From the NCBI RefSeq assembly GCF_000524475.1, contig NZ_BAVQ01000018.1, positions 1 to 42,307 of the forward strand: a DNA stretch of 42,307 bases, in the 5' to 3' direction. Of the stretch, positions 1-42,307 are shown one piece after another (positions within the stretch are counted from its first letter, which is position 1; the number at the start of each line of letters is the position of its first letter). Made by a program: the position numbers and the translations under genes. The stretch is from Tomitella biformata AHU 1821 (GTDB lineage Bacteria; Actinomycetota; Actinomycetes; Mycobacteriales; Mycobacteriaceae). The notes beneath the pieces are model-generated. The model ran no database searches. It was not told the DNA's origin and saw nothing but the letters and a program-made list of their open reading frames with translations.

Positions 1-69
1 TGGCACCGCCGCCACTCGCGACGGCGATGCCACCTGGGCCAGCCCGCACTTGACAAGACCTATAGCCAG

Positions 70-966
70 CTAGCTGAAGACGACCGTCTTGCGGTCATGC
101 ACCAGGACCCGGTCCTCGAGGTGCCAGCGCAGCCCGCGGGCGAGCACCATCTTCTCGATGTCGCGGCCCTGGCGGATCATGTCGGACACGGCGGCTGTGT
201 GGTCGATGCGCGTCACATCCTGCTCGATGATCGGGCCCGCGTCGAGCTCCGGAGTCACGTAGTGGCAGGTGGCCCCGATCAGCTTCACACCGCGGATGAA
301 TGCCTGGTGGTATGGCCGCGCGCCGACGAATGACGGCAGGAAGCTGTGGTGGATGTTGATGGCCTTGCCGGCCCAGTGCTCGCAGAGCTCCGGGGGCAGC
401 ACCTGCATGAAGCGGGCGAGGACAACGGCGTGCGGATCGTGCGCGTCGACGAGCTCGCGGACCTCGTCGAACGCGGCGAGACGGCCCTCGGGATCGACCT
501 TGCCGTTGGGGAACGGCACATAGTGGAAGGCGATGCCGTGCGCGCGCACCACGGGCTCGAGGTCGCGGTGGTTGCCGATCACGGCGGCGATGGTGGCGGG
601 CAGCTCGCCCTGGGCGGCGCGGCCCAGCAGGTCGTGCAGGCAGTGCCCGTCCTTGCTCACCAGCAGGACCACGCGCTTGGCGTCGCCGGAGTCGTGCAGC
701 GTCCACTCCGTCTCCGGGCCCAGCTCTGCGGCGACGGCGGCGAAGCGCTCGCGCAGCTCGTACACACTCAGGCTCACGGAGTCCGCGCGGATGGCCTGGC
801 GGGTGAAGAACCAGTCGGAGTCCGGGTCCGCGTGGTACGCAGCCTCCACGATCCAGCCGCCGAGATCGCTCAGGAACTCGGAGATTCGCGCGACGATGCC
901 GGTGCGGTCCGGCGTGCCGAGGGTGAGCACATAGCGACGGTCATCGGAGGCTTGAACAGAAGTCAT
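70..966 (-). CDS. purU: Formyltetrahydrofolate deformylase
   Basis: 298 aa. It hydrolyses 10-formyl-THF to formate and THF, supplying formate to purine synthesis and balancing one-carbon pools in the cytoplasm. An N-terminal ACT-type regulatory domain (about residues 10-90, beginning [16 protein letters not shown]) precedes a formyltransferase-fold catalytic domain. The catalytic triad of the family is visible: Asn204 and His206 in NIHHSFLP, and Asp242 in ELDAGPII. The open frame continues far upstream, but the ACT domain begins a few residues after the ATG at 966, which sets the start. It is divergent from deoC with 66 bp between the starts. Length and motifs are normal for PurU; the ACT domain separates it from PurN. 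Confidence 0.95.
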
Positions 967-1032
967 GCGCCCATTTTGGCCCAGAGCCCCGCGGGCGCGC
1001 ACAGCAGGGAAGGGTATGCCAGGCTGGACGGC

Positions 1033-1719
1033 ATGAGCGCAGACGGCGGAGCAGCGGAGCAAGCGGTGTCTTTTCGTGACCGGGTAGCGTCGATTGTGGA
1101 CCACACGCTGCTCAAACCGGAGGCGACGCGGGCCGATGTGGCGGCGCTGATCGCCGAGGCCCGCGACCTGAGGGTGGGCGCGATCTGCGTCTCGCCGAGC
1201 ATGTTGCCGGTCTCGGCGGAGGGCCTCGTGATCGCGGCGGTGGCGGGCTTCCCGTCGGGCAAGCACCACTCGCTGATCAAGGGCGCGGAGGCGCGGTTCG
1301 CGGTGGACTCGGGCGCGCAGGAGATCGACATGGTCATCGACGTCGGCGCGGCTGTGGCAGGGGAGTACGACGCGGTGCTGTCGGACATCATCACGGTCCG
1401 CGAGGGTATCGGCGCGTCGACCATCCTGAAGGTGATCCTGGAGACGGCGGCGCTCAGCGATGACGCCATCGTCGAGTGCTGCCGGGCCGCGGAGCGCGCG
1501 GGCGCGGACTACGTCAAGACGTCCACGGGCTTCCACCCGGCGGGCGGCGCGAGCGTGCACGCAGTCGCGCTGATGGCGCAGACAGTGGGCGGGCGGCTCG
1601 GCGTGAAGGCCAGCGGCGGTATCCGCACCGCGGAGTTCGCGATGGAGCTCATCGACGCCGGTGCGACTCGGCTGGGCCTGTCCGGCACCCGGGCCGTGCT
1701 GGACGGATTGCCCAGCTAG
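1033..1719 (+). CDS. deoC: Deoxyribose-phosphate aldolase
   Basis: 228 aa class I aldolase. It splits 2-deoxy-D-ribose 5-phosphate into glyceraldehyde 3-phosphate and acetaldehyde, the last step of deoxynucleoside salvage. Schiff-base Lys162 lies in VKTSTGFHP. The partner Lys192 is in VKASGGIRT and an acidic partner, Asp103, is in EIDMVIDVG, so the active site is complete. The ATG at 1033 is chosen because codons further upstream in the frame lie in the purU control region and look non-coding. The stop codon at 1717-1719 directly abuts the stop codon of the convergent DUF2993 gene. By recall, deoC opens the matching conserved block in M. tuberculosis (Rv0478). Confidence 0.95.
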
Positions 1720-2490
1720 CTAGAAGATGCTGCAGCCGGACCCGGCCGTGGAGTCAGCGGTGGAGTCGGCGATGAGCGCGGCCCGGCCACCCTGGAGCTG
1801 GATGGTGAGGCCGGCGTCGGCCACCTTGACCGACTCCGGCGCCAGGCCCAGCGGGTACTCGCCGAGGTTGCCGGTGATCTGGTCGATGATCTGTTGCGGC
1901 AAGTCATTCGGCAGCCCGAAGCCCAGGGCGGTGACCTCGGTGGTGGTCATCGTGATCGCGCCGCCGGCCACCCCGGGCCGCAGCGTGATCGAGCTGATGC
2001 CGCCGGCCAGCTGGACATGGATGGAGTTCGCCGTGGAATCGAGCTGCACGCCGGTGATCAACATGCCGATCGGGAGCGTCTGCAGGCTCGACAGGATCGC
2101 CGGCGCGGGCCACACGATGTTGGCCTCCGAGCTGCCGATCGTGCCGCCGGAGCCGTCGCTGGCGGGCAGTTCCACATCGTGAAAGCTCGAGTCCAGCTGA
2201 AAGCCCTGCAGAGTGGCCCCACCGATTCCGCTGATGCTCGCGTCGTCGCTGCGGATATTGAGCTGGGACACCTTGTGATCGAGGGCGGTCAGCAGCAGGG
2301 GCTTAGCGCCGAGACTGACGTCGACCGGCCCGCCGAGCTCGCCCTCGAGGGTGTGGCTCATGCACGAGGTGACTTTGTGGCGCGCGTAGAACTCGACGCC
2401 GACCCCCACCGCGACGACCGTGGTCAGCGCAATCGAGAGGACGATCAAGAGGGAGGTGCCGCGCCTGCGGTTGCTCACGTTGGTAGTCAT
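1720..2490 (-). CDS. DUF2993 domain protein, membrane-anchored or exported (LmeA-like family)
   Basis: 256 aa. A basic N-terminus (NRRRG) is followed by one hydrophobic segment (about residues 13-33), which looks like a signal anchor. The rest, from about residue 38, is a beta-rich region typical of DUF2993, with repeated short strands ending in a cysteine-containing tail (GSGCSIF). The DUF2993 member LmeA in mycobacteria binds phosphatidylinositides and supports mannan elongation in the periplasm. Whether this paralogue does so is unknown. It follows the DUF2505 gene on the same strand after 42 bp. That gap has its own -10-like TAATGT (minus strand, 2513-2518) and a perfect palindrome TTGTGCACAA (2500-2509), so it may have its own promoter. 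Confidence 0.75.
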   Translation of the reverse strand: MTTNVSNRRRGTSLLIVLSIALTTVVAVGVGVEFYARHKVTSCMSHTLEGELGGPVDVSLGAKPLLLTALDHKVSQLNIRSDDASISGIGGATLQGFQLDSSFHDVELPASDGSGGTIGSSEANIVWPAPAILSSLQTLPIGMLITGVQLDSTANSIHVQLAGGISSITLRPGVAGGAITMTTTEVTALGFGLPNDLPQQIIDQITGNLGEYPLGLAPESVKVADAGLTIQLQGGRAALIADSTADSTAGSGCSIF

Positions 2491-2532
2491 CGCCTCAAAT
2501 TGTGCACAACAAACATTAGGGAATGCTGAGAA

Positions 2533-3045
2533 TCAGCGGTTCTGCAGCAGCCAGCTGTTGGTGAACTCATTCTCGACCTCGAGCAACCCCACGAGATTGT
2601 CGAGCATCATCTCCTCGAGCTTGCCGCCGAGCAGCGGGATGTTCACCTTCGCCTCGGGCGAGGTGCGCAGGACCGAGCCGTCGCCGTCGTCGAACAGCGC
2701 GATCTCGCCGTCGAGGCTGCCCGGTGCGCCCGGCATGGTCGCGGTGAACGAGCCGGTGGTGATACCGCCCGGCACAAATGGGCCGTAGTGCGCGGTGCGG
2801 GTGATCACCAGGTCCGACTGCAGGACTGTCTGCGCTACCGTGGGCAGCGTGTGCTTCTCGATGACCTGCATCATCACCAAGTCGATCCCCGCGTCAGTGG
2901 AGGTGAACTCCTCCACCACCGAGGTGGGGGTGAGTTCCCGCATGCGGGTCATGAGGGCCTCCCAGTAGTCGCGATTCGCCAGTGCGGCGTAAGCCTGGGC
3001 GGCGGAACTGGACAGTTGGGCCGTGTAGTCAATGCGTCGAGCCAT
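2533..3045 (-). CDS. DUF2505 domain-containing protein
   Basis: 170 aa, no signal peptide or membrane segment. It begins MARRIDYTAQL with a pattern typical of DUF2505, a START/SRPBCC-like lipid-binding fold: an N-terminal strand, then a helix containing SSAAQAYAALANRDYWEAL. The C-terminus carries a long amphipathic helix (residues about 140-165), consistent with closing a hydrophobic cavity. The ATG at 3045 lies 24 bp from the GTG of the divergent murB. The order DUF2993-DUF2505-murB recalls the segment before murB (Rv0482) in M. tuberculosis. A role in envelope lipid handling is an inference from fold and context only. Confidence 0.75.
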   Translation of the reverse strand: MARRIDYTAQLSSSAAQAYAALANRDYWEALMTRMRELTPTSVVEEFTSTDAGIDLVMMQVIEKHTLPTVAQTVLQSDLVITRTAHYGPFVPGGITTGSFTATMPGAPGSLDGEIALFDDGDGSVLRTSPEAKVNIPLLGGKLEEMMLDNLVGLLEVENEFTNSWLLQNR

Positions 3046-3069
3046 GGAGGCAGGTTACCGTGACTGCTT

Positions 3070-4185
3070 GTGTCCTCCATCGATGTGTCCAAACTTGCCT
3101 CCGACGCCGGGGCCGATCATGCCGTCGACGCCCCCCTGTCGGGCCTGACGACGCTGCACCTCGGCGGCCCCGCGCGGCACCTGATCACCTGCGCCACGAC
3201 CACGTCGCTGGTCCAGGTGATCGCTGCGCTCGACGCGGCGGAGGAACGCGCGCTGATCGTGGCCGGGGGCTCCAACCTGGTGATCTCCGATGAGGGCTTC
3301 GACGGCGTCGTGGTCTGCGTGGCAAATGCCGAGGTTGCGGTTGAGGGGTCGGTGCTGACCGCGGAGGCCGGTGCGGAGTGGGACCACGTGGTGGCCACGG
3401 CCGTCACGCATGGCCTGGGGGGCATCGAGTGCCTCTCCGGGATCCCGGGCTCTGCGGGTGCGACGCCCGTGCAGAACGTGGGCGCATACGGCGTGGAGGT
3501 CGCAGAGGTGCTGCGGCGCGTGGAGTTGCTGGACCGGGTCACTGGCGAGGTCCGCTGGGCCGCGCCATCCGAGTTGGGCCTGGCCTACCGCAGCAGCGTG
3601 CTCAAGCACAGCGACGACGCGCTGGTGCTGCGCGTCGAGCTCGACCTCACCGCGGACGGGCTCTCGGCCCCGGTGCGGTACCGCGAGCTGACCGCCGCGC
3701 TCGGGGCCGCGGAGGGGGACCGGCTGCCGGTCGCGCAGGTGCGGGAGACCGTGCTGGCCCTGCGTGCTGGCAAGGGCATGGTGCTGGGCCTCACCGACGC
3801 TGACGGCGGGCCGGACCACGACACGTGGAGCGCCGGCTCGTTCTTCACCAATCCCATCGTCGCCGAGTCCGCGCTGCCGGGGATCCTGGCCGCGATCGCC
3901 GCGAGGGTGGGCGTCGACGTCCGCGCGCCCCAGTTCCCCGACGGCGAGGGCAGAGTGAAGCTCTCTGCCGGCTGGCTCATCGAGCGGGCCGGCTTCGCGA
4001 AGGGGCACCCAGGGGCCTCGGCCGCCGCCCGCCTGTCGACCAAACACACCCTCGCACTGACGAACCGCGGCGCGGCCACCACCGCGGACCTCCTGGCTCT
4101 GGCCCGCGAGGTGCGCGCTGGGGTGCACGCGGCGTTCGGCGTGACGCTGACCCCGGAGCCGGTGCTGGTGGGCTGCGCGATCTAG
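3070..4185 (+). CDS. murB: UDP-N-acetylenolpyruvoylglucosamine reductase
   Basis: 371 aa FAD-dependent reductase. It uses NADPH to turn UDP-GlcNAc-enolpyruvate into UDP-MurNAc, the second committed step of peptidoglycan precursor synthesis. FAD-binding motifs are present: GGSNLVISDEGF at about residues 66-77 and GIPGSAGATPVQNVGAYG at about 122-139. Further on are the catalytic serine segment SAGSFFTNP (about 256-264) and the C-terminal glutamate in PEPVLVG. It is a type I MurB by length and tail. The GTG at 3070 is used because no ATG lies near the N-terminus. It is close to the divergent DUF2505 gene and converges on the SDR gene, with a hairpin spanning both stop codons. Confidence 0.95.
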   Translation: MSSIDVSKLASDAGADHAVDAPLSGLTTLHLGGPARHLITCATTTSLVQVIAALDAAEERALIVAGGSNLVISDEGFDGVVVCVANAEVAVEGSVLTAEAGAEWDHVVATAVTHGLGGIECLSGIPGSAGATPVQNVGAYGVEVAEVLRRVELLDRVTGEVRWAAPSELGLAYRSSVLKHSDDALVLRVELDLTADGLSAPVRYRELTAALGAAEGDRLPVAQVRETVLALRAGKGMVLGLTDADGGPDHDTWSAGSFFTNPIVAESALPGILAAIAARVGVDVRAPQFPDGEGRVKLSAGWLIERAGFAKGHPGASAAARLSTKHTLALTNRGAATTADLLALAREVRAGVHAAFGVTLTPEPVLVGCAI

Positions 4186-4207
4186 GCGTCTCCCCAGAGA
4201 AGCGCCT
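4184..4207. terminator. Hairpin between convergent murB and SDR gene
   Basis: AGGCG-TCTC pairs with GAGA-(AG)-CGCCT around a CCCA loop: nine pairs with a two-base bulge. It overlaps the murB stop codon and reaches the SDR stop codon. There is no U tract. A bidirectional terminator is plausible from position alone. Confidence 0.45.
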
Positions 4208-4962
4208 CAGTGCTGGCGATGCACCCGGCCGGCGTCGGCCTGATCCCGCGGCTTGACGATGATCTGGTCCAGGTTGACGTGCGGCGGCCGTGTGGCGACG
4301 AAGCCGACGATCTCCGCGATGTCGTCCGCGATCAGCGGGGTGACGCCGGCATACACGTCGGCCGCGCGCTGGGCATCACCGTCGAAGCGGACGAGGGAGA
4401 ACTCGGTCTCGACCATGCCGGGGCAGATCTCGGTGAGCCGGACGGGCTTGCCGAGGAGTTCCCCGCGCAGGGTGCGGTGCAGGAGTGCCTGGGCGTGCTT
4501 GGCGGAGGTGTAGCCGGCGCCGTTGTCGTAGTGGCCGAGCGCGGCGACCGACGTGACGGTGACGATGAGGCCGTCGCCGGAGTCGATCAGCGCGGGCAGC
4601 AGGGACTTGGTCATGCGCAGCGTGCCGAGGACATTGGTCTCCCACATCCAGCGCCAGTCGTCGAGGTCCGCCTCGAGAACCGGGGCGAAGCCCTTCGCGC
4701 CGCCGGCGTTGTTGATGAGCACGTGTACCGGTCCGGCCGCCGTCGTGGCCGCGACGAAGGCGTCGACGGAAGCCTCGTCGGTCACATCGAGCTGATGGGC
4801 GGTGCCGCCGATCTCCTGGGCGATCGCCTCGATCCGCTCGACCCGGCGCGCGCCTAGGACCACGTGGAAACCCTGCGCGGCGAGGGTGCGCGCGCAGGCC
4901 TCGCCGATCCCGGAGCTTGCGCCTGTGACGACCGCGGTCTTGCTTGCATCTGTGTTGGCCAT
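4207..4962 (-). CDS. SDR family NAD(P)-dependent oxidoreductase
   Basis: 251 aa classical short-chain dehydrogenase. The nucleotide-binding motif TGASSGIG (about residues 12-19) is followed by NNAGG (about 87-91), a serine in TVTSVAALG and the catalytic Tyr-x-x-x-Lys in YTSAKHA. The start at 4962 places the Rossmann motif at the usual distance from the N-terminus; the frame stays open upstream but shows no family similarity. The substrate cannot be read from sequence. By recall the equivalent M. tuberculosis position (Rv0484c) also holds an SDR. It diverges from the alpha/beta hydrolase across 90 bp. Confidence 0.9.
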   Translation of the reverse strand: MANTDASKTAVVTGASSGIGEACARTLAAQGFHVVLGARRVERIEAIAQEIGGTAHQLDVTDEASVDAFVAATTAAGPVHVLINNAGGAKGFAPVLEADLDDWRWMWETNVLGTLRMTKSLLPALIDSGDGLIVTVTSVAALGHYDNGAGYTSAKHAQALLHRTLRGELLGKPVRLTEICPGMVETEFSLVRFDGDAQRAADVYAGVTPLIADDIAEIVGFVATRPPHVNLDQIIVKPRDQADAGRVHRQH

Positions 4963-5052
4963 GGGGTGAACAGTAATCGCCCAGGTGCCCCGATCCCAGG
5001 CAATGGCGCCCATCGTGCGCCGCCCGGGCGCATCGGGCCTACCCTGGGCAGC

Positions 5053-5949
5053 ATGGCAGAGCACAGTGCTGCGGTTTTCGAGGCCTTCAGCGCCGACGGG
5101 ACCCGCATCGTCTTTCGCGTCGATGGCAATTCCGAGGCCAGACCGCTGGTCCTGATCCATGGCTGGGCACAGTCATCCGCGTGTTGGGGCCCCAACGTCA
5201 TGGCTGCGCTGACCAGGCAGTACCGGGTGATCGCGATCGATCTTCGCGGGCACGGCTACTCGGGCGCGCCGGACACCGGCTACGACGACTCCGCGCTGTG
5301 GGCGGCGGATGTGGCGGCGGTGCTGGCGGCCGCGGGGGTCGGCCCCGGCGATGGCGCGATCCTGTTGGGCTGGTCCTACGGCGGGCTGGTCTGCTGCGAC
5401 TATCTGGCCGCGCATCCGGAATCGATGGCCGACGGGGCCGTCGCCGGTCTGGTCTTGGTGGGCGCGATCACCGGGATTGGCCGCGGGCACAAGGGCGGGC
5501 GCGTCGGACCGGCGATGAGGTCGGCGATGCCGGCGGCGCTCTCTGAGGATCCCGAGGTGGCTGTGCCAGCTCTGGTCTCGTTCGCGTCCGCGCTGCGCGG
5601 GGCCGCAGTGGACAAGGGCGCGGACGAGCAGCGGCTGCTGGGGCTTTCCATCAGCACCCCGCCGCGCGTGCGGGCCGCAATCTTCCAGCGCTCCGTGGGC
5701 CACGATGATCTGTTGGCCGCGCTGCCGGTCCCCGCGTTGATCATGCACGGCGAGCAGGACGCGGTGGTCGACCCCAGCGCCGCCCGCCATACCAGCGGGC
5801 TGGTCCCGCGCTCGCGACTGTCCCTCTGGGAGGGTGGCGGCCACGCCCCGTTCATGGAGAACGAGGGCCGCTTCATCAGCGAGATCGACGAGTTCATCGA
5901 CGCGATCGAGGCCACCCAGACAGCGCTCGAAGCCGGAGTCGCCCGATGA
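5053..5949 (+). CDS. Alpha/beta hydrolase coupled to mshA
   Basis: 298 aa. The alpha/beta-hydrolase fold shows an oxyanion strand [11 protein letters not shown] (about residues 35-45), then DLRGHGYSG and the nucleophile elbow GWSYGG (serine at about residue 106). Late in the protein are the acid in [10 protein letters not shown] and the catalytic histidine in [10 protein letters not shown], so the triad is complete. No signal peptide is seen. Its stop overlaps the mshA start in ATGA, suggesting the two are translated together. In M. tuberculosis, by recall, this slot carries a different gene (Rv0485, a ROK-type regulator). Substrate is unknown; a link to mycothiol metabolism is an inference from coupling alone. 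Confidence 0.88.
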
Positions 5950-7283
5950 CGGCCAGGCTGCCGCGTCGGGTCGCGGTCTTGTCGCTGCACACCTCGCCGC
6001 TGAGCCAGCCAGGGGTCGGCGACGCCGGCGGGATGAACGTGTATGTGCTGCAGACCGCGCAGGAGATGGCGCGTCGGGGCGTGGAGGTCGAGATCTTCAC
6101 CCGCGCGACGTCGTCGACCGCGCCGTCGATCCAGGAGGCCGGGCCCGGCGTGCTCGTGCGCAATGTGGCGGCGGGGCCGTTCGAGGGCCTGGACAAGCGG
6201 GACCTGCCGACGCAGCTGTGCGCGTTCACGGCCGGTGTGCTGCGGGCGGAGGCGCAGCATGCGCCCGGCTACTACGACGTGGTGCACTCGCACTACTGGC
6301 TCTCCGGCCAAGTCGGCTGGCTGGCCCGCGACCGCTGGGCCGTGCCGCTGGTGCACACCGCGCACACCCTCGCAGCCGTGAAGAACGCGGCGCTGGCGGC
6401 GGGGGACACCCCGGAGCCGATGACGCGGCAGATCGGCGAGCACCAGGTGGTGCAGGAGGCCGACAGGCTTATCGCCAACACGGAGGACGAGCGCCGCCAG
6501 CTCATCGAGATCCATGACGCGGACCCCGCGCGCATCGACGTGATCGCGCCCGGCGCGGACCTCGAGCGCTACCGCCCCGGCGACCGCGCGGCGGCCCGCC
6601 GCGAGCTGGGCCTGGACCCCGCCGCGACCTATGTGACGTTCGTCGGCCGGATCCAGCCGCTCAAAGCGCCCGACGTGCTGCTGCGGGCGGCCGCCGACCT
6701 CATCAACGCCGACCCCGGCTCCGCGCTGCGGGTGCTGGTGGTCGGGGGGCCGTCGGGCTCGGGCTTGGACCGTCCGGAGTCGCTCATCCGTCTCGCCGCG
6801 GAGCTGGGCGTCAGCGACCGGGTGACCTTCCTGCCGCCGCAGCCGCCGGAGCGGCTGGCGCTGGTCTACCGGGCGTCGGACCTCGTGGCGGTACCGAGCC
6901 ACTCGGAGTCCTTCGGGCTCGTCGCTATCGAGGCGCAGGCCTGCGGGGTGCCGGTGATCGCGGCGAATGTCGGCGGGCTGGGGGTGGCCGTGCGCGACGG
7001 CCACACCGGGCTGCTGGTCGACGGTCACCGCACGGCGGACTGGTCGCGGGCGCTGCGGACGCTGGTGGACAACCCGGGACTGCGCGCCGAGTACGCCGCG
7101 AACGCGCCACTGCACGCCGCGGACTTCTCCTGGCGACACACGGCCGACGGGCTGCTGGCCAGCTACTCGGTGGCGATGGCGCAACGGGCGGCGCAGGAGC
7201 GGCGGCTAGACCAGAAGCTGGCCGCCCGGCATGAGAGCGATGAACGACGCGAGCAGGACACGAGAGGGCGGGCGCGGGTATGA
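5946..7283 (+). CDS. mshA: D-inositol-3-phosphate glycosyltransferase
   Basis: 445 aa GT4-family enzyme. It joins UDP-GlcNAc to 1D-myo-inositol 3-phosphate, the first committed step of mycothiol, the main thiol of these bacteria. The N-terminal domain opens with [15 protein letters not shown] and [10 protein letters not shown], the UDP and inositol-phosphate binding loops of MshA. The C-terminal Rossmann domain contains [15 protein letters not shown] (about residues 234-248) and the E-x7-E donor motif in [15 protein letters not shown] (about residue 320). The last 40 residues are charged and family-variable. The start overlaps the upstream hydrolase stop, and its own stop overlaps the next gene start, so this is a three-gene translationally coupled string. 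Confidence 0.95.
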
Positions 7284-7882
7284 GCACAGCAGACACGATT
7301 GAGCGGTCCCTCGCACTGATCGAGGCGGCGCTCGCCGAGCACGGGCTCGAGTACAACCGGGTGGACGATGGCGATGGGGAGGGGCGCAGCATCGTCGCGG
7401 TCCTGCCTGGGGAGCGCAAGCTCAAGACCACCTGCCTGCTCACGGTGGGCCAGCACGGTGTGCGGGTCGAGGCGTTCGTGTGCCGGCACGCGGACGAGGA
7501 CACCGAGGCGGTCTATCGCTTCCTGCTGCGCCGCAACCGGCACCTGTTCGGGGTGCACTACACAATCGACAGGATCAACGACATCTACTTGGTGGGCCGC
7601 ATCTCCACCGAGTCGCTGACGGCAGCCGAGCTCGACCGGGTCCTCGGCCAGGTCCTGGAGGCGGCAGACGGGGATTTCAACACGATTCTCGAGATCGGCT
7701 TCCACACCTCCATCCGACGGGAATGGCGCTGGCGGACGGTGCGCGGAGAGTCGTTGCGGAACCTCGAGGCATTCGAGCATCTGGTCACGGACGAGGACCG
7801 GGAAGCAGTCGCACGGGGCCAGGTGATCCTGGACGACGCGCCTCCCGCCGCGGCCCCGGATCGGCCGGATCTGCCCGAGTGA
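7280..7882 (+). CDS. YbjN domain-containing protein
   Basis: 200 aa cytoplasmic protein of the YbjN / type III secretion chaperone-like superfamily, an alternating alpha-beta layout without catalytic motifs. Recognisable parts are the N-terminal helix [19 protein letters not shown], the strand pair [19 protein letters not shown] and the central segment [26 protein letters not shown]. It begins at an ATGA overlap with mshA; the same neighbour (Rv0487) follows mshA in mycobacteria. No function is established in actinobacteria. In enterobacteria YbjN is linked to stress and motility regulation, which cannot be transferred here. Confidence 0.85.
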
Positions 7883-7916
7883 CCGAAACTTCTGCTCGGC
7901 AGGGATAATGAAAGCT

Positions 7917-8666
7917 ATGACTATCGGAACCCTGGTCCTGCTCCGCCACGGCGAGAGCGATTGGAATGCCAAGAACCTGTTCACCGGCTGGGTCGACGTG
8001 CCCCTGACGGAGAAGGGCATCGGCGAGGCCAAGCGCGGCGGCGCGCTGCTCGTCGAGCACGATCTGCTCCCCGACGTGCTCTACACGTCCCTGCTGCGTC
8101 GGGCGATCATCACCGCCAACCTCGCGCTGGAGGAGGCCGACCGCCTCTGGATCCCCGTCGTGCGGGACTGGCGCCTTAACGAGCGCCACTACGGCGCGCT
8201 GCAGGGCAAGGACAAGGCCCAGGTCAAGGCCGAGTACGGCGACGAGCAGTTCATGCTGTGGCGCCGCAGCTACGACACCCCGCCGCCCGCCATCGAGGTC
8301 GGCACCGAGTTCAGCCAGGACGCAGACCCCCGCTACGCCGGCATCGACGCGCCGCTGAGCGAGTGCCTCCAAGACGTTGTCAAGCGCATGATCCCGTACT
8401 GGGAGGAGACGATCTCCGCGGATCTGCGGGCCGGCAAGAACGTGCTGGTCGCCGCACACGGCAACTCGCTCCGCGCGCTGGTCATGCACCTGGACGGGAT
8501 CTCCAAAGAGGACATCGTGCACGTGAACATCCCCACCGGCATCCCGCTGCGCTACGACCTCAAGGACGAGGGCGGCGCCCTCAAGCCCGTCACCGTCGGC
8601 GGCGAGTACCTCGACCCGGAGGCCGCCGCAGCCGGCGCCGCTGCGGTCGCCGGCCAGGGAAAGTAG
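7917..8666 (+). CDS. gpmA: 2,3-bisphosphoglycerate-dependent phosphoglycerate mutase
   Basis: 249 aa. It interconverts 3- and 2-phosphoglycerate in glycolysis and gluconeogenesis. The phospho-histidine motif [18 protein letters not shown] is at the N-terminus, followed by [15 protein letters not shown] and the second catalytic histidine in [12 protein letters not shown]. Its length matches the dPGM family, with an Ala/Gly-rich tail. Two in-frame ATGs exist, 7908 (three residues longer) and 7917. The later one puts LVLLRHG at the distance seen in relatives, and the AGGG at 7901-7904 is too close to serve 7908 well. Often named gpm1 in mycobacteria. Confidence 0.93.
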
Positions 8667-8676
8667 CAAACCCCCG

Positions 8677-9858
8677 GTGCTCATCACGCTGATCCTGCTC
8701 CTGGGCCTAATCGTGGGCCTGGGGCTAGGCGTCGCCGTCGGCCCGATGGTCAGGTCGCGGCTGGACGAGCGGCGCTATCTGCGCAAGGGGCCGTCCCGCA
8801 CGCAGCTGCTCTCTATGGTGATCAACGACTCGCCCACCGGCATCGCCGTCGTGGATGGGGACCGGAATATCGTGCTGCACAACCGCCGGGCCGACGAGCT
8901 GGACCTGGTGCATGAGGGTGAGCTCGACGATCGCGGCTGGGCCGCCGCGCGCCAGGTGCTCGCCGAGCGGCGCAACTTGGACTTCGACCTCGTCGGCGAG
9001 GACCGCAAGCGCGGCCGATCCCTGTCCGTGCGCGGACAGGCTCGGCTGCTCGACGCCCGCGTCGGGCGCTACGCGGTGCTGTTCGCGGACGACGACTCCG
9101 AGACTGTTCGGATGGAGTCCGCGCGCCGCGATTTCGTCGCCAATGTCAGCCATGAGCTCAAGACCCCCGTCGGTGCCATGGGCCTGCTCGCGGAGGCGCT
9201 CTTAGAGTCCGCGGACGATCCGGACACCGTCCGGTACTTCGGCCAGAAGGTGCTCAACGAGTCGCACCGCCTGGGCGCCATGGTCACAGAGCTGATCGCG
9301 CTCTCCCGCCTGCAGGGCGCGGAGAAGCTGCCCAACCTGGCGGCGGTGTCGGTCGACAACGTGATCGCCGAGGCGCTGGGCAATGCCGCATTCACCGCGG
9401 CGGCCGCCGAGATCGAGATCACCACGGACGAGCCGAGTGGGCTGGAGGTGCTCGGTGACCGCATGCTGTTGGTCACCGCGCTGACGAACCTGATCTCCAA
9501 CGCGGTGAACTACTCGCCGCTGGGCTCGCCGGTGTCGGTGAGCCGCACACTCCGCCGTCGGCACGTGCAGATCAGCGTCACCGACCACGGCATCGGCATC
9601 GCGCCGAAATACCAGCAGCGCGTGTTCGAGCGCTTCTACCGGGTCGACAAGGCCCGTTCCCGGGCCACCGGCGGCACCGGTCTGGGATTGGCCATCGTCA
9701 AACACGTGGCACTGAACCACAATGGGCGGATCCGGCTGCGTAGCAAGCCGGGTGAGGGTTCCACCTTCACCATGGAGCTGCCCGTGCACAATCCTGCCCC
9801 GGACCATCCGGATCGGGGCACGCAAAATATCGGTCAGAGCATTCTGGGGCCATCGTGA
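8677..9858 (+). CDS. senX3: Two-component sensor histidine kinase SenX3
   Basis: 393 aa, GTG start. One N-terminal membrane segment (about residues 1-23) leads to a PAS-like sensor domain (about 45-140), then the HisKA dimerisation helix with phospho-accepting His159 in FVANVSHELKTPVGAMGLL. The HATPase_c domain shows the N box NLISNAVNYSP, DHGIGI and the G box GGTGLGLAIVKH. SenX3 senses phosphate limitation and, by reports in mycobacteria, oxygen or redox state, and phosphorylates RegX3. It starts 10 bp after gpmA. The spacer to regX3 is only 31 bp and lacks the repeat units found there in M. tuberculosis. Confidence 0.95.
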   Translation: MLITLILLLGLIVGLGLGVAVGPMVRSRLDERRYLRKGPSRTQLLSMVINDSPTGIAVVDGDRNIVLHNRRADELDLVHEGELDDRGWAAARQVLAERRNLDFDLVGEDRKRGRSLSVRGQARLLDARVGRYAVLFADDDSETVRMESARRDFVANVSHELKTPVGAMGLLAEALLESADDPDTVRYFGQKVLNESHRLGAMVTELIALSRLQGAEKLPNLAAVSVDNVIAEALGNAAFTAAAAEIEITTDEPSGLEVLGDRMLLVTALTNLISNAVNYSPLGSPVSVSRTLRRRHVQISVTDHGIGIAPKYQQRVFERFYRVDKARSRATGGTGLGLAIVKHVALNHNGRIRLRSKPGEGSTFTMELPVHNPAPDHPDRGTQNIGQSILGPS

Positions 9859-9889
9859 ACTGGCCCCGGGCAATGAGAGGACATCGCTG

Positions 9890-10579
9890 GTGACCCGTGT
9901 GTTGATTGTGGAGGACGAGCCCTCGCTTGCCGAGCCGCTTGCATTCCTGCTGCGCAAGGAGGGTTTCGAGGTCGCGGTCAGCGAGGACGGGCCCTCTGCT
10001 CTCGAGTCCTTCGAGCGCTCCGGCGCCGACATCGTCCTGCTGGACCTGATGCTGCCCGGAATGAGCGGCACCGAGGTCTGCAAACAGCTGCGGCTCAAGT
10101 CGAGCGTCCCGGTGATCATGGTCACCGCGCGCGACAGCGAGATCGACAAGGTGGTGGGCCTCGAGATCGGGGCGGACGATTATGTGACCAAGCCCTATTC
10201 CGCGCGCGAGTTGATCGCCCGGATCCGGGCGGTGCTGCGCCGCGGCGTCGAGTCGCTGGACGATGACGAGATGGCCGAGATGGTGCTCAGCTGTGGGCCC
10301 GTCGAGATGGACGTCGAGCGCCACGTCGTGACCGTCTCCCGGCAGCCGGTGATGATGCCGCTCAAGGAGTTCGAGCTGCTCGAGTTCCTGCTGCGCAACG
10401 CCGGCCGGGTGCTCACCCGCCAGCAGCTCATCGAGCGGGTGTGGGGCGCGGACTATGTGGGGGACACCAAGACCCTCGACGTGCACGTCAAGCGCCTGCG
10501 CGCGAAGGTCGAGGAGGACCCGGGCAAGCCCAAGCACCTGATCACGGTGCGCGGGCTGGGCTATAAACTCGAGGACTGA
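9890..10579 (+). CDS. regX3: Response regulator RegX3
   Basis: 229 aa OmpR/PhoB-type regulator. The receiver domain has the acidic pocket Glu8-Asp9, phospho-acceptor Asp52 (LLDLMLPGMSG) and Lys101 (VTKPYS). The C-terminal winged helix includes LKEFELLEFLLRNAGRVLTR and the recognition region TLDVHVKRLRAKVE. RegX3 activates phosphate-starvation genes such as the pst and phoA types in relatives. The GTG at 9890 is preceded by GAGAGG (9875-9880) at good spacing, and places TRVLIVEDEP at the expected N-terminus. The open frame extends upstream into senX3 but is not coding there. A strong hairpin follows the gene. Confidence 0.96.
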   Translation: MTRVLIVEDEPSLAEPLAFLLRKEGFEVAVSEDGPSALESFERSGADIVLLDLMLPGMSGTEVCKQLRLKSSVPVIMVTARDSEIDKVVGLEIGADDYVTKPYSARELIARIRAVLRRGVESLDDDEMAEMVLSCGPVEMDVERHVVTVSRQPVMMPLKEFELLEFLLRNAGRVLTRQQLIERVWGADYVGDTKTLDVHVKRLRAKVEEDPGKPKHLITVRGLGYKLED

Positions 10580-10585
10580 CACTGA

Positions 10586-10631
10586 CAGGGCGCGGCCCCG
10601 GCGATCTGTAGATCGCCGGGGCCGCGCCCTG
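10586..10631. terminator. Perfect 21-bp hairpin after regX3
   Basis: Positions 10586-10606 are the exact reverse complement of 10611-10631, with a TGTA loop. The stem is very GC-rich and has no U tract, like the I-shaped terminators reported in actinobacteria. It lies between convergent regX3 and the secreted-protein gene and can serve both. Confidence 0.85.
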
Positions 10632-10653
10632 CTCGCGTTGAGGGGCTGGTCGC

Positions 10654-11166
10654 CTAGCTGGCGCCGAGGCCGACGCCGAGGCCGAGACCGCCGAGGCTGC
10701 CTGCCAGGTCGACGTTGATGTCCAGTCCAGGGCTGGAGCCGGCGCCCGCGCTGCCCAGGTCAGGCATCGACGGGATCACGATGGCACCCATGGGGGGCAG
10801 GTGGAACTCAGGCAGTGCGGGCAGCGGCGGGATGGCCGGTGGCTGCCAGCCGTCCGCCGTCACCCAGATGGTGCGCGGGCCGGCGTTGGTGACGTAGTGC
10901 ACGGTGTGCTGCCCGCCACCGTTGTCGATCTGCACGCAGGAGGAGTACACGGCGCCGTCCACGAAGCACTCGATCTTGCCGGTGGTGCCATAGGTGCTGA
11001 AGAGCAGGTTCAGATCGCCGTTCTCCGCGAACGCGCCGGGCTCGTTGAACGCGATGAACTGGTCCGTCACGTCGGTGCGGGGGTTGTCGTCGGCGTTGGC
11101 GACGGGAGCGAAGACGACGGCGGCCGCGGCGACTGCGGCGGCGGCCACGAGGGTCTTGCGAATCAT
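10654..11166 (-). CDS. Small secreted protein with glycine-rich tail, function unknown
   Basis: 170 aa. The N-terminus MIRKTLVAAAAVAAAAVV...ANADD is a clear Sec signal peptide, with likely cleavage after ANA (about residue 25). The mature part has two cysteines (KIECFVDG and SSCVQID), probably one disulfide. A short Pro-rich stretch (PPAIPPLPALPEFHLPP) follows, then a Gly/Leu-rich C-terminus ending GLGLGVGLGAS. I do not recognise a family; this cysteine-pair layout recalls small exported proteins of Mycobacteriales. The ATG at 11166 is chosen over an upstream one at 11205 because the signal peptide begins there and GGAG (minus strand) sits just upstream. It interrupts the otherwise conserved order between regX3 and ppx. 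Confidence 0.75.
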   Translation of the reverse strand: MIRKTLVAAAAVAAAAVVFAPVANADDNPRTDVTDQFIAFNEPGAFAENGDLNLLFSTYGTTGKIECFVDGAVYSSCVQIDNGGGQHTVHYVTNAGPRTIWVTADGWQPPAIPPLPALPEFHLPPMGAIVIPSMPDLGSAGAGSSPGLDINVDLAGSLGGLGLGVGLGAS

Positions 11167-11327
11167 TGTGAACTCCAAATCTTTGGTGGGGTCGACAAGG
11201 GACACGCTGACCAGCTCCCGTGGCGGCCGGCATGTCCGAGGGCAAGCGATCTGGAGCGGTCGGGAGCCGCTGGATCGATCCGTTCGGGTGAGCGAGTAAT
11301 GCCCACTGACCAGTCCATCGAGCGCAA

Positions 11328-11343
11328 TGTAATTCGCGTTACA
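11328..11343. promoter_or_regulatory. Palindrome, possible operator
   Basis: TGTAA-TTCGCG-TTACA is a perfect inverted repeat of five bases with a six-base spacer. It lies in the 251-bp gap between the secreted-protein gene and the next minus-strand gene. Its shape suits a dimeric regulator. No regulator is assigned. Confidence 0.35.
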
Positions 11344-11417
11344 ACCAGCAGACTGGGCGGCTGACCTGGGCGGGCGGCCGACTCATCAAGTGGCTCAGCG
11401 TGTTTTGCGCTGTCAGA

Positions 11418-12206
11418 TCACCCGTCGCGGCGCTGGGCCTGGGCCGTCGCGGGGTGGATGGCGATCAATCCCAGGCCCGCCCGGCGTCGGCACAGGCCCG
11501 CGAGTGCGGAGTACACATCCGCGCCCAGGAGGCCCGTGAGCTCGGGTCCGTAGGACTGCCAGACGGCTTGCGCGCCGACGTGGGCCGCGGGATCGCCGGT
11601 GCAGTACCAGTCCAGGTCCTCACCGCCGGGGCCCCAACCGCGACGGTCGTACTCGCCTACGGTCGTGACAAGTATGTCCACGCCGTCGGGTCGCTCCTCC
11701 CACTCCTGGGTGCGGCGGATCGGCAGCTGCCAGCACACGTCGGGCTTGACGTCCATGGGCAGCTGGCCGGTGCGCAGTGCCATCCGGTGCAGCGCGCACC
11801 CCGTGCCGCCCTCGAAGCCGGGCCGGTTCAGGAACACGCATGCGCCCTCGAATTTGCGGGTGCGGAGCGCGGGCTCGTCGTCCACCTCGTCCTGCTCCAG
11901 ATAGCCGTTCACACCCAGCCCCACCGACCGCAGCTGCCAATCCTCTTTCGTGAGCTGCGCCACTGCGCCGTCGAGCCGGTCCCGGTCCTCCTCGTCGGTG
12001 AGGAACGCGCCGTGTGAACAGCAGCCGTCGTCCGGGCGGTCGGCGAGTATGCCCTGGCACGCGGGAGTGCCGAAGACGCAGGTCCAATTGGACAGCAGCC
12101 AGGTCAGATCGGCGCGGACCAAGTGCAGGGGATCGGCCGGATCCGGGAACTCGATCCACTCGCGCGGAAAGTCGGGATCTACTTCGAAAGCGTCAGGGGT
12201 GGCCAC
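11418..12206 (-). CDS. Conserved cysteine-rich hypothetical protein (Rv0495c-like)
   Basis: 262 aa with the GTG at 12206. Recognisable features are [27 protein letters not shown] near the start, then a cysteine cluster: [41 protein letters not shown] and VCWQLP. This spacing suggests a metal or Fe-S centre, as in YkgJ-type zinc/iron-chelating proteins. No signal peptide is present. The neighbouring divergent gene is the ppx homologue, as with Rv0495c/Rv0496 in M. tuberculosis by recall. The frame is open to an ATG at 12272, but a -10-like TCTAAT (minus strand) sits six bases before the GTG, suggesting a leaderless transcript from 12206. Function unknown. Confidence 0.8.
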
Positions 12207-12305
12207 AGCGGTATTAGAGCCTGTCGGTGTGCGGGGGTTCAACCCGGAGCGTGTTTGGGGTCCAGAGGTCACAGTTATGACGGTAGACCGACTAAGTTGT
12301 TCTAT

Positions 12306-13259
12306 GTGCGTCTAGGAGTGCTCGATGTCGGCAGTAACACCGTCCACCTATTGGTGGTGGACGCGCATCGTGGTGCGCACCCCACGCCAATGAGCTCCAC
12401 GAAAGTCGCGCTGCGGCTCTCCGAGCAGATGGATGAGACGGGCAGGCTGCGCGACGGCGTCGCACAGACCCTGGTCGCCACGGTTCGGGAGTTCTCCGAG
12501 ATCGCGCGCACTTCCGGATGCGGGGAGATGATGGCCTTCGCCACCTCCGCCCTGCGCGACGCCACCAACTCGGAGGACGTGCTCTGCCAGGTGCGCGCGG
12601 AGACGGGCGTGGAGCTCGACGTGCTGACCGGGGTGGATGAGGCGCGGCTGACCTTCCTGGCGGTGCGCCGCTGGTATGGCTGGAGTGCGGGCCGTATCCA
12701 GAACTTAGACATCGGCGGCGGCTCCCTGGAGCTGTGCAGCGGGGTTGACGAGGACCCTGACGTGGCGTTCTCGCTGCAACTGGGGGCCGGGCGACTTACC
12801 CGTGACTGGTTCCACGAGGACCCGCCGGGCCGCCGTCGCATAGCTGCGCTCCGAGACTGGCTGGACGCGGAGCTGGTCGAGCCGTCGAAGGCCTTGCGCG
12901 CGGCGGGCACGCCCGACTTGGCGGTGGCCTCGTCCAAGACCTTCCGCACCCTCGCCCGGCTCACCGGCGCTGCGCCGGCGAGCCACGGTCCGCGGGTGCC
13001 CCGGCAGCTCACGGCCAGCGGCCTGCGACAGCTCATCGCCTTCATCTCCCGGATGACGGCGTCCGACCGCGCGGAGCTCGAGGGCGTCAGCTCGGACCGC
13101 TCGGCGCAATTGGTGGCCGGTGCGCTGGTGGCGGAGGCGAGCATGCGATCGTTGGCGGTCGACCAAGTCCAAATTTGTCCATGGGCTTTGCGTGAGGGAT
13201 TAATTCTGCGTCGATTGGATACCGAGATGGGTGGCGAACTGTTGGTGGGCACGAGATGA
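12306..13259 (+). CDS. ppx: Exopolyphosphatase / pppGpp phosphohydrolase family protein
   Basis: 317 aa. An actin-like ATPase fold opens [19 protein letters not shown] and contains [13 protein letters not shown] (about residues 134-146), the two phosphate-binding loops of the Ppx/GppA family. Members release phosphate from polyphosphate or hydrolyse pppGpp; the single-domain length (about 310-340 aa) matches mycobacterial Ppx1, which acts on short-chain polyphosphate. The GTG at 12306 begins exactly at the conserved [12 protein letters not shown] start. A -10-like TAAGTT (12293-12298) ends seven bases before it, so the mRNA may be leaderless. It lies near senX3-regX3, itself a phosphate system. 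The stop overlaps the next gene start in ATGA. Confidence 0.9.
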
Positions 13260-14029
13260 CTGAGAAGCCAGAGGCGGACCGCGTGATCACGGTGGCGGAA
13301 TTGCTGGCCAGGCATGGTCAGGCTTCGGGGACCGCTGGCCGCGTGCATCGTCGGCGGGCGCGTGAGGGCGGCATCTCGGTGGCCGAGCTCACGGGCGAGA
13401 TCCCCATAATCCGGGAGCCGGCGCCTGTAGCCGAGCCCGAGGCTGTCCACACCGCAGTCGAGGAGGTGCCGGATGAGGCGCTCCCGGCCGACGAGGACGC
13501 CCCGGAGGCGGCCCCAGAAGAGGCCCCAGAAGAGCCTGCAGACGAGGCCCCCGAAGAGCCTGCCGCCGATGAGCCCGCGGAGCCCCGGGCCTATTCGGCC
13601 TTGGACGCAGTCTCCGACGCCGGGCCACAGAGCCCGCGCGAGTTCGGGGCGACTTCGGCGTTCTCCTCGATGACGCCGCTCGCTGGCTCGATCATGACGA
13701 CAGCCGCCCCCACAGAGCCCGAGGCTGCCGTCGATGACGAGCCCTCGGCCGCCGTCTCCGAGAAGAGCCCGCTGCGCCAGTGGCTGGCACTGGGCGCGCA
13801 GGCCGTGGTGGGTGTCGCGGTCGGCGCGGCGCTGTTCATCGGCTTCGAGCGACTGTGGGACTCCCTCCCGTACGTGGCCCTGGTGCTCGCGCTCCTGGTC
13901 ATCCTGGCCATGGTCGCCGTTGTGCGGATCTTGCGTAAGACAGACGACATCGTCAGCATCTTGATCGCGGTGGTGGTCGGAGTCATCGTGACGATCGGCC
14001 CGCTGGCGTTCGTGCTGAGCACCACGTGA
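13256..14029 (+). CDS. Membrane protein with acidic Pro/Ala/Glu-rich region (Rv0497-like)
   Basis: 257 aa. The N-terminal 45 residues (VITVAELLARHGQ...HRRRAREGGISVAELTGEIP) form a short conserved cytoplasmic motif region. Next is a low-complexity acidic stretch, roughly residues 55-115, with repeats of PEEAPEEP type, and then a linker. Two or three membrane helices follow at about residues 180-198, 203-225 and 235-255. It is coupled to ppx by ATGA. The layout matches the conserved transmembrane protein after ppx1 in mycobacteria; function unknown. The repetitive codons of the acidic region may vary in length between strains. Confidence 0.8.
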   Translation: MTEKPEADRVITVAELLARHGQASGTAGRVHRRRAREGGISVAELTGEIPIIREPAPVAEPEAVHTAVEEVPDEALPADEDAPEAAPEEAPEEPADEAPEEPAADEPAEPRAYSALDAVSDAGPQSPREFGATSAFSSMTPLAGSIMTTAAPTEPEAAVDDEPSAAVSEKSPLRQWLALGAQAVVGVAVGAALFIGFERLWDSLPYVALVLALLVILAMVAVVRILRKTDDIVSILIAVVVGVIVTIGPLAFVLSTT

Positions 14030-14039
14030 CCAGCAGATC

Positions 14040-14885
14040 GTGAGGCGCCACAGCATCCCGGTGGGATTGTCCACCGCGTCGGTGTATCCGCAGAAGGCGG
14101 AGAGCGCCTTCCAGTTCGCCGCCGAGCTTGGCTATGACGGCATCGAGCTGATGGTCTGGGCGGAGGCCGTGAGCCAGGACGCGAAGGCCGTGCGGGCCCT
14201 CATCGAGAAGTACGACATGCCGGTGCAGGCCGTGCACGCGCCCTGCTTGCTGATCTCGCAGCGCGTCTGGGGCACCGACCCCGTCCGGCGGCTCGACAAG
14301 GCTGTGGAGATGGCTCGATCGGTCGGCGCGACCACCGTGGTGGTGCACCCGCCGTTCCGCTGGCAGCGCCCTTATGCCCGCGGGTTCGCCGAGCAGGTGG
14401 CGCGGCTCGAGGACACGACCGGCATCATCGTCGCCGTCGAGAATATGTTCCCGATGCGCGCGGACCGGCTGTTCGGCCGCAAGGAGCGCTCCATCGAGCG
14501 GATGGGCAAGCGCGGCGGACTGCCCGGGCCTGGAGTGTCCGCGTTCGCGCCCGGCTACGACCCGACGACACAGCCGCACCGCCACTTCACCCTCGACCTG
14601 TCCCACACCTCCACGGCGGGCATGGACGCGCTGGAGCTGGCAGACCGAATGGGGGCTGGCCTCGTGCACGTGCACCTCGCGGACGGGCGCGGCGCGTACG
14701 TCGACGAGCACCTGATCCCGGGCCATGGCACTCAGCCCTGCGCGGAGCTCTGCCAGCGGCTGGGCTCCAGCGGATTTGCCGGCCAGGTGGTCCTCGAGGT
14801 GAACACGCAGAATGCGCGGACTCGCGTTGAGCGAGCTAGCATGCTCGCTGAGGCATTGGCCTTCGCCCGCCAACACCTGGGTTGA
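14040..14885 (+). CDS. Sugar phosphate isomerase/epimerase family protein (TIM barrel)
   Basis: 281 aa, GTG start, 10 bp after the previous gene. This is the AP-endonuclease-2-like TIM barrel of the IolE/IolI group: VGLSTASVYPQKAESAFQFAAELGYDGIELM at the N-terminus, a metal-binding histidine in VQAVHAPC, then VVVHPPF, VAVENMFPM, LDLSHTS and VHLADG. These hold the usual His/Glu/Asp metal ligands. The substrate is unknown; the mycobacterial neighbour Rv0498 has the same family assignment. A divalent metal (Zn or Mn) is expected from the family. Confidence 0.85.
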   Translation: MRRHSIPVGLSTASVYPQKAESAFQFAAELGYDGIELMVWAEAVSQDAKAVRALIEKYDMPVQAVHAPCLLISQRVWGTDPVRRLDKAVEMARSVGATTVVVHPPFRWQRPYARGFAEQVARLEDTTGIIVAVENMFPMRADRLFGRKERSIERMGKRGGLPGPGVSAFAPGYDPTTQPHRHFTLDLSHTSTAGMDALELADRMGAGLVHVHLADGRGAYVDEHLIPGHGTQPCAELCQRLGSSGFAGQVVLEVNTQNARTRVERASMLAEALAFARQHLG

Positions 14886-14921
14886 GCGCGCCATAATCTT
14901 GATCTGAGATGGAGTAGGCAC

Positions 14922-15773
14922 ATGACCGCGTTGACCCCGCCATTTTCGGCCGCCATGGCCCTGACGAGTACGCGCCCCGGCTCCTATTGCGCGACCATCT
15001 CCCAGACGTGGACCATCGGCCCGAAGGTGCACGGCGGCACAATGCTGGCGGTGTGCGGCGCCGCTGCCCGCGCCGCGCTCGGCGCGCACACAGGGGGGCT
15101 CGACGCGGCCGTTGAGCCGGTCTCGATCAGCGCCAGCTACCTGTCCGCACCCAATCCGGGCGAGGTGCAGCTGACCACGACGGTGCGTAAGTCCGGCCGT
15201 CGCGTCTCGCTGGTGGAGGTCGAGCTGGCGCAGGGCGGACGGGTGGCCGTGCATGCGGTCGTCACTCTGGCCGTGCCCGACGACGCGGCTCCACTGCATG
15301 CGGCGGGCTCCACGCTCGCGGACCTCTCGCCGACGCCGGACGCGACGGCCGTCGAGGTTAGCTCCTCGCCCATGGGCGCCGTCATGAACCTGGCCAGCGC
15401 CTGCGAGATCTGGGCCGACGCGGCATCGGCCAAGTTCGCGAACCCCGAGAGTGTTGACGGCACGGGGGATATTCATGTCCGCATGTGGGTGCGCCCGCGC
15501 GGTGAGGCGCCGGACGCGCTGTTCGCCCTGATGGCCGGAGACGTGTCCGCGCCCGTGACCTTAAATCTGGGGCGCTTCGGCTGGGCGCCCACGATCCAGC
15601 TGACGACCTACCTGCGCGCGCTCCCAGTCGACGGCTGGCTGCGGGTGGAGGCTTCGAGCACCCTCGTCGGGCAGCGATGGTTCGAGGAGGACCACCTCGT
15701 CCTCGATGAGGCCGGGACGGTTGTGGTGCAGAGCCGCCAGCTGGCGATGGTGCCCGAGGCCGGTCCGGCCTGA
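14922..15773 (+). CDS. Thioesterase family protein (double hotdog)
   Basis: 283 aa, cytoplasmic. It has two hotdog-like halves: an N-terminal half with the long helix segment VHGGTMLAVCGAAARAAL (about residues 38-55) and ISASYLSAPNPGEVQL, and a C-terminal half with RFGWAPTIQLTTYLRALPVDGWLRVE. This is the TesB-like acyl-CoA thioesterase pattern that hydrolyses acyl-CoA. The ATG at 14922 has GGAGTA (14911-14916) in front. A TAATCT -10-like box (14894-14899) suggests a separate transcript. The exact acyl chain is not readable. It matches Rv0499 in the syntenic order. Confidence 0.82.
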   Translation: MTALTPPFSAAMALTSTRPGSYCATISQTWTIGPKVHGGTMLAVCGAAARAALGAHTGGLDAAVEPVSISASYLSAPNPGEVQLTTTVRKSGRRVSLVEVELAQGGRVAVHAVVTLAVPDDAAPLHAAGSTLADLSPTPDATAVEVSSSPMGAVMNLASACEIWADAASAKFANPESVDGTGDIHVRMWVRPRGEAPDALFALMAGDVSAPVTLNLGRFGWAPTIQLTTYLRALPVDGWLRVEASSTLVGQRWFEEDHLVLDEAGTVVVQSRQLAMVPEAGPA

Positions 15774-15835
15774 CCCGCCCGGCCCCTGGCCATCCCGACG
15801 ACGGGCTGGCCTGTCGGCGTGGCAGGCTGTTCGGC

Positions 15836-16654
15836 ATGACAAGAATTGCAGTGATCGGCGGCGGCCGAATTGGCGAGGCACTCGTGTCCGGTCTGCTGGG
15901 CGCGGACACCAAGCCCCGGGATCTGGTGATATCGGAGAAGCTGGAGTCGCGGGCGCGCCAGCTGACCACCGACTACGGCGTGCGGGTCACCGCCAGCCTC
16001 AGCGACGCGGTGGAGGGCGCGGACGTCGTGGTCATCGCGGTCAAGCCCGGCGACGTGGATGCGGTGCTGACGGAGCTCGCCGACATCCAGGAGAACAGCG
16101 ACGACGACCAGCTGTTGGTCTCGCTCGTCGCGGGCATCCCCACCGGCAAGTTCGAGAACCTGCTGCCGGCCGGCACCGCGGTGGTGCGGGTGATGCCGAA
16201 CACGCCGATGCTCGTTGGCAAGGGCGCGAGCGCAGTGTGCGGCGGCCGGTACGCGACCCCCGTGCAGCTGGAGCTCGTGGAGCAGATGCTCGACGCGGTC
16301 GGGATGGTCCGCCGGGTCAAGGAGGCCCAGATGGACGCGGTGACCGCCGTGTCCGGCTCCGGCCCCGCGTATGTGTTCCTGGCTGTCGAGGCGATGATCG
16401 ACTCGGGCGTGGCGCTGGGCCTGACCCGCACGGTCGCGACGGACCTTGCGGTGCAGACGTTCATCGGCGCCAGCGAGATGCTAGCCGAGTCGGGGGAGTC
16501 CCCTTCGGAGCTGCGGGCCGCGGTGACCTCGCCGGGCGGCACGACGGCCGCCGGGGTGCGGGTCCTCGAGCGCGAGGGGCTGCGCTCCGCCTTCTATGAG
16601 GCGATGGCAGCGGTCCGGGATCGCTCGCTCGAGCTGGGCAAACTGGTCGACTAG
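15836..16654 (+). CDS. proC: Pyrroline-5-carboxylate reductase
   Basis: 272 aa. It reduces 1-pyrroline-5-carboxylate to L-proline with NAD(P)H, the final step of proline synthesis. The Rossmann motif IAVIGGGRIGEALVSGLL is at the N-terminus, followed by VVVIAVKPGDVDAVL, RVMPNTPMLVGKGASA and the C-terminal signature region with SGSGPAYVF and TSPGGTTAAGVRVLE. The length and order of motifs are normal. It follows the thioesterase by 62 bp and precedes the small helix-turn-helix gene, as in M. tuberculosis Rv0500-Rv0500A. A T6 run at 16701-16706 lies downstream but has no convincing stem. Confidence 0.95.
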   Translation: MTRIAVIGGGRIGEALVSGLLGADTKPRDLVISEKLESRARQLTTDYGVRVTASLSDAVEGADVVVIAVKPGDVDAVLTELADIQENSDDDQLLVSLVAGIPTGKFENLLPAGTAVVRVMPNTPMLVGKGASAVCGGRYATPVQLELVEQMLDAVGMVRRVKEAQMDAVTAVSGSGPAYVFLAVEAMIDSGVALGLTRTVATDLAVQTFIGASEMLAESGESPSELRAAVTSPGGTTAAGVRVLEREGLRSAFYEAMAAVRDRSLELGKLVD

Positions 16655-16863
16655 CGGCCCTGAAGGGCCTGGACGATCGTCGAAGTCCCCGTTCTCCGGC
16701 TTTTTTCGTGAGGCCGTCGCAGGTCAGCGTGTTTCTGATTTATGGGATTGTCACACGCGTCGCAATAGCACCATCTTTACCGTTAAGGTGGGTGGAGCAC
16801 GTGCGTGTCTGGTCCGCCGGTGGGGAAGCCGGCGGCGCGACATGTGCCGGAGGAAGTGAATAA

Positions 16864-17124
16864 ATGGCGTCTTCTGACGAGCCGCCCACACGGGCCAAGG
16901 CTGTCAACTTGAGTTCCGCGGATAAGGACGGTAAGGCATCGCTGTCGGGAACGCAGTTCCTGACAGTGGCCGAGGTGGCATCGATGATGCGCGTCTCGAA
17001 GATGACCGTGTACCGCCTGCTGCACAACGGAGATATGCCCTCGGTGAGGGTTGGTCGCTCGTTCCGAGTGCCGGCAGAGGCAGTGCACGAGTATCTTCAG
17101 ACGTCGTATTTCGACGCTGGATAG
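16864..17124 (+). CDS. Small helix-turn-helix (excisionase-family) DNA-binding protein
   Basis: 86 aa. A polar N-terminal tail of about 35 residues precedes a MerR/excisionase-type winged helix-turn-helix: FLTVAEVASMMRVSKMTVYRLLHNG, then MPSVRVGRSFRVPAEAVHEYL. The ATG at 16864 has AGGAAG just upstream. Despite the excisionase label this is a conserved chromosomal regulator of Mycobacteriales (Rv0500A-like), not a sign of a mobile element: no integrase is nearby. Its targets are unknown. The position between proC and the bS22 gene is conserved. Confidence 0.88.
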   Translation: MASSDEPPTRAKAVNLSSADKDGKASLSGTQFLTVAEVASMMRVSKMTVYRLLHNGDMPSVRVGRSFRVPAEAVHEYLQTSYFDAG

Positions 17125-17384
17125 GCTCGTGTCAGCCTGGCTGGCGCGTGTTGCTCGACAAGTTTGACACCCTCGATTGGATCGAAACGAGAGTGCGGCG
17201 GTAACATAGCGCATTGTCGTGCCGTTGAGTCGGTTCTTCGAGGCGTTCGGTGTGCCGCTGTGGTCGTGAGGCTGGGGCGTGGATGCCTAGAACTGCACGG
17301 TGAGTGACCAGTTCAACGGATATATTGCACGAGGTTCGCCGCACATGTGCGGGTCCCTAGACAAGACAGTGAGGAACACCCGCC
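17125..17384 (+). promoter_or_regulatory. Leader region of the bS22 gene with candidate promoter
   Basis: This 260-bp gap holds no gene that I can see. TAACAT at 17202-17207 is a possible -10 box. TTGACA at 17164-17169 is too far upstream (32 bases) to be its -35. A long 5' leader would be expected for a ribosomal protein gene. GAGGAA at 17371-17376 is the ribosome binding site for the gene at 17385. Confidence 0.35.
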
Positions 17385-17486
17385 ATGGGTTCAGTGATCA
17401 AGAAGCGCCGCAAGCGCATGTCGAAGAAGAAGCACCGTAAGCTTCTGCGTCGTACGCGAGTGCAGCGTCGTAAACTCGGTAAGTGA
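17385..17486 (+). CDS. Small ribosomal subunit protein bS22
   Basis: A 33-residue, extremely basic protein starting [17 protein letters not shown] and ending RRKLGK. About 60 percent of residues are Lys or Arg. This is the AURKAIP1/COX24-domain miniature protein seen by cryo-EM in the mycobacterial 30S subunit near the decoding region. GAGGAA lies eight bases before the ATG, and a strong terminator begins seven bases after the stop, so it is a monocistronic transcript. It is too short for most gene finders. The same protein sits between Rv0500A and Rv0501 in M. tuberculosis. Confidence 0.95.
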
Positions 17487-17492
17487 TTAACA

Positions 17493-17524
17493 GGCCCGGT
17501 TCCCCGTTGGGGGCCGGGCCTTTT
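17493..17524 (+). terminator. Rho-independent terminator after bS22
   Basis: GGCCCGG and CCCC on the left pair with GGGG and CCGGGCC on the right across a GTT loop, with one small internal mismatch. The stem is followed by TTTT at 17521-17524. This is the most conventional intrinsic terminator of the window. Confidence 0.85.
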
Positions 17525-17593
17525 CATGTGCCGGGTTATTTTCAGGCCTGGTACCTGCGCTGTGGCTAGTGACGTGGCACCCCGGCTAGTCTG

Positions 17594-18661
17594 ATGGAGA
17601 TGAGCGACACTGGAGCACAACGCGAACCCAAGGTGGTACTGGTCACCGGAGCCAGTCGGTTCTTGGGCGCGTCCGTCGCGGCCCGCTTCGCGGCGTCACC
17701 TGGTATCGAGCGTGTGATCGCGGTCGACGGGGCGATGCCGAGCAAGCACGTGATGCGACGGCTGGGCCAGGCGGAGTTTGTGCGGGCTGATGTGCGGCAC
17801 CCGATGATCGGCAAGGTACTGCGCAGCGGCGAGGTGGACACCGTCGTGCACACCGCCGTGTGCTCCCGGCCCGGGGAGGCCGGCGGCCGCAACGTCATGA
17901 AGGACCTCAACGTCCTGGGGGCGATGCACCTCTTCGCCGCGTGCCAGAAGGCGGCGTCGGTACGCCGCCTCGTGGTGCGCTCCAGCTCCGCGGTCTACGG
18001 CTACAGCGCCCGCAACCCTGCGCGGTTCACCGAGGAGATGAGCCCGCGCAACCCGCCGCGAGGCGGCTTCTCCAAGGATAGCGTCGAGATCGAGTCATAT
18101 GCCCGCGGGGCCGGTCGGCGCAGGGAGGGCTTGGAGGTGTCGATCTTGCGTTTCGCGCCGCTGATCGGCACCCGCATGGACACCGAGCTGACCCGATATT
18201 TCTCCTCGCCCCTGGTGCCCACGGTCTTCGGCCGCGATCCACGGATCCAGCTGCTGCACGAGGAGGACGCGCTCGCGGCCCTCGAGCGCGCGGTGGTCGC
18301 CCCAGCCTTCGGCACCTTCAATATCGCGGGGGCGGGCATGGTCACAGGCATCCAGGCGATCCGCCGGGCGGGCCTCGTGGAGCTGTCCCTGCCCGCGTCG
18401 GTGCTCGAGATCGTGGGCAGCGCCCTTCGCGCCGCCCGCCTCGTCGACTACTCGGCGGAGGAGTTGGGCTTCCTCACCCAGGGCATCGTGCTGGACACCA
18501 CCCGGATGCGCTCGGTCCTGGGGTTCGAGCCGAGATGGACCACCAAGGGCGCCTTCGACGACTATTTGCGGGGGCGTTCGATCACCCCCGTGGTGGATGC
18601 CAGGGCGGTGCGTGGGCTGGAATCACGGCTCGGCAACCTCGCGCGGCGGGTGCCAATATAG
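17594..18661 (+). CDS. NAD-dependent epimerase/dehydratase family protein (GalE2-like)
   Basis: 355 aa extended SDR. The nucleotide-binding loop reads VLVTGASRFLGASVAARF (about residues 15-32), followed by DVRHPMIGK and VVHTAVCS. The serine region RSSSAVYGYSARNPARF lies about residues 130-146. The catalytic Tyr-x3-Lys motif is not clear: SYARGAGRRRE has a tyrosine followed by arginines, so activity may be altered. It matches Rv0501 (galE2) by order. ATGs at 17594 and 17600 are both possible. It is followed 65 bp later by the acyltransferase gene, likely in one transcript. Confidence 0.82.
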   Translation: MEMSDTGAQREPKVVLVTGASRFLGASVAARFAASPGIERVIAVDGAMPSKHVMRRLGQAEFVRADVRHPMIGKVLRSGEVDTVVHTAVCSRPGEAGGRNVMKDLNVLGAMHLFAACQKAASVRRLVVRSSSAVYGYSARNPARFTEEMSPRNPPRGGFSKDSVEIESYARGAGRRREGLEVSILRFAPLIGTRMDTELTRYFSSPLVPTVFGRDPRIQLLHEEDALAALERAVVAPAFGTFNIAGAGMVTGIQAIRRAGLVELSLPASVLEIVGSALRAARLVDYSAEELGFLTQGIVLDTTRMRSVLGFEPRWTTKGAFDDYLRGRSITPVVDARAVRGLESRLGNLARRVPI

Positions 18662-18726
18662 AGGTTGGGGGGGCACGGGGTGCTGAGCCAGCAGGAATTG
18701 GGAGCAGGGATGGAGGGGAGATCAAG

Positions 18727-19764
18727 GTGGACGATTCGGCGGTGGCGAAGGTGATTCCGCTGCGCGGTGGGGACCGTGCGCGACGCACTGAGGCGGCCGG
18801 CGCCGGACCTGCCGACTCCGGTGCTCGCCAGAACAGCGCCGGCGGTGCTGGCCGTGGGGTCCTGCGCCACCTCAACGGGTCGGACGCTGCCGCAGAACCC
18901 CTGACTGTGGAAGAGGTCGGCTCCCAGTTCGGCGATCAGGTGGCGGGGGCCCTGGAGTTTCTGCGCCGGCGCATCACCGGCGACTACGAGGTGGACGACT
19001 ACGGCTTCGACCCGCACTTCAACGAGGCCGTGCTGCTGCCGGTGCTGCGGCCCCTGTTCGAGAAGTGGTTCCGCGTGGACGTCAGCGGCATCGAGCACCT
19101 CCCGGAGTCGGGCGGGGCGCTGCTCGTGTGCAACCACGCTGGCACCATCCCAGTGGATGGGCTGATGCTGTCGGTGGCGGTCCACGACCACCACCCGCTC
19201 AATCGAACCCTGCGAATGCTGGCCGCGGATCTGGTGTTCCAGACCCCGCTCCTGGGCACCGTCTCCCGGAAGGCTGGGCACACCCTCGCCTGCCACCCGG
19301 ACGCGGAGAGTCTGCTGCGCGACGAGGAATTGGTCGCCGTCTTCCCCGAGGGCTTCAAGGGCGTCGGCAAACCGTTCTCCGACCGCTATAAGTTGCAGCG
19401 TTTCGGCCGTGGCGGGTTCGTCACGTCCGCCCTGCGCACCGGCGCGCCCATCGTGCCGGTCGCCGTCGTGGGGTCAGAGGAAATCTACCCGAAGATCGCG
19501 GACTTCAAGCCCCTCGCCCGGCTACTCGGCCTGCCGTATTTCCCCATCACTCCGCTCTTCCCGCTGCTCGGCCCGCTCGGCGCCATCCCGCTGCCGTCCA
19601 AATGGCATATCGAGTTCGGCGAGCCCATCGTGACCTCCGGCCACGACGCCGTCGCAGCCGATGACCCGATGGTGACCTTCGACATGACCGACCAGGTGCG
19701 CGAGCAGATCCAGCAGACGCTGTATCGCCTGCTGGCCAATCGCCGCAACGTCTTCCTGGGCTGA
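18727..19764 (+). CDS. 1-acylglycerol-3-phosphate O-acyltransferase family protein
   Basis: 345 aa with the GTG at 18727, preceded by AGGGGAG (18714-18720). After a variable N-terminal 75 residues comes the PlsC-like domain: the acyltransferase motif NHAGTIPVDG (His and Asp retained, about residue 137), a second block FPEGFKGVGKPFSDRYKLQRFGRGGF and the third block GAPIVPVAVVGSEE. This family transfers acyl chains to lysophospholipids or related acceptors at the inner membrane; the acceptor here is unknown. It matches Rv0502 in the conserved order. In the open frame upstream, residues before the GTG overlap the epimerase gene and look non-coding. Confidence 0.87.
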   Translation: MDDSAVAKVIPLRGGDRARRTEAAGAGPADSGARQNSAGGAGRGVLRHLNGSDAAAEPLTVEEVGSQFGDQVAGALEFLRRRITGDYEVDDYGFDPHFNEAVLLPVLRPLFEKWFRVDVSGIEHLPESGGALLVCNHAGTIPVDGLMLSVAVHDHHPLNRTLRMLAADLVFQTPLLGTVSRKAGHTLACHPDAESLLRDEELVAVFPEGFKGVGKPFSDRYKLQRFGRGGFVTSALRTGAPIVPVAVVGSEEIYPKIADFKPLARLLGLPYFPITPLFPLLGPLGAIPLPSKWHIEFGEPIVTSGHDAVAADDPMVTFDMTDQVREQIQQTLYRLLANRRNVFLG

Positions 19765-19789
19765 GATCCCTCGACCTCGCCGAGAAAGG

Positions 19790-19828
19790 CGAAGTTGACG
19801 CGAATCCGCTGCAAACGCGTCAACTTCG
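19790..19828. terminator. Hairpin between convergent acyltransferase and HAD genes
   Basis: CGAAGTTGACGCG (19790-19802) is the exact reverse complement of 19816-19828, a 13-bp stem with a 13-base loop. It sits between two convergent genes. No clear U run is present; a bidirectional terminator is likely from position. Confidence 0.7.
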
Positions 19829-19893
19829 TCATCTTCGACGGTCGTGGCAGTGCGGCCGGGCGGGTCGTGGCTGGGCCGACCTCAGCCTGGTGC

Positions 19894-20886
19894 CTAGTCC
19901 TCCTGGCGCCGGCTCAGCACTGCGGCAGCGGCGCCGCCGACAGCACCCAGCGCGAGGGCGGTCGGCACCCCGATCTTGGCGGCCTTGCGCCCCGTGCGGA
20001 AGTCGTGGATCTCCCAGCCGCGGTTGCGGGCGACCTCGCGCAAGTCCGCATCGGGGTTCACGGCGACGGCGGTGCCCACCGCGGTGAGCATGGGGACGTC
20101 GTTGTGGCTGTCGGAGTACGCGGTGCAGCGCTTGAGGTCGAAGCCCTCGCGGACGGCCAGGGCGCGGACGGCGTGCGCCTTGCCGAGCCCGTGCAGGATG
20201 TCGCCGACGAGGCGACCGGTGAACTTGCCGTCCTCGCTCTCCACAACAGTCCCGAGCGCGCCGGTCAGGCCGAGCCGCTTGGCGATCACCTGGGCCAGGA
20301 TCAGGGGGGTTGCGGTGACGAGCCAGACCTGCTGGCCGGCGTCGAGGTGCGCCTGGGCCAGGGCCATAGTGCCCGCCCAGACCTTGTCGGCGATGACCTC
20401 GTCGTAGATGTCCTCACCGAGGCTGCTGAACTCCTCGGTCTCGCGGCCGGCGATGAAGGACAATGCCTTCTCCTTGCCGCTCGCGACGTCCTCGCTGCTC
20501 TCTTTGCCGGTGACGCGGAATTTGATCTGCTGCCAGCCGAACTGGGCCATGTCGGAGACGGCAATGTACTTGCGGGCGGCCAGGCCGCGGGCGAAGTGGA
20601 TGATCGAGGCGCCCTGGACCATAGTGTTGTCCACGTCGAAGAAAGCGGCGGCGGTCAAGTCCGGGGTGACGGGGGCCAGGGGGGCGAGGGCTCCGGGGCC
20701 CTCGGCGACCAGGAGCGCATGGGCTGCGTCGGCACTGGCCTCGCCAGCCTCGTTCTGCCGTAGTGCGGACGGGGTGGGGCCCAGTGGATTGCGTCCGTTC
20801 AGGCGGCCGATGCGGCGGCGGCCGGACTCGAATACACGCGAGCCGGTCAACCTGCTCGGCGTCGGTTCCTCTGACTGTTCTGGCAC
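19894..20886 (-). CDS. HAD-IB family phosphatase (SerB-like)
   Basis: 330 aa. After a variable, polar N-terminal 75 residues, the HAD nucleophile motif [11 protein letters not shown] (DxDxT) appears. Then come a cap region, motif II in VWLVTATP, a motif III lysine in [10 protein letters not shown] and motif IV in [11 protein letters not shown]. The C-terminus ([18 protein letters not shown]) is hydrophobic and could anchor the protein. HAD-IB members are phosphoserine phosphatase-like, but substrates vary; the mycobacterial neighbour is called SerB1 (Rv0505c) without full proof. The GTG at 20886 has GGAGG (minus strand) at good spacing and fits better than an upstream ATG at 20928. Confidence 0.85.
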
Positions 20887-21147
20887 ATGGACCTCCTGCT
20901 TGAGTGTGCCGGTGGACTGCGAGAACACTCCAACCCTAACTGTCCGGGCGCTGCGATGGACCTACCGCCCGCCCGTCTCTGCGAGCCCTCCGCCCGTTGT
21001 GATTTGCATCTCCGGAAATCAGGCGTCGGGAGGTGTCGGCTTCCGGGCTGCTGGTGGCCGCACGGACGCGGTGGGGGATACGGGATGATGGGGTTCGACC
21101 GCGCCGTCTGGGCGGGCGCCGCGAGCGTGGAGGAAAGAGGCCAAGTG

Positions 21148-21405
21148 ATGGGCAACCGTCGGGCGATCATGTTGCTCTCGAGGGCAGGCTGCAGCAGCTG
21201 TGTGGATGCGGATGCGTCACTTCTGTTGCTGTGCAAGGACTTTGACGTCGACTACTCGGTGATTGATGTCGACGCGGCGGCGGGGGAGAACCCGGAGTTG
21301 CGGGCCGAATTTGGCGATCGGCTGCCAGTTGTGCTCTTGGACGGCCGCGAGCACAGTTATTGGGAGGTCGACGAGGACCGATTGCGGGCGGACTTGGCAC
21401 AGTGA
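21148..21405 (+). CDS. Glutaredoxin-like protein with CSSC motif
   Basis: 85 aa. It begins MGNRRAIMLLSRAGCSSCVDAD: a thioredoxin-fold strand followed by a Cys-Ser-Ser-Cys redox site, then the cis-proline region RLPVVLLDGRE of the glutaredoxin fold. It is a DUF836/glutaredoxin-family member expected to handle thiol-disulfide exchange in the cytoplasm, perhaps with mycothiol. The ATG at 21148 (or the adjacent GTG at 21145) is served by AAAGAGG (21134-21140). It lies 184 bp before rex and is the equivalent of Rv0508. Its placement beside a redox-sensing repressor is suggestive. Confidence 0.87.
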   Translation: MGNRRAIMLLSRAGCSSCVDADASLLLLCKDFDVDYSVIDVDAAAGENPELRAEFGDRLPVVLLDGREHSYWEVDEDRLRADLAQ

Positions 21406-21476
21406 ACGCCGCCCACGGCGTGTACCCCCCATACGTCAGCGGGAGGACTACCGTGTAGTGGGGTACCTCGTCAACT

Positions 21477-21505
21477 TTGTGCAAGTCTTCACAAGCGGTT
21501 ACCGT
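21477..21505 (+). promoter_or_regulatory. Rex operator overlapping the rex-hem promoter
   Basis: TTGTGCAAGTCTTCACAA (21477-21494) differs at one base from the Rex consensus TTGTGAA-N4-TTCACAA. TTGTGC (21477-21482) and TACCGT (21500-21505) are 17 bases apart, forming a plausible -35/-10 pair, so bound Rex would block polymerase. The rex start is 95 bp downstream of the operator. Autoregulation is the known arrangement for this family. Confidence 0.8.
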
Positions 21506-21589
21506 GGGGAGAGCCAAGCGCTGGGCAGGGCCGATATATGGGTCTGTCCAGTCGCCCAATCGCCTCGGCTGCACTAAGGAGCCTTCGAC

Positions 21590-22363
21590 GTGACGGATCG
21601 ACACCATGTGGGGGGACCTATGTCCCCGCAGTCCGGTGTCTCCTCGGCCGATGCCGCATCGTCAGGCCAGCCTGCTGTCGCCAATCGTCGCACAGCTCCT
21701 CACCCGGGCCTTGTCCGGGATATCCCGAAGGCGACGGTCGGCAGGCTCGCCAGCTATCTCCGCGCGCTCAGCGCGCTTGCGGATGACGGGATCGCGAGGG
21801 TCTCCAGCGAGCAGTTGGCGGACGCCACCGCGGTCGGCTCGGCGACGCTGCGCAAAGACCTCTCCTTCTTGGGCTCGCAGGGCGTGCGCGGGGTGGGCTA
21901 CGAGGTCGCGAGCTTGACGGAGTCGATCGAGTCCGCTCTCGGCCTGGACCTGGGCCACCGTGTGGTGCTCGTGGGGGTCGGCAACTTAGGCCTCGCGCTG
22001 ACGGGGCACGGCGGCTTCGGCCGGCGCGGGTTCACCGTCGTCGCGCTGTTCGACATCGACCCGGCGAAGGTCGGGACCACGGTGCGCGGCCTGCGGGTGC
22101 GGCATCTGGACGAGCTTCCGGAGGCCACCGCGGATCCGGAGAGCATTATCGGGGTCATCGCGACCCCGCCCGACGCCGCGCAGCAGGCGTGCGACCGACT
22201 GGTGGCAGCCGGGGTGCAGAGCATCCTGAACTTCGCCCCTGTGGTTTTGAAGGTTCCGGAGAATATCGAGATGCGCAGGGTGGATCTGGCAGTGGAGATG
22301 CAGGTGCTTTCATTCGGGCTGGCCCGAAATTCGCGACGTGACACGGCGACGGTGACGCGATGA
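21590..22363 (+). CDS. rex: Redox-sensing transcriptional repressor Rex
   Basis: 257 aa. A 35-residue variable tail is followed by a winged helix ([19 protein letters not shown] and [21 protein letters not shown], about residues 45-103) and a Rossmann domain with [13 protein letters not shown] and [11 protein letters not shown] that binds NADH. It ends with a C-terminal domain-swap helix. Rex leaves DNA when NADH rises relative to NAD+, derepressing respiratory and haem genes. GTG at 21590 is preceded by AAGGAG (21576-21581). The stop overlaps hemA in ATGA. The rex-hemACD order is known from Streptomyces; from memory, M. tuberculosis lacks rex here. Confidence 0.94.
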
Positions 22364-23715
22364 GCGTCCTACTGGTGGGGATCTCCCACCGAAGCGCGCC
22401 AGTCTCGGTCCTCGAGAAGGCCGCGGTGTCCGAGGCGGACCGGCCCAAACTGCTCGACGCGTTGCTGCGGTCCGCGCACGTGTCCGAGGCGATGCTGGTC
22501 TCCACCTGCAACCGCATCGAGATATACGCCGTCGTCGACGCCTTCCACGGCGCCCTCGCCGAGGTGACCGAGCTGTTCGCGGACCACTCAGAGATGGACG
22601 TGCAGACGCTGACCCCGCACCTGTATGTGCGCTACAGCGAGGCCGCGGTGGAGCACCTGTTCACTGTCGCCTCCGGCCTGGACTCGATGGTCGTGGGCGA
22701 GCAGCAGATCCTCGGCCAGATCCGCTCGGCCTACGCCGCGTCGGACGCGCAGCAGGTGGCGGGCACCGCGATCCACGAGCTGGCGCAGAAGGCGTTGCGC
22801 GTGGGCAAGCGCGTGCACACCGAAACCGGCATCGACTCCGCCGGCGCGTCCGTCGTGTCGGTGGCGCTCGAGCGCGCCGCGCAGATCCTGACCGGCGAGC
22901 GCGAGCTGTCAGGGCTCCAGGGTCGCCGCGCGGTGGTGCTCGGCGCCGGCGCGATGGGCGGATTGTCCGTCGCGAACCTGATTCGCGCGGGCATCGGCGA
23001 GCTGCTTGTCGTGAACCGCACCGCGGAGCACGCAGCCCGGCTGGCGGAGACCGCCGCGGAGGCCGGTGTGCCGTCCCGCGCGCTGGGGATGGACGAGCTG
23101 GCCAACGCGATGAAGGACGCCGATGTCGTGGTGACCTGCACGGGCGCGGTCGGCGCTGTGGTCACCCTCGCGGATGTGCATCTCGCGCTGGCGGCCCGCA
23201 CGGTCGACGGCCCGATGGTGTTCTGCGACCTCGGCCTGCCGCGCGATGTCGATGCGGCCGTGCTCGGCCTGCCGTCGGTGGTCGTGCTGGACATGGAGGC
23301 ACTGCAGAAGGACCCGGGCGCCGGGGCCGCGCAGGCCGACGCGGAGGCGGCCGCCGCGATCGTCGCGGACGAAGTGCTCGCCTACCTGAACTTGCAGCGC
23401 GCCGCCGAGGTCACGCCCACCGTGACCGCGCTGCGCCAGCGTGCCGCCGAGGTGGTCCAGGCGGAGCTGCTGCGCCTGGAGTCCAAGCTGCCCCAGCTCG
23501 GCGAGTCGGAGCGCTCCGAGGTGGAGCGCACCGTACGCCGGGTTGTGGACAAGCTGCTGCACGCGCCGACGGTGCGCGTCAAGCAGTTGGCGGCGGCCCC
23601 CGGCGGCGGTTCCTACGCCGAGGCGCTGCGTGAGTTGTTCGAGTTGCGGCCCGGGGTCACCTCGGCAGTCGCCACCTCCACCGAGAATGTTGAGCAAGAG
23701 GAGACACTGCAGTGA
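22360..23715 (+). CDS. hemA: Glutamyl-tRNA reductase
   Basis: 451 aa. It reduces glutamyl-tRNA(Glu) to glutamate-1-semialdehyde with NADPH, the committed step of C5 haem synthesis. The N-terminal catalytic domain has [15 protein letters not shown] and the nucleophile Cys50 in STCNRIEIY. It is followed by [20 protein letters not shown], the NADPH-binding motif VLGAGAMGG and a C-terminal dimerisation spine rich in Ala/Glu helices. It is the first enzyme in the coupled rex-hemA-hemC chain; the next start codon overlaps its stop in GTGA. Its length is typical. Confidence 0.96.
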
Positions 23716-24662
23716 CCGCAAACCCGATCCGGGTGGGTACCAGGGGCAGTGTGCTCGCGACGACACAGGCCGGCACGATCCGCGATGCGTTGATCGCCGC
23801 CGGGCACCCGGCGGAGCTGGTCATCATCTCCACGTCTGGCGACCGCTCGATGTCGCCGGTGCAGACCATCGGCGTCGGCGTGTTCACCGCAGAGCTGCGC
23901 GATGCGCTGCTCGATGACCGCGTCGACATCGCCGTGCACTCCTATAAGGACATGCCCACCGCGCCGCAGCCGGGCCTGACGATCGCCGCCGTGCCGCCGC
24001 GCGAGGACTCCCGCGACGCGCTCGTGGCCCGTGACGGGCTCGTGCTGGGCGAGCTGCCGGCCGGCTCCACCGTCGGCACCTCGGCCCCGCGCCGCGTCGC
24101 GCAGCTGCGGGCGCTGGGCCTGGGCCTGGATGTGGTGCCGCTGCGCGGCAACCTCGAGCGCCGGCTCGGCCGCGTCGACAGCGGTGAGCTTGACGCGATC
24201 ATCCTGGCGCGCGCCGGGTTGGACCGCACCGACCGCACGCACCGGATCACCGAGACCCTCGACCCGCTGCAGATGCTGCCGGCACCCGCGCAGGGCGCGC
24301 TCGCCCTTGAGTGCCGCACCTCCGATGTGGACATGGTGGCGCTGCTGCGCACGCTCGACGATCCCGCCTCGCACTCCGCGGTCATCGCGGAGCGCGCCGT
24401 GCTCGCCGAGCTCGAGGCGGGCTGCAGCGCACCCGTCGGCGCGCTGGCAGAGGTGGTCGAGTCCACCGACGCCGACGGCAATCCGATCGACGAGATCTCC
24501 ATCCGCGGCTGCGCCGCCGCGCTCGACGGCTCCGAGGTGCTGCGCGCATCCCGCGTCGGCCCCGTCGAGGATGCCGAGGCGCTGGGCCGGGCGGTGGCCG
24601 TGGAACTGATCGAGAGGGGCGCCGCGGACTTGATGCGCGAGCCGGAGGGACATCACTCATGA
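23712..24662 (+). CDS. hemC: Hydroxymethylbilane synthase (porphobilinogen deaminase)
   Basis: 316 aa. It polymerises four porphobilinogens into hydroxymethylbilane. The N-terminus [17 protein letters not shown], catalytic Asp80 in HSYKDMPT, the arginine-rich cofactor region [12 protein letters not shown] and [13 protein letters not shown] are all present. Cys238 in [12 protein letters not shown] attaches the dipyrromethane cofactor. GTG at 23712 overlaps the hemA stop. Its own stop overlaps an ATG at 24659 that opens a 27-codon reading frame leading to the next gene. Confidence 0.96.
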
Positions 24663-24742
24663 GGAAACCGCCGGCGGGTCCGCCTGCCGCCACCACATTG
24701 CTTATCCAACGAACCGCACTTGCACTGGAGATTGACCGATGA
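24659..24742 (+). CDS. Candidate 27-residue small ORF between hemC and hemD
   Basis: It reads [17 protein letters not shown] then ten more residues to EIDR. The ATG overlaps the hemC stop (ATGA), and the TGA overlaps the ATG of the next gene (ATGA). GGAGGGA (24644-24650) lies eight bases upstream, a better ribosome binding site than most in this window. The peptide is Pro/Ala-rich, then mildly hydrophobic. It could be a translational bridge that carries ribosomes from hemC to hemD, or a real small protein. No homologue is known to me; it may also be chance. Confidence 0.5.
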
Positions 24743-26304
24743 GTCGCGCACGTAAGACACCCCCCGGCCGGATCCTGTTCGTGGGCTCGGGGCCCGGTGA
24801 TCCAGCCCTGCTCACCCTCCGTGCCCGCGATATCTTGGCCCAGGCCACGGTCGCGTTCACCGACTCCGACGTCGACGCCGGCGTCCTAGAGCTCGTCGGC
24901 GTCGATCTTGAGGCCGACCCCGAGACGGGCGAGCGTCCCGGCGAGGTCCGCCCCGCACTGGGCGAGCCCACCGATGTCGCAAAGGCCCTGGTCGCCGAGG
25001 CCAAGCTGGGCCACGACGTCGTGCGCCTAGTCTCCGGGGACCCGATGACCACGGACTCCGTGATCGCCGAGCTCACCGCCATCGCCCGCACTCAGGTGCA
25101 GTTCGAGGCCGTTCCCGGCTTGCCCGTGGGCAGCGCCGTCCCGGCCTACGCCGGGATGCCGCTGGGCTCGAGCCACACTGAGATCGACGTGCGCGGCGAC
25201 GTGAACTGGGCCGCACTGGCCGCCGCCCCCGGGCCCCTGGTCCTCCAGGCCGCGTCCGGGCACCTCGCCGAGACCGCCAGCGCGCTGGTCGAGAACGGCA
25301 TGGCCCCGCAGACGCCCGCCGCGATCACCGTGCGCGGCACGACGCGCCAGCAGCGGACCGTCGAGGCGACCCTGGCCACGCTCAACGAGGTCGGCTCCGA
25401 GCTCGTCGGCCCGCTCGTCGTCACCGTCGGCAAGGTCGTCTCGCAGCGCCACAAGATGTCCTGGTGGGAGTCGCGTTCGCTGTACGGCTGGACCGTGCTG
25501 GTGCCGCGCACCCGCGACCAGGCGGCAGTGATGAGCCGCCGCCTCGTCACGCACGGCGCCATCCCCAAAGAGGTGCCGACGATCTCCGTCGAGCCGCCCC
25601 GCAGCCCTGCCCAGATGGAGCGCGCGGTCAAGGGCCTCGTGGACGGCCGCTACCAGTGGGTCGTGTTCACCTCGACGAACGCCGTCAAGGCCGTGTGGGA
25701 GAAGTTCCAGGAGTTCGGCCTGGACGCCCGCGCGTTCTCCGGCGTGAAGATCGCCTGTGTCGGCCGCGCGACCGCCGAGAGCGTCCGCGCGTTCGGCATC
25801 GAGCCCGAGATGCTGCCGAAGCCGACGGAGCAGACCAGCGAGGGCCTGCTCGCCGAGTTCCCGCCATTCGACGACATCCTGGACCCCGTCAATCGGGTCC
25901 TGCTGCCCCGCGCGGATATCGCCACGGAGACCATCGCCGACGGCCTGCGCGAGCGTGGCTGGGAGATCGAGGACGTCACCGCGTACCGCACCGTCCGGGC
26001 CGCCCCGCCGCCCGCCGAGACCCGCGAGATGATCAAGACCGGCGGCTTCGACGCGGTGTGCTTCACCTCCTCGTCCACCGTCCGGAACCTGGTCGGCATC
26101 GCCGGCAAGCCGCACGCCCGCACGATCGTCGCCTGCATTGGCCCGAAAACGGCCGAGACGGCGCGCGAGTTCGGCCTCCGCGTGGACGTGCAGCCCGAGA
26201 TCGCCGAGATCGGCCCGCTAGTTGAGGCGCTCGCCGAGCACGCCGCGCGGCTCCGAGCCGAAGGCGCCTTGCCACCCCCGCGCAAGAAGTCCCGCCGACG
26301 CTAA
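24739..26304 (+). CDS. hemD: Bifunctional uroporphyrinogen-III C-methyltransferase / uroporphyrinogen-III synthase
   Basis: 521 aa fusion. The N-terminal part (about residues 10-245) is a tetrapyrrole methylase: ILFVGSGPGDPALLTLRARDIL, LVSGDPMTTDSV, and PGLPVGSAVPAYAGMPL. The C-terminal part (about residues 250-510) is a HemD domain: GWTVLVPRTRDQAAVMSRRL, WVVFTSTNAVKAV, LPRADIA and CFTSSSTVRNL. HemD closes hydroxymethylbilane into uroporphyrinogen III; the methylase would start the siroheme/B12 branch. The methylase domain here shows a loosely conserved set of motifs, so its activity should not be assumed. Such fusions are usual in actinobacteria. It ends with a basic RKKSRRR tail. The start overlaps the small ORF. 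Confidence 0.92.
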   Translation: MSRARKTPPGRILFVGSGPGDPALLTLRARDILAQATVAFTDSDVDAGVLELVGVDLEADPETGERPGEVRPALGEPTDVAKALVAEAKLGHDVVRLVSGDPMTTDSVIAELTAIARTQVQFEAVPGLPVGSAVPAYAGMPLGSSHTEIDVRGDVNWAALAAAPGPLVLQAASGHLAETASALVENGMAPQTPAAITVRGTTRQQRTVEATLATLNEVGSELVGPLVVTVGKVVSQRHKMSWWESRSLYGWTVLVPRTRDQAAVMSRRLVTHGAIPKEVPTISVEPPRSPAQMERAVKGLVDGRYQWVVFTSTNAVKAVWEKFQEFGLDARAFSGVKIACVGRATAESVRAFGIEPEMLPKPTEQTSEGLLAEFPPFDDILDPVNRVLLPRADIATETIADGLRERGWEIEDVTAYRTVRAAPPPAETREMIKTGGFDAVCFTSSSTVRNLVGIAGKPHARTIVACIGPKTAETAREFGLRVDVQPEIAEIGPLVEALAEHAARLRAEGALPPPRKKSRRR

Positions 26305-26310
26305 GACCAC

Positions 26311-26345
26311 CACTAACGGCCGCCACCTCGTGGCGGCCGTTAGTG
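26311..26345 (+). terminator. Perfect 16-bp hairpin after hemD
   Basis: Positions 26311-26326 are the exact reverse complement of 26330-26345, with a CTC loop. It starts six bases after the hemD stop. Only a weak T-containing tail follows. It should separate the rex-hemACD transcript from hemB, at least partly. Confidence 0.8.
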
Positions 26346-26383
26346 TCTTGGCAGGTCTAGTTGCTCACCAGGAGGCTGTAACA

Positions 26384-27370
26384 ATGTTCCCGGATCATCG
26401 CCCACGCCGTTTGCGGACCACCCCGGCTATGCGCAGGCTGGTCGCCGAGACCAGCCTGGAGCCGCGACAGCTGGTGCTGCCGATGTTTGTCGCCGACGAC
26501 ATCAGCGCGCCGCGGCCCATCTCCTCGCTGCCCGGCGTTGTACAACACACCCAGGAATCGCTGCTCGTCGCCGCAGCGGAGGCCATCGAGGCCGGGGTCG
26601 GGGGACTGATGCTCTTCGGCGTGCCCGGGCATCGGGACGCCGTCGGCTCCGGCGCCGACGACCCGGACGGCGTGCTCAACCAGGCCCTCGCGTCGCTGCG
26701 CGCCGAGTTCGGCGATGACACCGTGCTGATGGCCGACACCTGCCTCGACGAGTTCACCGACCACGGGCACTGCGGCGTGCTCAGCGTCGACGCGAATGGT
26801 CGCCAGCGCATCGACAATGACGCGACGCTGCAGCGCTACGTCGACATGGCCCTCGCACAGGCCGAGGCCGGGGCGCACGTGCTCGGGCCCAGCGGCATGA
26901 TGGACGGCCAGGTAGGCGCCATCCGCGCGGCCCTCGACGCCGCAGGCTTCCGGCACACCTCGATCCTGGCGTACTCCGCGAAGTACGCGTCGGCGCTGTA
27001 CGGCCCGTTCCGTGAGGCTGTCGGCTCCACTCTGACCGGCGACCGCAAGACCTATCAGCAGGACGCCGCCAACCGGCGCGAGTCCATCCGCGAGGTCTCC
27101 CTGGATCTGGCCGAGGGCGCGGACATGGTGATGGTCAAGCCCGCGTCGCTGTACCTGGATGTGCTGCGCGAGGTTGCGGACATCTCCGACGTGCCGGTGG
27201 CCGCCTATCAGGTGTCCGGCGAGTACGCGATGATCTGCGCGGCCGCGGAGAAGGGCTGGATCGACAAGGACGCGATGATCCTGGAGTCGCTCACCTCGAT
27301 CCGCCGTGCGGGCGCGGACATTGTGCTGACCTACTGGGCCGCCGAAGTCGCCGCCCGACTCTCCCGATGA
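26384..27370 (+). CDS. hemB: Delta-aminolevulinic acid dehydratase (porphobilinogen synthase)
   Basis: 328 aa. It condenses two aminolevulinate molecules into porphobilinogen. The two Schiff-base lysines are Lys200 (ILAYSAKYAS) and Lys252 (MVMVKPASLY). The metal-site loop is DTCLDEFTDHGHCGV, with Cys120 and Cys130 but Asp at 122, so only two of the three cysteines of the zinc-type site remain. AGGAGG (26370-26375) lies eight bases before the ATG, a perfect Shine-Dalgarno. The frame is open upstream but that part crosses the terminator. It heads a second transcript with three small membrane protein genes. Confidence 0.96.
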   Translation: MFPDHRPRRLRTTPAMRRLVAETSLEPRQLVLPMFVADDISAPRPISSLPGVVQHTQESLLVAAAEAIEAGVGGLMLFGVPGHRDAVGSGADDPDGVLNQALASLRAEFGDDTVLMADTCLDEFTDHGHCGVLSVDANGRQRIDNDATLQRYVDMALAQAEAGAHVLGPSGMMDGQVGAIRAALDAAGFRHTSILAYSAKYASALYGPFREAVGSTLTGDRKTYQQDAANRRESIREVSLDLAEGADMVMVKPASLYLDVLREVADISDVPVAAYQVSGEYAMICAAAEKGWIDKDAMILESLTSIRRAGADIVLTYWAAEVAARLSR

Positions 27371-27396
27371 GGGCGGGCGCCGATTACGGTGTGGGC

Positions 27397-27897
27397 ATGG
27401 ATCAGGCGAAGCCCGAGAAGCCGGTTGATATCCGCACGGCATTTGAGCTCTGGTGCGCCGTCGCGGTCCTGGGCGTGTTCGCGTCGATTGCCCTGGTCTT
27501 CGTGACGCTCGGGGACCGGGCCGCATACACCGAGGAGCTGACCCGCCGACTCAACGAGATGGACCCCAGTGGCGCAGCCACGGTGGACATCTCGTTGGCG
27601 TTCAATCTGGGGCTGGCCATCGCCGGCCTTTTCGGGGTGGCTATCGCCGTCCTCGTCTACTTTCTGGCGCGCCAACTTCGGGCCGGAAAGGGTTGGGCAC
27701 GCTTGCTTCTGACCGGCGCCACAGCGTTCGTGGTGGTCTCGGCCATCAGCTCGTTTGCCGCCGAGCGGCAGTCGGGCATCGCCCCGATGGCGCTGGCGAT
27801 CCTGATGATCCTGCAGGCTGTGCTGGCGGTGGGCGCGACGGTGTTGTCGCATCGGCGTGACGCGAGCGTGTACCTCGCCAAGCGGCCCACCCCATGA
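27397..27897 (+). CDS. Conserved membrane protein (Rv0513-like)
   Basis: 166 aa with four predicted membrane helices: about residues 21-42, 68-90, 102-122 and 128-148. The loop between helices one and two holds a polar stretch TEELTRRLNEMDPSG. No catalytic motif is seen. Two starts are possible: an ATG at 27367 overlapping the hemB stop, and the ATG at 27397 used here. TACGGT lies six bases before the latter, which would allow a leaderless transcript. By synteny it matches the membrane protein that follows hemB in mycobacteria. Function unknown. Confidence 0.7.
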   Translation: MDQAKPEKPVDIRTAFELWCAVAVLGVFASIALVFVTLGDRAAYTEELTRRLNEMDPSGAATVDISLAFNLGLAIAGLFGVAIAVLVYFLARQLRAGKGWARLLLTGATAFVVVSAISSFAAERQSGIAPMALAILMILQAVLAVGATVLSHRRDASVYLAKRPTP

Positions 27898-28382
27898 GCG
27901 AGGTGCTCTACACGGAGCCCGGCGCCCGGTGGCGGGTGCTCCTGCTCGCCCCGATCTTCGCGGTGGTGGGTCTGGTCTCCGACGCGCTGCTCGGCAGCGG
28001 AATGCGCTGGTTCGTGTGGGTGCTCGCCGCGCTCATCCTCGGGGCTATCGGCTCCTGGATGGTGCACGCGGCCCGGCAGCACACCAGCGTCTCACTCACG
28101 CGCGAGGTGCTCGTCCAGGGCCAGGACGAGTTGCCGACGAGCGACATCGTGAAGGTTTTCCCCGCGGCCCCGCGCAATCGCACCCGCGACGATCCGGCCG
28201 AGCACTGGGAGTCGGCCCGCGCGCTAGGCGAGATCTCCCGGATCCCGCGTGGCCGGCGAGGGGTCGGCATCCAATTGCGCCGGGGTAACCTCACGCAGGC
28301 CTGGGCCAAGGACGACGATGCATTGCGGACTGCGCTGCAGGCGATCCTGGACGCCCGGAGAAAGGGGTCGCGACCCACATGA
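27894..28382 (+). CDS. DUF3093-like small membrane protein
   Basis: 162 aa. Two membrane helices at about residues 15-33 and 38-57 precede a cytoplasmic domain with VSLTREVLVQGQDELPTSDI and the short motif WAKDDDALRTALQAIL near the end. The layout (two helices, then a basic soluble domain that looks PH-like) resembles DUF3093 proteins, an assignment made by eye. It is coupled to the previous gene by ATGA and to the next one by ATGA. Function unknown. Confidence 0.65.
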   Translation: MSEVLYTEPGARWRVLLLAPIFAVVGLVSDALLGSGMRWFVWVLAALILGAIGSWMVHAARQHTSVSLTREVLVQGQDELPTSDIVKVFPAAPRNRTRDDPAEHWESARALGEISRIPRGRRGVGIQLRRGNLTQAWAKDDDALRTALQAILDARRKGSRPT

Positions 28383-28636
28383 GATCCCAACGCATTGGCG
28401 GCGCCGGCGAATTGGCTGCGGCCCTCGTGCTTCTTGGCGCGGCGCTCTGGCAGTGGCTGTCGGGCGTCTATCAGTCCCGCACTGCCGTACAGCTGCCGAG
28501 CGGGGCCGAACAGTGGCTGACCGTCTACGACGGCCCCCACATCATCTCGGCCTTCGCGCTGGCCGCGGCGGCGGTCCTACTGCTGGTAGACGGTGCCATG
28601 CGGCTGCGCGCCGTCAGCGTTGGAACTGGAACCTGA
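28379..28636 (+). CDS. Small two-helix membrane protein (Rv0514-like)
   Basis: 85 aa. Membrane helices at about residues 8-29 and 55-75 are linked by a polar extracytoplasmic loop (SRTAVQLPSGAEQW). The ATG overlaps the stop of the previous gene. Its last 23 bases overlap the 3' end of convergent pxpC on the other strand, so the two transcripts share an antisense tail. No family function is known. By position it corresponds to the small membrane protein after Rv0513. Confidence 0.7.
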   Translation: MRSQRIGGAGELAAALVLLGAALWQWLSGVYQSRTAVQLPSGAEQWLTVYDGPHIISAFALAAAAVLLLVDGAMRLRAVSVGTGT

Positions 28637-29471
28637 CCTGGTCGCCTGGCCGGAGTTGGGCGGCGGACGCGACCGAATGAGCCCGCAGCACCGCGATCAC
28701 GGGATAGCCGCCGGTGGGCGGATGGTCGGCGAGGAAGAGGACGGGCTGCCCGTCCGCCGGCACCTGCACCGAGCCGACGGCCATGCCCTCGCTGGGCAGC
28801 TCACCGTGCCGGGACCGCTCCAGCGGGAGCACGCCGCCTAGCCGGACCCCCACCCGGTTCGCGTCATCCGTGACCTTCCACCGCTGGGTGGTGAGCGCGG
28901 CCAGCGCGGCTGGGGTGAACCAGTCGGCGCGGGGCCCGGGGGTGACGAACAGCGGGGCAGGCTTGGGTTGCGCCGTCGGGATGAAGTCCATTGCCGGCCA
29001 CTGGGCCCGCGCTGTGCCGACCCGCAGCACATCGCCGGGGCGCAGGGGAGGGGGTCCGAGGCCTGAGAGCAGGTCGGTGGACTGGCTGCCCAGCACGGCT
29101 TCGCCATGGATCCCGCCGCGGACCGCCACATAGTTCCGGAGCCCGGCCACGGGAGCTGCCACGGCGAGCACGCAGCCGTCGCACATCTCGATCAGCGCGT
29201 GGTCTCCCACCGGGTGGCCGTTGAGCGCAATAGCGGTGCGCGGGCCGGTGACCGCGACCAGCACCTGGCCGTGCGCGCGGACCCGCAGCCCACCGGCGGT
29301 GGTCTCCAGACACGCAGCGCCCGGCACGTTGCCGGCGAGCCTGTTCGCCGCGCGGTACGCCGGCAGATCGGCCGCTCCGGAGCGGCCGACGCCGAGCGCG
29401 CCGACGCCGCGGCGGCCCTCGTCTTGGACGGTGGTCAGCGGGCCGGGGGAGAGCACCTCGAGGGCGCTCAT
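28614..29471 (-). CDS. pxpC: 5-oxoprolinase subunit C (biotin-dependent carboxyltransferase family, KipA-like)
   Basis: 285 aa. It begins LEVLSPGPLTTVQDEGRRGVGALGVGRSGAAD, the hallmark of the urea amidolyase/KipA family. Further blocks are NRLAGNVPGAACLETTAGG, VTGPRTAIALNG and the C-terminal NRVGVRLGGVLPLER followed by DHPPTGGYPVIAVL. With PxpB and PxpA it forms the ATP-dependent 5-oxoprolinase that returns 5-oxoproline to glutamate. It starts with ATGA overlap on the pxpB stop. It is last in the minus-strand unit beginning with the metal-binding lipoprotein. Confidence 0.9.
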   Translation of the reverse strand: MSALEVLSPGPLTTVQDEGRRGVGALGVGRSGAADLPAYRAANRLAGNVPGAACLETTAGGLRVRAHGQVLVAVTGPRTAIALNGHPVGDHALIEMCDGCVLAVAAPVAGLRNYVAVRGGIHGEAVLGSQSTDLLSGLGPPPLRPGDVLRVGTARAQWPAMDFIPTAQPKPAPLFVTPGPRADWFTPAALAALTTQRWKVTDDANRVGVRLGGVLPLERSRHGELPSEGMAVGSVQVPADGQPVLFLADHPPTGGYPVIAVLRAHSVASAAQLRPGDQVRFQFQR

Positions 29472-30070
29472 AGTGCGCGGAACCGCACGACGGCGCCGGG
29501 GTGGATGAGGGCAGGGGGCTCGCGGCCGGTGTTCCACAGCTCGATGTCGGTGTGGCCCAACAATTGCCAGCCGCCGGGCGAGGAGCGCGGATAGACGCCG
29601 CTGAATTCTCCGGCCAGGCCCACACTGCCGGCGGGGACGGACACCCGGGGCGTGGCGCGGCGGGGCACCCGCAGCCGGGGACCGCCGCCGACGAGGTAGC
29701 CGAAGCCCGGGGCGAAGCCGCCGAACGCGCAGGTCCACTCGGTCTCGGTGTGGGCGTCGATGACCTCGGCGACGGTCATCCCTGTCAGCTCGGCGACGGC
29801 GTCGAGGTCGGGTCCGTCATAGCGCACGGGGATCTCGACGGCCGTGGCCGTCCGCGCCGGCGCGGGGGCGGCGGAGATTGATCGGATCCAGGTGGTGACG
29901 GCGGGCCGGGGCAGGCCCTCGAAGCAGACGAGGACGGTGCGGGCGCCGGGGACGAGGTCGCTGATGCCCTCTCCACGCGCCGCCTCGGCCGCCGCGCTGA
30001 ACGCGAGAACCTCTGGCAGGGAGTTGAATTCGACGAGAATTGCTGACTCGCCACAATCGAGGAGGCGCAT
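29468..30070 (-). CDS. pxpB: 5-oxoprolinase subunit B (allophanate hydrolase subunit 1 family, KipI-like)
   Basis: 200 aa. Family blocks are MRLLDCGESAILVEF at the start, VPGARTVLVCFEG, VEIPVRYDGPDLDAVAE, and the conserved FGGFAPGFGYLVG followed by PRRATPRVSVPAGSVGLAG and YPRSSPGGWQLLGHT. All core motifs of the family are intact. The ATG at 30070 lies four bases beyond the pxpA stop. The homologue in Bacillus, KipI, also inhibits a sporulation kinase, a role not expected here. It works with PxpA and PxpC in pyroglutamate recycling. Confidence 0.9.
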   Translation of the reverse strand: MRLLDCGESAILVEFNSLPEVLAFSAAAEAARGEGISDLVPGARTVLVCFEGLPRPAVTTWIRSISAAPAPARTATAVEIPVRYDGPDLDAVAELTGMTVAEVIDAHTETEWTCAFGGFAPGFGYLVGGGPRLRVPRRATPRVSVPAGSVGLAGEFSGVYPRSSPGGWQLLGHTDIELWNTGREPPALIHPGAVVRFRAL

Positions 30071-30074
30071 CAGC

Positions 30075-30836
30075 TCACCGGAACGGGCGAATTGCCACGT
30101 CGGCGGCGGCGAGGCGCTCGCGCACCGCGCGCGCGATGCCGACTGCGCCGAGGGTATCGCCGTGTACGCAGATGGAGTCTGCCGCCACCGTGAGGATGGC
30201 TCCGTCGACGGCCTCGATGGTGTGCTCGGTCGCGAGGCGCGCCATGCGGTCGGCGATGACGGCGGCGTCGCGGAGGACGGCGCCCGGCTCACGACGTGAG
30301 AGGAGGGATCCGTCGGGGTTGTAGGCGCGGTCCGCGAAGGCCTCGACGATGGTCCGCAACCCGGCGTCCGCGGCCTCGGCCAGGAACACCGAGTCCGGCA
30401 GCCCGAGGACGGGCAGGGCTGCGTCGTACTCCCGCACCGCCCGCACCACGGCCCGCGCCTGCTCGCGGTGGTGCACTATCGCGTTGTACAACGCGCCATG
30501 GGGTTTGACGTACTCCACACGCCCGCCGCGCGCCCGGGCCAGGCCGTCGAGCGCCCCGATCTGGTAGATCACGTCTGCCGTCAGGTCGGCCGGGTCCATG
30601 TCGATGAAGCGGCGACCGAAGCCGACGAGGTCGTGGTAGCCGACCTGCGCGCCGATCGCCACCCCGCGCTCGATCGCAGCCTCGGCGGTGGCCAGGAGCG
30701 TTGTCGGGTCGCCCGCGTGGAAGCCGCAGGCGATGTTGGCGCTGGTGACCACGTCGAGCATGGCGCCGTCATCGCCCAGCCGCCAGTGGCCATAGCTCTC
30801 GCCAAGGTCGCAGTTCAGGTCGATGGCGGGGCTCAT
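30075..30836 (-). CDS. pxpA: 5-oxoprolinase subunit A (LamB/YcsF family)
   Basis: 253 aa. It opens [14 protein letters not shown], the signature of LamB/YcsF proteins, and continues with [56 protein letters not shown] and ICVHGDT. The Asp/His-rich blocks form a probable metal-binding TIM-barrel site. It is the first of the three oxoprolinase genes and begins only 20 bp after the stop of the metal transporter permease. GGGAGGG upstream can serve as ribosome binding site. Cytoplasmic. Confidence 0.92.
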
Positions 30837-30856
30837 CCCCCTACCCTCCCACGAGC

Positions 30857-31741
30857 TCATGCCGCCGCAAGTTTGCTGGCCGAGCTGCTGCGGGCGCGCA
30901 CCGCGGCGTAGATCCGGGCGAGCACGTAGATGCCGAAGGAGATCGAGGTGACGAACACCGAGACGGGCACGCCGGGCGCGAGCGAGAGGATGATGCCGCC
31001 CACCACGGAGACCTCCGCGAACAGGATCGACAGCATGGTCGCGCGCAGTGGGCTGGCGGTCAGGTGCGCGGCGGCGGCGGCGGGCGTGATCAGCAGCGAG
31101 AGCACGAGCAGCGCGCCGACGATCTGCACGCCCATCGCGGCGGTGATGCCGACGAGGACGGCGAAGACGATGGCCAGCAGTCGCAGTGGCACGCCGCGGG
31201 CGGCGGCGACATCGGGGTCGACGCTGGCGAACCACACCGGCCGGTAGATCAGCGCCAGCACGCCGAGCACCACGACGGCGGACCAGACGAGCAGCTGGAT
31301 GCCGGTGCTGTCCACACTGACGACCTGGCCGACCAGCAGCGAGAACTTGTTGCTGGTGCGCGCGGGGTTGAGCCAGATGAACAGCACGGACAGGCCCAGG
31401 CCGAACGCGAGGACCGCGCCGATGACGGAGTCCTGCTCTCGAGCCCGCGTGCCGAGCAGGCCGAAGACGATGGCCGCGAGCACCGCGCCGCCGATGGCGC
31501 CGATGCCGACGCTGACGCCGAACAGCAGGCCGAACGCCGCGCCGGCCATCGACAGCTCGCTGGTGCCGTGCACGGCGAAGGACATCTGCCGGCTGACGAT
31601 CAGGGGGCCCATCACGCCCGAGACGAGGCCGATGATGGCGGCCGCGATCAGCGCGTGCTGGACGAAATCGAGGCGCAGCAACTCCCCGGTCTGGTCGAAG
31701 GACCACATCTGCTGCCACAGCTGGGTGAGCTTCTCGTTCAC
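30857..31741 (-). CDS. znuB: Metal ABC transporter permease (ZnuB/MntB family)
   Basis: 294 aa, GTG start overlapping the stop of the ATPase gene. Eight or so membrane helices are seen from residue 27 onward, for example [37 protein letters not shown] and [19 protein letters not shown]. The conserved ABC-3 family segment [19 protein letters not shown] and the [10 protein letters not shown] block identify it as a zinc/manganese permease. It forms the channel between ZnuA and ZnuC. Metal specificity (Zn or Mn) cannot be settled from sequence. Confidence 0.92.
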
Positions 31742-32562
31742 AGGGTTTCTCCGGGTCCGACCATGGGGGAGGTCAGGCAGGTCTCGTCGAGCTGGTCGTG
31801 GGTGCCGACGACAACCACCCTGTCGCGGACCCGCAGCACGTCCACCTGGGTGCGATATAGGTCCGAGAGGACCTGGGAGGTGAGCACCTCGTCGGGCGTG
31901 CCGACGATGAAGCGGCCGTCGACGATATAGAGGACGCGATCGACCATGGGCAGGATCGGGTTGATCTCATGGGTGACGAACAGGACCGCGGTCTCGGCGG
32001 CGTGCCGGCGGTTGTCGATGAGCTGGGCCACCATCCGCTGGTTGGCGAGGTCCAGGCTCAGCAGCGGCTCGTCGCAGAGCAGCACCGCGGGGTTCCCGAC
32101 GAGGGACTGGGCCACGCGCAGGCGCTGCTGCTCGCCGCCGGAGAGCACCCCGACGGGGGAGTTGGCGTAGTGCGTGGCGCCGACGGCCGCGAGGGCGGCA
32201 TCGACGGCGGCGCGGCGGCCGGTGCGGCCCCGCAGGCCGAGGCCCCACTGGTGTCCGTCGAGTCCGAACTCCACGAGGTCGCGCCCGCGCAGCGTTGTGC
32301 CCGCGTCGAGCGTCTTCTGCTGGGGGATGTAGCCGACGCGATCGTTGCCCGAGCGCACCGGCTTGCCGGCGATGCTGGCGTGCCCGCCGCTCAGGGGCTG
32401 CAGGCCGAGGAGCACCTTGAGCAGGCTCGTCTTGCCGGAGCCGTTGGGGCCGAGCACCGCGAGGAACTCACCGGGCGCGACGGTCAGGTCGAGCCCGGAC
32501 CAGAGCGTGCGGGGGCCGAAGCCCAGCGCGGCATTTTCGAGCGAGATGGCGGCCGCGCTCAT
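31738..32562 (-). CDS. znuC: Metal ABC transporter ATP-binding protein (ZnuC/MntA family)
   Basis: 274 aa. Walker A GPNGSGKT (residues 38-45), signature LSGGEQQRL, Walker B AVLLCDEP and H-loop FVTHEINP are all present. The Q-loop is in [11 protein letters not shown]. The spacing fits the metal-importer subclass. The last 35 residues extend past the usual core. It overlaps the binding-protein gene upstream by ATGA and the permease gene downstream by GTGA, so the three are made together. It drives uptake by ATP hydrolysis on the inner face of the membrane. Confidence 0.93.
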
Positions 32563-33509
32563 GCGGTGGCCGTGCCCAGCCCGGTGAGGACCTCCTGGAC
32601 CCACCCGACATAGTGCTGGCCGTCCGGCAGCGACTCGGAGACCAGCACCACCGGCAGCCCATCTCCCTCGGCGGTGGTGCGCAGCGACTCGGTGGTGGGG
32701 CTCTCGGTCTCGATGTTGTAGACGAGGGCCGCTGCGGCGCCGCTGCCCAGGAGAGTGCGGAGTTCGGCGATCACGGCCGGCGCGGGATCGGAGCCGTGCT
32801 CGACGGCCTCGCCGAACTCCCGCGGGGTGAGATCCTCGATGCCGGCCTGCGCCAGGAGGTAGTGGGTGACCGGCTCGGTGGCGAGCACGGGCCGGGGGCC
32901 GCTGGCGTGGATGGCGGCGGCCTCGTCGGCGAGCTCGCGGAGCTGCCCGTGCAGGTTCTCGGCGTTGGCGGTGAACGTGGCGGCGTTGGCGGGGTCGATG
33001 GCGCCGAGCTGGTCCGCGATGGCGGCGGCGACGGCGTCGGCGGTGCTCAGGTCGAACCACACGTGCTCGTTGTCGTCGTCCGCGGTGCGTGTGCCGCCGA
33101 GGCCGCGGTCGGTGATCGGCAGGGCGTTCGCGTCGATGGCCGGGCCGGCGGCGTCGGCGGACTTCAGGATCGACGCCATGAACTGGTCGTAGTGGCCGCC
33201 GTTGTAGACGACAAGGTCGGCCTTGGCCACGGCCAGGATGTCGGCGGGGGCCGTCTCATACTCGTGCGGGTCCTGGTTGGGCCCGATAATCGTGTGCACG
33301 GTGACCGCGTCCCCGCCGACCGTGGCCGCGATGTCGCCCCACACGTTGGTGGACGTGACAATCTGCGTGCGTCCGTCCGCGACGGAGTCGGAGGCGCTGG
33401 CGGAGCAGCCGGCGAGGGCCAGTGTGGCCCCGGCGGCGAGGACAGCGGTGGCCGCGACGATGCGGGCGGAGATGGATGGGCGCACGGGCTCGCTCTCGTA
33501 AGAATTCAC
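32559..33509 (-). CDS. znuA: Metal ABC transporter substrate-binding lipoprotein (ZnuA/TroA family)
   Basis: 316 aa, GTG start. A signal peptide ends in a lipobox LALAGC with Cys35 as the lipid anchor. Cluster A-I metal-binding features are visible: His82 in GPNQDPHEYE, His149 in NEHVWFDL and His216 in TEPVTHYLL, with an acidic partner expected in the C-terminal lobe. The His-rich loop common in zinc-scavenging ZnuA is short and acidic here (DDDNE), so manganese remains possible. It is the first gene of a likely six-gene unit and has a palindromic operator-like site 11 bp upstream. Confidence 0.9.
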   Translation of the reverse strand: MNSYESEPVRPSISARIVAATAVLAAGATLALAGCSASASDSVADGRTQIVTSTNVWGDIAATVGGDAVTVHTIIGPNQDPHEYETAPADILAVAKADLVVYNGGHYDQFMASILKSADAAGPAIDANALPITDRGLGGTRTADDDNEHVWFDLSTADAVAAAIADQLGAIDPANAATFTANAENLHGQLRELADEAAAIHASGPRPVLATEPVTHYLLAQAGIEDLTPREFGEAVEHGSDPAPAVIAELRTLLGSGAAAALVYNIETESPTTESLRTTAEGDGLPVVLVSESLPDGQHYVGWVQEVLTGLGTATA

Positions 33510-33519
33510 TACTAAAGGG

Positions 33520-33540
33520 AATGATTGTCATTACAGAGTA
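33520..33540 (-). promoter_or_regulatory. Probable metal-regulator operator and -10 box for znuA
   Basis: AATGA-TTG-TCATT (33520-33532) is a perfect five-base inverted repeat, the AT-rich palindrome shape of Zur/Fur or DtxR-family boxes. On the minus strand TACTCT (33535-33540) fits a -10 box immediately upstream, so a bound repressor would cover the transcription start. The regulator is not identified. Confidence 0.5.
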
Positions 33541-33590
33541 GCGCATGCCGACGGGGGTTCTCGACACCGCGAGACTGGCTCAGGGGCGAA

Positions 33591-36134
33591 CTACTCGGAC
33601 AGCAGCACCGCGCAGCGCAGGAGTCCCAGGTGGCTGTATGCCTGCGGGTGGTTGCCGAGCGAGCGCTCCGCCACCGGGTCGTATTCCTCCGACAACAGCC
33701 CGGTGGGGCCGGCGACCTTGACCATCTGGTTGAACAGCGTCTCCGCCTGGGAACGCTGGCCCGTCAGCAGATAGGCCTCGATCAGCCACGCGGCGCACAG
33801 GTGGAAGCCGCCCTCGGTGCCGGGCAGGCCGTCGTCGTGGTGGTAGCGGTACACGGTGGAGCCCGTCCGCAGCACGGCCTCGGTGGCGGTGACGGTCGCG
33901 ACGAACCGCGGGTCGACGGGGTCGATCAGTCCGGCGAGCCCGATGTGCAGTGTCGCCGCGTCGAGGTCCACGCCCTCGTAGGCCGCGGTGTAGGAGTACG
34001 CCTGCTCGTTCCAGCCGTTCTCGAGGACGTCGTCGGCGATCTTCTGCCGCAGCGCCGCCCACTCGGGGTCGGCCTCGCGGCCGAACTCCGCAGCCAGGCT
34101 CAGCGCGCGGTCGATGGTGACCCAGCACATGACCTTCGAGTACACGTGGTGGCGCGGGGCGCCGCGTATCTCCCAGATACCGTTGTCCGGCTCCGGCCAG
34201 CGTTGCGCCACGGCCGAGGCCATGGCGAGCACAAGGTCCCAGTCTCGGTCGGTGAGCGGGATGTCCACCCCCGCCCGGCGACGCGAGTGCGCCAGGTCCG
34301 AGATGAGGTCGGCGATGGGGCCGAACACGTCCAGCTGCACCTGCTGGTTCGCGGCATTGCCGATGCGCACGGGCCGCGAGCCCGCGTAGCCCGGCAGCGA
34401 GTCCAGGACGGCCTCGGGCGGCAAGTTCCCGCCGTGCAAGGTGTAGAGCGGATTGAGGCGCTCGGGCCCGGGCAGCGTGGCGAGCACGTCGTGCAGCCAG
34501 TCGAGGTAGCCGGTGGCCTCCGTGTGGGAGCCGACGAGGACCAGGGCCGACGCGGTCAGTGCCGCGTCGCGGAGCCAGCAGTAGCGGTAGTCCCAGTTGC
34601 GGACGCCGCCGATCTCCTCGGGCAGCGACGTGGTGGCGGCGGCCATGATCGAGCCGGTCTCCGCGTGCACCAGCGCACGCAGCGTGAGCGCGCTGCGCTT
34701 GATCAGCGAGGGCTTGAGCGGCGGCAGCTCCAGGGTGGCGGCCCAGTCCCGCCAGTGGCTCTCGGCAATCTCGCGGCGCTCCGCCTCGCTTCGGGTGGCG
34801 GCATCGAGATCATCTGTGCCGCAGCGCATCTCAAGGACTACGGGGCCGCTGGATAGGTTGATCTGCGCAATTGCGGTGCCCTGCGATCCGTCCGCGGCCA
34901 GCTCCCACGTGACGCCGGGCGAGCGCAGGACCATCGGCTCGTTGGTGCCCAGCACGCGTAGGCCGTTCTCGACGATCTCGAGCTGCACATGCGCCTGGCC
35001 GAACTCCGGGCGCGGCGCGAAGGTGACCGTCGCGGTGCCGGTGCCGCTGAGCACTCGGGTGAAGTCGGTGCGGCCCGCGGGCACGTCGTGGGGCAGGTAG
35101 TCGGTGACGAGCACGCTGGCCCAGCGGGTCTCGACGGTCATCGTGCCGTCGACGTACTCCTGGCTCAGCGGGAGGCCGTTGTGCGCGGGGGCTATGGAGA
35201 AGTGCCCGGCGGACGCGCCCCCGACCAGGGACGCGAACACGGACGCGGAGTCCGGGTGGGGGTGGCAGAACCACGTCATCGACGCGTCGGGGGTGAGAAT
35301 AGCCTTGGCGTTGGGGCTGGCGAGCATGGTCAGGCGCTCGATGGGCGGCGCGCTCTCGCCCAGCAGCCAGGCCCGGCGCTCCTCCAGCAGGAACGCGAGG
35401 ATGCGGGCGACGTCCTCGGTGTCGGTGACGCGGTGGGTCGCGCCGGTGGGGCCCTCGCCGACCTTGACCCCCACGTCGGGGCCGCGGAGGCGGCGGAAGG
35501 CCTTCTCGTCGGTGACGTCGTCGCCCAGGAACACCGTCGCCGACGCGGCGGCCTGATGACGCAGGATCTCCAGCGCGTTCCCCTTGTCGGTGGGGATCAC
35601 GGACAGCTCGATCACGGCCTTGCCCTCGGTGACCTGCACGTCGGTCCAGGTGGCCGCGCCGGCACGCACAGCGTCGAGGGCCTGGTCGCCGTCGTCGGGG
35701 GAGGCATTGCGCACGTGCAGCGCTACGGAGGCCGGCTTGGTCTCGATGGTGACGCCGGGATGGGCCGCGGCGATGGTGCGCAGCTCGGCGATCAGCTCCA
35801 CCAGCAGGTCCCGCGCGGCGGGGGCGATCTCCTGGATGAAGCCGATGTCGAACTCAGAGCCATGGCTGCCGACTAGCTGCACCTCCACGGGCAGCCGGGA
35901 GAGCGTGGCCAGGTCGCGCAGCGCGCGGCCGGAGATGACGGCGGCCGTGGTGGCGGGGAGGGACGCGAGCGAGCGCAGGGCTCGCACGGACCCGGGATGT
36001 GGGAACGCGTCGTCCGGATTGTTGACGATCGGCGCGACGGTGCCGTCGTAGTCCGACGCCACGAGAAGACGGGGCGACCGGGCCACGGCGACTAGCGCGC
36101 GGCGGAGCTCAAGGGGCAACTGATGGAAAGACAA
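33591..36134 (-). CDS. otsB: Fused trehalose-6-phosphate phosphatase and GH15 family hydrolase
   Basis: 847 aa with a TTG start, since no ATG or GTG is near. The N-terminal 250 residues are a HAD phosphatase of OtsB type: DYDGT (28-32), VISGRALRDL, VGSHGSEFD and FLGDDVTDEKAF. From about residue 265 it is a GH15 glucoamylase/trehalase-like domain: the hydrolase core begins NWDYRYCWLRDAA (about 511), with WEIRG (about 653) and GTEGGFHLCAAWLIEAY (about 773), the segments that hold the acid/base glutamates in the family. The two activities would make and then break trehalose. No otsA is beside it. The gap to kstR is 70 bp. Confidence 0.85.
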   Translation of the reverse strand: MSFHQLPLELRRALVAVARSPRLLVASDYDGTVAPIVNNPDDAFPHPGSVRALRSLASLPATTAAVISGRALRDLATLSRLPVEVQLVGSHGSEFDIGFIQEIAPAARDLLVELIAELRTIAAAHPGVTIETKPASVALHVRNASPDDGDQALDAVRAGAATWTDVQVTEGKAVIELSVIPTDKGNALEILRHQAAASATVFLGDDVTDEKAFRRLRGPDVGVKVGEGPTGATHRVTDTEDVARILAFLLEERRAWLLGESAPPIERLTMLASPNAKAILTPDASMTWFCHPHPDSASVFASLVGGASAGHFSIAPAHNGLPLSQEYVDGTMTVETRWASVLVTDYLPHDVPAGRTDFTRVLSGTGTATVTFAPRPEFGQAHVQLEIVENGLRVLGTNEPMVLRSPGVTWELAADGSQGTAIAQINLSSGPVVLEMRCGTDDLDAATRSEAERREIAESHWRDWAATLELPPLKPSLIKRSALTLRALVHAETGSIMAAATTSLPEEIGGVRNWDYRYCWLRDAALTASALVLVGSHTEATGYLDWLHDVLATLPGPERLNPLYTLHGGNLPPEAVLDSLPGYAGSRPVRIGNAANQQVQLDVFGPIADLISDLAHSRRRAGVDIPLTDRDWDLVLAMASAVAQRWPEPDNGIWEIRGAPRHHVYSKVMCWVTIDRALSLAAEFGREADPEWAALRQKIADDVLENGWNEQAYSYTAAYEGVDLDAATLHIGLAGLIDPVDPRFVATVTATEAVLRTGSTVYRYHHDDGLPGTEGGFHLCAAWLIEAYLLTGQRSQAETLFNQMVKVAGPTGLLSEEYDPVAERSLGNHPQAYSHLGLLRCAVLLSE

Positions 36135-36204
36135 CGGTTGGAACCTCGTCCTGCACTGGTAGGTGGCTGAACTGCTACCAGCAGTCTAAACGTGTGGGCC
36201 GCGG

Positions 36205-36852
36205 TCAGCGGATCTCGTCGACGCCGTTGCCCATGAGCAGCTTGATCGTCAGCGCCAGGCGGTCTGCGACATCGGTGGCAGTGGCGCGGCGGGTCAGCCA
36301 GGCCACGAGGTTCGACATCCACACGTCCGAGATCACGCGCGAGACGTTGAGCTCGTACTCGGTGGGCTCCTCCGAGTTGGTGAGCGCACGCGCGAAGATC
36401 CGGTCGATCAGATCGCCCACGTGCGCCACCTCGGCGGCCGCGGAGGCGTCGGCGAACATGAACGCGCGGGTCATGGCCTCGGTGAGGAGTGGATCGCGCT
36501 GCATGACGGTGGTGATCTGACTGAGCATCATCTCGAGGCGCTCGGCCGTCGTCATCTGCGACGGCATGCGACGGTCGGTCTTGGTGTTCAGGCGCTCGAA
36601 CTCGCGGGCCAGGGCGGAGACCAGGAGGTGCACCTTCGATGGGAAGTAGCGGTACAGGGTCCCGACGGCGACGTCGGCGCGCTCGGCGACGGCCCGCATC
36701 TGGACGGCGTCGTAGCCGCCCTTCGACGCGAGGGCCAGGGTCGCGTCGAGGATCCGCTTGCGCCGCTCGCGCTGGGCCGTCGAGCTCAGCTCGTCCTCGC
36801 TGAGCGTGGGCACGACGCCATCACGTGGGCCGCTTCGGGAGCCTTGCGTCAT
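36205..36852 (-). CDS. kstR: TetR-family transcriptional repressor KstR (cholesterol catabolism)
   Basis: 215 aa. A TetR helix-turn-helix spans about residues 50-73 (MRAVAERADVAVGTLYRYFPSK), followed by an all-helical ligand domain. The strong match to the KstR type, including RERRKRILDATLALASKGGYDAVQ, and the adjacent KstR operator and igr operon support the assignment. KstR represses the upper cholesterol pathway until sterol-CoA thioesters are bound. The ATG at 36852 has GGAG about 13 bases upstream; a TTG at 36912 is an alternative. A -10-like TACGAT (minus strand, 36912-36917) sits beside the operator, suggesting self-regulation. Confidence 0.88.
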   Translation of the reverse strand: MTQGSRSGPRDGVVPTLSEDELSSTAQRERRKRILDATLALASKGGYDAVQMRAVAERADVAVGTLYRYFPSKVHLLVSALAREFERLNTKTDRRMPSQMTTAERLEMMLSQITTVMQRDPLLTEAMTRAFMFADASAAAEVAHVGDLIDRIFARALTNSEEPTEYELNVSRVISDVWMSNLVAWLTRRATATDVADRLALTIKLLMGNGVDEIR

Positions 36853-36918
36853 CTGAGCCGATCTCCATCCATTGTCCGCCGGCACCTTCACTCGAGTGGC
36901 GGGCTGAGGCAATCGTAC

Positions 36919-36932
36919 TAGAACATGTTCTA
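36919..36932. promoter_or_regulatory. KstR operator between kstR and chsE1
   Basis: TAGAACATGTTCTA is a perfect 14-bp palindrome matching the published KstR motif TnnAACnnGTTnnA. Divergent -10 candidates flank it: TACGGT (36931-36936, plus strand) for the chs operon and TACGAT (36912-36917, minus strand) for kstR. Confidence 0.92.
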
Positions 36933-36946
36933 CGGTGGCTATGAGA

Positions 36947-36996
36947 CACCGGTATGCCGGTGACCGAGCCTCCGGGGTGACCTATCGCCCCCGAGG
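36947..36996 (+). other. Two hairpins in the leader of the chs operon
   Basis: CACCGG-TATG-CCGGTG (36947-36962) is a perfect 6-bp stem. CCTCCGGGG (36969-36977) pairs with CCCCCGAGG (36988-36996) with one mismatch. Both lie between the operator and the chsE1 start at 37049. They may tune translation or simply reflect GC-rich sequence. Confidence 0.4.
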
Positions 36997-37048
36997 TGTT
37001 TCAATGCCGAAAGAGCACATCCGACACTGTTGAGGGGATAGGTACAGA

Positions 37049-38140
37049 GTGGACTTCACTCGTGATGAGGGGCAGCTTGCGGTGGCTGAGGTCGCCGCGG
37101 CAGTGCTCCAGACAGCCGAGGGCACCGAGGTGCCGGCTGGTTCAGACTTCGATTCTGTGTTGTGGCAGCGAATGGCCGCCGAGGGCATCCTCGGCCTGGC
37201 CCTGCCGTCCTCGATCGGCGGCGACGACCTCGGTATCGCCGAGATCGGCGTGCTGCTGGGCGAGGCGGGCAAGGTGGCCGCGCAGGTCCCCGTGCTTGAG
37301 ACGCTCGGCTTTGGCGTGCTGCCGCTGCTGGCGCTCGGCGCGGATGCCAAGTGGCTCGACGGGGTGGCTGCGGGCGCGATCCTCACCGCCGCGCTCGACG
37401 AGCCGGGCACCGCGATGCCGGCAGACCCGCTGACCACCGCCGCAGCTGATGGCGACGGTTTTGTGGTCACCGGGCGCAAGGTCGCCGTGCGCTTCGGCGC
37501 GCAGGCCAAGCTGATCCTGGTCCCGACGTCGGCCGGTGTCGCCGTCGTGGCCCCGGATGCCGATGGTGTGGAGCTGACTCGCACGCACACCGGCTCCGGC
37601 GCCCCCGAGTACACGATGGTGCTCTCCGGCGCCCGCATCGCGGCCGACGCGATGCTCACCGGTGCGAGCCTGCCCGACGTGTACCGCATCGCGCTCGCCT
37701 CGATCGCCGCGTACGCCGCGGGCCTGGCCACCGGCGTCACCGCGCTGACCGCCGCGCACGTGGGCACCCGCGAGCAGTTCGGCAAGCCGCTGGCGACCTT
37801 CCAGGCCGTTGCGCAGCAGATCGCCGACGTGTACGTCACCGCCCGCACGCTCGAGCTCGCGGCCACCTCGGCCTGCTGGCGACTGAGCACCGGGCGCGAC
37901 GCGGAGGAGGACGTCGCCGTCGCCGCGTACTGGCTGGCTGAGGAGCTGCCCGCGGCCATGCAGATCTGCCACCACCTGCACGGCGGCCTCGGCGCCGACG
38001 TGACCTACCCGATGCACCGCTACTACGAGCACGCCAAGGACCTGGCGCGTCTCGTCGGCGGACCGTCGGCCCGACTGGAAATTCTCGGCGCGCTCGGCGC
38101 CCGCGACTATGGCGTGGAGGCAACGTGTTCATCGATCTGA
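37049..38140 (+). CDS. chsE1: Acyl-CoA dehydrogenase ChsE1 (FadE28), sterol side-chain
   Basis: 363 aa, GTG start. It carries the acyl-CoA dehydrogenase fold in the divergent form seen in ChsE1: MDFTRDEGQLAVAEVAAAVL, ILGLALPSSIGGDDLGIAEIGVLLGEAG, the middle beta domain with GDGFVVTGRKVAVRFG, and the C-terminal helical domain with AAHVGTREQFGKPLATFQAVAQQIADVYV and HLHGGLGADVTYPMHRYYEHAKDL. ChsE1 and ChsE2 form an alpha2beta2 heterotetramer that oxidises the C3 side-chain CoA ester (3-oxo-4-pregnene-20-carboxyl-CoA). Its 3' end overlaps chsE2 by 16 bases. It lies 117 bp after the KstR operator. Confidence 0.9.
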   Translation: MDFTRDEGQLAVAEVAAAVLQTAEGTEVPAGSDFDSVLWQRMAAEGILGLALPSSIGGDDLGIAEIGVLLGEAGKVAAQVPVLETLGFGVLPLLALGADAKWLDGVAAGAILTAALDEPGTAMPADPLTTAAADGDGFVVTGRKVAVRFGAQAKLILVPTSAGVAVVAPDADGVELTRTHTGSGAPEYTMVLSGARIAADAMLTGASLPDVYRIALASIAAYAAGLATGVTALTAAHVGTREQFGKPLATFQAVAQQIADVYVTARTLELAATSACWRLSTGRDAEEDVAVAAYWLAEELPAAMQICHHLHGGLGADVTYPMHRYYEHAKDLARLVGGPSARLEILGALGARDYGVEATCSSI

Positions 38141-39288
38141 CGGACGAGCAGCGGGCGCTGCAGGCAGAGATCCGGGAGTACTTCTCCACGCTGATCTCGC
38201 CCGAAGAGGCCGAGACCATGGTCACCGAGCGCCACGGCCCCACCTACCGCGAGGTCATCCGCCGGATGGGCCGCGACGGCTGGCTGGGCGTGGGCTGGTC
38301 GAAGGAGTTCGGCGGCAAGGGCTTCGGCGAGATCGAGCAGCAGATCTTCACCAACGAGGCGGTGCGCGCGAATGTGCCGCTGCCGTCGGTGACGCTGCAG
38401 ACCGTCGGACCCACCCTGCAGATGTACGGCACGGAGGAGCAGAAGGCGCGCTTCCTGCCGCTGATCCTCAAGGGCGAGGTGCACTTCGCCATCGGCTACA
38501 CCGAGCCGGACGCCGGCACCGACCTGGCGGCGCTGAGCACCAAGGCGGTCCGCGAGGGCGACGAGTACATCATCAATGGCCAGAAGATCTTCACCACGGG
38601 CGGCCACGACGCCGATTTCGTGTGGATGGCCGTGCGCACCGGCACCGCGGACTCGCGGCACCGGGGCATCTCGATCCTGATCATGGACACCACGGATCCG
38701 GGCTACACCTGGACCCCGATCATCACCGCGGACGGCGCGCACCATGTGAACGCCACCTACTACGAGAACGTGCGCGTGCCCGCGGACATGCTCGTCGGCG
38801 AGGAGAACCGCGGCTGGCGCCTGATCACCACCCAGCTCAACCACGAGCGCGTCATGCTCGGACCGTCGGGCCGCGTCGCCGCGCAGTACAGCCGGGTGGC
38901 GGAGTGGGCCAAGCGCCCTGGCCCCGACGGCAAGCCGCTGCTGACCCAGCCGGATGTGCAGCGCAACCTCGCGGACATCCGCGTCACCCTGCGCCTGAAC
39001 GAGCTGCTCAACTGGCAGGTCGCCTCGGCCACCGGCGACGTCGACATCGCCGACGCCTCCGCCACCAAGGTGTTCGCGACCGAGCGCGTCCAGCGCGTGG
39101 GTCGTCTCGCCGAGGAGATCGTCGGCCGCTGGGGCGACCCCGCGGACCCCGAGACCGGCGAGCTGCTCGCCTGGCTGGACGTGCAGGCCAAGCGCAACAT
39201 GGTCATCACGTTCGGCGGCGGCGTCAACGAGGTCATGCGCGAGCTCATCGCCACCTCCGGCCTGAAGCTGCCGCGGGTGCCCCGATGA
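38125..39288 (+). CDS. chsE2: Acyl-CoA dehydrogenase ChsE2 (FadE29), sterol side-chain
   Basis: 387 aa, GTG start, with GGAGG (38116-38120) in front. This is a full acyl-CoA dehydrogenase: FIDLTDEQRALQAEIREYF, GRDGWLGVGWSKEFGGKGFG, the FAD/substrate segment FAIGYTEPDAGTDLAALSTKA, and the C-terminal domain. Together with ChsE1 it forms one heteromeric enzyme. Which subunit holds the catalytic base should be read from the published complex. The stop overlaps chsH2 in ATGA. Confidence 0.93.
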   Translation: MFIDLTDEQRALQAEIREYFSTLISPEEAETMVTERHGPTYREVIRRMGRDGWLGVGWSKEFGGKGFGEIEQQIFTNEAVRANVPLPSVTLQTVGPTLQMYGTEEQKARFLPLILKGEVHFAIGYTEPDAGTDLAALSTKAVREGDEYIINGQKIFTTGGHDADFVWMAVRTGTADSRHRGISILIMDTTDPGYTWTPIITADGAHHVNATYYENVRVPADMLVGEENRGWRLITTQLNHERVMLGPSGRVAAQYSRVAEWAKRPGPDGKPLLTQPDVQRNLADIRVTLRLNELLNWQVASATGDVDIADASATKVFATERVQRVGRLAEEIVGRWGDPADPETGELLAWLDVQAKRNMVITFGGGVNEVMRELIATSGLKLPRVPR

Positions 39289-40292
39289 CCGACAACATTC
39301 TTGCCGCTGCCCAGCAGGTACGCGACGGCGGCCCCAGCGCGGCGCGCGCCGGCCGCGACCCCATCAATCAGCCCATGGTCAACAACTGGGTCGAGGCCAT
39401 CGGCGACGCCAACCCGATCTACGTCGACGAGGCCGCAGCCATTGCGGCCGGGCATGACGGCGTCGTCGCCCCGCCCGCCATGGCTCAGGTCTGGACAATG
39501 CGGGGCCTGACCGGCGTGCGCCAGGCGGACGATCCTCTCGGCCGCATGACGGACATCCTCAACGAGGCCGGCTACACGTCCGTCGTCGCGACCAACTGCG
39601 ACCAGACCTACCACCGCTACCTCGCGCCCGGCGACGAGGTCACGATCGAGTCTGTGCTCGAGGACGTCGTCGGACCCAAGCAGACGGGCCTCGGCGAGGG
39701 CTGGTTCTTCACCACCCGGAACATCTGGCGCGACGCGGCCGGCGAGGTCGTGGCCGAGATGATCTTCCGGATCCTGAAGTTCCGCCCCGGCGTGAAGAAA
39801 CCTGTGGGGCCGGTAGCAGCCAGCGGAGCCCCCGTCGACGACCTCGACGGCGCCCGCATGATGCGCCCGAGCGCCTCCCGCGACACGCTCTACTTCTGGG
39901 AGGGCGTCGCGGCGCACGAGCTGCGCCTGCAGCAGCGGCCCGACGGCTCGCTGCAGCACCCGCCCGTGCCCGCGGTGTGGAAGGACAAGACGGAGACCAC
40001 GGACTACGCCGTCGCCTCCGGCCGGGGCACGGTGTACAGCTTCGTCGTGCACCACGCGCCGAAGGTGCCGGGTCGTCCGCTGCCGTTCGTCGTCGCGCTG
40101 GTCGAACTCGAGGAGGGCGTCCGCATGCTGGGCGAGCTCCGCGACGTCGACCCGTCTTCGGTGGCCATCGGCCAGCAGGTCCAGGTCGACTTCATCGACT
40201 TCCCGGCCGATCCAGACAATGAGGCCAAGGGCCCGTGGACGCTGTACTGCTGGCGTCCCGCACCGGCAACCTCTGTGGAGGAGAACTCGTGA
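39285..40292 (+). CDS. chsH2: Sterol side-chain enoyl-CoA hydratase subunit ChsH2 (MaoC-like N-terminus, DUF35 C-terminus)
   Basis: 335 aa. The N-terminal half is a MaoC-like hotdog (NNWVEAIGDANPIYVDEAAAIAAGHDG...APPAMAQVW, about residues 30-70; YHRYLAPGDEVTIE). From about residue 215 it has a DUF35 OB-fold (LRLQQRPDGSLQHPPVPAVW, then GTVYSFVVHHAPKVPG). The zinc-ribbon cysteines of many DUF35 proteins are missing at the expected place (QQRPDGSLQHPP), as in other ChsH2 members by recall. ChsH1-ChsH2 hydrates the side-chain enoyl-CoA, and the DUF35 domain binds the Ltp2 aldolase. Coupled by ATGA upstream and GTGA downstream. Confidence 0.9.
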   Translation: MTDNILAAAQQVRDGGPSAARAGRDPINQPMVNNWVEAIGDANPIYVDEAAAIAAGHDGVVAPPAMAQVWTMRGLTGVRQADDPLGRMTDILNEAGYTSVVATNCDQTYHRYLAPGDEVTIESVLEDVVGPKQTGLGEGWFFTTRNIWRDAAGEVVAEMIFRILKFRPGVKKPVGPVAASGAPVDDLDGARMMRPSASRDTLYFWEGVAAHELRLQQRPDGSLQHPPVPAVWKDKTETTDYAVASGRGTVYSFVVHHAPKVPGRPLPFVVALVELEEGVRMLGELRDVDPSSVAIGQQVQVDFIDFPADPDNEAKGPWTLYCWRPAPATSVEENS

Positions 40293-40705
40293 CACCGCTA
40301 CTGCCGCCCACCGTCGCGGTGGGGGACAAGCTCCCCGAGCTGACCATCGAGGCCACGCCCACGTTCGTCGCGTCGACCGCTATCGCGACGCGCGACTTCG
40401 AGGACGTGCACCATGACCGAGACCAGGCGCAGGCGCGCGGGTCCAAGGATATTTTCGTCAATATCCTGACCGACACGGGTCTGGTGCAGCGTTACGTCAC
40501 GGACTGGGCCGGCCAGAGGGCGATCATCAAGTCGATCCAGCTGCGCCTCGGCGTGCCGTGGTACGCCTACGACACGCTGACCCTGACCGGCACGGTCGAG
40601 TCCATCGAGGACGGCCTGGTCACCCTCGCCGTCGTCGGCACCGACTCGCTGGGCAAGCACATCACCTCGACCGTCACGCTGGTCATGGACGGGAGCGCAT
40701 TATGA
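40289..40705 (+). CDS. chsH1: Sterol side-chain enoyl-CoA hydratase subunit ChsH1 (MaoC-like)
   Basis: 138 aa, GTG start overlapping the chsH2 stop. A single hotdog domain carries the MaoC hydratase-2 motif in FEDVHHDRDQAQARGSKDIF, with the Asp and His of the catalytic pair. It continues VNILTDTGLVQRYVTDWAG. ChsH1 is the catalytic partner of the ChsH2 N-terminal domain in the heterotetrameric hydratase. It ends in ATGA overlap with ltp2. The frame is open upstream, but that part lies in the chsH2 end. Confidence 0.92.
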   Translation: MTPLLPPTVAVGDKLPELTIEATPTFVASTAIATRDFEDVHHDRDQAQARGSKDIFVNILTDTGLVQRYVTDWAGQRAIIKSIQLRLGVPWYAYDTLTLTGTVESIEDGLVTLAVVGTDSLGKHITSTVTLVMDGSAL

Positions 40706-41889
40706 GTAAGGCCAATGAGAGCTGGCTGTCTGGGAAGGCCGCCATCGCCGGCATCGGCGCGACGGACTTCAGCAAGGAATCCGGCCGCAGCGAGCTGCGA
40801 CTGGCCACGGAGGCCGTGAACCTGGCCCTCGAGGATGCGGGCCTGCGGCCCGAGGACGTCGACGGGCTCACCTCGTTCACGATGGACACCAACATCGAGA
40901 TCGCCGTCGCTCGCTCGGTCGGTATCCCGGAACTGAAGTTCTTCAGCCGCATCCACTACGGCGGCGGAGCCGCGGCCGCGACCGTCCAGCAGGCGGCGCT
41001 CGCCGTCGCCTCGGGCGTTGCCGACGTCGTCGTCGCGTACCGCGCGTTCAACGAGCGCTCGGGCCACCGCTTCGGCCAGGTGAACGAGGGGCTGGTCGAC
41101 CAGGTGAACTCCTCCGGCGCGGACTACTCCTTCTCCTACCCGCACGGGCTGTCCACCCCCGCGGCCTCGGTCGCGATGATGGCGAAGCGCTACATGCACG
41201 AGACTGGCGCCACCAGCGAGGACTTCGGGCGCATCGCCGTCACCGGGCGCAAGCACGCGGCGACGAACCCGAACGCCTTCTTCTATGGCAAGCCGATCAC
41301 CCTCGAGGACCACCAGAACTCGCGGTTCATCGCCGAGCCGTTGCACCTGCTCGACTGCTGCCAGGAGTCCGACGGCGGCATCGCCATCGTCATCGTCTCC
41401 GCGGAGCGGGCCAAGGACCTCAAGCAGAAGCCCGTCAACATCCTCGGAGCCGCCCAGGGCAGTGCCAAGGATCAGTACACGATGATGAGCTACTACCGGG
41501 ATAGTCTTGCGGCCATTCCGGAGATGGGTCTCGTCGGCGACCAGCTCTGGGCGCAGTCGGGCCTTCGTCCCCAGGACATGGACATGGCCATCCTGTACGA
41601 CCACTTCACCCCCTATGTCCTCATGCAGCTCGAGGACCTCGGCTTCTGCCCGCGCGGCGAGGCCAAGGACTTCGTCCGCCAGCCCGGCGCCCTGGAGATC
41701 GGCGGCGTCCTGCCGCTGAACACCCACGGCGGCCAGCTCGGCGAGGCCTATATCCATGGGATGAATGGCATCGCCGAGGGAGTCCGTCAGATCCGCGGCA
41801 CCGCGGTGAACCAGGTAGCGGGCGCCGCGCGCCTGCTCGTCACCGCCGGCACCGGAGTGCCCACCTCCGGCCTGGTGCTGGGGGAGTAG
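40702..41889 (+). CDS. ltp2: Sterol side-chain aldolase Ltp2 (thiolase-fold lipid-transfer protein)
   Basis: 395 aa thiolase-superfamily protein: KAAIAGIGATDFSKESGRSELRLATEAV at the N-terminus, HYGGGAAAATVQQAALAVASG in the first half, and a C-terminal half with DMAILYDHFTPYVLMQLEDLGFC and NTHGGQLGEAYIHGMNGIAEGVRQIRG. Ltp2 performs a retro-aldol cleavage, releasing propionyl-CoA and the 17-keto steroid (androstenedione); the active residues are tyrosines rather than the thiolase cysteines. It needs the ChsH2 DUF35 domain as partner. It is the last gene of the operon, and a long hairpin follows within 20 bases. Confidence 0.92.
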   Translation: MSKANESWLSGKAAIAGIGATDFSKESGRSELRLATEAVNLALEDAGLRPEDVDGLTSFTMDTNIEIAVARSVGIPELKFFSRIHYGGGAAAATVQQAALAVASGVADVVVAYRAFNERSGHRFGQVNEGLVDQVNSSGADYSFSYPHGLSTPAASVAMMAKRYMHETGATSEDFGRIAVTGRKHAATNPNAFFYGKPITLEDHQNSRFIAEPLHLLDCCQESDGGIAIVIVSAERAKDLKQKPVNILGAAQGSAKDQYTMMSYYRDSLAAIPEMGLVGDQLWAQSGLRPQDMDMAILYDHFTPYVLMQLEDLGFCPRGEAKDFVRQPGALEIGGVLPLNTHGGQLGEAYIHGMNGIAEGVRQIRGTAVNQVAGAARLLVTAGTGVPTSGLVLGE

Positions 41890-41904
41890 TCCAGCAGCTC
41901 TCGG

Positions 41905-41970
41905 GCTTGCCCCCGTTTCGTGTGTTCGCCCCTGTTGCAGCGGGGGCAGGGCCACGAAACGGGGGCAAGC
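41905..41970 (+). terminator. Long inverted repeat after ltp2
   Basis: The outer arms are a perfect 18-bp inverted repeat (41905-41922 with 41953-41970) enclosing 30 bases. Inside, GCCCC (41928-41932) and GGGGC (41943-41947) can form a second stem. No U tract follows. It would end the chs transcript before the downstream rRNA promoter region. Confidence 0.7.
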
Positions 41971-42222
41971 TGCGTATTAGGGGGTGGATCCGACACGGCC
42001 TAGTCGATTTACCCAGCGGACGGGCCGTTTTGGCAATCTTCGTGCCGGTCGAGTTCTGCTGTTCATCTTCATTTACCCCTCTGACCAGCGGAGTTGTGAA
42101 CCTGGGCATCATCGCGTAACTTAGTTCAAGTCGGAGCAACGAGCAGCAGCCCGGGCCAAACGGACCGGGAAGTTCAAGCGTGCGTGTGTGCTACGGTAGT
42201 AAACGTGCGCCACTGAGAACGA
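41971..42222 (+). promoter_or_regulatory. Region upstream of an rRNA operon, candidate rrn promoter
   Basis: No coding gene is seen in this stretch. TTCAAG (42173-42178) and TAGTAA (42197-42202) are 18 bases apart and could be a -35/-10 pair; TACGGT (42192-42197) is an alternative -10. AGTTCAAG occurs twice (42123-42130 and 42171-42178), which may mark two promoters. Assignment rests on the boxB/boxA leader that follows. Confidence 0.45.
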
Positions 42223-42268
42223 CGGGGTAAGAGACCCCGAAGTTACGGTGTGCGCGTGTTCTTTGAGA
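42223..42268 (+). promoter_or_regulatory. rRNA leader antitermination elements: boxB hairpin and boxA
   Basis: CGGGGT-AAGAG-ACCCCG (42223-42239) is a perfect boxB-like hairpin. TGTTCTTTGAGA (42257-42268) matches the actinobacterial boxA, and the following AACTCAACAGTGTG is the usual 16S leader sequence. NusB/NusE bind boxA to prevent early termination. The window ends 39 bases later, so the 16S gene itself is outside it. Confidence 0.85.
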
Positions 42269-42307
42269 ACTCAACAGTGTGTCGATGAATGTCAGTGCCA
42301 AATAATT

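Follow-up and report, generated by a model that had tools for sequence, protein, structure and literature searches.

Known systems of coupling between neighboring genes

In engineered bicistronic designs, a short ORF placed at the 5′ end delivers ribosomes to a downstream start codon. Leaders of this biotechnological kind are mentioned in a review that also carries the proposal that a short ORF may exist solely to deliver ribosomes, with MIRUs cited as a natural case (PMC12548453). The distances that a terminated ribosome tolerates are known from native gene pairs, six in all, from E. coli and H. volcanii, in which little restart is left once the gap reaches about 20 nt; for the E. coli pairs, the cost is 40–80% at +14 nt and (almost) complete at +38 nt (PMC10666635). 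The same source lists −4, −1, and −8 as the commonest distances between genes. Two small ORFs that influence a following gene also merit comparison. The 8-codon mgtQ, in the mgtC–mgtB intergenic region, promotes translation of the next gene (PMC8092293), and a two-codon minigene of axe-txe influences in cis how the gene behind it is translated, with frame and distance both mattering (PMC8708949). Here, we analyze a 27-codon ORF, termed the bridge ORF, that lies between hemC and hemD and overlaps both.

Gene order and overlaps in the window

The window is the whole stretch of DNA that was analyzed, 42,307 nt from Tomitella biformata AHU 1821 (contig NZ_BAVQ01000018.1). Its relevant features are as follows.

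21590..22363, + strand: rex (redox-sensing repressor), at the head of the overlapping chain, with a putative start codon (NCBIfam NF003992 Rex, E 1.5e-97)
22360..23715, + strand: hemA (glutamyl-tRNA reductase), ORF with Pfam/NCBIfam support
23712..24662, + strand: hemC (hydroxymethylbilane synthase), ORF (TIGR00212, E 1.3e-88)
24644..24650, + strand: GGAGGGA, candidate ribosome binding site for the bridge ORF, its strength not conserved among relatives (Shine–Dalgarno [SD] survey of 97 junctions)
24659..24742, + strand: bridge ORF, 27 codons plus TGA, with 4-nt overlaps with the hemC stop and the hemD start, frame kept in relatives
24727..24730, + strand: GGAG, ribosome binding site of hemD within the end of the bridge ORF (sequence; SD survey of 97 junctions)
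24739..26304, + strand: hemD (methylase–uroporphyrinogen-III synthase fusion; Pfam TP_methylase and HEM4)
26312..26344, + strand: perfect hairpin after hemD, 15 bp with a 3-nt loop, terminator-like but without a U run (fold z-score −6.0)
26384..27370, + strand: hemB, after a 79-nt gap behind hemD

All junctions from rex to hemD are 4-nt stop/start overlaps (ATGA, GTGA, ATGA, and ATGA). The original prediction, which placed a 27-codon ORF with ATGA overlaps at both ends at 24659–24742, was base-for-base correct on re-reading. The hemC stop (TGA, 24660–24662) overlaps the bridge ATG (24659–24661) as ATGA, the bridge TGA (24740–24742) overlaps the hemD ATG at 24739 (ATGA, 24739–24742), and the predicted 76-nt gap filled by the ORF runs from 24663 to 24738. 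The GGAGGGA eight bases before the bridge ATG was likewise confirmed, as were the two 4-nt overlaps said to join rex–hemA–hemC (ATGA at 22360–22363 and GTGA at 23712–23715). For reference, the hemC–hemD junction of E. coli K-12 is an annotated 4-nt overlap.

A DNA query spanning 24580–24800 returned the self-match alone (E ≤ 0.001), so no second copy of the bridge region was found in its own genome. Elsewhere in the window, mini-ORFs that overlap putative long ORFs at both ends occur at 7879–7908, 9855–9893, 6514–6543 (+), and 2487–2570 (−).

A leader peptide or attenuator, a promoter, a terminator, and an RNA element within the gap were each considered and rejected, given the lack of an Rfam match (20000–28000), the lack of a promoter- or terminator-like site (24400–26500), and a weak fold. 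The gap RNA folds less than its shuffles (z +2.0) and hence offers no hint of a structure in need of opening.

The remaining junctions of the chain were surveyed at 80 named loci plus the window, with any in-frame start accepted, so that the counts describe available rather than proven starts. At rex–hemA (75 testable), 59 junctions have an in-frame start overlapping the rex stop and 16 are bridged; at hemA–hemC (79 testable), 69 have an overlapping in-frame start and 10 are bridged; at hemC–hemD (81 testable), 34 have an overlapping start, 44 are bridged, and 3 have TAA followed at once by ATG. Open gaps number zero at each of these three junctions. hemD–hemB, testable within 400 nt at 38 loci, includes 0 bridged junctions, 28 open ones, and 10 with an in-frame start near the hemD stop. 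A stricter rule, which equated the nearest in-frame start with the hemC start, had given 0 of 38 hemA–hemC junctions bridged and 28 with an alternative overlapping start; it was superseded by the any-start rule. At three loci (L019, L027, and L036), a frame of four codons (VIRP or VIFP) that overlaps both neighbors fills a rex–hemA gap of 7 nt. With no open gap from rex to hemD, an unbridged hemD–hemB junction, and a hairpin behind hemD, the coupled unit seems to be rex–hemA–hemC–hemD. The hairpin, which was not among the matches of a consensus terminator scan of 24400–26500, is the probable end of this unit.

Distribution of bridges among relatives

Junctions were collected from the best 80 of 464 loci of a protein search, from genus, order, and family searches, and from 120 fetched stretches, which together gave 274 readable hemC–hemD junctions (210 distinct) as a sample of the order's genomes. 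Rows were excluded as duplicates (L001, L002, and L007–L009), for having no hemC–hemD pair (L006 and L010–L015), for failure to find hemC in the stretch (L175–L177, L182–L184, L233, and L255), for an unread hemC end (L254), or as the window itself (L096). Bridges concentrate in what we call the bridged group, comprising 15 genera of the family (g1, g3, g4, g8, g9, g11, g92, g94, g96, g97, g100, and g102–g105) plus Rhodococcus (including Prescottella, and with the Rhodococcus isolates L035 and L042 counted here), Rhodococcoides, Nocardia, and Speluncibacter.

The 191 junctions read in the bridged group comprise 132 with a bridge and 59 in which the two genes overlap or directly abut (gap of −4 in 53, −1 in 3, and 0 in 3), with no open one. 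Every gap longer than 15 nt is bridged (132/132, with a few places counted twice). The four readable members of the window's genus have gaps of 76, 109, 115, and 109 nt, all bridged with ATGA at both ends by ORFs of 27, 38, 40, and 38 codons; on the stretch read from the fifth member (G004, L233), no hemC was found.

Other genera show 39 unbridged gaps of at least 30 nt and a single bridged one (L174; 17 codons, gap 46 nt), and a shorter gap is bridged at L148 (9 codons, gap 22 nt). Double counting within the 132 and the 39 involves L004/L210 and L122/L181; some species are also present in both collections. At five of the 39 unbridged gaps (L114–L116, L126, and L227), hemD could also begin in frame on the hemC stop, which makes the hemD start calls at those loci uncertain. 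Since these other genera manage without a bridge, it is not essential to the operon as such. The frame-breaking indels and stop codons that the original prediction had named as evidence against the ORF are absent from the junctions read in the bridged genera; outside them, gaps are mostly unbridged.

Conservation of frame and overlaps

For the analysis of geometry, we assembled 97 distinct bridged junctions without exact repeats, leaving aside three from other genera with short GTG or TTG frames (L163, L174, and L148). Only two geometries occur. Twenty-two of the 97 have a 4-nt overlap (ATGA) between the hemC stop and the start of the bridge, and the 10 gap lengths observed are all 1 mod 3. 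The other 75 begin 5 nt before the hemC stop, giving an 8-nt overlap (ATGNN plus stop; ATGNNTGA or ATGNNTAG in nearly all); among them, 24 gap lengths occur (36–207 nt), each of them 0 mod 3. In total, 34 different gap lengths (36–207 nt) are each in the frame that their overlap needs, with bridges ranging from 15 to 72 codons. The starts are ATG (94), GTG (2), and TTG (1), whereas at the other end the stop is TGA and overlaps the hemD ATG in 97/97. An SD match of at least four bases precedes hemD at every one of the 97 junctions; before the bridge start, a four-base match is absent in 20.

Across 34 representatives less than 65% identical to one another, the bridge frame contains 0 stops in 946 codons, compared with 32/954 and 15/980 in the other forward frames (Fisher one-sided 6e-9); the reverse frames hold 10, 16, and 6 stops in 946–980 codons. 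On a HemC+HemD tree, at least 41 length changes are needed among 105 bridged rows (a quick method with many open forks), and every bridge length that arises keeps the frame. When random 1–2-nt indels were simulated, some bridge was left in 1,471 of 7,000 trials (35 representatives, L163 included). The frame, the two overlaps, and their conservation are direct observations, and they hold without conservation of the peptide.

Individual gaps could be open by chance, as GC-rich DNA has few stops, and this is what dinucleotide shuffling of the gap interior indicates (hemC, hemD, and the 18 nt preceding hemD were left unchanged). The bridge frame of the window stays open in 80% of 400 shuffles, and gaps across relatives stay open in 62% on average (range, 22–100%). 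The window ORF is therefore not significant by itself, and its significance comes from the relatives alone, in the sum over lineages. That sum leaves an accidental open frame between two genes extremely improbable as an explanation, given 34 gap lengths that are all in frame, the complete absence of stops from the bridge frame, and a product of shuffle probabilities of about 1e-8 over 35 dissimilar gaps.

Constraint on the encoded peptide

Selection on the peptide was gauged by pN/pS for pairs of equal length and at least 70% identity, omitting the 18 nt that hold the hemD SD. The groups with gap lengths of 64, 102, 105, 108, and 165 nt were too divergent for this measure (mean identity, 0.33–0.45). 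Excluding Rhodococcoides and the Nocardia repeats, 58 pairs from 42 loci gave 1.02 for the bridge frame and 0.91 and 0.61 for the other frames. For hemD in the same 58 pairs, the value is 0.08, from codon alignments of the first 120 codons; an ungapped version had given 0.04–0.92, too high in 6 of 17 groups. The GC content at the three codon positions is similarly flat in bridges (0.66/0.65/0.67 versus 0.79/0.52/0.83 in hemD), and in the window it is 0.63/0.74/0.58 for the bridge versus 0.80/0.53/0.81 for hemD. Within the window's genus, two of the four readable members are equal in bridge length and differ by five substitutions (few for pN/pS), and the tail, LALEIDR or LALTLEIER, is the sole part common to all four. 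Tails such as ALENNR, ALENYR, or ALEIDR are also the commonest motif shared among bridges overall, and the ..LE.. within them is conserved because it translates the hemD ribosome binding site. The window peptide has 0 Pfam and 0 NCBIfam matches.

In bridged genera, with Rhodococcoides and the Nocardia repeats left aside, the peptide looks unselected by these pooled comparisons. Of the three signs of a gene that the original prediction proposed to seek in relatives, the frame is conserved, length varies, and synonymous bias is not seen in the pooled pairs.

Rhodococcoides departs from this pattern. Its 159-nt group (14 distinct junctions) has a pN/pS of 0.25, versus about 1.20–1.21 and 2.32–2.36 in the other frames, and its variable columns fall 17/10/35 by codon position. 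The core IAT-RLIPKRG-AT is invariant in 11 aligned rows. A profile of this form picked out 29 genomes among 301. In 27 the match was strong (g4, 26; g104, 1), and by coordinates every strong match lies directly before hemD. The 56-amino-acid form has no known family in Pfam or NCBIfam and is predicted to lack structure (mean pLDDT, 58.5). Forms of 56–72 amino acids with this core occur in Rhodococcoides and one further genus (L068:3334–3501; equivalents at L032, L035, L038, L040, L042, L067, L070, L076, L080, L017, L036, and L223, the last with V for L). The Rhodococcoides 56-amino-acid form is under amino acid-level constraint, and one lineage thus probably has a real small protein there; nothing suggests the same for the window.

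In natural variants, deletion or fusion preserves the continuity of the path. At L065, L262, and L264, most of the bridge is gone, and hemC reads in frame into its tail (..KKALENNR, then ATGA), while the near kin L067 and L070 carry a full 56-codon bridge with the same tail. Judged by their sequences, the three are natural deletions that retain the hemD overlap. The bridge at L103 has 15 codons only, and at L227, in one genus, the hemD reading frame extends upstream without interruption as far as an ATG on the hemC stop.

These data bear on a more specific possibility, that the product of the bridge is a functional small protein, synthesized in parallel with HemC and HemD, that takes part in tetrapyrrole synthesis or acts on it. 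The Rhodococcoides form, with its pN/pS of 0.25, invariant core, and strong profile matches confined to the position before hemD, is what one would expect of such a protein, and the Nocardia repeat bridges described below lean the same way (pN/pS 0.56). Elsewhere, however, the pooled pN/pS of 1.02, lengths from 15 to 72 codons, and a common part limited to the SD-bearing tail argue against it, as do the fusions of hemC that remove most of the bridge, the 15 codons left at L103, and the prediction of no structure for even the conserved form. The window and its congeners, moreover, do not match the Rhodococcoides profile. We regard this explanation as very improbable for the bridge in general, and a functional small protein in the window genome is not supported by its sequence. 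The original prediction had offered a small protein of tetrapyrrole synthesis or a coupling peptide. The former finds no support in the window (no family, sharing of the tail only, and flat codon GC), and the latter appears well supported, as frame and overlaps are kept while length and sequence drift.

Repeat-derived bridges in Nocardia

The usual arrangement in Nocardia is a hemC that terminates directly on hemD (..PMENNR and similar, then ATGA). On several separate branches, a repeat flanked by ATGA on either side, commonly starting MSERSER, has been inserted, and the path is kept each time. Nocardia bridges are mostly MSERSER...SEV.A-like repeats of this type, found at several junctions and doubled in frame in L064. 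They yield a pN/pS of 0.56, versus 1.59 and 0.93 in the other frames (16 pairs), and thus lean toward amino acid constraint, so that freedom of the peptide is not uniform.

The dispersed repeat is about 60–80 nt long, starts with ATGAGCGAGCG or similar, and ends on ATGA. Its 20-nt head was found at 11 places in five of the six Nocardia genomes searched. Of the eight readable places, four are short ORFs whose stop overlaps the start of an ORF of 120–258 codons, and four read in frame into a long ORF. Loci with the repeat include hemC–hemD junctions (L064, L061, L073, L094, L112, and L113), rex–hemA junctions (L048, L050, and L074), and other places (L297, L298, L301, and L305). By sequence, the repeat resembles a ready-made coupled ORF between or before genes, in the manner of MIRUs. 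A description of it was not found among the titles and abstract openings searched.

Such repeats raise the question of whether every bridge is the relic of a MIRU-type mobile element inserted at an ATGA junction, its geometry an unselected by-product of insertion. The prevalence of repeats with ATGA at both ends among Nocardia bridges, their presence at several junctions, the doubling in L064, and their recurrence elsewhere in Nocardia genomes all fit this origin. For the window region, though, no second copy was found in its own genome; the start overlap of Rhodococcus bridges is ATGNN plus stop, with no duplicated ATGA; and the frame is kept in bridges with no remaining sequence similarity, which insertion alone does not explain. 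As a general account, it is decidedly unlikely, and for the window bridge, a MIRU relic is already unlikely on these grounds.

A proposed translational bridge

The reading we favor, with a probability of roughly 80%, is that the bridge is a coupling ORF, translated and selected for continuity of translation and not for its product. Ribosomes finishing hemC would restart at the overlapping bridge ATG, read through 27 codons whose content is immaterial, and stop on the start codon of hemD, next to its ribosome binding site, to begin anew there. A gap of 76 nt would be too long for a terminated ribosome, and the bridge would convert it into two 4-nt overlaps, so that hemD output is proposed to stay tied to hemC output. 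By analogy with the measured gene pairs, gaps of 36–207 nt would break coupling, and two overlaps in series would restore it. The tie should matter because hydroxymethylbilane, the unstable product of HemC (PMC8698207), closes by itself into isomer I without HemD. We infer translation of the bridge ORF, a benefit from restart rather than from shielding against Rho, and enzyme balance as the underlying cause.

The same translated bridge might instead benefit the cell by covering the mRNA against Rho termination between hemC and hemD, with restart at hemD incidental. Rho loads onto untranslated RNA (review PMC12548453), the rule of no open gap spans rex–hemA–hemC–hemD, and in the window a strong hairpin follows hemD. 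Shielding, however, needs no precise 4- or 8-nt overlaps, yet these are present in 97/97 distinct bridged junctions, and open gaps of similar length are tolerated in other genera. We consider protection from Rho an unlikely main benefit and retain coupling by restart as the preferred reading.

More broadly, we lean toward the existence of a class of "frame-only" coupling genes, in which the frame and end overlaps would be strongly selected and the peptide free, and which, in this group of genera, would keep rex–hemA–hemC–hemD a single ribosome path whatever is inserted or deleted; one of them would have acquired or kept a protein function in Rhodococcoides. Bridges of this kind amount to an evolutionary experiment on whether ribosomes need one continuous path or are able to scan over a gap. 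Some forty changes in length have been retained, all by multiples of three, with the peptide mostly free, which matches the prediction of no scanning. The case also carries a warning for annotation: a small ORF conserved in synteny and frame need not encode a functional peptide, even if Rhodococcoides is one lineage where the small ORF probably does encode one.

Comparison with known systems

Neither a hemC–hemD bridge nor a vertically kept, single-copy bridge with a free peptide and a fixed frame was found described in the literature searched, a search that covered titles and abstract openings and lay outside most subscription papers. The nearest relations are the systems introduced above. 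Among small ORFs acting on a following gene, mgtQ (PMC8092293) is likewise intergenic and inside an operon; it differs in freeing a sequestered ribosome binding site and in needing particular acidic codons, whereas no such structure was found for the bridge, and no codons outside the SD tail are common to bridges. The axe-txe minigene (PMC8708949) differs in having two codons, a proposed action through mRNA stability, and no bridging of gene ends.

Bicistronic leaders share with the bridge the delivery of ribosomes, as proposed for the latter; the bridge differs from them in being natural and internal. Coupling by termination and reinitiation is a further relation. Both ends of the bridge are standard overlaps by the classes of that work (PMC10666635), with ATGA as the 4-nt and ATGNN plus stop as the 8-nt class. 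Unlike the pairs described there, the partner here is an ORF without a conserved product, set between two enzymes and thereby placing two couplings in series.

MIRU ORFs are alike too, being short ORFs that restore a spacing of −4 after an insert has separated two genes, and the Nocardia bridges look to be of this kind. By contrast, the window bridge is single copy with no repeat, and the bridges of its relatives change length yet stay in frame. Spaced at −4 nt from the next gene but without dispersed copies, it may thus work like a MIRU ORF without being one. We rate coupling by termination and reinitiation and MIRU ORFs as known, and the inherited, sequence-free bridge as a new form within that known kind.
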